From Candidatus Eiseniibacteriota bacterium (GTDB lineage Bacteria; Eisenbacteria; RBG-16-71-46; CAIMUX01), in contig CAIMUX010000123.1 in assembly GCA_903844735.1 (NCBI GenBank), positions 1 to 64,000 on the forward strand: 64,000 nt of DNA. The letters run 5' to 3'. A program made the translations under genes and the position numbers. This document shows, one piece after another, positions 1 to 64,000 of the stretch. Under the pieces are notes generated by a model. It ran no database searches. It was not told the origin of the DNA and saw only the letters and a list, made by a program, of their open reading frames with translations. Within the stretch, counting starts at the first letter, position 1. Every line of letters begins with the position of its first letter.

Positions 1-66
1 CGCCGGGGCGCTGGGGCCCACTCCGGCGCCCCGGCGACGCCCGGCAGGGCTGCGAGGAGGCTCACC

Positions 67-1428
67 ATGTGGATGCGGCAGAGCAGTTGTTGGCGTTCAC
101 CGCGGACGGATCGTCTCCTCGGGGCTGGAACCCTTGTGAGCGCGCTCCTCGTGACTCGAGTTTTCGTGATTCGGGTTCTTGTGGTCGCGGCCTTTCTCAT
201 TGGGGGATTTCTGGGCCTCGCCTGCGGCCGGGAGAAGCTGCCTTCCGGCGGTACCTCCACGAAAGACAACGCGGCGACGGGTGCTGCGAGCGTGGATCCG
301 GCGGTCGGGAAGATCGTAGTCGCTCGGGCGGGCCGCACGGTGATCACCGCGGAAGGCCTGGACACCAGGCTGCGCGTGCAGTATCCCGACATGGGGGGCC
401 AGACGGGCGCCGCCGCGGTGGCGCAGAAGTGGGAGATCCTCCGGGCCGCCTTCGACCAATTGCTCTGGGTCAAAGCAGGAGAACGCCACGGGCTCGACAA
501 GGACCCCGCGTGCCGCGATCAGCTCGAGCTCTCCCGCCAGTTTGTCCTCGCCCGGTACGCCCAGAACAAGCTGGTGACCGAGCAGGCCGCACCCACCGAG
601 GATGCGATCCGACAGTACTACGAAGACAACATCGACCGCTTCCGGAGTCCCGCCCATGCCGTCGTCCAGATCGTCCTGGTGCCGACTCGCGGCGAGTCGG
701 AGGCTCTGCGCCGCCGGGCGGCGTCGGGTGAAAACTTCGACGACCTGGCGCGTCGGAACTCAAAGGACGGGACTTCGGCCCCGTCCGGCGGCGACCTCGG
801 TCCGGTGGGGTTGACCTCCGTTGTGCCGGGTTTTTCGGTGCGCATCCCAGCGATCAACGAGGCGATCTTCGCCACGCCCGCCGGCCAGATTACCCCCGTG
901 ATCGAGACTTCTCGCGGCTTCTGTTTCTTTCGCGTTCGCGAGAGAGTCGAGTCGACGACCACGCCGCTCGATGAAGTGCGACCGATGGCGGTGAAGTGGC
1001 TCACCAGCAACAGGGCGAATCAGATTCACGCCGCCATCCGCGAAGAGGTGATACGCGAGACGAAGGCCTCCATCGACACCATGGCGTGGTTCGAGTACGC
1101 GTTCAAGGTGCTCACGGAAGAGGAAGTGTTCCAGCTCGCCGAATCGGAGCAGCAGCCACAGCGCGGCATAGCCTGGTTCGAGGCATTCGTGGAGAGTCAC
1201 CCGAAGAGTCCGCGAGCGGCTCAGGCGCTCTTCCTCGCGGGGTTTTCCTACGCCGAGAACCTGAAGGACTATGCACGCGCCGGAGTGCTCTTCCGGCAAC
1301 TCCTGGAGAGATATCCGCAGTCAGATCTGGTCGGCTCGGCAAGGTGGATGCTGGAGAACATGGACAAGGGGCTGGAGAACCTGCCTTATGCCGACCAGGT
1401 GAAACGCCGCGCGTACGGCGGTCCGTGA
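67..1428 (+). CDS. Parvulin-type peptidyl-prolyl isomerase lipoprotein
   Basis: Likely a periplasm-facing peptidyl-prolyl cis-trans isomerase of the PpiC/SurA/PrsA type that assists folding of exported proteins. A hydrophobic segment near residues 30-50 ends in a lipobox (LGLAC, Cys53), so it is probably a lipoprotein. An N-terminal helical part (about 90-190) is followed by a parvulin core (about 193-300) with the typical D-GP-G and G-ITPV-ETS-GF patterns, and then a C-terminal TPR-like pair (about 380-440). The 453-residue length is usual for SurA/PrsA-like proteins. The ATG at 67 has a GAGGAGG Shine-Dalgarno sequence 7 nt upstream; the stretch before the hydrophobic segment is long for a signal peptide. 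Only 13 nt separate it from the next gene, so they are probably co-transcribed. The gene could continue an operon that begins outside the window. Confidence 0.85.
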   Translation: MWMRQSSCWRSPRTDRLLGAGTLVSALLVTRVFVIRVLVVAAFLIGGFLGLACGREKLPSGGTSTKDNAATGAASVDPAVGKIVVARAGRTVITAEGLDTRLRVQYPDMGGQTGAAAVAQKWEILRAAFDQLLWVKAGERHGLDKDPACRDQLELSRQFVLARYAQNKLVTEQAAPTEDAIRQYYEDNIDRFRSPAHAVVQIVLVPTRGESEALRRRAASGENFDDLARRNSKDGTSAPSGGDLGPVGLTSVVPGFSVRIPAINEAIFATPAGQITPVIETSRGFCFFRVRERVESTTTPLDEVRPMAVKWLTSNRANQIHAAIREEVIRETKASIDTMAWFEYAFKVLTEEEVFQLAESEQQPQRGIAWFEAFVESHPKSPRAAQALFLAGFSYAENLKDYARAGVLFRQLLERYPQSDLVGSARWMLENMDKGLENLPYADQVKRRAYGGP

Positions 1429-1441
1429 TCGGAGGATCCGC

Positions 1442-1954
1442 ATGATCGAGGTCAAGGTCTGGAGTCTTGCGGTGGACGAGAAGAATCAGTTCCCGGTGGT
1501 CATCCTCCAGAGCCTCGATGGCACCAAGCGGCTGCCCATCTGGATCGGCCCGCCGGAGGCCAGCGCCATCGCCATGGAACTCGCGGGAAAGAAGTTCCAG
1601 CGCCCCCTCACCCACGACCTGCTCATCGCCGTGCTCAACGGGCTTTCGGCGAAGGTGCGCCGCGTGGAGATCACGGATCTGCGCGAGAACACCTTCTACG
1701 CCAAGATCTATCTGGAGGCCGGAGGTGAGTTGCTGGCCATCGACGCGCGGCCCAGTGATTCCATCGCCTTGGCACAAAAGGCCAAGGCGCGCATTTTCGT
1801 CGCCCCCCACCTCTTTTCCACGGAGCTGGATGCGCTCATGCAGACGGAGTCGGCGCCTCCGCCGGGCGAGGCCGACGACGAGGAGCGGGTTCGCGAGTTG
1901 AAAAACCTTATCGAGAACATGAACCCAAAGGATTTCGGACGCTTCTCGTTCTAG
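1442..1954 (+). CDS. Bifunctional nuclease family (BFN/DUF151) protein
   Basis: A 170-residue protein matching the BFN (DUF151) family, whose plant and mycobacterial members are described as nucleases or regulators. The N-terminal 130 residues show the family pattern: VVILQ-LDG-KRLPIWIGPPEA, a central RPLTHDL motif, and IDARPSDSIALA. A short charged helical tail (about 145-170, DDEERVRELKNLIENMNP) resembles the UVR-like tail found on many bacterial members. The ATG has GGAGGA upstream. It follows the parvulin lipoprotein gene by 13 nt. Its role in this organism cannot be read from the sequence. Confidence 0.88.
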   Translation: MIEVKVWSLAVDEKNQFPVVILQSLDGTKRLPIWIGPPEASAIAMELAGKKFQRPLTHDLLIAVLNGLSAKVRRVEITDLRENTFYAKIYLEAGGELLAIDARPSDSIALAQKAKARIFVAPHLFSTELDALMQTESAPPPGEADDEERVRELKNLIENMNPKDFGRFSF

Positions 1955-1959
1955 CACCT

Positions 1960-2679
1960 TCAGTCGTCGAAACGGTAGCGAAACGGCACGATCACGGTGA
2001 ACGGCACGGCGCGACCCCCACGCTGCAGAGGACGGAACACCCATTGCCGCATCGCCTCCACCGATGCCTGCTCGAGGGTTACGCCGCGGGGCGGGCCGCG
2101 GCGGATGCGAACGTCACCCACCGCTCCGCGCTCGTCCACCTCCACCTCCAACTCCACGAGGCCGTCGATTCCGGCGCGGATCGCGGTCGGCGGATAGTCC
2201 GGGCGCACCATACTCAGCACCTGGAACTGCTCGGAGAGAGCACGCTCGGAGGAGCGGGCCGGGGCGTTCCAATCCTCGCCCAGCTCGATGACCGGCGGCA
2301 GGTCGGGGCGGCGCGTGTCGGCCGGGGCGGGGAATTCCACCCGTGAAATCCGGCCCGCGGTTTCGTCGGTGTGAAGCCACTCCTCGCGTGACACCATCTG
2401 CACCTGCAGCGCGCCGCCCTCCCTACGCTGCCGGGCAAGCTCTTCCTGATTGCGCGCCGTTTCGTCGGTCGGGGAGAGATCGACCAGGTGCGTCCGGCCC
2501 TCGAAGCCCAGGCCTATGGGGGCGTCGCGGTGACGGGCGGGAAGTCGGAACCAGCCCCCCGCCAGTCCGAAGATGGCGTGCCCGAGAAGGGCGCAGCAAA
2601 GGGCGGTGCGCGTGCGCCGCCGGCGTTCGGACTCGAGGGTCCGGATCCGCCGCGTGAGTAGGGACGCGCTCGCGTTCAT
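1960..2679 (-). CDS. TonB-family energy transducer
   Basis: A 239-residue protein with a single hydrophobic segment near the N-terminus (about 20-42, ALLGHAIFGLAGG), a variable periplasmic linker, and a TonB C-terminal domain (about 155-239). Visible TonB features are RPDYPPTAIRAGIDGLVELEVEVDERG, QASVEAMRQWVFRPL and a final PFRYRFDD. TonB proteins couple the inner-membrane proton-motive force to outer-membrane receptors. No exbB/exbD or receptor gene lies nearby. The start was set at 2679 because GGAGGTG precedes this ATG; an upstream in-frame Met would add 15 residues with no ribosome site. It converges on the BFN gene with a 5-nt gap, and its promoter must lie in or near the 7-bp repeat tract separating it from the EF-G gene. 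Confidence 0.85.
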   Translation of the reverse strand: MNASASLLTRRIRTLESERRRRTRTALCCALLGHAIFGLAGGWFRLPARHRDAPIGLGFEGRTHLVDLSPTDETARNQEELARQRREGGALQVQMVSREEWLHTDETAGRISRVEFPAPADTRRPDLPPVIELGEDWNAPARSSERALSEQFQVLSMVRPDYPPTAIRAGIDGLVELEVEVDERGAVGDVRIRRGPPRGVTLEQASVEAMRQWVFRPLQRGGRAVPFTVIVPFRYRFDD

Positions 2680-2743
2680 GGCACCTCCGCCGCGACGATA
2701 CCAGCCGTAGCCGGCACTCGGCAATCACCGCGATCCAGCCCGG

Positions 2744-2841
2744 GCCCGAAGCCCGAAGCCCGAAGCCCGAAGCCTGAGGCCCAAAGCCCGAAGCCTGAGG
2801 CCCGAAGCCCGAAGCCTGAGGCCCAAAGCCCGAAGCCTGAC
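2744..2841. repeat. Heptanucleotide tandem repeat, 14 units
   Basis: Fourteen contiguous 7-bp units lie between the divergent tonB-like and EF-G genes. Three variants occur: A = GCCCGAA, B = GCCTGAG, C = GCCCAAA. The order is AAAAB CAB AAB CAB, giving a nested 21-bp and 42-bp periodicity; the last B unit ends in C. The tract starts 64 bp upstream of the tonB-like start and ends 70 bp upstream of the EF-G start, so it lies in the shared promoter region. It does not look like a CRISPR array because there are no spacers. Confidence 0.95.
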
Positions 2842-2911
2842 ATCTCAAGAGCGTCCCGCATGCTTGACAGGCGCTTACGCAGCTTCGTATCGTCCGTCCA
2901 CGAGGTACGCC

Positions 2912-4969
<2,058 letters not shown>

Positions 4970-4999
4970 CGCTCCGGCGCCGGCGGGAACGAAGGTGGC

Positions 5000-6595
5000 G
5001 TGGCGGGCGGGCGGGACGAACTTGGTCTTAGTCTGCGGACGCTGCCGCCCGTGGGGGATCTTCTGGCCCGCCTGGAGTCGGAGCCGCTTCTCGCCGCGCT
5101 GCCGGTCCTGCTGTGCCAGGCCTGGATTCGCGAGTCGATCGAAGAGGCGCGCGCGATGGTCCGCGCGGCGATGGTGGCGGCGAAGGACGCAGGCGCCTCG
5201 GGATCGGGGGCGCCTGCGCCCGGCCCATCGGGGATCCCCATGTCTTCCCAGGCCCGGACGGCGGCAGAGGGCGGCGAAGCGGCGGGGTCGCAGGCGGCGC
5301 CGGTGGGCCGCGACCGCGCTGCTTGGATCGATTGGTGTGCCCAGTATGTGCTGGCGCGGGCCGCGGAACAGTCCGGGGCGGGTGTGCGCCGAGTGGTCAA
5401 CGCCACCGGCGTCTTACTGCACACCAACCTCGGCCGAGCGCCGCTACCGGCGTCTGCCCAGCGAGCGCTGTTCGAAGCGGCCGGCGGCTACTCCAACCTC
5501 GAGATGGATCTTCAAAGCGGCCGGCGCTGTTCGCGCCTCGATCCGTTGCGTCGTCTCTTGCCGCTGGTCACTGGAGCGGAGGCGGGGATCGCCGTGCACA
5601 ACAATGCCGCCGCGGTCCACCTCGCCCTGACCGCTCTCGCGGCCGGCCGCGAGGTGATCGTTTCGCGCGGTCACTTAGTCGAGATCGGCGGCAGCTTCCG
5701 GCTCCCCGAGATCATGGCCGCCAGTGGCGCGCGTCTCCGCGAGGTCGGTTCCACGAACCGCACCCGCCTCTCCGATTACGAGAGCGCGCTCTCGACGGAC
5801 ACGGCGCTCGTCCTCAAGGTTCACCCGAGCAACTTCCGCCTGATCGGATTCACCGAGGAGGTGCCGACGCAAGATCTCGCCGTTCTCGCCCACCGGCACG
5901 GCGTCCCGCTCCTGCACGATGTCGGCAGTGGCGCCCTGCGGGCCCACGGAGAGCTGGCCTTCGGCGAGCCCACCGTGCAGGAGGCACTGGAGGCCGGTGC
6001 CGACGTCGTCTGCTTCAGCGGCGACAAGCTCCTGGGTGGGCCGCAGGCGGGGATCTTAGTGGGCCGACGCGAGTGGATCGAGCGACTCTCGAAACACCCG
6101 CTGGCGAGAGTGGTGCGGCTCGACAAGGTGGCGCTGGCGGCACTCGCGGGGACGCTCGAAGCTTGGCTCGACCCGGGCACGGTGCGTACGAGGATCCCGC
6201 TCCTAGCACTTCTCGCGCGCGGCGAAGCGGAACTGGAGGCGATGGCCCGGTCGCTGGCGGAGCGGCTGCGAGCCGTCTTGCCGGCGCCCTGGGTCATCGA
6301 TACGGTCTTAGCCCGGTGCGAGGTCGGCGGGGGGACCCTGCCCGGCCTCGAGATCCCGTCGCGCGCGGTCCGTCTCGCCCATGCGGGGCACGGTGCCGAC
6401 GCAGTGGCTCGAGCACTGCGTCTAGCCGATCCCGCCGTGGCCGGTCGGATCGAGGACGACCGCGTACTGCTCGACGTTCGGGCATTGCTGCCCGGCGATG
6501 AGGAGCGGATCGGATCGGCCGCCGCAGCGCTGCCGGGTGCGCGGGAACTGCCCTGCGCGCGGGAACTGCCGGGCACGGAGGGGACCGTGCCGTGA
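5000..6595 (+). CDS. selA: L-seryl-tRNA(Sec) selenium transferase
   Basis: SelA converts Ser-tRNA(Sec) to Sec-tRNA(Sec) with selenophosphate, using PLP. The protein is 531 residues against about 460 in E. coli. The extra length is a low-complexity Ala/Gly/Pro-rich insert at about 65-100, between the N-terminal helical part and the catalytic core. The core carries RRVVNATGVLLHTNLGRAPL, a glycine-rich turn, and the PLP-lysine motif SGDKLLGGPQAGI with Lys343. The start is GTG at 5000; the ribosome site is weak, so another nearby start is possible. The stop overlaps the next gene's GTG (GTGA). No selB, selD or tRNA(Sec) is visible in the window. Confidence 0.93.
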   Translation: MAGGRDELGLSLRTLPPVGDLLARLESEPLLAALPVLLCQAWIRESIEEARAMVRAAMVAAKDAGASGSGAPAPGPSGIPMSSQARTAAEGGEAAGSQAAPVGRDRAAWIDWCAQYVLARAAEQSGAGVRRVVNATGVLLHTNLGRAPLPASAQRALFEAAGGYSNLEMDLQSGRRCSRLDPLRRLLPLVTGAEAGIAVHNNAAAVHLALTALAAGREVIVSRGHLVEIGGSFRLPEIMAASGARLREVGSTNRTRLSDYESALSTDTALVLKVHPSNFRLIGFTEEVPTQDLAVLAHRHGVPLLHDVGSGALRAHGELAFGEPTVQEALEAGADVVCFSGDKLLGGPQAGILVGRREWIERLSKHPLARVVRLDKVALAALAGTLEAWLDPGTVRTRIPLLALLARGEAELEAMARSLAERLRAVLPAPWVIDTVLARCEVGGGTLPGLEIPSRAVRLAHAGHGADAVARALRLADPAVAGRIEDDRVLLDVRALLPGDEERIGSAAAALPGARELPCARELPGTEGTVP

Positions 6596-8526
6596 GCTAC
6601 TTCCCTTCCGCACGCGAGGCGGCGCGGGTCCTCGGTGTTCCACTTCTGCTTCGGGAGGAGCCGGATCCGCGAGCCTTTTGCCGCCACGACTGGCTCGGGA
6701 CGCTGGCGGTCCCGGCCGCCTCCGCCGCCCGCATGTACGTGCTTGCCTCCGACGAGATGTCTCGGGCGGATGGCGCGGCGATGGGGGTGGGGGGAGGAAC
6801 TCTTGTTCCGCCCGGCGCCATCTGGGTCACCGGTCCGTGGGGTTCGTTGGCGCACTTGCCGTGGGCGGTGGGTTTGGCCGATCACCTGGCGCGCACGCGC
6901 GGGCGCGCGGGGCTTGTCGAGCGCGAACCCGACGGTCCGCTGCGGACGCTCGCCCGGGCGGGGCGGCGGATCCCTATCCGTCATCCGCTCGCTGAGGCCG
7001 TCCTTGCGGGGCCGGCGGACGCCGTGAACACGGACCTCGAAGGGGTCTCGATTCTCTTGCGTCGCGGCGGGGAGGCGCCCGTCGGGGGCGGGACCACGGA
7101 TGCCGCCGCAGGCGACTTCCCTCTCGTTCTGGCCGATGGCCTGCCCGAGGCGCTGGAGGGGCCGTATCCAGGGGCGGATTGCGTAGCCGGTGTGATTCTT
7201 GTTGCTTCATTCCGTGACCATTCGCGGTTTGAGCTGGATGCGGTGGTGCGCCGCCTGCGTGAAACAGGGCACCGACTCCTCGGCCTGACGGCCATCGGCC
7301 CGGATGTCTCGGAAGCGGAGGAGGCGGCCGCCCTGCGGACGGAGGAGGAGACGGAGCCGACAGTGCAGGAAGCGGCACGGGCGAAGCAGGAGGCCCAGCG
7401 GGCCAGGGTCGATGCCGCCGCGGCCAAGGTCAAGGCAACGCAGCCCATGGAGACGCGCCCGGCAACCGCATCCGCGCCGGTCCTTTCTCCTTTGTCGGCC
7501 CCGGCTTCTCCGCCGTTCCGTCCCCCGGCGCTTGAGCCGGGGTCGAAGCCGGTGTTTGGATCTCTGCTCGGGCCTGAATCTGAGGGAAGCCTGGAGCCGC
7601 CGCCGGAGGCCGGGCTGGAGCCGCCGCCGGAGGCCACGCTGGGGCTGCCACCGAGTGCCACTCTGGAGGTCGGTTCGGGGTCGGGGCTCGGAGGACCGTC
7701 CGCCCGGGGCGATGATCGCGCCACCATTTCGCTTCTTACGACGTGGGACCGGCTGGCGATCCGCCGATCTCGACGGCGGCATCGGGTTGGGGGGGGCGTG
7801 ACGGTGCTGCTCATGATAGCGACCGCGGTCGCTTTTTACGGGGTCGTGCTGCGCCCTCGCCTGCGTCCGCCCTCCTGGCCGGCGATGTTCCGCGGCAAGC
7901 ATACGCCGCTGCCGGTCGAGGGGGTGCAAACGCGTGGCGTGGTCGCGTCAGCGGCGGCCGATTCCTCGGTGCCGGCAGCCGAATCGACAGGAGCCACGGC
8001 CAGTTCGATGGGGACCGCAGCCGAAGTAGGGCGCGTCACCCCAGTTTCCGGCTGGACGCCCGGGGATGAGAGCGGCGACACCCTGCGCCGGCCGGGACCC
8101 GGGTCCGCACCCGGTTCGACGGCCGGTCCCAAGGTCGGTTTCCCCGGTGTCCTCGGGGCATCACCAGGGACCGGGCAGGACTCCGGCGTCTCGGACACCA
8201 TGGTGACGCCGGTTACCCCACCGGACGGAAGGCCCGGGGAACCGTTCGTCATTCACCTGACGTCCTTCAAGTTACGAGCGGAGGCCGAGATAGAAGTCAG
8301 CGCGCTGCGCCTGCGCGGAATTGAGGCCCGGTCGATCCAGGCCGAAATTCCGGACCGGGGAACCTGGTATCGCATTGTGACCGGGAATTTTGCTACCTTT
8401 GCCGAGGCGGAAAGCGTGGCCCTGCGCCTGCAGGCCGAGGGAAAGATCCCCTACGCCCACATCGCTGCCGACGGAGGCCGGGGTCAGCCGGTGCCCGTGG
8501 GGACCCTTGACCGGGCCCGTCCGTAG
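6592..8526 (+). CDS. SPOR-domain membrane protein with a degenerate kinase-like N-terminus
   Basis: A 644-residue protein of unknown function. The C-terminal 80 residues (about 549-630) look like a SPOR domain, which binds denuded peptidoglycan glycan strands: FVIHLTSFKLRAEAEIEVSALRLRG, then WYRIVTGNFATFAEAESVALRL. A single membrane helix at about 402-420 is flanked upstream by Arg-rich sequence. Before it is a long Pro/Ala/Glu-rich linker with 9-residue repeats (LEPPPEAGL). The first 230 residues recall the fold order of CpsD/BY-kinase-like P-loop proteins (GAIWVTGPWGS...LADHLARTRGRAGLVERE), but there is no Walker A lysine; this comparison is an inference. Translationally coupled to selA by a GTGA overlap. 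An intrinsic terminator covers its 3' end. Confidence 0.75.
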   Translation: MSYFPSAREAARVLGVPLLLREEPDPRAFCRHDWLGTLAVPAASAARMYVLASDEMSRADGAAMGVGGGTLVPPGAIWVTGPWGSLAHLPWAVGLADHLARTRGRAGLVEREPDGPLRTLARAGRRIPIRHPLAEAVLAGPADAVNTDLEGVSILLRRGGEAPVGGGTTDAAAGDFPLVLADGLPEALEGPYPGADCVAGVILVASFRDHSRFELDAVVRRLRETGHRLLGLTAIGPDVSEAEEAAALRTEEETEPTVQEAARAKQEAQRARVDAAAAKVKATQPMETRPATASAPVLSPLSAPASPPFRPPALEPGSKPVFGSLLGPESEGSLEPPPEAGLEPPPEATLGLPPSATLEVGSGSGLGGPSARGDDRATISLLTTWDRLAIRRSRRRHRVGGGVTVLLMIATAVAFYGVVLRPRLRPPSWPAMFRGKHTPLPVEGVQTRGVVASAAADSSVPAAESTGATASSMGTAAEVGRVTPVSGWTPGDESGDTLRRPGPGSAPGSTAGPKVGFPGVLGASPGTGQDSGVSDTMVTPVTPPDGRPGEPFVIHLTSFKLRAEAEIEVSALRLRGIEARSIQAEIPDRGTWYRIVTGNFATFAEAESVALRLQAEGKIPYAHIAADGGRGQPVPVGTLDRARP

Positions 8527-8549
8527 GGCGTCTTCCGGTCTTCTTTTTT
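8509..8549 (+). terminator. Rho-independent terminator after the SPOR gene
   Basis: GACCGG (8509-8514) pairs with CCGGTC (8535-8540), with an inner GCCC/GGGC stem (8515-8518 with 8526-8529), followed directly by TTCTTTTTT (8541-8549). It overlaps the stop codon of the SPOR gene and sits 42 nt before smc, so it should end the EF-G-selA-SPOR transcript and leave smc to its own promoter. Confidence 0.75.
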
Positions 8550-8591
8550 GTCCGTGGATCCGCCCGCGGCCCTGCGGGCAGAGGAGTCGGC

Positions 8592-11500
8592 GTGTTCGTT
8601 GAGAAGCTCGAGCTGTTCGGGTTCAAGTCCTTCGCCACCCGCACGGAGGTGCCGTTCGCCCGTGGGATCACGGCCATCGTGGGACCCAACGGGTGCGGGA
8701 AGAGCAACATCTCCGATGCCTTGCGGTGGGTTCTGGGTGAGCAGAGCGCTCGCGTGCTTCGCGGGGAGCGGATCCAGGACGTCATCTTCAAAGGCTCGGG
8801 TACGGCCAAGCCGCTCGGGATGGCCGAGGTCGTGCTCACGGTGAGTAATGACGACGGGAGCCTGCCTCTCGAGTACACCCAGGTGGCGGTGGCCCGCCGC
8901 ATCTTCCGCTCGGGCGAAAGTGAGTTCTCCATCAATAAGGTCGGATGTCGGCTCAAGGATATCCGTGACCTGTTCTCCGGCACCGGCCTCGGCAGTCACG
9001 GGTACGCCGTCATCGAGCGGGACATGATCGACCAGGTTCTCTCCGACAAGGACGAAGCGCGGCGGTTCCTTTTCGAAGAAGCGGCCGGGATCATGCGCTA
9101 CAAGCAGCGCCGCAAGGAATCGGAGCGAAGGCTCGACGGCGTCGAGCAGGATCTCACTCGCATCGAGGACATGATCCGAGAGATCGAACGCGGCACCCGC
9201 TCACTGGCCCGGCAGGCCGGCAAGGTGCGCCGCTGGCGCCGTCTCAAGGAGGAACTCGATCACCACGAGGTGCGCGCTGCTTGGGAGCGTTGGCGCCAAC
9301 TGCGCGATCGGTCGGCTTCTTCCGAAGGGGCGCATCGACGGCGCGAGTCGGAGCGCGGCGACGCGTCGGCGCGGCTCACCACGCTGGAGGCGCGGCGCGA
9401 GGCACAGCGGGTGCGGCTGATGGAGCTCGGTGACGCCCTGGAACGGACGCGGCGGGCTCTGGATCTGGCCACCCGAGAGGTGACGTCGGCGCGTGAGGAG
9501 ATCCACGTCCTGGGGGCGCGGGCCGAGGCTTGGGCCGGTGAGGAGAGGGATCTGCGGGGACGCTTAGATCGCGACGGCCAGCGCCGCGAGCAACTCGGAG
9601 CGGATCTGGCCGCCATCGGACCGCGGCTCGAGTCGCTCTGTACGGAACTGGAGGAGGCGGAAGGCCGCGCACGCGAGGCGGCCGGCCGGCGATCCGAAAC
9701 CGATCTCGCCCTGCGTGAGCTGCGCGGCCGCTTGCAGTCGGCGCAGCAGCTCAACCTCGATCTGAACGCCCACCGAAGCGCGGGGCGGCGCGGTCTGGAA
9801 GGGACCCGGGAGAAGCGGGCCACGGCGGAACGGCGGCGCCTGGGCCTCGAGACCCACCTCGAGGCGTTCGCCGTGCGTGAGGAACAGGTGCGCGTTGACC
9901 TGGCCCAGGCCGAGTCGAGCCTGACCGCCCTGGAGCAGGAGCGCGAGGAGACGACTGCTCAACGCACCGGGATGACCGAGGAGCTGGACTCGCTGCGGCA
10001 CCGCCGCGGGGAGCTGGCCGGCGAGTTGTCGACCTGCGACCGCGAGCGGGCGGCGCTGGGCAGTCGGCTCTCGGTTCTCCTCGAGCAGAAGGAGCGGCAC
10101 GCCGGATTCGACGCCGCCGTTCGCCATCTTCTCGACAATCGCAGCGAGATCGACGGCTTCGTCGGCGTGGTGGGCGAGGAACTGCGGCTCCGTCCCGGCG
10201 CCGAGGCCGTCGGGGCGGGGGTGCTCGGCTCACGGGTTCAGTGGATTCTCGTGCGGGATGAAGAGGCAGCCCTCGCGGCGATGGACCGGCTGCGCGGCCG
10301 CGGTCTCGGTGGCGTGACCTTGTTCCCTCTGGTCGAGGCGGGTGCCGACCCTGCCGACGGCGATGCCGCGGTGGTTGAACTTTTCGAGGTCGGCGAAGGC
10401 GCGGTGCGCTTCCTCGGTCGCCTCGCGACCACGGCTTGCCTGGCGGGCTCGATGGACGAGGCGCGTCGCCTCGCGAGCGAGACCGGCCGGGCCGCGGTCA
10501 CCCCGGATGGAGACCTCGTCGAGGGAAACCGTGTATTCCGCCTCGCGGGGCGGGATACGCAGGAGACCGAGATCCTGCAGCGCGAGCTTGAGATCCCGCA
10601 ACTTTCCACCGTGGTGGAGACCGCCGAGGCGGCCTCCGTGGCCTTGCGTGCGGAAGATGCGTGCCTCGCCGGGAGCATGAAGGAGCAACAAGACGCCGCC
10701 CGGGTCGCCGCGGATCGCCTGTCGGTGCTGCAGGATCAGCGGACCCGTGGCGCTGAGGCGCGCACGAAGCTTCGCACGGAGCTTGCCATGCTGGGTGAGG
10801 AGCGTACCCGGCTGGCCCATGAGCGTGAGGGGCTGGAGATCGAGGTTGCGCAACTGACGGAGGAGATCGGGCGGATTGAGATCGAAGTGGCCCGGACCGA
10901 GGACGACGCGGGCCGTGCGCACGGCGACTTCGGCGAGTTGGCTCATTCTGCCGAGGAGCAAGAACAGCTTCGCGATGAGCGCACGCGTGAGGCTTCCGAT
11001 CGTGAGATGGAGGCGGTTCGCTTGCGCGGGCTGCGCGAGGCCGAGGAGGGCCGGCGGGCCTCCCTCGAGCGCGAGGCGGGTGAGCTGGCCCGCTCTCTGG
11101 GTGAGGCTACGCAGCGGCTCGACGAGCGGTCGCGGGTGGGGGCCGAGGAGGCCTCGCGGGCCGCGGAGTTGCGCGCGGGGTTGGACGGCCTCGATGACGC
11201 ACGCGAGGCGCGGACGCGAGAATCGGACTTCGCGCGGGAAGCGAATCAGGAGTGCCAGGACGCCATCTTCGCTCTCGATGCTGATGTGCGTTCTGCGCGA
11301 GAGACGCTCGACGGCCTGGTGGCCGCTCTCCATACCGAAGAGGTGGAACGGCTGCAGGTGCATGGCGAGGCCGAGCGGATCCGCGAGCGGGTGCTCGAAG
11401 ATCACGCCGTCGACCTTGAGACCTACGAGCCGAAGCCTGACCCGGTAACGCGTCATCGTCGTCGTGGCATCCCGACCGGGGCGGGCGAGGCCTCAGGCGC

Positions 11501-12560
11501 GTCGGCCGGGGGTGGGTCCGGGGACGAGGTGGACGCCGCCGGCTACGCCGACCCGGCAGGCGACGCCGATGTGGGCGGCCTTGACGAGGACGCGCTGGCC
11601 CGGCTCGATGACGCCGCTGCCGGCATCGACGACGAGATTGACGACGGCCTGGGCGACGATGAGGAAGTTGACGGAGGTGACGGTGACGAAGACGCGGTGG
11701 GGGGCGATGCCGCGTCTTCGGTTGAGGCCCACGCCGCCGGTGCCGACGAGCCATGGACGCCCGAACGCCGTGCTGACCGGATCAGCGAACTACGCCGTGC
11801 CATGCAACTCATGGGCAGTTTGAATTTCCTTGCGGAAGAGGAATACCGGACCTCTCGCGAACGGCTCGACTTCCACCGGCAGCAAGTCAATGACTTGCGC
11901 ACCGCGCGTGCGGATCTCCTTGAGGCGATCGGCCGCATCAACGAGACCGCCGGGAAGATGTTCGAGGAAACCTTCGCGATCGTGCAGGCGAACTTCCTGA
12001 GTACCTTCGACAAGCTCTTCCCCGGCGGTGAGGCCTCGCTCTCCCTGTCGGGTGATGACCCGCTCGAAGGGGATATCGAGATCGCGGCCCGCCCGCGCGG
12101 CAAGAAGCTCGAGTCGATCCGGCTTCTCTCCAGCGGCGAGCGCGCCCTCACCGCCATAGCACTTCTTTTCGCGATCTACCTGGCCAAGCCGAGTCCGGTC
12201 TGCCTTCTCGACGAGGTTGACGCGCCGCTCGACGACGCGAACCTGGACCGTTTCCTTTCGTTAGTGCGGCATTTCAGCGAGCGGACGCAGTTCATCTGCA
12301 TCACACACAACAAGAAGACCATGGAAATGGCCGACCGGCTCTTCGGCGTTACGATGCAAGAGCCGGGGATCTCGAAGCTCGTTTCGGTGCGATTGGACGG
12401 GCGCGGCCCGGGATCCGAGACGGGAGCCCGGGTGGATGCCGTCGAAGAGGCAGAGGCCGGAGCAGAGGCCGGAGCAGAGGCCGCAGCGGAGGCTCCGCCG
12501 GTGTCGGAAGACTCCGCGCCGTCGTCGGCGGAAGGGCCCGCGCCGCCCGGCGCCGCCTGA
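8592..12560 (+). CDS. smc: Chromosome segregation ATPase SMC
   Basis: SMC forms the condensin-like dimer that compacts and segregates the chromosome. It has an N-terminal head with Walker A GPNGCGKS (residues 31-38), long coiled coils, a hinge at about 500-660, and a C-terminal head with signature LLSSGERALTAIALL (from about 1177) and Walker B PVCLLDEVDAPLDDAN. At 1322 residues it is longer than the usual ~1180. The excess is an Asp/Glu/Gly-rich segment at about 970-1055, just before the conserved LGSLNFLAEEEY neck motif, and an Ala/Glu repeat tail (about 1280-1322). The start is GTG with GAGGAG 6 nt upstream. No scpA/scpB lies in the window. tatC follows after 13 nt. Confidence 0.97.
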   Translation: MFVEKLELFGFKSFATRTEVPFARGITAIVGPNGCGKSNISDALRWVLGEQSARVLRGERIQDVIFKGSGTAKPLGMAEVVLTVSNDDGSLPLEYTQVAVARRIFRSGESEFSINKVGCRLKDIRDLFSGTGLGSHGYAVIERDMIDQVLSDKDEARRFLFEEAAGIMRYKQRRKESERRLDGVEQDLTRIEDMIREIERGTRSLARQAGKVRRWRRLKEELDHHEVRAAWERWRQLRDRSASSEGAHRRRESERGDASARLTTLEARREAQRVRLMELGDALERTRRALDLATREVTSAREEIHVLGARAEAWAGEERDLRGRLDRDGQRREQLGADLAAIGPRLESLCTELEEAEGRAREAAGRRSETDLALRELRGRLQSAQQLNLDLNAHRSAGRRGLEGTREKRATAERRRLGLETHLEAFAVREEQVRVDLAQAESSLTALEQEREETTAQRTGMTEELDSLRHRRGELAGELSTCDRERAALGSRLSVLLEQKERHAGFDAAVRHLLDNRSEIDGFVGVVGEELRLRPGAEAVGAGVLGSRVQWILVRDEEAALAAMDRLRGRGLGGVTLFPLVEAGADPADGDAAVVELFEVGEGAVRFLGRLATTACLAGSMDEARRLASETGRAAVTPDGDLVEGNRVFRLAGRDTQETEILQRELEIPQLSTVVETAEAASVALRAEDACLAGSMKEQQDAARVAADRLSVLQDQRTRGAEARTKLRTELAMLGEERTRLAHEREGLEIEVAQLTEEIGRIEIEVARTEDDAGRAHGDFGELAHSAEEQEQLRDERTREASDREMEAVRLRGLREAEEGRRASLEREAGELARSLGEATQRLDERSRVGAEEASRAAELRAGLDGLDDAREARTRESDFAREANQECQDAIFALDADVRSARETLDGLVAALHTEEVERLQVHGEAERIRERVLEDHAVDLETYEPKPDPVTRHRRRGIPTGAGEASGASAGGGSGDEVDAAGYADPAGDADVGGLDEDALARLDDAAAGIDDEIDDGLGDDEEVDGGDGDEDAVGGDAASSVEAHAAGADEPWTPERRADRISELRRAMQLMGSLNFLAEEEYRTSRERLDFHRQQVNDLRTARADLLEAIGRINETAGKMFEETFAIVQANFLSTFDKLFPGGEASLSLSGDDPLEGDIEIAARPRGKKLESIRLLSSGERALTAIALLFAIYLAKPSPVCLLDEVDAPLDDANLDRFLSLVRHFSERTQFICITHNKKTMEMADRLFGVTMQEPGISKLVSVRLDGRGPGSETGARVDAVEEAEAGAEAGAEAAAEAPPVSEDSAPSSAEGPAPPGAA

Positions 12561-12573
12561 CGGGACCGGGGCC

Positions 12574-13326
12574 GTGGCTAAGAGCATCCTCGGCAACCTG
12601 TTCGGTCGCACCGGCAACGAGATGCATTTTCTCGACCACCTCGAGGAGTTGCGCCGTGTCATCCTTGCCTCGATCGGTGCCATCGTGGTCTGCGCGACTG
12701 TGGCGTATATCTTCTCCGGCCGCGTTGTCGAGTACGTCGTCCGCTCGACAGTGGGGCAGGCCCAGTTCATCGGCCCGCTCGACGGCTGGAATGCTCGGAT
12801 GCTGGTGTCTGTGCTGCTCGGGGTGGTGGCCAGTCTGCCCTTCGTGTCGTTTCAGATCTGGGGGTTCGTGCTGCCGGGGCTGCATCGCCGGGAGCGGAGG
12901 ATCGTTCTCCCGGCGGTTGTCTCGTCCACGGCGCTCTTTCTTGTCGGGATGGCGTTTAGCTGGTTCTTCCTGACGCCGCAGATGCTGCGCCTCCTCGCCG
13001 GGTTCGGGACGGAGCACCTAAAACCGAACCTTGCGGTGGGGCCACTCCTCGACTTCGTGGTGAAGATGTCGCTGGGGACCGGGCTCCTTTTTGAGCTGCC
13101 CCTGGTCATCCTGACGTTGACCTGGATGGGGATTCTGCGGCCGGGGCAGGTCTGGTCGAAGTGGCGGCACGCGGTGGTGATCATTCTTGTGCTGGCGGCG
13201 GCCGTGACGCCGGGAGACGGGCCGTCGATGCTGGTCCTGGCGGCGCCGATCATTGTGCTCTTCTTCCTCAGCGCCATCGTGGCCTCGGCGGTGGAGAAGG
13301 TCCGTCGTCGGTCGTCTGACTACTGA
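12574..13326 (+). CDS. tatC: Twin-arginine translocase subunit TatC
   Basis: TatC is the multispanning receptor of the Tat pathway that binds twin-arginine signal peptides. The 250-residue protein has the family opening EMHFLDHLEELRRVILAS, about six hydrophobic helices, and the conserved F..P....LG.....F..P region (GMAFSWFFLTPQMLRLLAGF). The GTG at 12574 fits the family length and follows the smc stop by 13 nt; the reading frame extends further upstream, but only over smc. A tatA gene lies 10 kb downstream, so the system is split. The stop lies inside a short 7-bp repeat tract. Confidence 0.93.
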   Translation: MAKSILGNLFGRTGNEMHFLDHLEELRRVILASIGAIVVCATVAYIFSGRVVEYVVRSTVGQAQFIGPLDGWNARMLVSVLLGVVASLPFVSFQIWGFVLPGLHRRERRIVLPAVVSSTALFLVGMAFSWFFLTPQMLRLLAGFGTEHLKPNLAVGPLLDFVVKMSLGTGLLFELPLVILTLTWMGILRPGQVWSKWRHAVVIILVLAAAVTPGDGPSMLVLAAPIIVLFFLSAIVASAVEKVRRRSSDY

Positions 13327-13351
13327 CCACTGTCTACTCGCTTCTGACTAC
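13317..13351. repeat. Imperfect heptanucleotide repeat at the end of tatC
   Basis: Five consecutive 7-bp units with consensus TGACTAC: TGACTAC, TGACCAC, TGTCTAC, TCGCTTC, TGACTAC. The tract begins inside the last codons of tatC, includes its stop codon, and ends 23 bp before coaX. It is shorter and more degenerate than the tract at 2744. Confidence 0.7.
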
Positions 13352-13374
13352 CCGAATCGCAGCCCGGAGGAATC

Positions 13375-14217
13375 ATGCCACCCCGCAAACCGTCCGCCGA
13401 AATCATGCTCGCGGTTGATGTCGGCAATACTCAAACCGTGATCGGCGTCCTGGAGGGTGAGACGGTGCTCGACCTCTTTCGCGTCACCTCCGGGGTACCG
13501 CGGACCGGGGACGAGCTTTTCCCGATCGTGGAGCGCCTCGTCGCCCCGTGGCATGCGTCGCTGCGCGCATCCGGCATCGCCGTTGTCGGATCGGTAGTGC
13601 CTGCCCTCACTGCGGGTTGGGAGACTCTCCTAAAGCGACTTCTCGGCCGATCGCCCTACCTGGCTCTGCCGGTCGGTCCGTATGGCCTGAAGATCAAGGT
13701 GCGCGACCCGGCCGCGGTGGGGGTCGACCGGATCGCCAATGCCGTGGCGGCGGCGACGTTTCACCGGCTGCCCGCCATCGTCGTGGACCTCGGGACCGCC
13801 ACCACCTTCGACGTAGTGTCGCCAGGGCCGTGCTACCTCGGCGGGGCCATCGCCCCGGGGGTCCTCACCTCGGCCGATGAGCTGTTCCGGCGCGCGGCCC
13901 GCTTGGCCAAAGTGGAGCTGCGTCGCCCGGCGCGCGCGGTCGGGCGATCCACCGAGGAAAGCATTCAGTCGGGAGTCTACTTCGGTGCAGTGGCGCAGAT
14001 CGACGGCCTGGTGCGGCGGCTTTGCCGTGAAGTGGGGGGCAAGGTCTTCGTCCTCGCCACGGGGGGACTGGCCGAGACGATGGCCGCCGACTCGCAGACG
14101 ATCGACCGGGTCGAGCCGGCGCTCACCCTCCAGGGGCTGCGCCTGATGGAGGAACGCGCGCGCGTCGCGCGTCGCCGGCGGGGATCCTCCTTGCCGGGCG
14201 GGAAACGCCACGCCTAG
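13375..14217 (+). CDS. coaX: Type III pantothenate kinase
   Basis: Phosphorylates pantothenate, the first step from pantothenate to coenzyme A. A 280-residue ASKHA-fold enzyme with the nucleotide-binding motif LAVDVGNTQTVIGV near the N-terminus, the family motif GVDRIANAVAA, and VVDLGTATTFDVV, where the conserved Asp/Thr positions for metal and phosphate are present. The ATG at 13375 has GGAGG 4 nt upstream. Together with panB and panC at 19.7-21.5 kb it covers part of CoA synthesis. The C-terminal ~20 residues are Arg-rich and extend past the usual end. Confidence 0.95.
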   Translation: MPPRKPSAEIMLAVDVGNTQTVIGVLEGETVLDLFRVTSGVPRTGDELFPIVERLVAPWHASLRASGIAVVGSVVPALTAGWETLLKRLLGRSPYLALPVGPYGLKIKVRDPAAVGVDRIANAVAAATFHRLPAIVVDLGTATTFDVVSPGPCYLGGAIAPGVLTSADELFRRAARLAKVELRRPARAVGRSTEESIQSGVYFGAVAQIDGLVRRLCREVGGKVFVLATGGLAETMAADSQTIDRVEPALTLQGLRLMEERARVARRRRGSSLPGGKRHA

Positions 14218-14255
14218 AATCAGCCGGCGCTTTGATCGTCGGCGCACCAATGTCT

Positions 14256-14325
14256 ATGTCTCGTCGCCTACATCTCATCGCCTGCATCTGGTCGCACGCG
14301 TCTCGTAGCCTGCATCTCGTCGGAG
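14256..14325. repeat. 14-bp imperfect tandem repeat upstream of groEL
   Basis: Five 14-bp units (14256, 14270, 14284, 14298, 14312) with consensus RCATCTCGTCGCCT. The last unit merges into the groEL Shine-Dalgarno sequence (GGAGG, 14322-14326). The tract fills most of the 118-bp gap between coaX and groEL. No CIRCE element (TTAGCACTC-N9-GAGTGCTAA) is present. Confidence 0.85.
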
Positions 14326-14335
14326 GAATCGCATC

Positions 14336-15931
14336 ATGAAGAAGATGGTCCAGTTCGACGCCCGCGCCCGGGCCGCCCTGCTCAGCGGCGTCGACCAGGT
14401 CGTCGCGGCGGTGCGGGTCACGCTCGGCCCGCGCGGCCGGCACGTGATTATCGACCACGCTCCGGGGCCGCCGGTCATCACCGACGATGGTGCCACCATC
14501 GCCCGTGAGATCACGCTGCGTGATCCTTCGGAAAACCTGGGTGCGCAGTTGGTGCGCGAGGTGGCGATGAAGACCCAGGAGGCGGCAGGTGACGGCACCA
14601 CCACCGCGTGCGTGCTCGCGCAGTTCATCGCCCGGGAGGGGTTGCGGTTGGTGGCCGCGGGGGCGAACCCGGTGCGGGTCAAGATCGGCCTCGAACGCGC
14701 CGTCGACGCCGTGGTTGCCGAGCTGAAGATGAAAGCCCGCCCCGTGCGCGGACTCGAGGCGATGGAGCGGGTGGCGGCGCAGAGCGCCAACGACGACGCG
14801 GAAATCGGGCGCCTCGTGGCGCGCGCCCTTGACGCCGTGGGAGTCGCGGGCACCGTCACCGTGGAGGCGGGGAAGGCCACCACGTCCGAGCTGGTTCTTG
14901 TCGACGGATTCACCTTCGACCGCGGGTATCTGTCTCCCTACTTTGTCAACGATGCGGAACGTATGGAGGCGGTTCTCGATGACGCCTTCCTGCTCATCCA
15001 CGACAAGCGGCTCTCCTCCCTCGCCGATCTGCTCCCGCTTCTGGAGAAGATCGCCCTGGCCGGAAAGCCGCTGTTCATCATCGCCGAGGAGGTTGAGGGA
15101 GAAGCGCTGGCTGCCCTCGTGGTGAACCGTTTGCGCGGGACCTTAGAGGTCGTGGCTGTGAAGGCCCCCGACTTTGGTGACCGCCGCCGCGCGGTCCTCG
15201 AAGACATCGCCATCCTGACCGGCGGCGAGGTGATCAGCGAGGAGACCGGGAAGCGGCTCGCCGCGGCAGAGCTCTCTTCCCTGGGCCGCTGCACCCACGT
15301 CGTCGTCAAGCGGGATCAGACGACGCTCTCCGGTGGCGGGGGGAAGTCCGCCGTAGTGCAGAAGCGGGCCACGCAACTGAAGCGTCAGGCCGAAGCGGCG
15401 GAGAACCGTTTCGACCGCGAGAAGCTGGAGACCCGCGTGGCCAGGCTTCTCGGCAAGGTCGCCTCCCTTCGCGTAGGCGGCACCACCGAGTTCGAAATGA
15501 AGGAGCGGAAGGACCGGGTCACCGATGCCCTCGCCGCAACCCGCGCGGCGATGGAGGATGGCGTGGTCGTCGGCGGTGGCGTGGCGCTCCTGCGCGCGGC
15601 GGCCGCCCTCGACACGCTCCCGGCGGGTGACGACGACGAGCGCGCCGGGATCGCCGTTCTCCGCCGGGCGCTTGAAGAGCCGGCTCGCACGATCGCCGAG
15701 AATTGCGGCGAGGACGGCGGAGCGGTGGTGGCGGAGATCCGACGCGGCCAGGGAGGGTTCGGCTTCAACGCCGTCACCGGCTTCTACGAGGATCTCGTGG
15801 CGGCGGGCGTGGTCGACCCGGTCAAGGTGACGCGCATCGCCCTCGTCAACGCAGCCTCCATCGGTTCGCTCATCCTCTCCACGCGGACCCTCGTGGCGGA
15901 AGCTCCGCCCGAGCCGGGTGGGACGGACTGA
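14336..15931 (+). CDS. groEL: 60-kDa chaperonin GroEL (no adjacent groES)
   Basis: An ATP-dependent folding chamber subunit of 531 residues. ATPase residues are present: DDG in VITDDGATIAREI, GDGTTTA, and the Asp in DRVTDALAATRAA. The apical region keeps hydrophobic GroES/substrate-binding positions (GYLSPYFVND, LLPLLEKIA). It is divergent at the N-terminus (MKKMVQFDARARAALLSGVD) and lacks the C-terminal GGM repeat, ending PPEPGGTD. groES is not adjacent on either side, which suggests an extra chaperonin copy rather than the main operon; this cannot be proven here. The ATG has GGAGG 9 nt upstream. folB starts 7 nt downstream. Confidence 0.93.
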   Translation: MKKMVQFDARARAALLSGVDQVVAAVRVTLGPRGRHVIIDHAPGPPVITDDGATIAREITLRDPSENLGAQLVREVAMKTQEAAGDGTTTACVLAQFIAREGLRLVAAGANPVRVKIGLERAVDAVVAELKMKARPVRGLEAMERVAAQSANDDAEIGRLVARALDAVGVAGTVTVEAGKATTSELVLVDGFTFDRGYLSPYFVNDAERMEAVLDDAFLLIHDKRLSSLADLLPLLEKIALAGKPLFIIAEEVEGEALAALVVNRLRGTLEVVAVKAPDFGDRRRAVLEDIAILTGGEVISEETGKRLAAAELSSLGRCTHVVVKRDQTTLSGGGGKSAVVQKRATQLKRQAEAAENRFDREKLETRVARLLGKVASLRVGGTTEFEMKERKDRVTDALAATRAAMEDGVVVGGGVALLRAAAALDTLPAGDDDERAGIAVLRRALEEPARTIAENCGEDGGAVVAEIRRGQGGFGFNAVTGFYEDLVAAGVVDPVKVTRIALVNAASIGSLILSTRTLVAEAPPEPGGTD

Positions 15932-15937
15932 CGCGCC

Positions 15938-16297
15938 GTGGGCTGCATCCGGCTGAAAGGTCTTGTCCTCTTCCCCCGGCTCGGTGTCGCGCACTGGGAG
16001 AAGGAAGGGGTGCAGAAGGTCTCCGCGGATGTCGAGTTGTGGGCCGACCTCACGGCCGCGGCACAAAGCGACCGGATCGAGGATGCCATCGACTATGAGG
16101 CCGCCTGCCGCATCGTCCAGGACGTGGCGGTCGCCCGCAAGTACCACCTCGTGGAGTCGCTGGCTCACGAGATTCTCAAGGCACTGCTGGCCGGTTTTCC
16201 GCACGTGCAGCGCAGCACCATCCGGCTGCGCAAAGTCAGTCTCCCCTTCATCGCCAATCTGGAGTGCGTCGAGGTGGAACTGGAGCGCTCTCCGTGA
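15938..16297 (+). CDS. folB: Dihydroneopterin aldolase
   Basis: Converts 7,8-dihydroneopterin to 6-hydroxymethyl-dihydropterin and glycolaldehyde in folate synthesis. The 119-residue length is typical. Family features seen are LKGLVLFPRLGVAHWEKEG, a D.IDYEAACRIV motif, and the catalytic-region HLVESLAHEI. The start is GTG at 15938. The stop overlaps the folK GTG start (GTGA), so the two consecutive folate enzymes are translationally coupled. Confidence 0.92.
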   Translation: MGCIRLKGLVLFPRLGVAHWEKEGVQKVSADVELWADLTAAAQSDRIEDAIDYEAACRIVQDVAVARKYHLVESLAHEILKALLAGFPHVQRSTIRLRKVSLPFIANLECVEVELERSP

Positions 16298-16785
16298 CGC
16301 GGGCCTGGATCGCCTTTGGCGCCAACCTCGGTGATCGAGCCGCCACGCTCGATCGCGCTCAGTCGCTTCTGGCGTTGCGCGGAATCACGACTCGCCAGCG
16401 ATCGCGGCTGTATGCCAGCCGGCCCGAGGGCGGGACCGAGGAGCCGGAGTACGGGAACGCCGTGCTCGACACGGAAACCGACCTCGATGTGCGGGCGTTG
16501 CTCAGCGCGATGCAGTCGGTGGAGCAAGATCTCGGTCGTCCCGCGGGGCACGCGCCGGGACCACGCACCTGCGACCTCGATCTCTTGGCGTTCGACGACC
16601 TCGTGGTGGACGATGCGCCCGGGCTCGTGCTGCCTCACCCCCGGCTGCACCAGCGTGCTTTCGTCCTCGTGCCACTAGTGGAGCTGGATCCGCAGTGGCG
16701 GCATCCGGTGTCGGGGTTCACGGCGGGAGAGATGCTGGCTGCTCTCCCCGGGGCAACGGAGACCGCGCGGCCGGGCCTGGGCTGA
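16294..16785 (+). CDS. folK: 6-hydroxymethyl-dihydropterin pyrophosphokinase
   Basis: Transfers pyrophosphate from ATP to 6-hydroxymethyl-dihydropterin, the step after folB. The 163-residue protein has AWIAFGANLGDR at the start, a central LYASRPEGGTEEPEYGNAV, the ATP/metal motif GPRTCDLDLL, and LPHPRLHQRAFVLVPLVEL. The GTG at 16294 was chosen because it overlaps the folB stop and matches the family N-terminus; an upstream in-frame start would lie inside folB. Confidence 0.93.
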   Translation: MTRAWIAFGANLGDRAATLDRAQSLLALRGITTRQRSRLYASRPEGGTEEPEYGNAVLDTETDLDVRALLSAMQSVEQDLGRPAGHAPGPRTCDLDLLAFDDLVVDDAPGLVLPHPRLHQRAFVLVPLVELDPQWRHPVSGFTAGEMLAALPGATETARPGLG

Positions 16786-16810
16786 CGACGCGGGCGGGGG
16801 AGGCGGGTGC

Positions 16811-17443
16811 ATGGCAGGCAACTTCTACATCGCGATCGAGGGGGTGATCGGTGTGGGCAAGACCACGCTGACACAGGCCCTGGCCGCCGCTACCGGCGCG
16901 CGTTCCATCCTCGAGCCGGTAGAGGAGAACCCTTTTCTCGAGGCGTTCTACAAGGACCGCCGCCGGTTCGCGTTCCAGACGCAGCTCTTCTTCCTCCTCT
17001 CGCGCTACCGGCAGATGATGGCGCTGCGGCAGCGTGATCTTTTCCAAAACGCGGTTGTGTGCGACTACTTGTTCCAGAAGGACAGGATTTTCGCAGGGAT
17101 CAACCTCTCCGATGAAGAGATGGTGCTCTACGACCAGATCCTGCCGCTGTTGGAGCGCGACCTGCCGCGGCCCGACAAGGTTGTCTACCTGCGGGCCGAC
17201 CTGCCGGTCATCCTCAAGCGGATCGAGAAACGGGGGCGTTCCTTCGAACGCAGCATCGACCCGGACTACCTGCGCGTTCTTGACGAGGCGTATACCCAGT
17301 TCTTTTTTCACTATCAGGCGGCGCCGCTGCTGGTCGTGAACACCAACCTCATTGATCTCGTGGATCGGCCGGCAGACCGGGATGACCTCATTCGGCGGAT
17401 TCTCGGGCACGAGAAGGGGACTGCGTATTTCAATCCCGGTTGA
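16811..17443 (+). CDS. Deoxynucleoside kinase (dCK/dGK family)
   Basis: A nucleoside salvage kinase of 210 residues with P-loop GVIGVGKTT (11-19), the LEPVEENPFLEAFYKD region, and DYLFQKDRIFA where the family has its base-recognising DR motif. The lid is Arg-rich (KRIEKRGRSFERSI). Such kinases phosphorylate deoxyadenosine, deoxyguanosine or deoxycytidine; the exact substrate cannot be told from the sequence. It follows folK by 25 nt, an arrangement known from several Bacteroidetes-like and related genomes. It converges with the GT-C gene, with a 6-nt gap. Confidence 0.9.
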   Translation: MAGNFYIAIEGVIGVGKTTLTQALAAATGARSILEPVEENPFLEAFYKDRRRFAFQTQLFFLLSRYRQMMALRQRDLFQNAVVCDYLFQKDRIFAGINLSDEEMVLYDQILPLLERDLPRPDKVVYLRADLPVILKRIEKRGRSFERSIDPDYLRVLDEAYTQFFFHYQAAPLLVVNTNLIDLVDRPADRDDLIRRILGHEKGTAYFNPG

Positions 17444-17449
17444 TCGGCG

Positions 17450-18982
17450 CTACCGCCCCTCGATCCTCCGCAACGCAATGAAGTCGGGAACCGAGCGCCC
17501 TGTGGTCTGCTCCGGCGGCAGGATCGCCTCGCGCCGGGGAAGTTCGGTGCTGCCCTCCGCCCGGAAGCGGGCCATCGGCTCATAGACGCCGAGCAAGCCT
17601 CCCTCGACATAGCGCTGATAGACCCCGCGGCCCGTCGGAAGAAGAAGGACGGCGGGCTTGCGGTCGAGGGTGAAGCGCACGTCCTTCCCCGGATCGTCCG
17701 CGTGGGCGGCGTAGTCTCGCCGGAGCTCCGGAGAAACCAGCCCCCCCGCGTCCAGGATCGTGCGGCCGGAGACATAACCGACGTAGCCGATGTCGGACAT
17801 CTCCACCACCTCGTCCGGCGCCGTGTGGTCCTGTGCCCAGAGCGCCATCGGAAGGTAGACCCTTTCGGCGATCTGCTTGCTCCAGGCGGCGGACTGGAGT
17901 GCCCGCGGAGCGCTGACCGCCAGAAGCCCCGCCCACAGGGCCGCAAACGCTGCGAGAGCAAGGCCGGACCGACGGGGCCGGAAACGGAGGGCGAGCGGGA
18001 GAACGCCGACTGCGACCAGCCCCATCAGAGGAGCGGCCAGCGGCGGGAAGTACCAAAGCCCGAGAAACGGCGGTCGGGCGACAAGAAAAAAGAACGTATA
18101 GGCCGCGGCCCATGCCGCCGCCAGCCCCAGCGAAGCGCTGCGTCGAACCCACGCCCAGGCGGTACCGACGGCGGAGACCGTCCAGGCCAGGGTGATCACC
18201 GGGTTTCTCCAGACGAAGAAACGACCCCAATCTCCCACGGAGATATTCTGCTGACTCGCCTTGGCCAGAGCCGAGTTGGGGATGAACGATCCGAAATACA
18301 GCGTGGCAAAGGCGATCCAGGGCAGGACGACCGCGGCGAAGACGCCGACTGCGCCCCACGGAAGCGGCCTGTGGTTGGGCATCCTCCGCCCCCGCGTCGA
18401 CCGACCCAGAGCCGCCATCCCGAGGAGCATCGCCAGGATGAAGCCCTCGGGCCGCGTCAGGGCGGCGAACCCGGTGGCCAGAGCGCTCAAGCGTGGCCTT
18501 CCCGCGGCGGCCGCGGCCATGGCGCCGAGCGCCAAGAATTCAAACACCTGGGTCTCCATGCCGTAGCCGCAGGAGGCTATCTGGGCGTAGAAAAGAGCGT
18601 AGAGGGCGGCCGCTAACAGCCCGGTCGACTCGGCCGCGTCTTCCCTTTCCGGAACCGCCCCGCGCGCCGCCCGGCGAACGAAGAAGAACAGAAGCCCCAT
18701 CGTCCCGAGGGAGGCCACAACAGCCAGAACCGCGGCGGCCTTCTCCAGGGGAAACCCGAGGCCCGCGAGAGGTGTGAGAAGAAGCGTGAAGAAGGGTGTC
18801 GTCGTACCCAGCACGCGCTCACCCATGTTGTAGACGAAACCGTGGCCGGCCGCTATGTTGCGCGCATACCGGTAGGTGATGAAGGCGTCATCGACCGGGG
18901 CCGACACTAAGACGGCTGCGATGCGCAATCCCCCCGCGACCAGGAACAGAGCGAGCAGAATCCAACGGCATCGCCTGGTCAT
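17450..18982 (-). CDS. Polytopic GT-C-type glycosyltransferase
   Basis: A 510-residue membrane protein with about nine to eleven hydrophobic helices. The first loop contains DDAFITYRYARNIAAGHGFVYNMGERVLG, the pattern of polyprenyl-phosphate-sugar-dependent GT-C transferases (arabinofuranosyl/mannosyl transferase-like), with the acidic pair DD at the expected catalytic place. A C-terminal soluble region of about 130 residues follows the last helix. Donor and acceptor are unknown. The ATG is preceded by GGGAGG. It stands alone on the minus strand. Confidence 0.8.
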   Translation of the reverse strand: MTRRCRWILLALFLVAGGLRIAAVLVSAPVDDAFITYRYARNIAAGHGFVYNMGERVLGTTTPFFTLLLTPLAGLGFPLEKAAAVLAVVASLGTMGLLFFFVRRAARGAVPEREDAAESTGLLAAALYALFYAQIASCGYGMETQVFEFLALGAMAAAAAGRPRLSALATGFAALTRPEGFILAMLLGMAALGRSTRGRRMPNHRPLPWGAVGVFAAVVLPWIAFATLYFGSFIPNSALAKASQQNISVGDWGRFFVWRNPVITLAWTVSAVGTAWAWVRRSASLGLAAAWAAAYTFFFLVARPPFLGLWYFPPLAAPLMGLVAVGVLPLALRFRPRRSGLALAAFAALWAGLLAVSAPRALQSAAWSKQIAERVYLPMALWAQDHTAPDEVVEMSDIGYVGYVSGRTILDAGGLVSPELRRDYAAHADDPGKDVRFTLDRKPAVLLLPTGRGVYQRYVEGGLLGVYEPMARFRAEGSTELPRREAILPPEQTTGRSVPDFIALRRIEGR

Positions 18983-19125
18983 TTCGCCTCCCTACCTACG
19001 CTTCGATCGGCTGTGCGCTTCCGGTTACGCCGCGTGCCGTTTTGGATCCTTGCGCATCTGCCGGAGAACGCATTCTTGATCTTCGGGTCCGCCGTGCCCC
19101 CCTTTTGTCGCCGCCTACGTGAGCT

Positions 19126-19290
19126 CTAGCTCGATGCTGCCGGTTGCTGAACCTCTCGGATCAACTGGTCTAGATCGACAAAGCGGACACGAAGATCCTG
19201 GAAGACCCGTTCATAGGATCGCCCGGCATCGGCGGCGACGACGAAGTTGATTTCCCCCGGATATCGCGCGCGGAAAGGGCGCCGGATCAT
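19126..19290 (-). CDS. Short hypothetical protein, possibly a gene fragment
   Basis: A 54-residue frame (MIRRPFRARYPGEINFVVAA...LIREVQQPAASS) whose ATG overlaps the stop of the 26-residue frame upstream (ATGA). The composition looks protein-like (DLRVRFVDLDQLIREV), but no family is recognised. It may be the C-terminal remnant of a small toxin-antitoxin-type protein. Low confidence. Confidence 0.3.
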   Translation of the reverse strand: MIRRPFRARYPGEINFVVAADAGRSYERVFQDLRVRFVDLDQLIREVQQPAASS

Positions 19291-19367
19291 CCTTGGCCCC
19301 CCTGCTCAGAGCCGGCTATGAGCGCCGTACTTCGCACGATCTTCTTGCGGTCGATCCGATCCGACAT
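19287..19367 (-). CDS. Very short hypothetical ORF, probable fragment
   Basis: A 26-residue frame (MSDRIDRKKIVRSTALIAGS...) with a good Shine-Dalgarno sequence (GGAGG, 7 nt upstream of the ATG) and an ATGA overlap with the next frame. The strong ribosome site suggests that a real gene started here; the early stop suggests it has decayed. Function unknown. Confidence 0.3.
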   Translation of the reverse strand: MSDRIDRKKIVRSTALIAGSEQGGQG

Positions 19368-19682
19368 CCTCTCGCCTCCGGGTATTGTTGATCCCGCTCA
19401 AAGTGATCGTAATCAATTGTAACCGAGTAGGGTAGGCCGTTCGAGGGCGGGGTAAGCGACTGCGTATCCGCCGCCGACCAGCTACGCAACGTCGTGGAAG
19501 TTCAGTGACCTCAAGAACTCTCTGAACTTGTCCACCCCACGCTTGGCAGCGGCCTCCCCACCCCCTACGATGTGACACCGCAGCGCGGATCGTCCATGCG
19601 CCCCGACGCAGGCGATCCGGGTCAGTCTGCGTCGGACGTTCAGCCAACCGGGCGAACAGAGCGCCCCCAAAAGGGAGATCCC

Positions 19683-20498
19683 ATGGCCAAGCGTTGGACA
19701 GCTCGGCAAGTTCGGGCCCTCAAGGGCAAGGAACGGATCCCGGTCGTCACTTGCTACGACTGGGCGTTCGCCCGACTCTGCGATGAAGCGGGTTTCCCCG
19801 TGCTCCTCGTGGGCGACAGCTTGGGCAACACCGTCCTCGGCCACGAGACCACGATCCCGGTTCGGCTGGAGGACATGATCCACCACGCCGCTGCGGTGAT
19901 GCGCGCACGCCCGAAGGCGCTTGTCGTCGTCGATATGCCGTTTCTGTCGTTCCAGGTCAACGCCGAGAAGGCCCTGGAAGCGGCGGGGCGGATCCTGCAG
20001 GAGACCGGCGCCGATGCCGTAAAGCTGGAGGGCGGCCACCGCAGCGCCGACGCGGTGCAGAAGATCACCGAAGCGGGGATTCCGGTGATGGGGCATCTCG
20101 GCCTCACGCCGCAGTCCGTGCTGGAGTTCGGCGGCTACGGAGTGCAGGGACGCGGCCCGGCGGGGAACATCTTGGTGGACGACGCGTGCCTGCTCGAGGA
20201 CGCCGGTGCGTTCAGCATCGTTCTGGAGAAGATCCCGGCGCCGCTGGCGGAGCGGATCACCCGGAAAGTCTCGATTCCGACCATCGGCATCGGCGCGGGT
20301 GTGGGTTGCGACGGGCAGGTACTCGTGCTGCACGACATTCTCGGGCTGGTGCCCGCGTTCAAGCCGCGCTTCGTGAAGCGCTACGCCGATCTGGGTGCCA
20401 CTGTGGTGGAGGCGCTGATCCGCTACGCCACCGAGGTGCGCGACGGATCGTTCCCGGGCCCGGAACATGCCTACGATGAGGAGGAGGAGAGTCCGTGA
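19683..20498 (+). CDS. panB: 3-methyl-2-oxobutanoate hydroxymethyltransferase
   Basis: Makes ketopantoate from 2-oxoisovalerate and methylene-tetrahydrofolate, the first pantothenate step. The 271-residue protein shows the family motifs VVTCYDWAFARLCDEAG, LLVGDSLGNTVLGH (metal-binding Asp), DAVKLEGG and GIGAGVGCDGQVLVLHD. The start at 19683 (MAKRWTARQVRALKG) has GGGAGA upstream; the longer frame to 19572 adds an unrelated low-complexity extension. Its stop overlaps the panC GTG (GTGA). Confidence 0.96.
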   Translation: MAKRWTARQVRALKGKERIPVVTCYDWAFARLCDEAGFPVLLVGDSLGNTVLGHETTIPVRLEDMIHHAAAVMRARPKALVVVDMPFLSFQVNAEKALEAAGRILQETGADAVKLEGGHRSADAVQKITEAGIPVMGHLGLTPQSVLEFGGYGVQGRGPAGNILVDDACLLEDAGAFSIVLEKIPAPLAERITRKVSIPTIGIGAGVGCDGQVLVLHDILGLVPAFKPRFVKRYADLGATVVEALIRYATEVRDGSFPGPEHAYDEEEESP

Positions 20499-21487
20499 AG
20501 ATCGTGCGCACGGCAGTGGCGGTGCGGACGGCGGTGCGCGCGGCCCGCGCTCGCGGCGAGCGGATCGGGTTCGTCCCCACCATGGGCTTCCTTCACGAGG
20601 GGCACCTGTCGCTGGCGCGACGGGCCAGGGGCGAGAACGGCCTCGTGGTGGCGAGTATCTTCGTCAACCCGCTTCAGTTCGGTCCCGCCGAGGACTTCGA
20701 TGGTTATCCGCAGGCGCCGCGCCGCGACCACGCTCTGCTCATCCGCGAGGGGGTCGATCTCTGCTACGAGCCGCGCGCCGATGCCGTCTACGCCGAAGAC
20801 TTCTCTACGCTGATCGTCGTGAACGACCTTGATGAGCCGCTGTGCGGCCGGTTCCGCTCAGGGCACTTCATCGGCGTGGCCACCGTGGTGGCGAAACTCC
20901 TCCACGCCGTCGAGCCTGACCGGCTCTACCTCGGGGCCAAAGACTGGCAACAGTCGCGGGTGATCACCCGCATGATCCGTGACCTGGAGCTGCCGGTGGC
21001 GTTGGTCGTCTGTCCGACGGTCCGCGAGCCCGATGGCCTCGCGATGAGCTCGCGGAACACCTATCTCACGGCACAGGAGCGGGCCTGGGCGCCGAACATC
21101 CATCGCGCGCTATCGGCGATCGCGGCCGAAGTGCGCGCGGGGAGGCTCACGAGGCCGGGCGAGGTGGCCACCGCGGTGCGCCGCTGCTTGCGAGGCGGGC
21201 TCGGTCGCGTGCAGTACGCCGAGATCCTCGATGCCGAGAGCCTCCGCCCCGTCGATTTGCTTCGAGGTCGGCTGGTTCTCGCCACGGCCTGCTTTGTGGG
21301 GAAGGCCCGCCTCATCGACAATGTCGTCTTCACGGTGCCGTCTCGCGCCGCGCGTGGGACGAGGAAGGCCGGCGCGCCCGGCGCGTTGAGCAAGGCGGGC
21401 ACGACGGGCGGATCCGTCAAAGTCGGCGCGAAACGAGCGCCACGTCAGGCCGACTCCGCACGTTCGACGACCTGGAGGCCCCGGTGA
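20495..21487 (+). CDS. panC: Pantothenate synthetase
   Basis: Condenses pantoate and beta-alanine using ATP. Nucleotidyl-transferase motifs are present: GFLHEGHLSL (HIGH-type), KDWQQSRVI (KMSKS-like position) and MSSRNTYL. The core of about 280 residues is normal. It carries a C-terminal Ala/Gly/Lys/Arg-rich extension of about 45 residues (from SRAARGTRKAG), unlike typical PanC. The GTG start overlaps panB, and the stop overlaps the GTG of the GlmU-HIT gene, so the three are translationally linked. Confidence 0.95.
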   Translation: MKIVRTAVAVRTAVRAARARGERIGFVPTMGFLHEGHLSLARRARGENGLVVASIFVNPLQFGPAEDFDGYPQAPRRDHALLIREGVDLCYEPRADAVYAEDFSTLIVVNDLDEPLCGRFRSGHFIGVATVVAKLLHAVEPDRLYLGAKDWQQSRVITRMIRDLELPVALVVCPTVREPDGLAMSSRNTYLTAQERAWAPNIHRALSAIAAEVRAGRLTRPGEVATAVRRCLRGGLGRVQYAEILDAESLRPVDLLRGRLVLATACFVGKARLIDNVVFTVPSRAARGTRKAGAPGALSKAGTTGGSVKVGAKRAPRQADSARSTTWRPR

Positions 21488-22698
21488 CCACCCCGACCGA
21501 CCGCCGTTGGGTCAGCCTCGTCCTCGCCGCCGGCAAGGGAACGCGGATGAATTCCGATCTTGCCAAGGTCCTCCACGAGATCGACGGGCGCTCGCTGCTC
21601 GGACACGTCCTCGATACCGCCGCGTCGCTCCACCTCTCCCGCATGATCGTGGTCGTGGGACATCAGGCCGAAGAGGTCCGGCGACGCCACACCCCTGACG
21701 GTGTCGAGTTCGCGATGCAGCAGCCGCAGCTCGGCACCGGCCACGCGGTGATGGTGGCGGCTCCTCTCCTGGAGACCGAACCGCCCGACGCCGACTGCCT
21801 TGTCCTCTACGGTGATGTCCCGCTGCTGCGCGCTTCCACGCTCCACGAGCTGATGGAGCGCCATCGGCTCGATGGCAACGGCGTCACCGTCCTGACCGCC
21901 GAGGTGGACGATCCCAAAGGCTATGGCCGCATCATCCGCGACGCGCGCGGCGATTTCCGATGCATCACCGAGGACCGCGATCTAGACCCCGCCCAGCGCG
22001 GCATTCGCGAGATCAACTCCGGCATCTACGCCTTCCAACTGGCCCCGCTGCTCCGCGCTCTCGGCTCGCTGCGCGCCGACAACTCTCAGAAGGAGTACTA
22101 TCTCACCGACGCTCTCACCGTGATCCGCGACGCGGGGTTACCGGTGGGGGTGTTCCTGCTCGGCGATCCGCAGGAGATTTCCGGCATCAACACGCCGGCG
22201 CAACTGGCCGATGCCGCGGCGGTTCTCGCGCGGCGACGGGCCGACCCCGCGGAAGGCTGCCTCGCGTGTGCCCTCCTCTCGCGGGAGGATCTCGTGCTGG
22301 CGCGGTACCCAGGGGCGGTAATCGCGCTCGCCCCGCGGCCGTACAACGCCGGGCATCTCTGGATCGTGCCGGAGCAGCACCTCGTCTCGTGGGAGTCGCT
22401 CTCACCCGCCGCCGCGGAGCATCTTCTGAGCCTGGCGGCCGAGGCGGAGCGCTGGCTGGAAGAGGCCTACCACCCCCAGGCGACGAACCTCGGGTACAAT
22501 TCGGGGACAGCGGGCGAGCATGTCGTCGTCCAGGTCGTGCCCCGCTGGACCGGTGACGCCAACTTCATGCCGCTCTTCGCCGGCGTGAACATCCTTCCGG
22601 AGACCCCGGAGGGGACCCGTCGGCACATTCTCGAAGCCCGGGACCGGCTCGCCGCCGGAGGCAGGGATGCCGCACCCGAAACGGGAGGGACGCCGTGA
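21484..22698 (+). CDS. GlmU-like nucleotidyltransferase fused to a degenerate HIT domain
   Basis: Residues 1-255 form a sugar-nucleotidyltransferase domain very close to the uridylyltransferase half of GlmU: LVLAAGKGTRMNSDLAKVLH, QPQLGTGHAV, YGDVPLL, GYGRIIRD, EINSGIYAF and NSQKEYYLTD. The left-handed-helix acetyltransferase half is missing. Instead residues about 258-385 form a HIT domain: CLAC, PRPYNAGHLWIVPEQHLVSW, NLGYNSG, VVPRWTGDANFMPLFAG. The HIT triad normally reads HxHxH (or HxHxQ); here it is HVVVQ (His346, Val348, Gln350), so the nucleophilic middle His is lost. UDP-GlcNAc-type synthesis by the first half is likely; the HIT half is probably a non-catalytic nucleotide-binding or regulatory unit. 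GTG overlaps at both ends couple it to panC and the LytR_C gene. Confidence 0.88.
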   Translation: MTTPTDRRWVSLVLAAGKGTRMNSDLAKVLHEIDGRSLLGHVLDTAASLHLSRMIVVVGHQAEEVRRRHTPDGVEFAMQQPQLGTGHAVMVAAPLLETEPPDADCLVLYGDVPLLRASTLHELMERHRLDGNGVTVLTAEVDDPKGYGRIIRDARGDFRCITEDRDLDPAQRGIREINSGIYAFQLAPLLRALGSLRADNSQKEYYLTDALTVIRDAGLPVGVFLLGDPQEISGINTPAQLADAAAVLARRRADPAEGCLACALLSREDLVLARYPGAVIALAPRPYNAGHLWIVPEQHLVSWESLSPAAAEHLLSLAAEAERWLEEAYHPQATNLGYNSGTAGEHVVVQVVPRWTGDANFMPLFAGVNILPETPEGTRRHILEARDRLAAGGRDAAPETGGTP

Positions 22699-23225
22699 GC
22701 ACACGCAAGAGCAGAAAGCGGGGGCTGGGGCGCGGCTTCGGCCGCATGGTGGAGATCCTGGCAGGGACGGCCCTCTTTTTCGTCGTGCTCGTTTTCGGTA
22801 TCTCGATCGCGAAGCGCTACAGCGGGGAGGAGAGAGTAGCGCGGCGGGCCGAGCCCGTGTCCTACGTGACGCCGGCGCCCACGGCCGCGGATCTCGACAC
22901 GCTGCGCAATCGCCCCACACTGAAACTCCTGAACGGGTGCGGCCGCCCCGGGCTGGCCGACCGGATGCAGTCGCCCCTGCGCCGGGCGGGCTTTGATGTT
23001 CTCGACACGGACAACGCCGACCGCTTCGACTACGATCGCACCGTCGTGCGCGATCGTTCCGCGAAGACCGGAGCGGCGGAGAAACTGCGCGACTGGCTGC
23101 GGGCGGAGTATGGCGTCGGTGAGATCCGTGAGGACGCCGTGCCGGTCCCGGAGGCGGACCTGATCCTCGTCTTGGGCCAAGATCTGGCTGATTCGCTGGC
23201 AAAGAGAGAGAACCGGGCCCGCTGA
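22695..23225 (+). CDS. LytR C-terminal-domain membrane protein
   Basis: A 176-residue protein with one N-terminal membrane helix (about 20-42, ILAGTALFFVVLVFGISIA) after a basic start, and an extracytoplasmic LytR_C-like domain (about 72-165). The hallmark is LKLLNGCGRPGLADRMQSPLRRAGFDV. LytR_C domains occur in envelope proteins, often next to LytR-CpsA-Psr domains, which are absent here. The role is unknown. GTG start overlapping the upstream stop. Confidence 0.8.
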   Translation: MSTRKSRKRGLGRGFGRMVEILAGTALFFVVLVFGISIAKRYSGEERVARRAEPVSYVTPAPTAADLDTLRNRPTLKLLNGCGRPGLADRMQSPLRRAGFDVLDTDNADRFDYDRTVVRDRSAKTGAAEKLRDWLRAEYGVGEIREDAVPVPEADLILVLGQDLADSLAKRENRAR

Positions 23226-23262
23226 CCCGGAGCGGGAGCAGACCTCCCGCAGGAGCATGGAC

Positions 23263-23436
23263 ATGCCGCAGGGTAGGGAATGGATCTGGATCTTTCTCGC
23301 CATCGTGGTGCTGTTCGGGGCCAGCCGCATTCCGGCGCTGGCCCGTTCGTTCGGGCAGGGGATCCGCGAGTTCAAGACCGGGTTGAAAGAGCCGAGCAAG
23401 GACGACGACGGGAAGACACCTCCGCCGAAGTCCTGA
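23263..23436 (+). CDS. tatA: Twin-arginine translocase pore subunit TatA
   Basis: A 57-residue protein: a short N-terminus, a hydrophobic helix (WIWIFLAIVVLFGASRIPAL), an amphipathic helix (ARSFGQGIREFKTGL) and a charged tail (KEPSKDDDGKTPPPKS). The FGASRIPALARSFGQGIREF motif is diagnostic for TatA/E. The ATG at 23263 has AGGAG 7 nt upstream; an ATG two codons earlier is too close to it. Together with tatC at 12.6 kb this gives a minimal TatAC pair; no tatB is seen. Confidence 0.92.
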   Translation: MPQGREWIWIFLAIVVLFGASRIPALARSFGQGIREFKTGLKEPSKDDDGKTPPPKS

Positions 23437-23626
23437 TCCGGCCGCGCTTCCCGTCGATGGTGGGTAGTGCCGCTGGCCCTGAGCGACCCCGGCCCCCCGG
23501 GTGCGGACAACCGGTGTTCCGGGTCCCCGGACCTGTACTATCCGTGCCTTCCGGGACGCAAATCGTCCGATCGTGGGAGCGAACCGGTCTCCTTCGGAGC
23601 CTCAACCAAACCGCGTCACCTGACGC

Positions 23627-23854
23627 TCACGCAGCCTCAGTGGCTGCGTAGACCTTTCCTTTCTTCGTCAGCCACGCCACGTCTCCCCGCTCGGCATGCT
23701 CCTTGATCTCGCGGAGGAGCTGAACTGTCTCAGATTCGTAGCACGGCTCGCTAAGGTCATCGGCAGGGATGACCATCTCGATCTCCACAGCAACCACATA
23801 TTTCTCGGTCTGAATCAATCGAGTCCGTCTGACTCGCTCTCCGGGAATACCCAT
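23627..23854 (-). CDS. Small hypothetical protein, partner of the DUF4258 gene
   Basis: A 75-residue acidic protein (MGIPGERVRRTRLIQTEKYV... ending WLTKKGKVYAATEAA). The start was chosen from AGGAG about 6 nt before the ATG at 23854; the longer upstream frame overlaps the neighbouring gene. It lies 2 nt downstream of the DUF4258 gene in the same direction. Its middle (EIEMVIPADDLSEPCYESETVQLLREIKEHAE) is plausible for a small antitoxin or regulatory partner, but no family is recognised with confidence. Confidence 0.6.
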   Translation of the reverse strand: MGIPGERVRRTRLIQTEKYVVAVEIEMVIPADDLSEPCYESETVQLLREIKEHAERGDVAWLTKKGKVYAATEAA

Positions 23855-23856
23855 AC

Positions 23857-24144
23857 TTAGCTCCTGTCGAAGAAGTGGACGGTTACCAGTTTGGCGACGC
23901 CACTCTGATGCAGATGAGACCAAATGGCCTTGAATTCGGTCCCATCCGGCAAAGACTCGCGCACTTCCGCAGCCGGGTTCGGCGAAGCGTCCACTCGCTC
24001 GACTATCAACTCGCCGTCTTCCAGACCCGCGACCGCCTGCCACTCCATGATACCACGCTCTTCCATCCGTTCGGAAGCGTGCAGGCCGACGACGTACTTC
24101 TCCTCGGCGACGAGTCGGCGAATCGTATCGAATAGCTGTCCCAT
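23857..24144 (-). CDS. DUF4258-family toxin-like protein
   Basis: A 95-residue protein (MGQLFDTIRRLVAEEKYVVG...VTVHFFDRS) with the DUF4258 pattern: LHASERMEERGI followed by a beta-rich half ending in KLVTVHF. DUF4258 proteins are often encoded next to small antitoxin-like genes and resemble RelE/BrnT-type RNases; activity has not been shown for most. The ATG at 24144 has GGAGGAGG upstream. It forms a tight two-gene unit with the 75-residue gene 2 nt downstream. Confidence 0.65.
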   Translation of the reverse strand: MGQLFDTIRRLVAEEKYVVGLHASERMEERGIMEWQAVAGLEDGELIVERVDASPNPAAEVRESLPDGTEFKAIWSHLHQSGVAKLVTVHFFDRS

Positions 24145-24483
24145 CGGCCTCCTCCCTTCATCCTCGGCCACCAATTCGACCGAGACCTGGGAGCCCGAAT
24201 ACCCTACCGCGACTCTCATGTGCCGAATAGAGGATTCAACGGACCTGCGCTCAGCGGTCGTCAAGGGACCGCACCGCTCCCGCCGCCCCGCCGCAACTCG
24301 TTGCTGTAGGCCCACTCAGGCACTCGCAGTCATATTCCCCTGGCGGCCGGGCGGGTTGTGCGCTATGCTTACCCATCCGGTCGCCTGCCCTCCTCCAGAA
24401 GGTGACTCGCCCGGGGTAACCGCCGGGATCATGCCCCGATCGGACACACGTTTCATCACAAGGATCCAGTCACAAGGAGAACC
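24145..24483. other. Intergenic region upstream of typA
   Basis: About 340 bp between the divergent DUF4258 gene and typA. No RNA gene, repeat or convincing promoter was recognised. The typA ribosome site (AAGGAGAACC) lies at the right end. Confidence 0.5.
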
Positions 24484-26289
<1,806 letters not shown>

Positions 26290-26291
26290 GG

Positions 26292-27365
26292 TTGGGGCGC
26301 CGGACGCGCGTGCATCTCTTCGTTCCGGGCCGCATCTGTCTCCTGGGCGAGCACTCGGACTGGGCCGGCGGGTACCGGACCGTCTGTCCGGACCTGGAGA
26401 AGGGGCACGCGATCATCGCGGGTACGAATCAAGGGATTCACGCCGAGGTCGAAGCACATCCTTCCTCGCTCGTGCTCCTCGCGACGACACCCGACGGTCT
26501 CCGGCACGGTCCGCACGAGATCCCGATGCGGGCGGACGCGCTTCTCCAGGAGGCGCTGGCCGGTGGTTTCTGGAGCTACGTCGCCGGAGTGGCCTACCAG
26601 GTGCTGCTCCAACACAAGGTCGGCGGCCTCGTGCTCCACAACCACCGGACTGATCTTCCGCTGCGCAAGGGCCTCTCCTCGAGTGCTGCCATCAGCGTCC
26701 TCGCGGCCCGAGCGTTCAATCGCGTCTACGGGCTGGACCTCGACACCCGGCAGGAGATGGAACTCGCCTACCAGGGAGAGATCACCACCCCGTCGCGGTG
26801 CGGCCGTATGGACCAGGGGTGTGCTTTCGGAAATCACGTCGTCCTGATGACCTTCGACGGAGACCGGCTCGAGACCGAAGAACTGACCGTCGGCGCGGAC
26901 CTGCACCTCGTCCTGGTCGACCTGCAGGCCCGGAAAGACACAGTGAAGATCCTCGCGCAGTTGCATCGCGCGTACCCCCGTGCGGAAACCGAGATCGAAC
27001 GCGGCGTGCAAGAACTCCTTGGGCCGGTCAACCGGCGCCTTGTGCATGAGGCCGTCGAAGCCCTGCGCCGCGGGAGCGGGGAACGGCTGGGCGCACTGAT
27101 GTCGGAAGCGCAGGCGGCCTTCGACCGACACGCCGTCCCCGCCTGCCCGGTGGAGTTGACCGCGCCGGTGCTTCACCGCGTACTCGAATACGGACCGCTG
27201 CGATCGCTCACCTGGGGTGGCAAGGGGGTCGGGTCCCAGGGCGATGGCGCCGTGCAGTTTGTCGTCCGCGGACCGGAAGCGCAGCGCACGGCGATAGCGA
27301 TCATCGAACGCGATCTCGGGATGCCTTGCATGGAACTGACGCTTCGAGGGCTGGCGATCACGTGA
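26292..27365 (+). CDS. GHMP kinase, galactokinase-like
   Basis: A 357-residue small-molecule kinase. The N-terminal motif PGRICLLGEHSDWAGGY matches the galactokinase signature region, and LPLRKGLSSSAAISVLAA is the GHMP phosphate-binding loop. A C-terminal WGGKGVGSQGDGAVQFV matches GHMP motif 3. It is shorter than true galactokinases and departs from them in the sugar-binding region, so the substrate (a hexose or related sugar) is unclear. The start is TTG at 26292, 2 nt after typA; a later start would cut into motif 1. Confidence 0.82.
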   Translation: MGRRTRVHLFVPGRICLLGEHSDWAGGYRTVCPDLEKGHAIIAGTNQGIHAEVEAHPSSLVLLATTPDGLRHGPHEIPMRADALLQEALAGGFWSYVAGVAYQVLLQHKVGGLVLHNHRTDLPLRKGLSSSAAISVLAARAFNRVYGLDLDTRQEMELAYQGEITTPSRCGRMDQGCAFGNHVVLMTFDGDRLETEELTVGADLHLVLVDLQARKDTVKILAQLHRAYPRAETEIERGVQELLGPVNRRLVHEAVEALRRGSGERLGALMSEAQAAFDRHAVPACPVELTAPVLHRVLEYGPLRSLTWGGKGVGSQGDGAVQFVVRGPEAQRTAIAIIERDLGMPCMELTLRGLAIT

Positions 27366-27429
27366 ATCCTGGAGGTCCGCAGCCGCCTAGCGCACGTCCC
27401 GCTCTACTTGCCAGCGCTACTCACCCGCC

Positions 27430-28137
27430 CTACTGCCAGACCATCAACAGCGTCCGCGGGTCGAGTTCGATGTGGACGTCGGCCACGTCGGGACTGTCAT
27501 GGTCCTTGAGGAGCTGCAGCCGCACATGGTCCTCGTTCTGCTGCAAGCGCAGCAGAACCGAGAGGTACTCCTCGAAGCGGGCGATGCGCAGCGGAACGCC
27601 GCGGGCGTCGAGTTCATCGCCCTCGCGATGGACCTTGGCCTCCAGCCAGATCTCGCACTGCAACTGGCCGGCGAGGTCCTTGAGGGCGGCGAGCTCGTCC
27701 GCGGAGGTCTTCTCCCAGTTCGGAAAGCCGTCGAAGAGCAGAATGCCGGGCTCGAAGTGCATGTGCTGCTTCATGTAAGTGGCGGCGCGCGTGATTCGCT
27801 CCAGGCTGAAGCTGTGATCGACGAAAGTGTGGATCATCCGATTGCGTTCGACCTGGAGGTGGACGCGCAGGCGGTCTTCCAGATGCACCGACTCGGCCAG
27901 GTCCCGGAAGATCTCCTCGTAGAACGCCAGCACCTTGTCCGCAGATGCACGGGTGCTGACGTGAAGCACCCGGCGGTCGTTCAGCAGGCCGTCCAGCCCG
28001 ATGTCCACGAGAAAGGCCCGGCGTCCGGTTCCGGCCCTCCCCATGACTACCCCGATGTTGCCGCGGCCGAGCCCGCCGTGAATCGAACGCTCGAAGACCC
28101 GCAGCGGGCTGCGGCGATTGAGCGACTGCCTGTCCAT
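27430..28137 (-). CDS. P-loop-like protein with a substituted Walker A lysine
   Basis: A 235-residue soluble protein of unknown function, 20 nt downstream of an EF-G gene on the same strand. The segment NIGVVMGRAGTGRRAFLVDIGLDGLL aligns with a KaiC/RecA-like Walker A region (GxxxxGK[ST]), but the Lys-Ser/Thr is Arg-Arg. VLHVSTRASADKVLAFYEEIF follows, as in the next strand-helix of such folds, and GILLFDGFPNW occupies the Walker B position. It may bind nucleotides weakly or be a pseudo-ATPase. The start at 28137 is supported by AGGAGA upstream. Confidence 0.65.
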   Translation of the reverse strand: MDRQSLNRRSPLRVFERSIHGGLGRGNIGVVMGRAGTGRRAFLVDIGLDGLLNDRRVLHVSTRASADKVLAFYEEIFRDLAESVHLEDRLRVHLQVERNRMIHTFVDHSFSLERITRAATYMKQHMHFEPGILLFDGFPNWEKTSADELAALKDLAGQLQCEIWLEAKVHREGDELDARGVPLRIARFEEYLSVLLRLQQNEDHVRLQLLKDHDSPDVADVHIELDPRTLLMVWQ

Positions 28138-28157
28138 GATCGTGTCTCCTCGGCCTC

Positions 28158-30254
28158 TCAATTGCCCTTGGCCCGTTTGTCCAACCACACCTTGCGGAGC
28201 TCCTCGCCGACTTCGGCCGGTGCCACACCGTAGCGAGAAAACTCCATCGTGAACTCGGCCTTTCCCTGTGTCGCCGATCGTAGCACGGTGGCGTAGCCGA
28301 ACATCTCGCTCAACGGCACATCGGCATCGATGCGCGCGAACCCGGATTCCTCGGTCGTGCCCAGAATGACGCCACGGCGCTTCATCAACGTTCCCATCAT
28401 GTCTCCCTGGAACTCGCCCGGACCCTCGACCGAGACTTTCATGATCGGTTCGAGCACCATCGGCTTGCCCTGGAGGTAGTGTTCGCGAAAGGCGCCGCGC
28501 GCGGCGGCTTGGAAAGCGTTGTCACTGCTGTCGACGGCGTGGGCGGCGCCGTCCTTCAGGATCACCCGCAGACCGACCACCGGGTATCCGGCATACTCGC
28601 CGCGATCGAGGCTGGCCTTGAATCCCTTCTCAATCGAGCCGATGTATTCCGTCGGGATGTTGCCGCCGATCACTTTATTGACGAACTCGAACTGTCCCTC
28701 GTCCATCGGCTCCATGACGCCGACGATGCGCCCGTACTGTCCGGAGCCGCCCGTCTGCTTCCGGTGCGTATAGTCGAACTTTATTGAAACGCCCATCGCC
28801 TCGCGGTAGGCCACCTTGGGGCGCCCGACCACGACCTCGGCGTTGTATTCGCGCTTCATCCGTTCGACGTAGACTTCGAGGTGCAGCTCGCCCATGCCGG
28901 AGATGAGGGTGTCGCCGGTCTCCTCGTCGGACCCGGTGCGGAAGGTGGGGTCTTCGCGCGTGAAGCGCTGGAGAGCCTTGGACATATTGTCCTGCGACTT
29001 CTTGTCTTTCGGCATGATGGCCAGGCTGACGACCGGCTCGGGGACGTGGATCGAGGTCATCGAGGCCTGGATCCGGCCGTCGGTAAACGTGTCTCCCGAC
29101 GCGCAGTCGATCCCGAACAGGGCCACGATATCTCCGGCGGGAGTTCCCTCGATGTCCTCCATGGAGTCGGCGTGCATGCGAACCAGCCGTCCGACCTTGA
29201 CCCGATCATGGCTGCGCGAGTTTACGATCATCTCGCCCTTGCGCAGCGCCCCCTGGTAGATCCGCAAGTAGGTGAGCTGGCCGTAGGGCGTCACCTGGAG
29301 CTTGAAGGCGAGCGCGATGAGCGGGAGATCAGGGGAAGGGATGGCCAGGAACGTCGTCTCCGCGCCGTTGCTCAGGTCGATCGCCTCGTTCTCGATCTCG
29401 GTCGGATCCGGCAGATAGCGGAGGACGGCGTCGAGCAGGAGTTGCACGCCCTTGTTCTTGTAGGCCGAGCCCATGAAGACCGGGGTGATCTTCCGAGCGA
29501 TCGTCGCCGATCGTACCGCCTCCTGAATGAGTTCGACGGAGGGGGTCCCTTCGAGCATCGCCTCCATGAGACCGTCGTGGTGCAGGGAGACGAGGTCGAG
29601 GAGCTCCTCGCGCCGCGCCTCGGCCTCGGGGCGCTGCGCCGCGGGGATGTCGATCTCCTCGATCTGCTCGCCGGTCGCGCCGCCGAAGAGGAAGCCCCGC
29701 ATTGTCAGCAGGTCGACCACGCCCCGATGATCGGCTTCCAGGCCGATCGGGATCTGCATCATGACCGCTGCGTGTCCGAGCTTCTCGCGCAGTTGCTCGG
29801 TCACGCGCGCAGGGTTGGCGCCGGCCCGGTCGCACTTGTTGACGAAGGCGATGCGCGGCACCCGGTACCGATTCATCTGCCGGTCCACCGTGATCGACTG
29901 GCTCTGGACGCCGGCGACCGCACAGAGGACCAAGATCGCACCGTCCAAGACCCGCAGCGAGCGTTCCACTTCGATTGTAAAATCGACGTGTCCCGGCGTG
30001 TCGATGATGTTGATGTGATGATCGTTCCAGGTGCAATGGGTCGCCGCGCTGGTGATGGTGATGCCGCGTTCTTTTTCCAGCTCCATGGAGTCCATGGTGG
30101 CGCCGACGCCGTCCTTGCCTCGGACCTCGTGCACTTTGTGGATCCGGTTGGTGTAGAACAGGATACGCTCGGTCAGTGTGGTCTTGCCCGAGTCGATGTG
30201 CGCGCTGATTCCGATATTTCGGACCATCGCGAGATTGTCGATACCGATGCTCAC
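28158..30254 (-). CDS. fusA: Elongation factor G (canonical, mtEFG1-like)
   Basis: A translocase GTPase of 698 residues. G motifs are [33 protein letters not shown] and [10 protein letters not shown]. Domain IV keeps the translocation loop ([20 protein letters not shown]), unlike the paralogue at 2912-4969. The [19 protein letters not shown] and [12 protein letters not shown] patterns match the mtEFG1/spd-type subfamily. The GTG at 30254 was chosen because AGGAG lies 8 nt upstream; an ATG 63 bp further upstream has no ribosome site. It is not linked to rpsL/rpsG/tuf as classical fusA is. Confidence 0.95.
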
Positions 30255-30688
30255 CGTGTAGCTCCTGATTCCGTCAAGTACTGAGGGTGCATGCGCGTGA
30301 AAACGCTCGATCGTCATGACGACGATCCCACCGACGCCGTGGCGCTGGCGCCGGCGAATCCCTAGAAACGACTAAGTAACTATACAGGACGAGACCCCCA
30401 TCCACAAACGATCAAATGTGAAGATTCGAGACCCCCGTAAGAAGGTAGACTTCTGAATTGTCTGCGCCGTCGGGCAGACGGTGCGCGCCTGCCCACCTGG
30501 CCGGCAGACGCTGGCCCGGCTACGACGCAGGGTCGTCGAATGGGGTTGATGGAAGATCGGGAGTTCGGTGGGCGCGGCTTGGCTTCCGCGCGGTTCACCC
30601 CGCGGTCGCGGCGCTTCTGCCGGGGAAGCGAGTGGTTGTTTCCGGCCGGGGTGCCGACATGGAATCCGGCTCGGTGATCGGGGGATAT
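30255..30688. other. Intergenic region upstream of fusA
   Basis: About 430 bp of lower-GC sequence between fusA and the decayed toxin-antitoxin locus. The fusA ribosome site is at the left end. No RNA gene, repeat or confident promoter was recognised. Confidence 0.5.
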
Positions 30689-31016
30689 CTATGCCGAGAC
30701 CGCGTCAATCGCTTCGATGATGTGGCGCAGATAGGCCGAATCGTCGCGCTCCACGCAGCACCCGAAGATCGCGCAGAACCCGGTCACGCAGGTACGAGCT
30801 AATCGCGGCCTCGGTGAGAAGATCAACGCGACGCCCGATGATGGCACCCAGTTCCCGCTCGATTCGCACGATCTGAAGGAAGCTTCGGGTTCGGAGGAAT
30901 CTAACCAGGAGATCGACATCGCTGTCCGGCGTGGCCCGTAGTCGCGGAAATCCCGTAACGCGTTGCCCGGGAAGATCTATCGCCGAGTTCGGATTCCACC
31001 ATTCCGCCAGCACCAT
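30689..31016 (-). pseudogene. Decayed MNT/HEPN toxin-antitoxin locus
   Basis: The minus strand encodes a segment (ATPDSDVDLLVRF...RRVDLLTEAAISSYLRDRVLRD) matching a minimal nucleotidyltransferase (MNT, MntA-type) antitoxin. The catalytic GSxxxG part before DVD is scrambled (GFPRLRA). In another frame, at about 30757-30689, the start of a HEPN toxin follows (ERDDSAYLRHIIEAIDAVSA) and then stops after some 20 residues instead of about 110. Both halves of a HEPN/MNT module are thus recognisable but broken. The left edge of the IS110 remnant abuts it. Confidence 0.65.
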
Positions 31017-31249
31017 CCGTCGCTACATGGTCCGCCGCACCATGGGGCGACAACACCTCGTAAAGGTCAGTGGGAATGGGTTCCTTCCTCCAGGCACAAA
31101 CGCAGGGTACCGGGGATCGTCTTGAGGAAGTCGATCAGGACCTTGGCGTTGGTCTCCGGAGCCTGCGACTGCGCCCGTCGGCCGCTGGTGCCGACCACCG
31201 CCACAGTGCAGCTTGACGAGTGGGCATCCAGCCCGATATACCTGTCCAT
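31010..31249 (-). pseudogene. IS110-family transposase, 5' fragment with frameshift
   Basis: The frame starting at 31249 (MDRYIGLDAHSSSCTVAVVG) is the N-terminal RuvC-like DEDD domain of an IS110-family transposase, including the first catalytic Asp (GLDAH) and the FLKTIPG and LCLEEGT motifs. It stops at 31067, and the expected continuation resumes in another frame (DLYEVLSPH at about 31065-31040), so there is a frameshift. Homology ends near 31010. Only about 75 of some 340-400 residues remain, so it cannot be active. Confidence 0.8.
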
Positions 31250-31345
31250 GGGCGTATCATTCTCCTTCCCGGGTGGGAGTGGTGGCTGAACGGTTTTCAT
31301 CAGAACCCTGCTTCCATCCAGAGGAGAACGCTATGGTCTTGTCCG

Positions 31346-31389
31346 GGGCCCGCCCCAAGGGGGTACGGCAGGCGACGGGGCGCGGGCCC
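31346..31389. other. Strong hairpin upstream of the IS110 fragment (possible bridge-RNA relic)
   Basis: GGGCCCGCCCC (31346-31356) pairs with GGGGCGCGGGCCC (31377-31389), giving a stem of about 11 bp with a small bulge and a 20-nt loop. It lies 100-140 nt upstream of the IS110 transposase start. In IS110-group elements the non-coding end upstream of the transposase encodes the bridge RNA, so this may be a relic of it. That link is an inference; no RNA model was run. Confidence 0.4.
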
Positions 31390-31449
31390 GGTTCCGCGGA
31401 CGCCAACCCCCATGATCGCCTGTTCGCAATGTCAGCTAACATCTGGAAC

Positions 31450-31749
31450 ATGAAGCCATCAGAAGACCTAGGCTAGGAGATCCGTCATCTCCGCAAGGAA
31501 GCCGGTCTCATGCTGCGGGGACTCGGGGCACCGATCGAGCTCTCGGCTGCGCATCTGTCGGATATCGAGCACCTCGCCACGGGATTGGACCAGGGCACAC
31601 GCGATTGGGTCGCATCGACTCCGGGGGTCCGCAGGCTGCTACGCACGCTGAAGCAATCGGGACACCACCCCCGGGACATTCTCCCGGCTCTCGCTAAGGT
31701 TGTCGGGCGCAAGAGCGTCAAGAAAAGAAGCCCCGCACGAGCGAGATGA
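31450..31749 (+). pseudogene. XRE-type regulator with in-frame amber codon and internal deletion
   Basis: The frame from ATG 31450 reads MKPSEDLG, then TAG (31474-31476), then EIRHLRKEAGLMLRGLGAPIELSAAHLSDIEH. This is the XRE-type helix-turn-helix pattern (LGxEIRxLRKEAGLTLRxLA...SAAHLSDIE), with TAG where a Lys (AAG) is expected. After SDIEH the sequence jumps to [38 protein letters not shown], the kind of tail seen on longer regulators, suggesting a middle deletion. Both defects point to a pseudogene. A downstream ATG (31510) would leave out helix 1. Confidence 0.65.
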
Positions 31750-31816
31750 GAGCCGCCGAGGCCGTCCTCGTGAGTCTTGGGGAAATCGCGCCGGGCCGCG
31801 ACGGGAGCAATCCTCC

Positions 31817-34800
31817 ATGATTCCAGCGATACGATTCCCCCGATCCGCCCGCACGCCGTCCGGTGACGAGCAACCGCTGCGGGCGGAGCTGTTCAGCGCC
31901 GATCAGATGAAGCACCACGGCAAGACCCTGGCGGGCTTCCATGAGCCGGCCCTCGAGCGCGCGGTGGACCGGCTCCTGCCGCGGCTGGCCGAAAACGAAC
32001 GAGTCCTGCTTGCGGCCCGCAACCTCGTGACGGAGGCGGTCAAGACCAATCACCGGATCACGCCGGCCGGGGAGTGGCTTCTCGACAACTTCTACCTGAT
32101 CGAAGAGCAGATCCGCACCGCCCGGCGCCACCTGCCCAAGGGCTACAGCCGGGAGCTGCCCTGCCTGCTCGGCGGTGCGTCGGCCGGATTTCCGCGCGTG
32201 TACGACATCGCCCTGGAGACGATTTCGCACGGCGACGGCCGGGTTGACCCGGAGAACCTGAGCAGTTTCGTGGCGGCCTACCAAACCGTCACCGTGCTGA
32301 AGCTGGGCGAACTCTGGGCCATCCCGATCATGCTGCGCCTCGCTCTGATCGAAAATCTCCGGCGCGTTGCCGCCCGCATCGCCACCGACCGGACCGACCG
32401 AAACCGCGCCGACCACTGGGCGGACCGGATGACCGAAACCGCCGAACGGGACCCCAACAACCTGATCCTCGTGCTCGCGGACATGGCGCGCTCCGATCCT
32501 CCGATGGTCAGCTCGTTCGTCGCGGAACTCACGCGCCGCCTGCAGGGCCAGAGCCCGGCACTGGCGTTGCCGCTCACCTGGATCGAGCAGCGGCTTTCCC
32601 AGTCCGGCCTGACGATTGAGCAATTGATTCATTCGGAGAACCAACAACAGGCCGCCGACCAGGTCTCCATGAGCAACAGTATCGGCAGTCTCCGGTTTCT
32701 GGGCGCAATGGACTGGCGCGAGTTCGTAGAAACGATGAGTGTCGTCGAGGCCACGTTGCGAGAGGATCCCGCCGGGGCATACCGCCACATGGACTTCGCC
32801 ACCCGGGATCGGTACCGCCACGTCGTGGAGAGGATCGCGAACCGTAGCCGGCTTTCCGAAGGACAGGTAGCCCGCCTGGCGATTCAACTCACGCAGTCCG
32901 GTACCACGACCCAAGGCCGTGACGATCGAGCGGCCCATGTCGGCTTCTACCTGATCGACAGTGGCTTGCCGCAGCTCGAGCGGACAGCCAAGGTTCGACG
33001 CTCCATCGCGGAGATCCTCCGGCGCATCGCCGATCGTCATCCTCTATTCGCGTATCTTGGTCCGGTCCTGCTGATCGCGGCATCTCTGACCGGAGGCCTG
33101 GTTGCCCACGGGCTGACCCGTGGCTGGCCAACCTGGGCGCTCTGGCTGAGCGGCATTCTTTCTCTGCCGTGCACCAGCCAGTTGGCCGTCGCTCTGGTGA
33201 ACTGGCTGGCCGGTCTGTGGGCCAGGCCGCACTTGCTGCCGCGAATGGACTTCTCCGCCGGGATTCCCCCCGCGTCGTGCACGCTCGTCGTGATCCCGAC
33301 GATGATCACGAGCACGCAGAACATCGATGACTTGGTCGAAGGGCTGGAGGTCCGGTTCCTGGCGAATCGGGATGAGCACCTGCACTTCGGCCTGCTGACG
33401 GATCTTGCTGACGCGCCGGAGGCCACGCTTCCACAGGACGAGCCGCTCCTTCGCTTCGCGAGGGAGAGGATCGAAGCATTGAACGAGAAGTACGGAAACC
33501 AGAAGGCCGGCTCCTTCTTCCTCTTTCATCGCCCGCGGACCTGGAATCCCCGGGAGCGCCTTTGGATGGGCTATGAGCGTAAGCGCGGGAAGCTCGCGGA
33601 GCTGAATTCGCTGCTGCGAGGCGGCTCCGTCGATCGATTTGCCCTCGTTGTCGGCCGGACTTCGGTTCTGCCGAACGTGAGATATGTGATCACCCTCGAC
33701 ACGGACACCCAGCTTCCGCGTGAATCGGCCTGGCAGTTCGTGGGAGCCATGGCGCACCCGCTCCATCGTCCGCGGTTCGACGAGGCCAAGCAGCGAATCA
33801 CCGAGGGCTATGGCATCCTGCAGCCCCGGGTGGCCGTAAGTCTGCCCGGGACGAACCGGTCGCGCTATGCCCGCCTCTACGGTGGTGAGCCCGGCATCGA
33901 CCCGTACACCCGGGCCGTCTCGGATGTCTACCAGGACCTGTTCCATGAAGGCTCGTTCATCGGCAAGGGGATCTACGACGTCGACGCGCTCCGGCAGGCC
34001 CTCGACGGCCGTTTCCCCGAGAACCGGATTCTGAGCCACGATCTTCTGGAAGGCTGCTACGCTCGCTCGGGGTTGTTGAGCGATGTCCAACTGTATGAGG
34101 ACTACCCTTCCCGCTACAGCCTGGACGTGAGTCGCCGCTACCGGTGGATTCGGGGAGACTGGCAGCTTCTGGGGTGGCTCTGGCCGCGCGTCCCCGGTCC
34201 GGGAAAGGACTGGCGGAAGAACCCGCTGTCGGGGCTGTCGCTGTGGAAGCTCTTCGACAACCTCCGGCGTAGTCTCGTACCTCCGGCGCTGACTCTCCTG
34301 TTGCTCTCGGGATGGCTGACCTTGCCGCCCGCTTGGATCTGGACGGTGTCCGTCGTTGCGATCATCATGATTCCTCCTCTGGTCGCCTCCATCCAGGATC
34401 TGTTTCAGAAGGCACGCGACGTGGGGCTGAAGCCACACCTCGCCTCGACCATGCATGCAACCGAACGCCACCTCTCCCTGGCCTCGTTCACCCTCGTCTG
34501 CCTTCCGTATGAGGCGCTCTTCAGTCTCGAAGCGATCGTTCGCACGCTGACGCGGCTCGTCATCCACCGGCGACTTCTCGAGTGGAACCCATCCGGCGAA
34601 GGAGAGCACCTCCGTCGCACGGACCTGGCCGCCTCCTTGCGGTCGATGTGGATCGCCCCTTCGCTCTCCCTGGCGACGCTGATATGCCTGGCGCTTCTGA
34701 GCCCATCCGCGCTCTGGGCGGCCGGACCCGTTCTCGCCCTGTGGCTGGCCTCGCCGGCGATCGTCTGGTGGATCGGCCGTCCACTCGCCCACCGCAGAGC

Positions 34801-37800
34801 CAACCTTTCGACCGAACAGACCATCTTTCTGCGCAAGGTCGCCCGCAAGACCTGGATGTTCTTCGAGACGTTCGTCGGGGCTGAAGATCATTGGCTGCCC
34901 CCCGACAACTTCCAGGAACTCGGCGGATCCACCGTCGCCCACCGCACTTCACCAACCAACATGGGGCTCGCGCTGCTATCGAGCCTGTCCGCCTACGACT
35001 TTGGCTACATCCCCGCCGGACGCCTCCTCACCCGCACGGCAAATGCGTTCGGCACGATGGAAGACCTGCAACGCCACCGCGGCCACTTCTACAACTGGTA
35101 CGACACGCAGACTCTGGCCCCGCTGACGCCTCTGTACATCTCGACCGTGGACACCGGCAACCTGGCCGGCCATCTGCTGACCTTGCGCGCGGGCCTCCTC
35201 GCGATTCCCGGCCACAAGATCCTGGGAGCGCAATGGTTCGAGGGCATGAGCGACACCCTCCGGATTCTCCAGGACGCCCTGGGGCGAACGGCCGCGGCCG
35301 GTCTGGCTCAGCTGTGGGCGGACCTGGACTCCCTGTGCGATTCCCCGCCGACCACGCTCACGGCGGCGCGGCTGTGTCTCGAACATCTGGCCGCATCCGT
35401 GGCGGAAGTAGCAGCCGGCCACGAGGATGATCGAGAGAGCGACGCGCGGTTCTGGGCCGCAGCCCTCGCTCAACAGTGTCGCGAGGCCGTCGACGAACTC
35501 GCCTTCCTCGCTCCCTGGACGTCTCTGCAGGTCCCGCCGGACCTGGTTCGTGATCTCCCCGGCGTCGACGCAATCCCCTCGCTGGACGAACTGGCGGGAT
35601 TGGCACGCGATCGGCTCCCGGCCATCGCGCAGAAGCTCGGTCCGGGGGCAGCCCGCGAGGAGGGTGGTTGGTTCGCGGCCTTTTCCGAGCTCGTCACCCA
35701 GGCAGGCCACCGAGCCGAGGCCAGAATCGCAACCATTGTTGACCTCGCCCACCGGTCCGGCGAACTCGCCGACGCGGAGTACGGCTTCCTCTTTGACAAG
35801 GCGAGCCGCCTGCTGGCGATCGGCTACAACGTTGCCCAGCGAAGGCGGGACTCCAGCTTCTACGACCTGTTGGCGTCGGAAGCGCGCCTGGCCAGTTTCG
35901 TCGGCATCGCCCAGGAGCAGTTGCCGCAAGAAACGTGGTTCGCCCTGGGCCGCCTGCTCACGGCCACCGGCGGAGCACCCGTTCTCCTCTCCTGGAGCGG
36001 CTCGATGTTCGAGTACCTGATGCCGCTCCTGGTGATGCCGACGTACGAGCACACGCTGCTCGACCAGACCTGTCAGGCGGCGGTCGAAAGACAGATCGAG
36101 TACGGGAAGCAGCGCGGCGTACCCTGGGGCATCTCGGAATCCGGCTACAACACGATCGACGCCCACCTCAATTATCAGTACCGGGCCTTCGGCGTTCCCG
36201 GCCTGGGTCTCAAGCGCGAGCTGGCCGCCGACCTCGTCATCGCCCCGTATGCCTCTGCCTTGGCGCTGATGGTGGCGCCCGAAGAGGCGTGCCTGAACCT
36301 GCAACGACTCGCCGCCGAGGGATGCGAGGGACGATTCGGCTTTTACGAGGCGATCGACTACACCGCTTCCCGCCTCCCCCGAGGCCAGTCGAGCGCCATG
36401 GTTCGCTCGTTCATGGCGCATCACCAGGGGATGAGTCTTCTGTCCCTGGCCTATCTGCTTCTGGATCGTCCCATGCAGAAGCGGTTCGAGTCGGATCCGC
36501 TGTTCCGGGCCACCACCCTGTTGCTCCAGGAGCGCGTGCCCAAGACCACGGTGTTCTACTCCCAGGCTGCCGAACTCTCCAGCACCCACGCGGCGGCCGG
36601 TGGTGCGGACGCGCCGATGCGCGTCCTCGGTACGCCTGACACGCCGCTTCCGGAACTGCAATTGCTCTCGAACGGCCGCTATCACGTGATGGTCACCAAC
36701 GCGGGAGGCGGTTACAGCCGCTGGAAGGACATTGCCGTTACCCGCTGGCGCGAGGACGCCACCCGCGACAACTGGGGCACCTTCTGCTACCTCCGTGACA
36801 TGGGGACAGGGCAGTTCTGGTCAACCGCGTGCCAGCCGACGCTCAAGAAAGCAGACAGCTACGAAGCGATCTTCTCTGAGGCCCGAGTGGAGTTCCGTCG
36901 CCGCGACCACGACCTCGACACCCATACGGAGATCTCCGTGTCGCCGGAGGACGACGTCGAGGTGCGCCGGGTCCGCATTACCAACCGCTCCCGGACGCGC
37001 CGAGAGATCGAAGTGACGAGCTACGCGGAAGTCGTGCTCGCTTCCTCCGCGGCGGACGCGCTCCATCCCGTGTTCAGCAATCTCTTCGTTCAGACCGAGA
37101 TCGTCCGGTCTCGGCAGGCCATCCTCTGCAGTCGCCGGCCCCGTTCCGCCGACGAAACGTCCCCGTGGATGTTCCACCTGATGGCCGTCCACGGAGCACA
37201 CATCCAGGAAATCTCCTATGAGACCGATCGCCAGCGGTTCCTCGGCCGCGGCAACGCCGTGGCGAACCCTCAGGCGATGAACGCCGCGGGTGCGCTCTCG
37301 GGGAGCGAGGGATCGGTGCTCGACCCGATCGTGGCCATCAGGCATCGCCTGACCCTTGAGCCGGAGGAGTCCGCAACGGTGAATGTCGTCTCGGGCGTGG
37401 GCGAAACCCGGGACATCTGCCTGGGTCTCGCCGGGAAGTACCAGGATCGACGGCTGGCCGACCGGGTCTTTGAACTGGCGTGGACCCACAGCCAGGTCCT
37501 TCTGCGACAGCTCAACGCCACCGAAACGGACGCGCAGCTCTATGGACGCTTGGCCGGCTCGGTCATCTACGCGAATGCCTCGTTGCGCGCCGATCCGAGC
37601 GTTCTCGTCAGGAACGAGCGAGGCCAATCCGGCTTGTGGGGTTACTCCATTTCCGGCGACCTGCCTATCGTCCTCCTGCGGATTGCGGACCCGGCCAGTA
37701 TCGAACTGGTGCGCCAGCTCGTGCAGGCCCACGCCTATTGGCGGCTGAAGGGACTTGCGGTCGACCTGGTGATCTGGAACGAGGATCACGCCGGCTACCG

Positions 37801-40492
37801 CCAGCTCCTCCATGACCAGATCATGGGGCTGATCGCTGCGGGGATAGAGGCCAACGTTTCCGACCGGCCCGGCGGGATCTTCGTCCGGCCGGCGGATCAG
37901 GTCTCGGACGAGGAACGGGTCCTGCTGCAGTCGGTGGCCCGCGCGATCATCGCCGACAGTCGCGGGACCTTGTCCGAACAGATCCATCGCCCGATCGTGG
38001 CCGACGTGCCCGGTCCGCGACTGGCGCCGACGCGAGACCGTCGAGCGACCGCGCCGCCGGCGCCGGCGCCGCCCCGCGGGGATCTGATCTTCTTCAACGG
38101 GCTGGGAGGATTCACTCCGGACGGGCGCGAATACGTTATCACGACCGCCCCGGGACAGGCCACGCCGGCCCCGTGGGTGAACGTGCTCGCCAACCCCCAG
38201 TTTGGGACCGTGGTCACGGAGAGCGGTCTCGCCCACACCTGGAGCGAGAATGCCCACGAGTTTCGCCTGACCCCCTGGACCAACGACCCCGTCGGCGAGT
38301 CCAGCGGAGAGGCCATCTACATCCGGGACGAAGAGAGCGGCCACGTCTGGTCGCCGACACCACTCCCGTGCCGCGGGGCCGGGGCTCATGTCTGCCGTCA
38401 CGGATTCGGTTACAGCGTATTCGAGCACACGGAAGCCGGCATTCGCTCCGAGCTGTGGATCTACGTGGCGCTGGATGCTCCGGTCAAGTTTCTGGCGCTG
38501 AAACTGAGGAACGACTCGGGCCGGCCACGCCGGCTCTCCGTCACCGGATACGTCGAGTGGGTGATCGGCGACCTGCGGCCGAAGTGTGCGATGCACGTCG
38601 TCACGGCCTTCGACACCAAGACCGGAGCGCTCTTCGCGCGGAATCCGTACAATACGGAGTTCGCCGGACGGGTGGCCTTCTTCGACGTCGATGACACGAC
38701 ACGGACCTTCACCTGTGATCGCAAGGAGTTCCTGGGACGCAACGGTACGATGCTGGAACCGGCCGCCATGGCTCGCGTACGGCTTTCCGGCAAGATCGGG
38801 CCGGCCTTGGATCCGTGTGCCGCGATCAGGATTCCGCTGGAGCTGGCCAACGGGCGAGAGGAGGAGCTGGTCTTCAGGCTGGGTGCGGGGAGGGACGCTG
38901 ATGACGCCAGCAACCTCGCCCTCCGATTCCGTGGACCCGCGGCGGCCCGGGGCGCCCTCGAAGCTGTTTGGCAATACTGGAACCACACGCTCGGCGCGGT
39001 GAGCGTGGAGACCCCCGACCGATCCATGGACGTCCTGGCCAACGGCTGGCTTCTGTATCAGGCCCTGGCGTGCCGGCTTTGGGCCCGAACCGGATACTAC
39101 CAACCGGGGGGCGCCTTCGGTTTCCGCGACCAACTCCAGGACGCCATGGCGTTGGTTCACACCGAGCCGAATCTCCTCCGCGAGCACCTGCTTCGCAGCG
39201 CCACGCGCCAATTCCCGGACGGCGATGTCCAGCACTGGTGGCATCCGCCCTCGGGCCGGGGAGTACGTACGCGCTGCTCCGACGACTACCTCTGGCTGCC
39301 GCTGGCGACCTCCCGCTACGTTCTGCACACGGGAGACACCGGCGTGCTGGATGAGTCCCTCCCCTTCGTCACCGGACGTCCGGTCAACACGGAGGAGGAC
39401 TCCTACTACGATCTGCCCGGCCGGTCCGAAGAGACCGCCAGTCTGTACGATCATTGTGTCCGAGCCATTCTCAGGGGCTTGGCGGTCGGTCCGCACGACC
39501 TCCCGCTTATCGGTTCGGGCGATTGGAACGACGGCATGAACATGGTGGGCATCCGAGGCAAGGGTGAGAGCGTCTGGCTGGCCTTCTTTCTCTATGACGT
39601 CCTCACGCGGTTCACCGAGGTGGCCCGCGGGCGCGGCGACCACCCGTTCGCCGAGCGCTGTCAGGGGGAGGCGGCCCAGTTACGGCGCAATGTCGAACGG
39701 AACGGCTGGGACGGCGAGTGGTATCGCCGGGCGTACTTTGACGATGGCTCGCCGCTGGGATCGGCCGGCAATGCGGAATGCCAGATTGACTCCGTTGCGC
39801 AAAGCTGGTCCGTGCTGTCCGGGGCGGGCGACACCGCGCGGACGCACTCGGCGATGGAGGCCGTGGACAGACGCCTCGTGCGCCGGGATTCCCGCTTAGT
39901 CCAGTTGTTGGATCCACCGTTCGATGGATCGACTCTGAACCCCGGCTACATCAAAGGATATCCCCCGGGTGTGCGGGAGAACGGCGGGCAGTACACTCAT
40001 GGAGCCATCTGGGCAGCCATGGCGTTCGCCGCCTTGGGCGACCGTCGGCGGGCGTGGGACCTCTTCAACCTCATCAACCCCGTGAATCACGCGAAATCTC
40101 CGGAGGACGTCGCGACCTACCGAGTGGAGCCGTACGTAGTCGCGGCCGACGTCTACGCTTGCCCTCCGCATACCGGCCGCGGCGGCTGGACGTGGTACAC
40201 GGGCTCGGCCGCCTGGATGTACCGGCTGATCGTGGAGTCCTTGCTCGGGCTGAGGCTGGAAGTGAACACCCTGCGGTTCGTGCCGTGCCTCCCGGCCGAG
40301 TGGGAGGGGTTCAAGGTTCACTACCGGTACCGGGAGACGGTCTACCACATCAGCGTCGTGCAGATCCCCATCGAGCAGGGCGAAATGAGCGTCACCATCG
40401 ATGGCGTGGGCCGTTACGACGATGGCCTTCGCCTCGTCGATGACCGGCAGGAACACATCGTCGAAGTGAGAATTCCCGCACCAGGCCCATGA
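31817..40492 (+). CDS. Cyclic beta-1,2-glucan synthase
   Basis: A giant inner-membrane enzyme of 2891 residues, near Brucella Cgs/Agrobacterium ChvB length. It builds and cyclises beta-1,2-glucan from UDP-glucose. Order: N-terminal cytoplasmic domain (to about 400), a hydrophobic region (about 415-475), GT84 glycosyltransferase (about 480-820) with [18 protein letters not shown] and [11 protein letters not shown], more membrane helices (about 815-860 and 955-1000), a glucoamylase-like/GH94-related middle, and a C-terminal GH94-type phosphorylase domain (about 2080-2880). The last has [34 protein letters not shown] and [13 protein letters not shown] with its catalytic Asp. GH94 domains control ring size in Cgs. 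The start at 31817 fits the family; upstream in-frame codons overlap the XRE debris. The product is a periplasmic glucan for osmotic adaptation or host interaction. Confidence 0.93.
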
Positions 40493-40513
40493 CCAAGGTT
40501 CAGGAGGATCCGC

Positions 40514-40870
40514 ATGCATCCGGGAATCATCGAGGAGATCGAGGGCGAGATCACACGGCTGCGCCGCCGCCACGCCGCGCTCTTGCGCGAGACGCCCGGA
40601 GCGCAGGAGGTGGTCGCCCGATGGACGGCCGAGGCGGCCGGTCTCTGCTGGTTCGTGCCGCTTGAAGACGTGGTCGAATCCGACATTGATGTGGAGGTCA
40701 CCACCGAGGTTCTGATCGTACGCGCCAACAGGATCTGCCCTGAGCCCGCTCTCCTGGTCGTCATCCTTCCGGTGCCGAGCGGGTTTGACCCTGAGCACGC
40801 GGTCATCCGGTTCACCGAGGAGACGCTGGAAGTCCGGGTCCGGCGGGTCCACCGCGGGACCGCGCTATGA
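40514..40870 (+). CDS. Hsp20/alpha-crystallin-like small protein
   Basis: A 118-residue protein. After a helical N-terminus ([20 protein letters not shown]) the second half reads like an alpha-crystallin domain: [17 protein letters not shown], then [27 protein letters not shown], matching the (F)PLP-GVDPE...DGVLEVRLP pattern. The usual A-x-x-x-n-G-v-L core is altered (EETLEV) and the C-terminal IxI tail is missing, so it is a divergent member. AGGAGG precedes the ATG. It lies 21 nt after the glucan synthase, and its stop overlaps dnaJ (ATGA). Confidence 0.65.
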
Positions 40871-41946
40871 AGAACCACTACGAGACCCTGGGCGTGGCGA
40901 GCACGGCGACTCTCGAGGAGATCAAGAAGGCGTATCGCACTCTTGCCCTCAAGTACCATCCGGACCGCAACCACGGAGACCCTCAGGCGGAAGAGAAGTT
41001 CAAGAGACTGGCCGGCGCCTACGAGGTCCTTTTCGACCCACAGAAGCGGCGGGAGTACGACGACGCGGCGACGGGCCGCGCCCCTTCCAGAGCCGAACCA
41101 CGGGGACCGTTCGGGCAGGGCGAATCCGCGCCTGCCGAGCCGGACGTCGAGTCGATGTCGATCGACGAGATCCTGCGCCGCTTCGGCGGCATCTTCGGAG
41201 GGGAGTTCGGTGAGAGTATCCACCGTACGCGCGGCGCGGGTCGGCCCGGGCACGATGCCGAGGTCGAGCTGGAGATCGACTTCCGCACGGCGGCGCTCGG
41301 AGGCAAAGTGACCGTTTCACTCTCCGGCGCGGTCCCGTGCGCGCACTGCGCCGGGCGGGGCGCCATCGGGGACCACCCGGACTGCCCTACCTGCCGGGGA
41401 AGCGGGCGGGTCACCGGACAGGATAGGGACAAGGGGCAGTTCTTCACGGTGACTCGTCCCTGCTCGACCTGTCGAGGCACCGGCGTGGACCCGTCCAAAG
41501 AGTGCCCACAGTGCCACGGCGAGGGCAGGATCGAACGGACGCGCTCGCTCACCATCACCATCCCAGAGGGAACCGCGAATGGGGCGATTCTCCGCTTGGG
41601 AGGATTGGGTGGAGCCGGGACTGGGGGCGGTCCGCCGGGAGATCTGCTGGTCCACACGCACGTGCGGCACGATCCGGTCTTCCACAGCGAGGGGAATGAT
41701 GTCCACTCAGAGGTCCAGGTTCCTATGGCCACCGCGGCACTCGGCGGCAAGACGCCGATGCAAACCCTTCGCGGGCGAGTCAATCTGACAATTCCGCCCG
41801 GGACTTCCTCGGGAGCGCAGCTACGGCTGGGGGGGCAGGGCATTCGTGGAGGGGATCATGTCGCGCGGGTCATGGTCACCGTGCCCGGGGACCTGACCGC
41901 GAGACAGAGGGAGCTGCTTGAAGAACTGAGGAAGAGCGGGGTTTGA
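40867..41946 (+). CDS. dnaJ: Chaperone protein DnaJ
   Basis: An Hsp70 co-chaperone of 359 residues. The J domain (1-66) carries the HPD motif ([11 protein letters not shown]); a short G-poor linker follows; the zinc centre shows CxxCxGxG repeats ([32 protein letters not shown]); then the C-terminal substrate-binding domains. All four zinc repeats are intact, so it is a type-A DnaJ. It is coupled to the Hsp20-like gene by ATGA. No dnaK/grpE is nearby, suggesting a secondary DnaJ copy. Confidence 0.95.
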
Positions 41947-41959
41947 TCTCGTTCCGTGT

Positions 41960-42011
41960 CGAGGGCGGACACTCCCTCGCTCGCCGAGGGGCGAGGTGGG
42001 GTCCGCCCTCG
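41960..42011. terminator. Large hairpin between convergent dnaJ and a lipoprotein gene
   Basis: CGAGGGCGGAC (41960-41970) is a perfect 11-bp inverted repeat of GTCCGCCCTCG (42001-42011). The 30-nt loop holds a second stem, CCTCGC (41975-41980) with GCGAGG (41991-41996). It starts 13 nt after the dnaJ stop and lies beyond the end of the opposing lipoprotein gene, so a bidirectional transcript end is plausible. There is no U-tract on either side, so it is not a classical intrinsic terminator. Confidence 0.55.
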
Positions 42012-42044
42012 CGGCGAGCCCACTCTCGCGAGGGCAGGGGAGTG

Positions 42045-42701
42045 TCACTTCTTCCTCGCCGGCACCACCCGTTGCTTTTCCAACAAGGGAACGATCTCTT
42101 CGGCGACAGCCGTCTCCATGGTCGGACCGCCAACCGAGTCGAGCGTGCGCAATGTGCCCGACCAAATGAGGCATCCGCGGCCTGTGGTGGACCACACATC
42201 CGTCTGCACCCGCCGGATCTCGTCGATCTCGGTGTGTCCCGGATCTCGCACCTCTGTCCAATAGGCGTGGAAGTGCCCGAAGTAGTCCTGCAACGTCACC
42301 GGCTCGCGCCTTACCGCCCCGGGGACATAGGTGCTAGTCGTCTCGTCGGGCAGCCGGACGGACACGACGATCGCGTCGTAGCCGTTCTTGCGCACGGCCG
42401 CGATCACCTCCTGCGTGTCCGGCGGCGCCCCCGGGTACAGTTGATACGACGACGTCGTGGCCACCCCGCGAGCACCCAATTCCTTGGCGAACGCATCCTC
42501 CCACATCCGGCGGCGCACCGGATCATTGCGGAGCGCCACGACGAGCACGTTGCCCACCGGGCCGGAGGTGAAGGACGAATCCTTCCAGAGATTGGTCATT
42601 TCGCCCTGCCCCGCGCACCCGGCCGTGAGCACCGAGGTGAGAAGTGCGATATAGGCAACTGAGCCCCGGATGTTCCTGTCACTCCCGGCCTGCTTCGTCA
42701 T
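42045..42701 (-). CDS. Hypothetical lipoprotein
   Basis: A 218-residue secreted lipoprotein: signal peptide SVAYIALLTSVLTAGC with lipobox LTAGC (Cys about 29). The mature part alternates beta and alpha stretches (NVLVVALRNDPVRRRMWEDAFAKEL; YDAIVVSVRLPDETTSTYVPG; VWSTTGRGCLIWSG), as in small envelope lipoproteins related to DUF4136-type or similar families. No function is assigned. AGGAGG lies 5 nt before the ATG at 42701; the longer upstream frame has no signal-peptide-like start. Confidence 0.75.
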   Translation of the reverse strand: MTKQAGSDRNIRGSVAYIALLTSVLTAGCAGQGEMTNLWKDSSFTSGPVGNVLVVALRNDPVRRRMWEDAFAKELGARGVATTSSYQLYPGAPPDTQEVIAAVRKNGYDAIVVSVRLPDETTSTYVPGAVRREPVTLQDYFGHFHAYWTEVRDPGHTEIDEIRRVQTDVWSTTGRGCLIWSGTLRTLDSVGGPTMETAVAEEIVPLLEKQRVVPARKK

Positions 42702-43046
42702 ACATTCCTCCTCGCCGATCGACTCCGCGATCGAGCGAACCGCGTGGTGGTGCCTCGTCGTCTCCAAGGATGCCCAGCCCCTTCCCGCAATTGCCGAGCC
42801 AGATTTCAAGTCCCACGACTCCGTCCGTGGAGCCCACCTGGCGAAAGGCCCGGATTCCGGTCTGATCAGAATGAACGACCCCCCAATCACAACGACCGGC
42901 CCGGACACGTCGCGGATGGCATAGATCTCACGAGCCTGGCGCAATGGAGCACGCCTCCTGATTCTGCCGGCACGGAGTCGACGACATCCCCGTCAACGAT
43001 CACCAAAGGGTCATGCTCCGCAGAGGCAACGGCGGGGACGGCCCCG
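42702..43046. other. Intergenic region between lipoprotein and ATPase remnant
   Basis: About 345 bp. A GGCGTGC...TTGC pattern on the minus strand at 42941-42955 has one base too many between its GG and GC for a sigma-54 site. No gene, repeat or RNA was recognised. Confidence 0.45.
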
Positions 43047-44420
43047 TCATGCGACGCGCTCGTGGCCCCGGTGCCTTACCAGCTTGTAGACCTCGAACCA
43101 CAGCACGCTCATGACGCCCGCGAATGCCGCCGCCATGGCCCGGCACACGTCCGGCGCGCCAAACCCAAACAGATCCTGCGTGAACGGCGCCAGCAGCACG
43201 AACGTGAGCGTCGCCACAGCGCCTCCCGCGATCCACCATAGCGCCCTATTCGGCCGCCTCAGCCCGCCGACCATCGTGTGTGTCCACGATCGATTCACGA
43301 AGATCAGCGCCAAGTTGCCCGTCACAAGGGTCGTGAACGTGAGCGACCGGACGAGGTCCGCCGATAGATGGCCGAAGACGGCCCACAGATACACGCCCAG
43401 GACGGCCGCGAGCACGCCCGTGCCCTGCAGCACGCTCGTCGTGATCATCCGGCCGCTGAAGAGCGCCTCGCTCACACGGCGCGGCGGCCGCTGCATGATG
43501 TCGCGCTCTTCGCCCTCCGCCTCGAAGACCACCGAGCACGCCGGATCGATGATGAGCTCGAGAAACGCGATGTGCACCGGCATGAGCACCAGCGGCGCCG
43601 GGTGGCCCGCGATCTTAGGCAGCAGCACCGGGAGCGGCGACATGCCGGCGATCGGCACGTGCACGGCCAGGATGTAGGCCATCGCCTTCTTCAGGTTGTC
43701 GAAGATGCGCCGCCCCATGCGCACGGCGCGCACGATGGAGCCGAAGTCGTCGTCCGTCAGCACCAGCGCCGCCGCTTCCCGCGCCACGTCCGTCCCGCGC
43801 TGCCCCATCGCGATCCCGATGTCGGCGGCCTTGAGCGCCGGCGCGTCGTTCACGCCGTCGCCGGTCATCGCCACAACCTCGCCACCGCGCTTGAGCGCCC
43901 GCACGATGCGCAATTTCTGCTCGGGGACCACCCGCGCGAAGACGGTGATGCCGCCCACGCACGCGGCGAGCTCCTCATCACTCAGTGCTTCGAGCTCCGC
44001 TCCGGTGAGGACCTGCCCTTCCGCGTCGAGCCCGGCCGCCCGCGAGATCGCGAGCGCCGTACCCGGGTAGTCGCCGGTGATCATCACGACGCGCATCCCC
44101 GCCGCTCGCGCCTCGGCTACCGCTGCCGCCACGTCGGGCCGAATCGGGTCCTGCAGGCCGACCAGACCGATGAACTCGAAGTCGAAGCCGTGCTGGATCT
44201 CCGGCAACCCGGCGCTCACCTTGAACGCCGCCCGTGCCACGCCGAGCACCCGCAGACCCTGGTCGGCCATCCGCGACACGTCGGCGATCATCGTCTCCGT
44301 CGCCGCCGCGTCGAGATGGCTCAGGTCGGCGATCGCCTCCGGCGCGCCCTTCGCCGCGATCACGTAGTCGCCGCCATCGGGCGAACGCCAGACGTGCGAA
44401 AGCGCCAGCAGCTTTTCGGA
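43047..44420 (-). pseudogene. P-type cation ATPase, N-terminally truncated
   Basis: Matches the C-terminal half of a P-type ATPase. It starts abruptly at about 44420 (SEKLLALSHVWRSPDGG) with the nucleotide-binding-domain motif KGAPEAI, then the P-domain (ITGDYPGTALAIS, VFARVVPEQKLRIV, MTGDGVNDAPALKAADIGIAMG) and about six C-terminal membrane helices. The first helices, actuator domain and the DKTGT phosphorylation site are missing; upstream on this strand is the unrelated C39 peptidase gene, whose stop is at 44470. Without the phosphorylated Asp it cannot pump ions. A downstream ATG (44291) could still start a partial protein. The open frame that continues upstream is only a shadow of the C39 gene. 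Confidence 0.8.
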
Positions 44421-44469
44421 GATAGATCCCGTTCGGTTGCCTTCATGCTTCCCTCGTGGTGAGCTTGAC

Positions 44470-46542
44470 TCAGGGGATCTGCCACCCGACGGACACAGCC
44501 GAGCGACCATCCACGAGCCCGCGGGCCGCGTCGACGCGGAGCTGACCCTTCCCGCCCAGGCTTCGCAGCCGCAGGCCCGTACCGCCATCCACCTGCCAGG
44601 GACTTCGGCCCGCCCACCCGGTGTCCCAGGCCTTGGCCCCATCGACAAAGACCGCCCAGCCGAGTCGCAGGGGGCCCAGGTTCCATGGCCACGCTTGCCT
44701 CTCCACCGTTGTGTGGGCGAGCGTACGCCCGAAGACACGGCCCGCAACGACGCCTCCGTCCAGCAGCGGGTGGGCCCGGAGCAGGGCGGCCCGCCCGTTT
44801 CCGGTCCCGGCCCCGGACCAGAGAGCCCGCGGGGCTTTGGACGTGGTGCCGGATAGCCCCACGCGGCCCCGCCATGCGTCGTTTCTCTCCAGACCGCTGG
44901 AGCACCATTGAACGGACAAGCCCCCGGCTCCGAAGGGAGCACCGTGCGAAAGACTCATCCACCTCGCCGCCTCCGCTCGCAGCGCCAGATGGTCGCGCGC
45001 CCATCGGGTCTCGACGCTTGTCTCCAGGGATAGATGGTTCCCTCGGTCCGCCCAGGTGTCCAACGCGGCGCCGACTTCCAGGCGAAGATCCGGCGCGAGC
45101 CAGTCGGAGCGTGAGAGAGCAGTGCGTCGACGCTCTTCCCGAATCACGCGCGGGCGGTTGGTGTCGGCCGAACCGGAGAGAGCGTGCATCGAGTAGGTCT
45201 GGCGTTCCCAGAATCCGTCGAGGTGCCAGATCCCAGGGCGCCCTCCGGCCGCGGGAACCGTCAAGGCCAGCGAAACGCGCGGTCGGTCCCTCCACCACCT
45301 CCACCCAACGGTCCAAAGCTCCCCACTTCCGGTAGGGCTCGCGACATCGACGTCGATCTCGCGTCCGGTCAGCGCCTTGACGCCCATGCCGGCAAAATCC
45401 CAGAAGCCCGCGAACACGAGGGGGCGCTCCAGCACCGTCACGTCTACCTGGACGTTTCCGTCCGGCAATGGCCGCAAACTCAGCCGGGACTCCGACTGGG
45501 CCGGCATCTCGGCCAGACGACGGCGTGCTCGACGAAAATCATGCGCGGTGAGAAGTCGCCCCGATGGCAAGTCGAGCTGGCCGGCCACCGCGGAATAGCG
45601 AACGCGCATCAACCCGTCGATGCGCGTCAAGTCGGTCCGCGGTTCGGCCAACCGGTTCCAGGCTCGGAGCGCGCCCTCCGCATCGCCCGCCAGAAAGCGG
45701 CTGCCGGCCAGAAGCCGCCAGGCGTGCGCATCGCTCGGGTCAAGAGCTACGGCCTGCTCCGCAAGTCTGCCCGCACCTACCCAGTCCTCGGCGCGAAACC
45801 GCAGCCCCGCGCGTTCCAGAATGGGGGCCGCGAACCCGGGGCACAGTGATTCGGCAGCCAGGAACCTAAGCTCCGCCTGTTCGGTGTCTCCCTGCTCGGC
45901 TAGGAGGACTCCCGCCTGTACGATGGCGCCGCATCCGTCCGGCGTGGCGGGCGATGAGCGGGCGGCCGCCGAGTCCGGCAGAATCTGTTCCTTGACGTCT
46001 CGCGGAGGAAGGATCAAGAGCGCCCAGCATCCGCTCCCGGACCAGACGGTCGTGAACTCTTTCTGTTGAATGGCCCGAAAGGGCCCTACGTTCGGGTCAT
46101 GGAGGATGACCCAACCGTTGGCCCACGCCACGAGCACCACGTAGTGAAAGGAGTCAACGCCGGTTCGGATCAAGGCGATGACGGGTCGCCCCAGGGCGAG
46201 TTCGCTCATGACCTCCGCCGGGGTCCCCGGCAACGGCAGCGCGGTCCAGCCGCAGGCCTGGGCGGCCTTCACGAGGACACCGGTTCGAATACCGGTCTCT
46301 CCGGGCTCGACCAGCGCAGCGAAGTCCTCGGCCAGAATGCCCGGCTTCCCCCAGTAGCGAAGAACCATCGCCAGGGCGGCCCCGCCGCACAGTGCTTCGC
46401 TCTGGGGGACGTACGGGACGTCGAGGAGATGCACCCTCTTTGGGGCACTCGTCGCTTCCAGGTGAGTGCCGGCGGCTGCGGGAACGGGCCAAGCCAAGAC
46501 AGCCGCCATCACGCAAACGCCGACGAAACGCCACGACCTCAT
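44470..46542 (-). CDS. PA2778-type C39-like cysteine peptidase with TPR and C-terminal barrel-like region
   Basis: A 690-residue exported protein. After a signal peptide (about 1-24) comes a C39-like papain-fold domain (about 38-180) with QSEALCGGAALAMVLRYWG (Gln47, Cys52), DSFHYVVLV (His133) and ILHDPNVG (Asp149), so the triad is complete. Helical TPR-like repeats follow (about 205-300), as in PA2778 proteins. Unlike those (~350 residues or fewer), about 370 further residues follow, rich in alternating beta strands and ending LGPLRLGWAVFVDGAKAWD...GTGLRLRSLGGKGQLRVDAARGL, which resembles the end of an Omp85/ShlB-type barrel. It starts 12 nt after the PA2779-type gene, in one operon. The peptidase may act in the periplasm, tethered by the barrel. 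Confidence 0.82.
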   Translation of the reverse strand: MRSWRFVGVCVMAAVLAWPVPAAAGTHLEATSAPKRVHLLDVPYVPQSEALCGGAALAMVLRYWGKPGILAEDFAALVEPGETGIRTGVLVKAAQACGWTALPLPGTPAEVMSELALGRPVIALIRTGVDSFHYVVLVAWANGWVILHDPNVGPFRAIQQKEFTTVWSGSGCWALLILPPRDVKEQILPDSAAARSSPATPDGCGAIVQAGVLLAEQGDTEQAELRFLAAESLCPGFAAPILERAGLRFRAEDWVGAGRLAEQAVALDPSDAHAWRLLAGSRFLAGDAEGALRAWNRLAEPRTDLTRIDGLMRVRYSAVAGQLDLPSGRLLTAHDFRRARRRLAEMPAQSESRLSLRPLPDGNVQVDVTVLERPLVFAGFWDFAGMGVKALTGREIDVDVASPTGSGELWTVGWRWWRDRPRVSLALTVPAAGGRPGIWHLDGFWERQTYSMHALSGSADTNRPRVIREERRRTALSRSDWLAPDLRLEVGAALDTWADRGNHLSLETSVETRWARDHLALRAEAARWMSLSHGAPFGAGGLSVQWCSSGLERNDAWRGRVGLSGTTSKAPRALWSGAGTGNGRAALLRAHPLLDGGVVAGRVFGRTLAHTTVERQAWPWNLGPLRLGWAVFVDGAKAWDTGWAGRSPWQVDGGTGLRLRSLGGKGQLRVDAARGLVDGRSAVSVGWQIP

Positions 46543-46554
46543 GACCGCGAAGGC

Positions 46555-46956
46555 TTAGTGCGCCAGCAGAATGAGGATCAGCAGAATGATGATGAGCGCC
46601 GTCGCCGAGATCACGATCGTGCTATCTCCACCCACGAGGCCGGCGTTGACCTCTCTGGCCTGGGCGGCCAACGTCGCTAGCGACGATCCGGAGAGGACCG
46701 CGGCGGCGGCGTTGGCCCGATCGAGATCCAGGCCGGCGGACCCGGCGATCCGGCGGACATCAGGCCTCTGCAGCATGGTCTGAATCGCCTGTCGGTCGGC
46801 ATTGGCCTGGCCGATCTGCTGATCGATCCTGGCCTGGATGTCGCCTTCGCCGACCACGTGACGCGTTGGTTCACCGGCCAGGCTGGCTCCCGCCGCGCCG
46901 ACCGCGACCACGACCACGGCGCAAACCACCAGCGCGAGTCTCTTGTACATTGTCAT
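46555..46956 (-). CDS. PA2779-family exported membrane protein
   Basis: A 133-residue protein with a signal peptide (LALVVCAVVVVAVGAAGASLA) and a C-terminal membrane helix (TIVISATALIIILLILILLAH). The middle is helical (DIQARIDQQIGQANADRQAI; MLQRPDVRRIAGSAGLDLDRA). This is the layout of PA2779-family proteins, which are found directly upstream of PA2778-type C39 peptidases, as here (12 nt). Function unknown. GGAGGAG precedes the ATG at 46956. A sigma-54-type promoter lies at 47082-47095, giving a leader of about 115 nt. Confidence 0.8.
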   Translation of the reverse strand: MTMYKRLALVVCAVVVVAVGAAGASLAGEPTRHVVGEGDIQARIDQQIGQANADRQAIQTMLQRPDVRRIAGSAGLDLDRANAAAAVLSGSSLATLAAQAREVNAGLVGGDSTIVISATALIIILLILILLAH

Positions 46957-47081
46957 GACATGCTCCTCCTCGTGAACCTGACCCCGGCTTCGCCCAAGCG
47001 GGCTGGCTCGGAATGGCTTTGGAGTGAGCGACCCGGTCCGCATTGGACGGACACCGCTCACCGGGGTCCGGTTCAAGTTAT

Positions 47082-47095
47082 GCAACCAGCATGCC
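47082..47095 (-). promoter_or_regulatory. Sigma-54 promoter for the PA2779-PA2778-type operon
   Basis: The minus strand reads GGCATG-CTGG-TTGC (47095 to 47082), with exactly 10 nt between the GG and GC dinucleotides, then AT. This fits the sigma-54 consensus GGCACG-N4-TTGC with one substitution. The start of transcription would be near 47070, about 115 nt upstream of the ATG at 46956. Confidence 0.7.
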
Positions 47096-47291
47096 GCCCG
47101 GGCGTTGTCACGGCACGGCTCGGGTGTCGCGACGCGGCGCCGGGCGTCCGGAGGCTTCCGACGAGTTGCCCGCACGACCACGCGATGAGCGACTGACCTG
47201 CGTTTCCTATCCCACGACGGCCGGCGCGGTCAGGCCCACCGCCGGTGGAGGCCTCCCCTACCACCACAGTCTTGAGCTCCCGGACCCCGGT

Positions 47292-47358
47292 GTCCGATCG
47301 GCCGGGACCCAGCGACATCCGCATCGCAATGATGCCGGGCCGATCGTTTTGATCGGAC
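47292..47358. promoter_or_regulatory. Candidate activator-binding sites
   Basis: GTCCGATC at 47292-47299 (inside the palindrome CCGATCGG, 47294-47301) and its reverse complement GATCGGAC at 47351-47358, the latter within CCGATC-GTTTT-GATCGG (47340-47356). The sites lie about 85-150 bp upstream of the ompW-side transcription start and 220-290 bp from the other, suitable for enhancer binding. Which protein binds is unknown. Confidence 0.4.
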
Positions 47359-47418
47359 GCGCGAGATCCGCTCGCCGCCAGATGCCGGGATGACAGCCAG
47401 TTGCACAACATCCTGGAA

Positions 47419-47432
47419 GGCACGCTTGTTGC
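47419..47432 (+). promoter_or_regulatory. Sigma-54 promoter for the ompW-like operon
   Basis: GGCACG-CTTG-TTGC (47419-47432): a full match to the sigma-54 -24/-12 core with the required 10-nt spacing. Transcription would start near 47443, about 110 nt before the ompW-like ATG at 47553. Confidence 0.78.
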
Positions 47433-47552
47433 GTGACCCAGTGGTTGTACGGGGAGATACAGGAGCCGGGGGGGACCCAGCCTGTGAGAGATCGAAGGCC
47501 GCGTGCACGCGGGTGTACCGACACAGTCTGCACATACGGAGAGGAGAACTTC

Positions 47553-48242
47553 ATGCGACGAGTCATCGGAGACAAATGCAGGGGAACACGGGTGAGGACA
47601 GAACATGTCCTGTTTCTGTTGGGGGCGCTCGGCGTGCTTGGTCTTGCTTCCCAAGCATCGGCCGCGGAAAAGCCCGGGAGCTACTTAGCCCTCAAGGGGG
47701 GCATCTACTCGCCCAGCGCGTCGTTCACGATCAAGAACATCGGGCTCAGCAACACCACCTTTGACACCGACACCAAGGCGGGATTCGACGGCGAGGTCGC
47801 GGTGGGCCACTACTTCGCTCCCACGTTCGCCCTCGAACTGGGCGCCGGTTATTTCAAGGGCACCGGCACCGTCAATACGGCGCCGGTCCGCCACGACATC
47901 AAGTTCGATGTCATTCCGGTCTTGGCCTCCGCCAAGGCCCTCATCCCGCTCGGACCGATCGATCCATACGCCGAGGTCGGGATCGGCGCCTACTTCACCA
48001 AGTTTCACGTGACCGACAACCTGAATACCTTCGACGGAACCGCGACCTTCGGGCTTCATGCCGGAGCCGGACTGAACATCAACGTCAGCCCGAGCGCCTT
48101 CATCGGGGTCGAAGGAAGATACGTCTCGGCCAACCCGTCGTTCGGCGGGCAGAAGATCAAGCTCAATGACACCGAGTACGCCCTGAACGGCTTCAAGCTG
48201 AACGGATTCACCACCACGGCGGTCTTGGGCTTCGCCTTCTGA
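47553..48242 (+). CDS. OmpW-family outer-membrane protein
   Basis: A 229-residue beta-barrel with a signal peptide ending ASQASA (about residue 37). Alternating strands follow, with OmpW-like signatures: GSYLALKGGIYSPSA near the start, FALELGAGYFKGTG, and PIDPYAEVGIGAYFTKF; it ends in an aromatic (LGFAF), the usual barrel C-terminus. OmpW proteins form eight-stranded barrels for small hydrophobic molecules and respond to stress. The ATG has GAGGAGAA upstream. It is the first gene of a likely operon with the DUF4398 and OmpA genes and has a sigma-54 promoter. Confidence 0.83.
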   Translation: MRRVIGDKCRGTRVRTEHVLFLLGALGVLGLASQASAAEKPGSYLALKGGIYSPSASFTIKNIGLSNTTFDTDTKAGFDGEVAVGHYFAPTFALELGAGYFKGTGTVNTAPVRHDIKFDVIPVLASAKALIPLGPIDPYAEVGIGAYFTKFHVTDNLNTFDGTATFGLHAGAGLNINVSPSAFIGVEGRYVSANPSFGGQKIKLNDTEYALNGFKLNGFTTTAVLGFAF

Positions 48243-48274
48243 AGTCGCCCCACACCGGAACTAGGGAGGAACCA

Positions 48275-48625
48275 ATGAGACACGTATGGATGTTGGGAGC
48301 TCTGATCACAGTCGCGCTCGCCGTGGGCTGTGCGAGTCAACCACCGCTGCGCACCGAGTCCTCCGCGTCGGCCATCCGCGCGGCCGAGGAGGTCGGAGCC
48401 AGCGAGATCCCTCGCGCGTCGCTCCACTTGCAGTTGGCCAAGGAGGAGCTGGATCGCGCTAAGGGGCTCGCGGACCGGGGCGAGAAGGATGAGGCGGCAT
48501 CGCAGCTGTTGCGAGCCGAAGCCGACGCTGAACTGGCCGTCGTGCTTTCCAGGGAACAGACCGAGAAGACCGAAGCTTCGCAAGCAATGGAGCGGGTCCG
48601 CCAGCTCCAGACCGATAACCGATGA
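48275..48625 (+). CDS. DUF4398-type lipoprotein
   Basis: A 116-residue lipoprotein: signal peptide MRHVWMLGALITVALAVGC with lipobox AVGC (Cys19). The mature part is mostly helical (IRAAEEVGASEIPRASLHLQLAKEELDRAK; EAASQLLRAEADAELAVVLSREQ), the DUF4398 pattern. Such proteins sit next to OmpA-type genes, as here, where the next gene's DUF4398-like N-terminus is related. AGGGAGGAA precedes the ATG. The structural role in the periplasm is an inference. Confidence 0.82.
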   Translation: MRHVWMLGALITVALAVGCASQPPLRTESSASAIRAAEEVGASEIPRASLHLQLAKEELDRAKGLADRGEKDEAASQLLRAEADAELAVVLSREQTEKTEASQAMERVRQLQTDNR

Positions 48626-48645
48626 TCTGCTGGAAGGAGCATCTC

Positions 48646-49674
48646 ATGAAGATAATTGGATCGCTGATCATTGTGGTGGCCGCCGCTCTCCTGTTCGGCT
48701 GCGCCGCATCCGTCCCGAGTGAACTGGCCGGCGCTCGCCAGGCCTACCTCCATGCCAGCGCGGGACCGGCGGCGCAACTGGCGCCGGTAGAGCTGCACAA
48801 GGCCCAGCAGGCGCTCGCCCAGGCGGAGACGTCCTTCTCCAAGGACGGCAAGTCCTATCACACGCGGGACCTCGCGTACGTGGCGCAACGGAAGGCCGAG
48901 ATGGCCGACGTACAAGCGTCCATCGCCTCGCAGCAGACGAGCAAGTCCCAAGCGAACAAGGCGTACGAGGTGACCCAGGGCAACATCCTGCAGGAGACGA
49001 CGCAGGATCTGAGCGACACACGCACGGCGCTGGCGGAATCGGAGCGCGACGGACAGGCTACATCACAGAAACTGTCCGCCGAGCAGACGGCCCGCCTCGA
49101 GGCCGAGCAGAGAACCGCCGCGCAGAGAAGGCTGACGCAGGAGACGACCCAGAACTTGAACCAGACACGCACCGCACTGGCGGTCTCGGAGCGCAGCGGC
49201 CAGGCCACGGCCAACCAACTTTCCGCCGAACAGAAAGCCCGACTCGAGGCCGAGGAGAGGACAGCCGCGGCGCTGGCTGCATTGGCCAGGCTCGCCGCGG
49301 TCAAGGAGGAAGCGCGCGGACTGGTCATCACGCTCTCGGGAAGCGTGCTCTTTCGATCCGACGAGGCGACGCTCATGCCCGGTGCGGAATTGAAGCTCAA
49401 CCAGGTCGCGGAGGCGCTGCTTGCGAGCAAGACCCGCAACGTCGTGGTGGAGGGGTTCACCGACTCGCAGGGTGCTGACCAATACAACATCGACCTGTCC
49501 CAGCGCCGGGCGGACACGGTCCGCAACTACCTGGTGCAGCGAGGGTTCGATGCCACCCGCATCCAGGGCCGCGGGATCGGCGAGGGGCGTCCGGTCGCCG
49601 ACAACGCCACCGCCGAGGGACGCGCCAACAACCGGCGCGTTGAGATCGTCCTCGAGCGCGAGGCCAAACTGTAG
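48646..49674 (+). CDS. OmpA-family lipoprotein with DUF4398 N-terminus
   Basis: A 342-residue lipoprotein (lipobox FGCAA, Cys about 19). Residues about 22-110 are DUF4398-like helices; about 110-215 form a coiled stalk made of two copies of a ~43-residue unit (ETTQDLSDTRTALAESER... and ETTQNLNQTRTALAVSER...). Residues about 225-340 form an OmpA C-terminal peptidoglycan-binding domain, with VLFRSDEATLMPGAELKLNQVAEAL, VEGFTDSQGADQYNIDLSQRRADTVRNYL and ANNRRVEIVLE. It anchors the outer membrane to peptidoglycan. The ATG at 48646 has AAGGAG upstream; an ATG 24 bp earlier is the alternative. Confidence 0.9.
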   Translation: MKIIGSLIIVVAAALLFGCAASVPSELAGARQAYLHASAGPAAQLAPVELHKAQQALAQAETSFSKDGKSYHTRDLAYVAQRKAEMADVQASIASQQTSKSQANKAYEVTQGNILQETTQDLSDTRTALAESERDGQATSQKLSAEQTARLEAEQRTAAQRRLTQETTQNLNQTRTALAVSERSGQATANQLSAEQKARLEAEERTAAALAALARLAAVKEEARGLVITLSGSVLFRSDEATLMPGAELKLNQVAEALLASKTRNVVVEGFTDSQGADQYNIDLSQRRADTVRNYLVQRGFDATRIQGRGIGEGRPVADNATAEGRANNRRVEIVLEREAKL

Positions 49675-49699
49675 TTGCCGGTGTGTGAATCCCCGGACC

Positions 49700-49729
49700 G
49701 TGCCCGCAGCCGACAGAATCGGCAGGCAC
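49700..49729 (+). terminator. Hairpin after the ompW-ompA operon
   Basis: GTGCC...GGCAC (49700-49704 with 49725-49729) enclosing GCCGA-CAGAA-TCGGC (49709-49723), 26 nt after the OmpA stop. There is no T-run, so termination is uncertain; it could stabilise the mRNA end. Confidence 0.4.
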
Positions 49730-49865
49730 GTGAACACGGACAGATGAGCGCGCACTGCCATGCGGCGGTGGGCGCTCGTCTGGATCGCTTCGGGGCACTC
49801 CCCGCTCGGCCGATTCGCTGTTCCGGAGTACGTCCCGATGCGGCCCCGTGCCGCGGAAGGAAACG

Positions 49866-51356
49866 ATGGCCAAGCATCGAGTATGGATCAGCGGAGTCGT
49901 CTCCGCGACCGCATTCGCGGGACTTCTCGTGTGGCGCATATGGATCCTTCCGATCCACGTGGCGGCGCCCGAGCCCTCCCTTACGGCGGACCTGGCAGAC
50001 ACCCTCTCCCGGGTGCCCCGGTCGGTCTTGACAGCTCCGATCGTCTTCGATCTCGGTCCGGCCATCGCCCAGTTCGAGGCCGACATCCCGCGCCGCTTCG
50101 GCTCGCTGGACCGCCGGCTCCGCGCCGACAGCAGCGCGCGCGCCTCCGTCGCGTTCACGGCGAGCCGCTCCCCGTTCCTGGCGCACGTGGATGGGACGGA
50201 GATCGTCATCGAAACGGTGATCGAGTACGAGGGGCGTGGCTGGTACGCCCCCCCGCTCGGCCCGGAGGTGAGCGCGGGGTGCGGCGGGGGCGATGATCCC
50301 AAGCCCCGGCTGCTGCTCCGCTTCGTGAGCACGCCATCGTTCACCCCCGATTGGGGGCTGCGTACGCGCACCCTCGCCGAAGTCGTGCGCTTCGGCGACG
50401 AACCGCGCGACCAGTGCCAGGTGACCTTTCTCAAGATCGACGTCACCAACAAGGTGGTAGGCGCGGTACGCGAGGAGATGACGCGAAAGGCCGAGCGGAT
50501 CGACCGGCGCGTGGCGCGGCGCGACCTGCGCGGCCAGATCGAACGGATCTGGAGAAAGATGGAGCGACCGATCCGCCTCACCGACGAAGTGTGGCTGTTG
50601 CTCCAGCCCGGGCCCGCGCAACTGGCGTTGTTCACCGGCAGCGGCGACAGCCTCGTCGCCATCGTGCGCCTCGATGCCCGGCCCAAGATCGTCACCGGGG
50701 TGCGTCCGCCGGACAGCACCCTTGTCACGCCCCTTCCGCCACTACGGATGACGGCCAACGCCGATACCGGTACGGTTCCGGAACTTCACGTGGTTCTCGA
50801 TGGGGTCTTTTCGTACGACGCGGCGACGGAGTTGATAAAGAAGCCGTTAGTCGGGCACGTAATCCGGCGGTTCGGGCGCCGCGCCCGCATCGAGGAGGTG
50901 ACGTTGCGGGGCATCGGGAGCGGGCGCGTCGCACTTGGCGTCACCTTCAGCGGGGCGATCCAGGGGCGCGTTTTCCTCACCGGGACCCCGCGAGTTGATC
51001 AGGTGACGCGCCGACTCACGGTTCCCGACCTCGACTTCGACGTCGGCAGTGCGCACCCGCTGGCTCGAAACCTCCAGTTCTGGCGAGGAGGCCCCGTGCG
51101 CGACTTCCTGCGCGCGAACGCGACGATCCATGACTCGGCGGCCCTGGCCGGGCTCGAGCGCCTGGCCGAGCGCGGGATGAACCGGGAACTCACCGCCGGC
51201 GTTCGCCTGGAGGCAACGCTGAGCGACTCGCACGGAATGACCGTGTGTGCAACCCGGGAGCACCTGATCGTGCGCGCGCTGGCAGAGGGACAGGCGCGGC
51301 TCGTCGTCGACCGTGTGCTGGCCAGGGCCAAGCCCCGATCCCCGGCTCGCCGGTGA
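49866..51356 (+). CDS. DUF4403-family envelope protein
   Basis: A 496-residue protein with one N-terminal hydrophobic segment (about 5-24, WISGVVSATAFAGLLVWRIW) acting as signal or anchor. The rest is a beta-rich body typical of DUF4403: SVLTAPIVFDLGPAIAQFEADIPRRFGSLD near the start, WRKMERPIRLTDEVWLLLQPG, and paired repeats later (LVGHVIRRFGRRARIEEVTLRGIGSGRVALGVTFSGAIQGRVFLTGTP). DUF4403 is uncharacterised; tubular lipid-binding folds have been suggested for relatives. AAGGAAA precedes the ATG at 49866. Confidence 0.75.
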   Translation: MAKHRVWISGVVSATAFAGLLVWRIWILPIHVAAPEPSLTADLADTLSRVPRSVLTAPIVFDLGPAIAQFEADIPRRFGSLDRRLRADSSARASVAFTASRSPFLAHVDGTEIVIETVIEYEGRGWYAPPLGPEVSAGCGGGDDPKPRLLLRFVSTPSFTPDWGLRTRTLAEVVRFGDEPRDQCQVTFLKIDVTNKVVGAVREEMTRKAERIDRRVARRDLRGQIERIWRKMERPIRLTDEVWLLLQPGPAQLALFTGSGDSLVAIVRLDARPKIVTGVRPPDSTLVTPLPPLRMTANADTGTVPELHVVLDGVFSYDAATELIKKPLVGHVIRRFGRRARIEEVTLRGIGSGRVALGVTFSGAIQGRVFLTGTPRVDQVTRRLTVPDLDFDVGSAHPLARNLQFWRGGPVRDFLRANATIHDSAALAGLERLAERGMNRELTAGVRLEATLSDSHGMTVCATREHLIVRALAEGQARLVVDRVLARAKPRSPARR

Positions 51357-51413
51357 GACGTTCCGCGTTCAAGCCCCATTCGGTCAGCGTTCCCGCGGGT
51401 TGCCGGCGCGGAG

Positions 51414-53189
51414 CTACCGCGCAAACGGCTCTCCCTCCAGCAGTGCGTGGTCCAGTTCTTTGTCCTGTCCATAGAGGTCGTCGAAGAGGAGAACCGCTCC
51501 GTCCGGTCGCGAGACTGCCGTGGCGTAGAGGATGTAGACCGGGACCGGCGTCTTGAGGTTGACCCGCCGTGCGGAACCGGCCAGCATCGCCTTCCCGATT
51601 TCCTCGGGCGTCCACTCGGGCTGGTCGCGCAACAGGAACTCTGCCAGCGCTCGGGGGTCTTGCACCCTGATACATCCATGGCTGAAATCCCTCCGCTCGC
51701 GCGCGAAGAGGGAACGCGACGGCGTGTCGTGCAGGTAGATGTTGTGGCTGTTCGGGAAGACGAATTTCACGAGGCCGAGCGAGTTCCGAGGACCCGGGCG
51801 CTGGCGTACCCAGGCACTGCCCGTGCGGAGCCGTTTCAGATTTTCCGCGTTCATATCCAACACCTTTGACTCGTCGCTGGTGCCAGGGACAATCTCCATG
51901 TCATGCGAGACGAGATACTTGGAGTTGCGGGCGAGTCCCGGAACGATCTCGTCCTTGATGATGCTCCGAGGCGGATACCAGTAAGGGCTGAACTCGATGT
52001 AGCGAATCCGGTCCGCGAAGACCGGAGTGCCGGAGAGCCCGGCCTTGCCGACGACTACGTTCATCTGCAAGGCGGGACGTGCACCCGGAGTGATCGAGTC
52101 GAACACGTACAGGCGAAACGACGGAATGTTCACGATCACCAGGGGCGCGCTCTCCATGTCCGGCAGCCAGCGAAGTCGCTCCAATGCGAGCTCGATCTGG
52201 CGCACGCGGCGCGCGAGTGGCTGATTGAGCGCCTTCCAGGTGGCCGGACCGACGATGCCGTCGGGGCTGAGGCCGTGTCGTTCCTGATAGCGCCGAACCC
52301 CGTTGACGAGTTCTCCGCCGTAGATCAGGCCCGCGGGCGGGAGTGCGATCGGATCGCTGTGCGCCTGAGCCCTATCCGCGGGACTCGCTGAGGTATCGAC
52401 GCCGGCCGGGGTGCCCAGGTCACCGAGCATCCTGAGCAAGTGATCCAGATCGCGCACGGCCGCGTAGCGGTCGCCGGGACGGAGACGCGCCGTGACGGGA
52501 AGAGACGCAGGGTGCGGAGACTGGGCCAAGGCGCGGTAGCGCCCGAGGGCCACCTTGAGCGTGCGATACTGCTCGAGTTGCGGTTCGGCTTCCTCTACGA
52601 CAAGCGACATCCGGCCCTCCTCGAGGCTCCGGCGGACAGCGGCTGCCAGGCCGTACTTCTTCGGTTCGATATCGAGACCGTGACTGAGAGTGCCCGGGTT
52701 GATCCTGCCGTTGTGCAAATCGGAGAGATGTCGCATGAGCAGCAAGCTGGTCGCCGCGTCGAGATCGCCGAGTTCCTCGCCGCTCATGGGCGTTCCAAAA
52801 GCGAGGCTTCGCCAACCCTCTTCCAGGTACGACAGGTCGAACTCCTCCACCGGGAGCCCGCGCGATTCGGCTTGCCGCAGGATCTCGATCGCCTCGCCGG
52901 CCTGCCGGCGAGGCCGGTTGTTCTCCGTCCAAAGAGGCTGATATCCCCCCGGTCCGTACAGCGCCTCCATCTCAGCCTGGTAGTGAGGGAACTCCGGCCA
53001 ACGCAAGTGCGGCTCATGGCCCTCGCGAATCCGCGTCCGGATCTGCGCGGCCGCGGAGCCCGCCAGGTCCGTTCGGACGGTGTCTGCCTGAGCGTGCGAG
53101 GCAGGGCCCATGACACCCAGCGTGGCCGTTGCGAGCGCAACGAACGAGAAGGCACGAACTGCGGACCTCAGGTCCGGAATCATCGGCAT
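51414..53189 (-). CDS. L,D-transpeptidase, YcbB/LdtD type
   Basis: A 591-residue periplasmic enzyme forming 3-3 peptidoglycan cross-links. Signal peptide at the N-terminus (VALATATLGVMGPASHAQA), a scaffold domain with peptidoglycan-binding helices (about 260-300: GELVNGVRRYQERHGLSPDGIVGPATW), and a YkuD catalytic domain with HDTPSRSLF...RDFSHGCIRVQDP; the catalytic Cys is residue 506. The large insert typical of LdtD is present. GAAGGAG lies 11 nt before the ATG at 53189; a GTG at 53213 would add 8 residues. It is divergent from a MepK-like gene. Confidence 0.9.
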   Translation of the reverse strand: MPMIPDLRSAVRAFSFVALATATLGVMGPASHAQADTVRTDLAGSAAAQIRTRIREGHEPHLRWPEFPHYQAEMEALYGPGGYQPLWTENNRPRRQAGEAIEILRQAESRGLPVEEFDLSYLEEGWRSLAFGTPMSGEELGDLDAATSLLLMRHLSDLHNGRINPGTLSHGLDIEPKKYGLAAAVRRSLEEGRMSLVVEEAEPQLEQYRTLKVALGRYRALAQSPHPASLPVTARLRPGDRYAAVRDLDHLLRMLGDLGTPAGVDTSASPADRAQAHSDPIALPPAGLIYGGELVNGVRRYQERHGLSPDGIVGPATWKALNQPLARRVRQIELALERLRWLPDMESAPLVIVNIPSFRLYVFDSITPGARPALQMNVVVGKAGLSGTPVFADRIRYIEFSPYWYPPRSIIKDEIVPGLARNSKYLVSHDMEIVPGTSDESKVLDMNAENLKRLRTGSAWVRQRPGPRNSLGLVKFVFPNSHNIYLHDTPSRSLFARERRDFSHGCIRVQDPRALAEFLLRDQPEWTPEEIGKAMLAGSARRVNLKTPVPVYILYATAVSRPDGAVLLFDDLYGQDKELDHALLEGEPFAR

Positions 53190-53308
53190 CTTGGCGGAAA
53201 CTCCTTCAAGCACCTGGTGTAGTTGGTGTTCGGTGGCGAACCAGATTCGCCCGGAACCCTGCGCCGCGACCCGGAACGCGCGATCTTTCGGGTCGGATCC
53301 AAGGAAGG

Positions 53309-54013
53309 ATGGTCAGAATCGGCAATCCACAGACCCCCTGCGACGCAGGACGCCGCGAACTGCTCCGCGGCGGCGCCGCGCTGGTGTTTGGCTTGCTGCT
53401 CGGCGCGCCCATGGATCGTCGCGGCATCGTCAGTTCGAGGGCGGCCATGCCTGAGATCCGTCCGGGGCATCCCAACCCGCCGATCCCTGCTCCCGCCAGC
53501 CCCGCCAGCCCCGCCAGCCCCGCCGGCCCCGCCGGCCCCGCCGCGCCGGCTGCGCTTCCCGCAACCCGCCTTCCGCGCAGCCTGTCGTTCTTCAATACCC
53601 ACACCAAAGAGAGAATCGAGACGGTCTATTGGTGCGACGGCTCCTATTGCCCGCCCGGACTCCAGGAAATCGACCACCTCTTGCGTGATCACCGCACCGG
53701 AGAGGTGAAAGAGATCGATCGCAGCCTGCTGGATCTGCTTCATGAACTCCGATCCGAGATACGCGTGAGTCAACCCTTCCACGTCATCTCCGGATACCGC
53801 TCGCCGGCCTCAAACGCCCTGCTGCAGCACGAGGGACACGGCGTCGCCGCGCACAGCTTCCACATCCAGGGCCGCGCCATCGACATTCGCCTCCCGGGCA
53901 TCGGCCTGGGCGGCCTGCGCAACACCGCGCTGCGCCTCGGCCGGGGCGGCGTCGGCTACTACCCTGCCTCCGGTTTCGTCCATGTCGACGTCGGGCCGCC
54001 GAGGAATTGGTAG
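53309..54013 (+). CDS. MepK/YcbK-type (DUF882) murein endopeptidase
   Basis: A 234-residue exported protein. A twin-arginine-like N-terminus (RRELLRGGAALVFGLLLG) suggests Tat export, consistent with tatA/tatC in the window. A Pro/Ala linker encoded by 9-bp repeats precedes the catalytic domain (about 85-234): SYCPPGLQEIDHLLRDHRTGEVKEID, VISGYRSPASNALL, the metal motif HSFHIQGRAIDIRLPG, and GFVHVDVG. E. coli MepK cleaves the 3-3 cross-links that LdtD makes, and ycbB-ycbK are neighbours there too; here they are divergent. The start at 53309 has AAGGA 3 nt upstream. Confidence 0.87.
   Translation: MVRIGNPQTPCDAGRRELLRGGAALVFGLLLGAPMDRRGIVSSRAAMPEIRPGHPNPPIPAPASPASPASPAGPAGPAAPAALPATRLPRSLSFFNTHTKERIETVYWCDGSYCPPGLQEIDHLLRDHRTGEVKEIDRSLLDLLHELRSEIRVSQPFHVISGYRSPASNALLQHEGHGVAAHSFHIQGRAIDIRLPGIGLGGLRNTALRLGRGGVGYYPASGFVHVDVGPPRNW
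53492..53545 (+). repeat. 9-bp coding repeat (Pro-Ala-Ser/Gly)
   Basis: Six tandem 9-bp units, CCCGCCAGC three times then CCCGCCGGC-type, within the MepK-like gene. They encode a Pro-Ala-Ser/Gly linker between the signal region and catalytic domain. Copy number could vary between strains without a frameshift. Confidence 0.85.
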
Positions 54014-54474
54014 CACGGCTCAAGTCCGGAACGCGTCGGGCGCCCGCCGCACGCTACTCGCTTTCTGGCGACCGCTGCATGCCGACCGCTACCTGGCGAC
54101 CGCTACCTGACGACCGTCACGTGCTACGTGCCACTTCCGTGCCGCCGCGTATGTGCTTGTTGCCGACCAGAATCGAGGACACGAGCTGGTGGCATCTCTA
54201 TCAGAGTGATGCGCAACCGATCAAAAGGAAGGAACAGCTCCCGGCATCGGAGAGCCGAGTACGCCTCGTTCACGGGTTCCGATTCTAGACTGCGGATTCG
54301 CGGTCCGGGAGAGGGATGCTGCTCTCGCCGCTGAACTTGGGCCTGGAGAAGAGAACCACCGCCGATCACCGCGACACGCCACGAGAAGGCGCTAACCGGA
54401 GCCAACCACGACGTGGTACGTTTGTTGAGCAGACAGTTTGCGGTTCACCTTGCTCACTCGATGGAGGTTGTGGA
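54014..54474. other. Intergenic region upstream of the hybrid kinase
   Basis: About 460 bp. It contains the 7/14-bp tandem repeat at 54052-54135 (listed separately). Nothing else was recognised apart from the kinase ribosome site (GGAGG, 54463-54467). Confidence 0.5.
54052..54135. repeat. 7/14-bp tandem repeat upstream of the hybrid kinase
   Basis: Twelve consecutive heptads starting CGCTACT, CGCTTTC, TGGCGAC. The central part (54066-54121) is four copies of the 14-bp unit TGGCGACCGCTACC. The units resemble the TGACTAC heptads at the end of tatC. It lies about 40 bp after the MepK-like stop and 340 bp before the kinase start. Confidence 0.85.
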
Positions 54475-56592
54475 ATGCCCTCGACTCAGGACGCTCCTCC
54501 CGTTTCCCCCGACCCCGCTCGCGCCCCGGATGCCGTCACCGACGTCCGGCGGGAGGAGGCGCTGCTCAAGACCGGTGCCCTGCAGAGCGCCATATTCAAC
54601 AGCGCCAATTTCTCCAGCATCGCCACCGACGCGAAAGGCGTGATTCAGATCTTCAACGTGGGAGCGGAGCGCATGCTGGGCTACGCCGCCGCCGATGTGC
54701 TGAACAGGATCACGCCGGCCGACATTTCCGATCCCCAGGAGCTGATCGCGCGCGCCAAGACGCTGAGCCTCGAGCTCTCGACACCGATCACGCCCGGGTT
54801 CGAGGCCCTGGTCTTCAAGGCCTCGCGTGAGATCGAGGACATCTATGAGCTGACCTACATCCGCAAGGACGGCAGCCGCTTTCCGGCGGTCGTCTCGGTC
54901 ACCGCGCTGCGCGATGAAGAGGGCGCCATCATCGGCTATCTGCTGATCGGCACCGACAACACCGCGCGCAAGCGGGTGGAAGCGGAGCAGAAGAAGCTCG
55001 ACCAGCGACTTCGCGACCAGCAGTTCTACACGCGCTCTCTCATCGAGTCTCACATCGATGCGCTGGTGATCACCGACCCGCTCGGCGTGATCACCGACGT
55101 CAACCGGCAGATGGAAGCGCTCACGGGCTGCACGCGCGACGAGCTGATCGGGGCACCGTTCAAGAACTACTTCACCGATCCGGAGAGGGCCGAAGCGGTC
55201 ACCACGTCGGTGCTGCGTGAAAAGAGAATCACCGACTACGAACTCACCGCCAGAGACCGGGACGGCAGGACCACCAGAGTGTCCTACAATGCCACCACTT
55301 TCTACGACCGCGACCGGGTCTTGCAGGGCGTGTTCGCCGCCGCGAGGGATGTGACGGAGCGGCAACGCGACGCCCAGGCGCTCCAGGAAACCAACGTCGA
55401 GCTGGAACGAGCCAAGTCCGCGGCGGAGAAAGCAAATCAGGCGAAGTCCGACTTCCTGTCCAGCATGAGCCACGAATTGCGCAGTCCGCTCAACGCGATT
55501 CTCGGCTTCGCGCAGCTCATGGAGTCCTCCGAACCGCCGCCGACGGACTCCCAGGAGGAAAACATTGCCCAGATTCTCCAGGCGGGCTGGCACCTGCTGA
55601 AGCTGATCAACGAAGTCCTCGATCTCGCCGTGATCGAGTCCGGAAGAGTGTCGTTGTCCGAGGAGCCCGTCTCGCTGGCCGAAGTCATGTGGGAATGCCA
55701 GGCCATGATGGAGCCCGAAGGGCAACATCGCGGGATCAGCTTGACGTTTCCTCGTTTCGAGACCCCGATGTTTGTCAGCGCCGATCGGACCCGGTTGAAG
55801 CAGATTGTCATCAACCTGCTGTCCAATGCGATCAAGTTCAACAAGGAGCGGGGAACGGTCATCGTAGCTTGCGACGCAAGCACCCCGGGGCGCGTTCGCA
55901 TCAGCGTCCAGGACACGGGCGCGGGATTGCCCACCGATAAGCTGGAGCAGTTGTTCCAGCCGTTCAATCGGCTCGGCCACGAGGCACCGGGCGGTGTGGC
56001 CGGCACGGGCATCGGCCTGGTGGTAACGAAGCGACTCGCGGAGCTGATGGGTGGCGAACTGGGCGTGGAGAGTGTTGTCGGCGTGGGCAGCACATTCTGG
56101 TGCGAGCTCGACTCGAGCGCCGCTCCGCAGCCACTGGTCGAACGGCGGGACGCCGCCATCCTTGATCTGCCGGCGCCCGCGCCGAGCGGTGCTTCGCTGC
56201 ACACCCTGCTCTACGTTGAGGACAACCAGGCGAACATGAAGCTCGTGCAGCAACTGGTCGCGCGGCGGCCGGACCTCCGGCTGCTGACCGCAGTGAACGG
56301 GACTCTCGGCATCCACATTGCTCGCACCTCTCAGCCATCGGTGATCCTCATGGACATCAACCTGCCCGGCATGAGCGGCGTCGAGGCCTTGAAGGTGCTG
56401 CGCGAAGACCCGGCCACGGCACACATCCCCGTCGTCGCCATCAGCGCAAATGCGATGCCCCGCGACATCGCGAGGTGCCTGGACGCCGGGTTCTTCCGCT
56501 ATCTCACCAAGCCGATCAAGATCAAGGAGTTCATGGACACGTTACGCGCGGCCCTGGAACAGGCCGATGAGGAGGGTGGCCGGCGCCCATAA
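54475..56592 (+). CDS. PAS-PAS hybrid sensor histidine kinase
   Basis: A 705-residue cytoplasmic sensor without membrane helices. Two PAS domains (about 35-170 and 185-300) each end in the typical PAC-type motif; HisKA follows with SMSHELRSPLNAIL (His333), then the HATPase with NLLSNAIKFN, DTGAGLP and GTGIGLVV, and a C-terminal receiver (about 580-700) with the phospho-acceptor Asp627 in VILMDINLPG. The start at 54475 has GGAGG 7 nt upstream; a longer frame upstream has no ribosome site. The response-regulator cyclase begins 15 nt downstream, so the pair probably signals together. Confidence 0.9.
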   Translation: MPSTQDAPPVSPDPARAPDAVTDVRREEALLKTGALQSAIFNSANFSSIATDAKGVIQIFNVGAERMLGYAAADVLNRITPADISDPQELIARAKTLSLELSTPITPGFEALVFKASREIEDIYELTYIRKDGSRFPAVVSVTALRDEEGAIIGYLLIGTDNTARKRVEAEQKKLDQRLRDQQFYTRSLIESHIDALVITDPLGVITDVNRQMEALTGCTRDELIGAPFKNYFTDPERAEAVTTSVLREKRITDYELTARDRDGRTTRVSYNATTFYDRDRVLQGVFAAARDVTERQRDAQALQETNVELERAKSAAEKANQAKSDFLSSMSHELRSPLNAILGFAQLMESSEPPPTDSQEENIAQILQAGWHLLKLINEVLDLAVIESGRVSLSEEPVSLAEVMWECQAMMEPEGQHRGISLTFPRFETPMFVSADRTRLKQIVINLLSNAIKFNKERGTVIVACDASTPGRVRISVQDTGAGLPTDKLEQLFQPFNRLGHEAPGGVAGTGIGLVVTKRLAELMGGELGVESVVGVGSTFWCELDSSAAPQPLVERRDAAILDLPAPAPSGASLHTLLYVEDNQANMKLVQQLVARRPDLRLLTAVNGTLGIHIARTSQPSVILMDINLPGMSGVEALKVLREDPATAHIPVVAISANAMPRDIARCLDAGFFRYLTKPIKIKEFMDTLRAALEQADEEGGRRP

Positions 56593-56607
56593 GGCGGGAG
56601 GAGCAAA

Positions 56608-57723
56608 GTGGTCAGGTCATTTGAGATCTTGGAAGCCAACATCCTGGTTGTCGACGACCTGGAGGCCAATGTCCTCCTGTTCGAGCGCATGCTGCGCGCC
56701 GCCGGCTATTCGTCCATTCAGTCGACGATGGATCCGACCGCGGTCTGCGAGCTTCACCGCCAGAACCGCTACGCCCTGATCCTGCTCGACCTCAAGATGC
56801 CCGGCATGGACGGATTCCAGGTCATGGAGGGTTTGAAGGAGATCGAGACCGACGGGTATCTCCCGGTCTTGGTGGTCACCGCCGAGCCAGGCCACAAGCT
56901 GCGCGCGTTGAGGGCCGGCGCCAGGGACTTCGTCAGCAAGCCGATCGACCTGGCTGAGGTGCTGATGCGCGTCCACAACATGATCGAAGTCCGCTTGCTG
57001 CACCTGGAGACGAAGAGACTCTACGAACAGGTGGTGGAGGAACAGAGGATATCGGAGCGGCTGCTGCTCAACGTGCTGCCGCTTCCCATTGTTGAGCGGT
57101 TGAAGGGGCGCCCCGAGGTTACGGCCGGCGACTTCACGGAAATCATCGCGGACGGCTTTTCGGAAGCAACGGTGTTGTTCGCGGACATTGTGGAGTTCAG
57201 CACGGTCTCGGCGGACTTGAGCCCCCGGGACGCGGTGGCCATGCTCAATGAGATCTTCACCGAGTTTGACCGCATCGCGGATAACCGGGGCGTCGAGAAG
57301 ATCAAGACCATGGGTGACGCCTACCTGGCTGTCGCCGGACTTCCCGCTCCGGCCGCCGACCACGCCGCCCGCGCGGCCCACATGGCGCTGGACATGCTCG
57401 AAGCCATGGACCGCTTCAATGCGCGGAGGGGCTCTACGCTCCGCGTGCGCATTGGAATCAACACCGGCGGTGGGGTGGCGGGCGTCATCGGCCAGCGCAA
57501 GTTCACCTACGACCTGTGGGGTGACGCCGTGAACACCGCCATCCGGATGCAGCCCAACGGCGTGGCCGGACGGGTACACATGACGGAATCCACCCGGCGG
57601 CGACTGGGCAAGCCGTTCCTGCTCGAGGAGCGCGCTGCCACCGAGCTGGAAGGCCCGGGCTCCGTGACGACCTGGCTGCTCACCGGCCGGAGCACCGACA
57701 TCGTCTCGGTGCCCGCTGTTTGA
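56608..57723 (+). CDS. Response regulator-adenylate cyclase fusion
   Basis: A 371-residue protein: an N-terminal receiver domain (about 8-125, Asp61 in LILLDLKMPG), a helical linker, and a class III nucleotidyl cyclase (about 185-350). Metal-binding Asp193 (LFADIVEFS) and Asp237 (MGDAYLAVAG), Lys231 (VEKIKTMGDA), and WGDAVNTAIRMQ with the transition-state Asn/Arg are all present, so an active adenylate cyclase is predicted. Phosphorylation of the receiver should control cAMP synthesis. The GTG start has GGAGGAG upstream. Same operon as the kinase. Confidence 0.88.
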   Translation: MVRSFEILEANILVVDDLEANVLLFERMLRAAGYSSIQSTMDPTAVCELHRQNRYALILLDLKMPGMDGFQVMEGLKEIETDGYLPVLVVTAEPGHKLRALRAGARDFVSKPIDLAEVLMRVHNMIEVRLLHLETKRLYEQVVEEQRISERLLLNVLPLPIVERLKGRPEVTAGDFTEIIADGFSEATVLFADIVEFSTVSADLSPRDAVAMLNEIFTEFDRIADNRGVEKIKTMGDAYLAVAGLPAPAADHAARAAHMALDMLEAMDRFNARRGSTLRVRIGINTGGGVAGVIGQRKFTYDLWGDAVNTAIRMQPNGVAGRVHMTESTRRRLGKPFLLEERAATELEGPGSVTTWLLTGRSTDIVSVPAV

Positions 57724-57750
57724 ACCGCGGGCGTCCGTGGGAGACCGACG

Positions 57751-59418
57751 TCAGAGCGGAGCGGACTCCTCCGCTCCCGTGTTGCGAGTTCCCCGCGCGA
57801 CGCCGTAGCTCTTGAGCTTCCGGTAGAGCGTGGCCGAACCGATGCCGAGTTGCTCGGCGGTGCGAGTCTGGTTTCCACCGTTGCGATCGAGCACCGCCAG
57901 GATGTAGTCCTTCTCGATCTCGTCGAGCACCCTCACGGAACCCAAGACCGACGGTGCCGGAATCGCCGAGCGGACCTCCTCGGGCAGATCGTCGAACTCC
58001 ACGAGGGCCGTGCGGCCGAGCGCGACGGCCCGTTCCATGGCATTCTCCAGTTCTCGCACGTTGCCCGGCCAATCGTAACGCAAGAGCTGGTCCGCCACGC
58101 GCGGCGTCAATCCGGTGACGGGACGATTGCAGCGCGCCGCCGCGTCGGCCAGCAGCAGGCGGGCCAGGGGCAGGATATCCTCCCGCCGGCCCCGCAGCGG
58201 CGGCACGTGCAGCTGCACCACGTTGAGACGGTAGAACAGGTCCTTGCGGAAGCGGCCCTCCGCGATGTCCGCCGCCAACTCGCGATTCGTCGCGGCCATC
58301 ACCCGCACGTTCACCGGCCGGCTCTTGTTCTCGCCGACGCGACGGATCTCGCGCTCCTGCAGGACCCGCAACAGCTTGACCTGCATGCCGGGCGAGACGT
58401 CGCCGATCTCGTCGAGCAGCAGCGTTCCGCCGTTGGCCGCCTCAAACAGGCCGACCCGGTCCTGCGCCGCGCCCGTAAACGCGCCGCGCGCGTGACCAAA
58501 GAGCTCGCTCTCGAGCAGGGATTCCGTGATCGCACCGCAGTTGACAGCGATAAAGGGGCCCGCGGCGCGGGCGGACTCGTCGTGGACCAGCTGCGCGATG
58601 AGTTCCTTGCCCGCCCCGCTCTCGCCCGTGATGAGGAGGGTAGAATCCACCTTCGCGATCCGGCGGGCGAGGTCGACGACGCGCCGCATGGAGGCGCTGC
58701 GGACGATCATCCCGAGGGGATCCTCAGCTTCCGGGGCCACGCGGGTGAGCACGCGCTTCCTCTCGCGGAGCTTCCGTTCAGCCTCCTTGAGGTTTTCGGT
58801 GATTTGGTGGAGCGACGGCTCTAGCCACTCGCTGAGGTTTTCGGCGCGGTAGAAGCGGAGCTCGTCGGCTCGATCGTCGCCCCACTCCTCGAGTGTCCGG
58901 CCGAGGAGGTGGCAAACGGCGTCGCCCCGTCCAATGCACCCTTCCTCCAGAACGTAGATCTCCTTGCCCACCGCCCGGCTCAGGTAGCCGCTCGTAAGAC
59001 CGCATATGGTCCAACACACGCAGGTGTCACTTCGCCCCAGGTGGGCGATGTGCTGCTCCGCCTCATACGAGCCGACAAGCGTCAATCCTTCCTTCGTCAA
59101 CGAACCAGGACTGCCCGGGTCCAGACGATACATGCCTTCGAGCATGTGGATGCGCCCGCACGCGTGATGCCAGTCCTCCTCGCTCTCCCACTGGAACAGC
59201 TCATGCATCGCTTCGGCCATCCGCCAGCCTTGGACGAAACCGAACCGGGTCAGGATGGCCCGGGCGGTACTGAGGCCGAAGTGATTGACCAGCTCCTTGC
59301 GCAGGTGTCCTTTCGCCGTGGCATCGATAATGAGCGCGCGCTGACCTGCGAAGCGGACCACACCGTCCTCGGAGTCGAACTCCACCAATTCGCCGATGCT
59401 CAGGTCTTCGACGCGCAT
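57751..59418 (-). CDS. Sigma-54-dependent transcriptional activator with V4R sensor domain
   Basis: A 555-residue enhancer-binding protein. The N-terminal XylR/DmpR-type sensor (about 10-200) includes a V4R domain with the cysteine pattern [16 protein letters not shown]...[14 protein letters not shown], matching the zinc-linked Cys positions of that family. Next is a linker helix, then the AAA+ domain with Walker [15 protein letters not shown] (sigma-54 contact), and [12 protein letters not shown] Fis-type HTH ends the protein ([25 protein letters not shown]). DmpR/XylR relatives sense aromatic compounds; the ligand here is unknown. The start at 59418 has AAGGGGGTGGAA before it; an ATG at 59433 is the alternative. 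Convergent with the cyclase gene. Confidence 0.9.
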
Positions 59419-59441
59419 TTCCACCCCCTTCATTTTGATCG

Positions 59442-59470
59442 AATCTGCCTTGTTTTGATGGACATGTCAA
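59442..59470 (-). promoter_or_regulatory. Possible sigma-70-type promoter of the V4R activator
   Basis: On the minus strand TTGACA (59470-59465), 17-nt spacer, CAGATT (59447-59442). The -35 is consensus; the -10 keeps only part of the consensus. A start near 59435 would favour the ATG at 59418 over the one at 59433. Confidence 0.4.
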
Positions 59471-59621
59471 GCGCCCAGTTCCGTGAGGTCGCGATACATC
59501 AAGCGGTTACGCGATGGCACGCTTGTGACCATACAAACTCTGTCGCCCCTGACAGTGGCCATGCACCAAGGATCCGGGTCACTGCCCAGAGTCGCCGGGC
59601 CAGCACCCGAAGGAGAACGCC

Positions 59622-59915
59622 ATGGACGCGGACGTGAAGAGAATGGAGGCGCAGCTCAGGCTCTGGGCCTCGAAGATAGCTCATCTCGCGGCCAAGATTC
59701 AGGTGGCCGGAGTCCGGACGAGGTTCGAGACCCTTGTGCACATAGACGAACTGAAGGCTCTGCACGCCATCGCGGAATCGAAGCTCATCGCGTTCAAGGC
59801 AGCAGCACCGGCGGCTACGGCGCGAGACTCGCAGCGGACGCGCCTCAGAACCGAAATGGAGAGAGCCTGGAACGAACTCGACGCCGCCATCAACAACCCG
59901 AGGCCATCGTCCTAG
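59622..59915 (+). CDS. Small helical hypothetical protein
   Basis: A 97-residue protein, nearly all helical (MDADVKRMEAQLRLWASKIAHL; HIDELKALHAIAESKLIAFK; RLRTEMERAWNELDAAINN), with no signal peptide or membrane segment. No family is recognised, although the pattern recalls small coiled-coil proteins that accompany envelope stress genes. AAGGAG precedes the ATG. Confidence 0.7.
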   Translation: MDADVKRMEAQLRLWASKIAHLAAKIQVAGVRTRFETLVHIDELKALHAIAESKLIAFKAAAPAATARDSQRTRLRTEMERAWNELDAAINNPRPSS

Positions 59916-60035
59916 GTGCTTGCCGCATGAGCCGGACGAGGCTCGCTGATTCCGTCAGGCGCAACGCAGATCCGAGTCAAGATCTTTGACCAAGGGAGCC
60001 CCCTCGGTCGGTTCCGGAAAGAGAGGTTACCTTCC

Positions 60036-60698
60036 ATGAAACAGATTTCAGCCGGCCTCGGCATCATCATTCTTGTCGCCGCGGCAATCGCCGTCGGCTG
60101 CACGAAGGATCCGCAGGGCGCCCAGAACGCCGCAGTCGCGCAGACTCCGGAGGTACCGAAGCTGACCTACGAGACCTTGGTGATCCCGGATGGGACCAAC
60201 GTCGTCGCCTCGCTCGACCGGCGGCTTTCCACGGAGACCAACCACGCCGGTGACCCGTTCGTCGCCACGACGACCGAGCCGGTCGTCGTCGATGGCAGAA
60301 CGGTCGTTCCGGCCGGTGCCCAGATCCACGGAGTGCTGCGCGACGTCCAGGCATCGGGCCGGATCAAAGGACGCGCCCGGATGACGCTCGCGTACCAAGG
60401 GATCGTCGATTCGCAGGGCGCCACCCACGCCATCTCCGCGCAACCGCTCACGCTGCAGGCCGCCTCCGCGACGCATGGGGACGCTGAGAAAATCGCCGCC
60501 GGAGGCGTCCTCGGCGCCCTCATCGGCGGGATCACCGGTGGAGGAAAGGGCGCGGCCATCGGAGCAGGCGCCGGGGCGGGCGCCGGCACCGTCCTCATGC
60601 TCGCGACCAAGGGTGCGGACGTGGATCTGGGACCGGGTCAAAGGCTGACCATCAAGATGACGTCCTCGACGAACATTCCGGTCCTGGCTCAGCGATGA
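60036..60698 (+). CDS. Lipoprotein with glycine-zipper C-terminal half
   Basis: A 220-residue lipoprotein (lipobox AVGC, Cys about 22). The middle is beta-rich (PDGTNVVASLDRRLSTETNHAGDPF; VVPAGAQIHGVLRDVQASGRIKGRARMTL), as in proteins that buffer outer-membrane channels. A Gly/Ala zipper (GGVLGALIGGITGGGKGAAIGAGAGAGAG, residues about 155-185) is a membrane-associating motif. Function unknown. It is followed by two barrel proteins, fitting an envelope role. Confidence 0.75.
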   Translation: MKQISAGLGIIILVAAAIAVGCTKDPQGAQNAAVAQTPEVPKLTYETLVIPDGTNVVASLDRRLSTETNHAGDPFVATTTEPVVVDGRTVVPAGAQIHGVLRDVQASGRIKGRARMTLAYQGIVDSQGATHAISAQPLTLQAASATHGDAEKIAAGGVLGALIGGITGGGKGAAIGAGAGAGAGTVLMLATKGADVDLGPGQRLTIKMTSSTNIPVLAQR

Positions 60699-60737
60699 TT
60701 TCCAGCCCCCGCCGGACCGTTCCGGCTGCCGGGCTCC

Positions 60738-60749
60738 ATCTATAGATGC
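60738..60749. promoter_or_regulatory. Perfect 12-bp palindrome
   Basis: CATCTATAGATG lies 75 bp before the start of the barrel gene at 60824. It could be an operator half-site pair or contain a -10 element (TATAGA), but no matching -35 was seen. CATCTATAG recurs at 62567-62575 before the secreted-protein gene. Confidence 0.25.
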
Positions 60750-60823
60750 AGCGACCGGACGACCGCGCGGATGCGGTCTCCGGTGACGTAGACCACCGTC
60801 CCAGGTATTGAGAGGAGAACACG

Positions 60824-61324
60824 ATGAATCGAACTCGTACGATCCTGCTGGTAGCCGCCTTGGCCACCGCTCTCGCCCCCGCACTGGCTCTGGCGGGTCC
60901 TGACACTGACGTCGGCTTCCGCGGCTGGGGCCCGCGGGTGGGACTGTCGCTCAACCCCGACCAGCTCCACTTCGGCGCGCACCTCGATTTCGGTAACTTC
61001 GCCCGGCACGTCCGCTTCCAACCCAACGTAGAGCTGGGCCTCGGCGATCACACGAAGCTTTTCGCCGCCAACGCTGAGGCGGCGTATCGCTTCAGCTCCG
61101 CCTGGGACGTCTGGACGCCGTACCTTGGTGGCGGTCTGGGCGCCAACATCAAGAGCGTGGACTTCGCTGGACACACCGCCTCCCACAATGACCTGGGAGT
61201 CAACGCCCTGGGTGGCATCGAGAAGGGTCTCGCCAACGGTGACCGCTTCTTCATCGAGGGCAAGTTCAGCCTGAACGATTCGCCGGACGCCAAGATTACG
61301 GTCGGTTGGACGTTCTATCACTAG
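60824..61324 (+). CDS. Small outer-membrane beta-barrel protein
   Basis: A 166-residue protein with a signal peptide (MNRTRTILLVAALATALAPALALA) and about eight alternating beta strands (VGLSLNPDQLHFGAHLDFGNF; FQPNVELGLGDHTKLFAANAEAAYRF; YLGGGLGANIK), ending WTFYH. It looks like an OmpX/OmpW-size barrel. No substrate can be inferred. GAGGAGAA precedes the ATG. Confidence 0.78.
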   Translation: MNRTRTILLVAALATALAPALALAGPDTDVGFRGWGPRVGLSLNPDQLHFGAHLDFGNFARHVRFQPNVELGLGDHTKLFAANAEAAYRFSSAWDVWTPYLGGGLGANIKSVDFAGHTASHNDLGVNALGGIEKGLANGDRFFIEGKFSLNDSPDAKITVGWTFYH

Positions 61325-61394
61325 CCGTGGGACCCGAAGGGCGCCGTCGGCTGGCGTCGTCGATCGTTTCCCCGAATACCACAGGAGGTGGCTC

Positions 61395-61544
61395 ATGCTT
61401 TGGACAATTGCTGTCGTGCTCCTTGTTCTCTGGCTACTCGGCCTTGTTACGGCCTTCACCATGCACGGCTTTATCCACGTCCTGCTTGTCCTTGCCGTCG
61501 TGTCCGTGCTGATCCGCATCATTCAGGGACGACGGCTCGCCTAG
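61395..61544 (+). CDS. lmo0937-family (DUF5670) membrane protein
   Basis: A 49-residue protein of two short membrane helices: MLWTIAVVLLVLWLLGLVTA and HVLLVLAVVSVLIRIIQGRRLA. This closely follows the lmo0937 family (MLWTIAVILLVLWLLGLV... and RIIQGRR). Members are common in stress- and envelope-associated gene groups; the function is unknown. AGGAGG lies 6 nt before the ATG. Confidence 0.88.
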   Translation: MLWTIAVVLLVLWLLGLVTAFTMHGFIHVLLVLAVVSVLIRIIQGRRLA

Positions 61545-61605
61545 ACTGCACGGCCGGACGTTCTGAACACTGTAACGACTTGTTTTCCTATTAGGAGGAT
61601 GTGAC

Positions 61606-62238
61606 ATGAAGATTTCCCGACTATTCCTGGCCGCGGCCCTGGGCCTCTGCTTCGCGCTTCCGGCCGCCGCTCAGTACATCGGCGTCCTGCAGTCCGCCGA
61701 AACAATGGACCGCGGCACTTTCAAGCTGATGGTCGCCCCGATCATGGCCTTCGGCCAGAACGGAGCCGACGACGAGTTCGGCGTCGCTGCCCGGGGTGGC
61801 TATGGATTCACCGATCGTTTCGACGCCGAGGCCAAGCTGGGCTTTGTCGAGAACGGCACGTACGTGGGCGCAGACGGCGAGTGGTGGATTCTGAAGGGTG
61901 TCCAGCCTGAGACCGGCATGGACTTCTCGTTGGCCGGGGGCGTCCACTGGATGTCCGGAAGCAATGGGCGCTATGACGCCATGGGCATCGACGTCACGCC
62001 GCTCCTAAGCGGGCACCTGAGCCCCAGCCTGGAGCTGTGCGGCGCCCTAGACGTCTCGTTCGAGTCGCTCCGGGATGTCCCGCCGCCGTTCGACGACACG
62101 TTCACCAGAGTACATCTCGTGCCCGGCATCGAGTACCGCCTTTCCGACTCGGCCGACTTAGTCGGCGAAATCGGCATCGCGCTCGACGACAAGTCCTCCA
62201 CGTATGCGGGCATAGGCCTCACTTTCTATATCCGCTGA
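61606..62238 (+). CDS. Outer-membrane beta-barrel hypothetical protein
   Basis: A 210-residue protein with a signal peptide (LFLAAALGLCFALPAAA) and mostly beta strands (GTFKLMVAPIMAFG; VAARGGYGFTDRFDAEAKLGFVENGTYVG; VHLVPGIEYRLSDSADLVGEIGIALDD), ending AGIGLTFYIR, a typical barrel end. No family is assigned. It is followed after 25 nt by the DUF3185 gene. Confidence 0.72.
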   Translation: MKISRLFLAAALGLCFALPAAAQYIGVLQSAETMDRGTFKLMVAPIMAFGQNGADDEFGVAARGGYGFTDRFDAEAKLGFVENGTYVGADGEWWILKGVQPETGMDFSLAGGVHWMSGSNGRYDAMGIDVTPLLSGHLSPSLELCGALDVSFESLRDVPPPFDDTFTRVHLVPGIEYRLSDSADLVGEIGIALDDKSSTYAGIGLTFYIR

Positions 62239-62263
62239 CAGCGAGAACAAAGGAGCAGACGAA

Positions 62264-62485
62264 ATGAGAATCCTAGGAATCGTACTCGTGGTCGCTGGCA
62301 TCCTCGCGCTGGTCTACGGGGGGATCAACTACAACAAGGACAAGACGGTCCTCCAGATTGGCTCGATGAACGTTACCGCCACGGAGCACAAGAGCATCCC
62401 CATCCCTGCGGTCGCCGGAGTGGCGGTGCTGATCGGCGGCGTGGCGCTTCTCGCGATCGGCCGGCGCCGCTCCAAGTTGTTGTAG
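62264..62485 (+). CDS. DUF3185-family small membrane protein
   Basis: A 73-residue protein with two membrane helices, VLVVAGILALVYGGINY and AVAGVAVLIGGVALLAIG, separated by a short soluble segment (DKTVLQIGSMNVTATEHKSIPIP). This is the DUF3185 layout. Function unknown, inner-membrane. Follows the barrel gene by 25 nt. Confidence 0.82.
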   Translation: MRILGIVLVVAGILALVYGGINYNKDKTVLQIGSMNVTATEHKSIPIPAVAGVAVLIGGVALLAIGRRRSKLL

Positions 62486-62587
62486 CCGTCGACAGGTGGC
62501 CGGTGGTCCGAACTCGGCCAATCGGCCGCCCGCGTCGATCGGCGCTTCACACTCGCAAACACGAACCATCTATAGTCGGAGGACACG

Positions 62588-63178
62588 ATGCGCACAGCAA
62601 TGATGTTATCCCTTCTGGTCATGGCCCAGATCGGCTGGGCGGCGTCCGCGAACGGACGGACTGCGACCGCGGCGGATCAGCAACTGATCCTCATCCCCAC
62701 GGCGCTCGCGGAACTGAGCGAGCTCAGAGTCAACACCGGGGAGAAGGCGGTGCTCAGCGACGGCACCATGAACGCCGTCTACGTGAAAAAGCTCCCGTCC
62801 GCGCTGGACACCTACCTGAATTTTCACGTGGACGTCAGCTCGGGGGCGGGGCCGCTCGTGCTGCATGCGGACGACATTCGCCTGCAACGTGCGGTGACCG
62901 GGGCGGCGTCCTTTCCGGCCGGAACCCGGCAGGGACAGGCGACGCTGGAGGCGCTAGCCAAGGGGATCTCGTATACGCCCATGGATTGGTTTCTCGACAC
63001 CGGCCTCGCGGAAGAACGCGGCGAGGCATTGACCGTGCACAACAAGACGATTGTGCAGTTCACCATCGAGGTGCCGCGGGCAGGACTGGACGATCTGACC
63101 CTGTTCGTGCGATCGCAGCGGGTCGGGACCGTCCGGGAGATCCGGGCGCGGATCGCCAAGGTCGGGGAGAACGGATAG
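62588..63178 (+). CDS. Secreted hypothetical protein
   Basis: A 196-residue protein with a signal peptide (MMLSLLVMAQIGWAASANG). The mature part is beta-rich (VLSDGTMNAVYVKKLPSALDTYLNFHVDVSSG; ALTVHNKTIVQFTIEVPRAGLDDLTLFVRSQRV). No family is recognised. CGGAGGA precedes the ATG. It is the last apparent intact gene of the envelope cluster. Confidence 0.65.
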   Translation: MRTAMMLSLLVMAQIGWAASANGRTATAADQQLILIPTALAELSELRVNTGEKAVLSDGTMNAVYVKKLPSALDTYLNFHVDVSSGAGPLVLHADDIRLQRAVTGAASFPAGTRQGQATLEALAKGISYTPMDWFLDTGLAEERGEALTVHNKTIVQFTIEVPRAGLDDLTLFVRSQRVGTVREIRARIAKVGENG

Positions 63179-63249
63179 CCGCGGGGTGCGATCGGCGGCC
63201 GGGCCGCGACCTTCAGCCTCCGCTCCGATGCCCCTGGATCAGGCCACGG

Positions 63250-63605
63250 CCCGCAGTCCGCGACTATTCCATCGGCGATCCCGCCCTCGCCCCACGCAAG
63301 GTGATCGGCCGAGATGCGTTGGATGAGGGCGATGTGCTCGCGAAATATCCGAAAACGACCGACTGTGCGAGACATCGCCGGTGATGTCCGAATAGATTGA
63401 ATTCCTGGCGGTGCACTGCGATCCCAGCCTCGGGCCTGACCACGATCATGGCGCGCTCGCAACCGAACCAGCGCCTCCGGAAAACAACCTCAAAGCTCAG
63501 GTCCCCGATTCGGAGCCGCGGATGTTGCTGATTCCCCTGGTAGATCGTGAGCTGGTGGCGCAAGGCCGCGTTCTCGATGGCTGGAGTGGTCCGGGACAGA
63601 ATGGC
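63250..63605 (-). pseudogene. DDE/integrase-type transposase remnant with frameshifts
   Basis: On the minus strand, pieces of an IS-type integrase-core transposase appear in different frames. One (about 63600-63375) reads ENAALRHQLTIYQGN, then RRWFGCERAMIVVRPEAGIAVHRQEF, the usual N-terminal segment. After a frame change REHIALIQRISADHLAWGEGGIADGI (about 63342-63260) matches the next block (LIRRISADNPxWGExRI). The catalytic DDE core is absent. A stop codon also precedes the first piece. It is a dead insertion-sequence fragment, marking the right side of the envelope cluster. Confidence 0.65.
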
Positions 63606-64000
63606 CGTTCATGGAATGGTGATGAAAGCAGAAAGCAGTGTGTTCATAAGGTCGCGGAGCTTGTCATCAAGGAGGGCCAGTTGGCGCTGGAGACGACCTA
63701 CAAGGTTGTCGCGGACCACGAGCGTGACCGGTCCCATCAGAGTGACGAGGCGAACATCATCGTGATCGCGCTGGGCGCCGCCGGGCCGGTCCGCGGCAGG
63801 CATGGGCACGGAGTTACGCGATCTCTCGGCACGGCACGCAGATTGCGGGTGTGAAAGCGCGGGATCAGATCGAAGTTCCAGTGGAGGGAACACACCTGGC
63901 GGCGAAGACGCACGCGCGCCTTCCGAGTCGAACGAGAGCAGATCCGTGAGAGCTGAAAGTCTCGGCAAACCAAGACGACTGAGGCAGGACCGCAGCGCGA
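63606..64000. other. Terminal intergenic stretch
   Basis: About 395 bp to the window end. Overlapping open frames exist on both strands, but none has a ribosome site or recognisable family; no RNA or repeat was seen. It may hold more of the decayed insertion sequence. Confidence 0.4.

Follow-up and report, generated by a model that had tools for sequence, protein, structure and literature searches.

A GlmU-type uridylyltransferase fused to a HIT-derived domain that lacks the catalytic histidine

GlmU makes UDP-GlcNAc, with which the route to peptidoglycan begins; in the ordinary enzyme both trimer assembly and acetylation depend on the beta-helix domain. HIT proteins are usually dimeric. In the mycobacterial Ap4A phosphorylase Rv2613c the residues Asn139, Gly146 and Ser147 are reportedly those tested by mutation; a structure of its S147Q variant exists in the PDB. 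The metal ligands of E. coli GalT, which carries zinc, are C52, C55, H115 and H164; the HPH motif begins with H164, and its other His, H166, acts as the nucleophile (PMC5081055). HIT proteins without the catalytic part are already known: HINTW of birds is predicted to lack it, and an intact copy is found elsewhere in the genome (PMC4053838). As regards a GlmU-HIT pair or fusion, we found none described in the open-access literature, to which the search was confined.

The fusion gene and its GlmU half

The gene described here joins a GlmU-type uridylyltransferase to a HIT-derived domain. It lies in a 64,000-nucleotide stretch of contig CAIMUX010000123.1 (Candidatus Eiseniibacteriota bacterium), analysed as a whole and hereafter called the window. 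The genes of the cluster and the features of the first half of the protein are:

16811-17443 (+): deoxynucleoside kinase (dNK), a conserved member of the cluster (PF01712, 3.7e-42)
19572-20498 (+): panB, operon neighbour (PF02548, 2.8e-105)
20495-21487 (+): panC, upstream operon neighbour of the fusion gene (PF02569, 6.4e-92)
21474-21478 (+): Shine-Dalgarno-like GGAGG 5' of the fusion gene
21484-22698 (+): GlmU-N / pseudo-HIT fusion gene, 404 aa with a GTG start, from the open reading frame and profile matches
21508-22233 (+): GlmU uridylyltransferase (NTP transferase) domain, residues ~9-250, with intact active-site residues
21814-21816 (+): Mg ligand D111 of the GlmU domain
22189-22191 (+): Mg ligand N236 of the GlmU domain
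22252-22653 (+): HIT-derived domain, residues ~257-390, with an Rv2613c-like fold
22695-23225 (+): LytR_C-domain gene, downstream neighbour of the fusion gene (PF13399, 1.9e-12)

The sequence-only reading of this locus had placed the gene between overlapping panC and LytR_C genes, and both overlaps were found: each is a 4-bp GTGA, at 21484-21487 on the panC side and at 22695-22698 on the LytR_C side. At 16811-23225 of the window, as in relatives, genes for pantothenate stand in one cluster with those for a nucleoside kinase, for GlmU and for a HIT of the Ap4A type.

Some other features of the surroundings are worth recording. A 510-aa hydrophobic protein with no Pfam match is encoded between dNK and panB (17450-18982, −); the spacing of these two genes is much smaller in relatives, and ~2 kb seems to have been inserted in the window. 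Downstream, a small DUF4258 gene (PF14076, 1.1e-6; 23857-24315, −) overlaps an unmatched short ORF (23627-24043, −), and the two are possibly a toxin-antitoxin-like pair. A GHMP kinase with a weak galactokinase signature (26292-27365, +) immediately follows typA/bipA.

The identification of the N-terminal half as a GlmU-type uridylyltransferase was upheld. S. pneumoniae GlmU is its best solved relative by sequence (E=1e-53), GlmU is also the best structural match of its AF2 model, and LAAGxGTRM, the substrate Lys, GT(G/A), YGD, NSG, YLTD and the Mg-binding Asp and Asn are all present. The TIGR01173 match reaches 254.7 bits, below the cut-off of 366.85, and spans model positions 4-241 of 452 only. 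The left-handed beta-helix acetyltransferase half that belongs to a bifunctional GlmU (TIGR01173) is missing, and the C-terminal half is matched instead by PF01230 (HIT; 3.1e-6, 28.2 bits against a cut-off of 21.5), in agreement with the claim that a HIT domain has taken its place.

The same fusion was found in ten genomes (see below), and the GlmU active-site set is kept in nine of the ten proteins, apart from one T20K; the exception is the relative G009. No second GlmU-type uridylyltransferase or full GlmU was found elsewhere in these genomes, and in that of the window the next-best GlmU-type match scores 82.8 bits against 254.5 for the fused protein. This suggests that the cell probably relies on the fused protein as its main UDP-GlcNAc pyrophosphorylase.

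Losses and retained features of the HIT half

Sequence, profile and fold together rule out that the HIT half is a chance match. By sequence it is closest to Rv2613c (4.6e-18). Coherently, Rv2613c and a Zn-bound HIT are its best PDB matches in Foldseek, the former with E=7.6e-12 and probability 1.00, as expected for a HIT fold. The relevant positions are:

22258-22269 (+): C259-x-x-C262, putative first and second zinc ligands, present in nine of the ten fused proteins
22330-22332 (+): Ala283 at the ribose-site Asn position, which is Asn in 38/38 intact HITs and in 0/10 fused proteins
22378-22380 (+): H299, putative zinc ligand 3
22504-22518 (+): shortened loop 5' of the triad, with the AGAG phosphate-loop residues deleted (alignment gaps in all ten fused proteins; residues found in all 38 intact relatives)
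22519-22533 (+): degenerate triad H346-V347-V348-V349-Q350, with Val348 (22525-22527) at the nucleophile position and Gln at the third position
22540-22602 (+): retained tail PRWxGDx(N/S)[FY][ML]...PE, residues 353-373, where conservation within the HIT half is highest

The triad HVVVQ, with Val348 in place of the middle His (codon 22525-22527), had been reported exactly as we find it, and departs from the catalytic H-x-H-x-H/Q pattern. The middle His is missing from all ten fused proteins (Ala in six, Val in two, Gly in two) and is kept in all 38 intact relatives, i.e. the unfused operon neighbours and the HITs of other phyla, as well as in the ten stand-alone copies of the order. The third triad position is still His in three fused proteins and is Gln in five. 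The losses extend to the nucleotide-binding residues of HIT proteins (ribose Asn/Asp and phosphate loop), both of which are gone from 10/10 fused proteins: the ribose-site Asn is replaced by A, S, E or H, and the loop is deleted. The positions of Gly146 and Ser147 of Rv2613c align with this deleted loop, so the residue set of an Rv2613c-type Ap4A phosphorylase is incomplete. Asn339, which aligns with the catalytic Asn139 of Rv2613c, is kept in 5/10 fused proteins, including that of the window. Furthermore, the N-terminal W..WRM segment has been lost from the fused HIT halves, and the HIT half of the window scores far under the NF052622 family cut-off. That the HIT-derived half is non-catalytic is strongly supported.

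The sequence-only reading had also described the surrounding fold motifs as intact. The description fits the fold itself, the residues of the zinc site and the PRWxGD motif of the C-terminal part; it does not fit the nucleotide pocket, where the pre-triad loop and the ribose Asn are lost. An intact pocket is ruled out by these two losses, common to all ten fused proteins; the third His and Asn339 are mostly gone as well.

What remains is a putative zinc site. Besides C259, C262 and H299, its fourth ligand would be H346, the first triad His. All four residues occur in nine fused proteins and none in the tenth (G002); in the intact HIT of G050 the other three ligands are lost together and the catalytic first His is kept. 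By these residues the protein of the window would belong to the zinc-binding HIT branch. Considering the equivalence with H164 of GalT and the co-retention of the four ligands, H346 is best explained, by analogy, as a zinc ligand. This replaces its reading as a catalytic remnant of the triad (PMC5081055).

The tail is the other retained feature. P353, R354, W355, G357, D358, P372 and E373 are invariant in 10/10 fused proteins, and PRWxGD and PE are among the 13 invariant positions of the HIT half. Tail codons vary synonymously among the fused genes, which indicates that selection acts on the protein. As judged from the alignments, the HIT half is demonstrably under purifying selection for the zinc site and the PRWxGDx(N/S)F...PE tail. 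At equal GlmU divergence, identity among the fused HIT halves is 0.37-0.40 versus 0.53 among intact HITs; this faster divergence means that the constraint is partly relaxed, not that the domain is free to change.

The AF2 model of the full-length monomer has a mean pLDDT of 87; its worst-predicted internal segment is formed by tail residues 359-369, with a mean pLDDT of 43 over residues 361-370. This suggests, and is suggestive only, that the conserved tail could be ordered by another chain or by a ligand. Intact HITs throughout the family carry the tail motif too, so it could serve to bind a ligand instead of serving in assembly.

The order also possesses stand-alone HIT genes. In ten of its genomes, these copies have intact HxHxH, AGAG and ribose Asn (10/10) and are without the PRWxGDxNF tail; in the genome of the window (G000) the copy lies on contig C131 near 85700-86000 (locus L131), with an intact HLHAH and the tail lost. 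Judging from these residues, the fused and stand-alone copies appear to retain opposite parts of one formerly conserved protein. A simple origin of the stand-alone HIT by recent duplication of the fused half is not favoured, as the HIT tree places it elsewhere and a grouping of the two is rejected, though only weakly (AU p=0.037); it may be an old paralogue or the product of a transfer.

Distribution and single origin of the fusion

The search for the same two-domain order, suggested by the sequence-only reading, recovered it in 10 of the 11 genomes of the order, always with the middle His lost; the eleventh genome is 68% complete. Since the fused frame recurs in ten genomes of ten genera, spread over four families, a sequencing error or chimera is ruled out.

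The phylum was sampled with 47 genomes, all of one class. Outside this order, the genomes of the phylum have glmU and HIT as two adjoining genes, the HxHxH motif is intact in 28/28 pairs read, and glmU encodes a monofunctional uridylyltransferase domain without the acetyltransferase half. The cluster order dNK-panB-panC-glmU-HIT-LytR_C is conserved throughout, and thus the fusion occupies the slot of the separate glmU-HIT pair. Relatives with an intact HxHxH at the same operon position, named beforehand as possible counter-evidence, do exist, but only as unfused neighbours. In other phyla, no HIT gene was found near glmU in 80 named loci with a GlmU-like gene (up to 6 kb on either side).

Each half of the fused proteins forms one clade, with support 100/97 for the HIT halves and 95/95 for the GlmU halves (row A_G022 of the GlmU tree was disregarded), and on the basis of these trees the fusion has a single origin. 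It follows that the fusion and the triad loss each happened once, and that their association rests on a single event. Grouping of the fused HITs with the operon neighbours was not rejected (p=0.104).

Two loci of the phylum deviate from the common arrangement. In G027 (L177), a truncated GlmU is joined in frame to an intact HLHWH HIT; since the two genes are separate in relatives of the same genus, the join probably results from a deletion or from faulty assembly. In G014 (L168), there is no HIT gene between glmU and LytR_C, nor did any other part of this genome, which is 88% complete, give a HIT match.

The GlmU half of the fused relative G009 (L144:5586-6737, −) no longer has LAAG, the substrate Lys, YGD with its Mg Asp, NSG or YLTD; YGD has become SSS, LAAGKG has become LGAEHG and NSG has become SSG. 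The branch of this half is ~6x that of its sister (1.85 vs 0.31); that of the HIT half is ordinary (0.59 vs 0.47 for the sister), with zinc ligands and tail kept. The HIT half may have a separate role, or else the dead chain works beside an intact one missing from the assembly, which the 87% completeness of the genome and the end of the contig 26 bp upstream of the fused gene make possible.

Proposed role and comparison with known systems

An operon pair conserved across the phylum, consisting of a monofunctional glmU and an Ap4A-phosphorylase-type HIT gene, became one protein in one order; the HIT half lost its nucleophile, ribose Asn and AGAG loop, and the GlmU half kept its active site (9/10). 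We propose that the fused protein is an active pyrophosphorylase for UDP-GlcNAc or a closely related UDP-sugar. Its C-terminal domain would serve as a zinc-stabilised, non-catalytic assembly module, sitting where ordinary GlmU has the trimer-forming left-handed beta-helix and contacting other subunits or partners through the conserved tail. Any HIT catalysis that the cell needs would come from the separate intact HIT gene of the same genome. The proposal of an assembly module draws on the dimeric habit of HIT proteins and on the place that the domain occupies; disorder of the tail in the monomer model is as expected if a partner orders it. We regard a zinc-stabilised module in place of the beta-helix domain as roughly an even call, and favour assembly over an independent scaffold role and over nucleotide sensing.

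The sequence-only reading had taken a conserved fold with a dead site to mean nucleotide sensing, i.e. that the pocket still binds a nucleotide or sugar nucleotide and controls the GlmU half allosterically. Dead enzyme domains that act as sensors exist, e.g. GMPPA, the HIT fold is predicted with Rv2613c and a Zn-bound HIT as best PDB matches, and the fusion partner is a sugar-nucleotide enzyme. Nevertheless, a sensing pocket would be expected to retain the Asn and the AGAG loop, both lost in 10/10 fused proteins, and with Asn339 in 5/10, the third His in 3/10, and the ligand-contacting part the least conserved and the tail the most, sensing through an intact pocket is not supported and the idea as a whole is unlikely, with some possibility left for a rewired ligand site. 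An active HIT chemistry running through other residues could be suspected from the Gln found at the third position in 5/10 proteins, as HxHxQ is the motif of transferases; with Ala, Val or Gly at the nucleophile position, no other conserved nucleophile among the invariant residues and the pre-triad loop deleted, it is scarcely credible.

The total loss of catalytic residues and a divergence faster than in intact HITs would also be produced if loss of a stop codon had simply joined the two genes, leaving the HIT half to decay without function. Yet the half is present in every fused genome across four families without truncations, its zinc ligands are kept or lost in concert, and its 13 invariant positions, PRWxGD and PE included, persist amid synonymous changes, which makes a passive remnant very improbable. 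The decay of the GlmU half in G009, with the HIT half kept, would speak for a protein-binding or scaffold role of the domain apart from control of GlmU, the fusion only fixing co-expression; the tail, kept by the fused copy and lost by the stand-alone HIT of the same genomes as if ancestral features had been divided, goes in the same direction. This pattern comes from one genome, though, whose contig end and 87% completeness leave room for an intact copy, and we consider such a role rather unlikely. As for the preferred assembly module, G009 fits poorly with one serving only its own GlmU half, unless the chain works in trans. A fuller account, which we offer tentatively and with some doubt, is that fusion turned an Ap4A-type HIT into a non-catalytic zinc module of the sole GlmU-type uridylyltransferase, that the second HIT kept catalysis and lost the tail, and that the dead half keeps an essential role of its own, as the G009 pattern suggests.

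In this phylum the uridylyltransferase domain occurs on its own next to a HIT gene; in one order the two have been joined and the HIT chemistry has been abolished. Since a single phylum has both the functional pair and the inactive fusion at one position of the operon, the passage from an enzyme to a non-catalytic module could be studied with matched proteins. That an Ap4A-type enzyme travels with GlmU may, moreover, hint at a connection of dinucleotide alarmones with the synthesis of cell-wall precursors.

Compared with known systems, the protein of the window shares with GlmU (TIGR01173; PDB 1g97, 3st8) the signature, the Mg ligands and the substrate residues, and differs in having a HIT-derived domain instead of the beta-helix acetyltransferase half. 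Rv2613c (3ano/3wo5; NF052622) is nearest to its HIT half in sequence and fold, and PRWxGDxNF is found in both; however, the triad is HLHVH in Rv2613c and HVVVQ here, the AGAG/GS loop is deleted, the ribose Asn is lost and the W..WRM segment is missing. E. coli GalT holds zinc at the same four positions that survive in the fused HIT half, but keeps the nucleophile His166 where the window protein has Val348 (PMC5081055). Some fused relatives pass the cut-off of CwfJ C-terminal domain 1 (PF04677; 27.6 and 23.7 vs 21), a eukaryotic splicing-related domain, with a weak and partial match. Finally, HINTW is eukaryotic, sex-linked and unfused, with a proposed dominant-negative role (PMC4053838), and resembles the fused HIT half in that the catalytic part is predicted to be missing and an intact HIT exists elsewhere in the genome.
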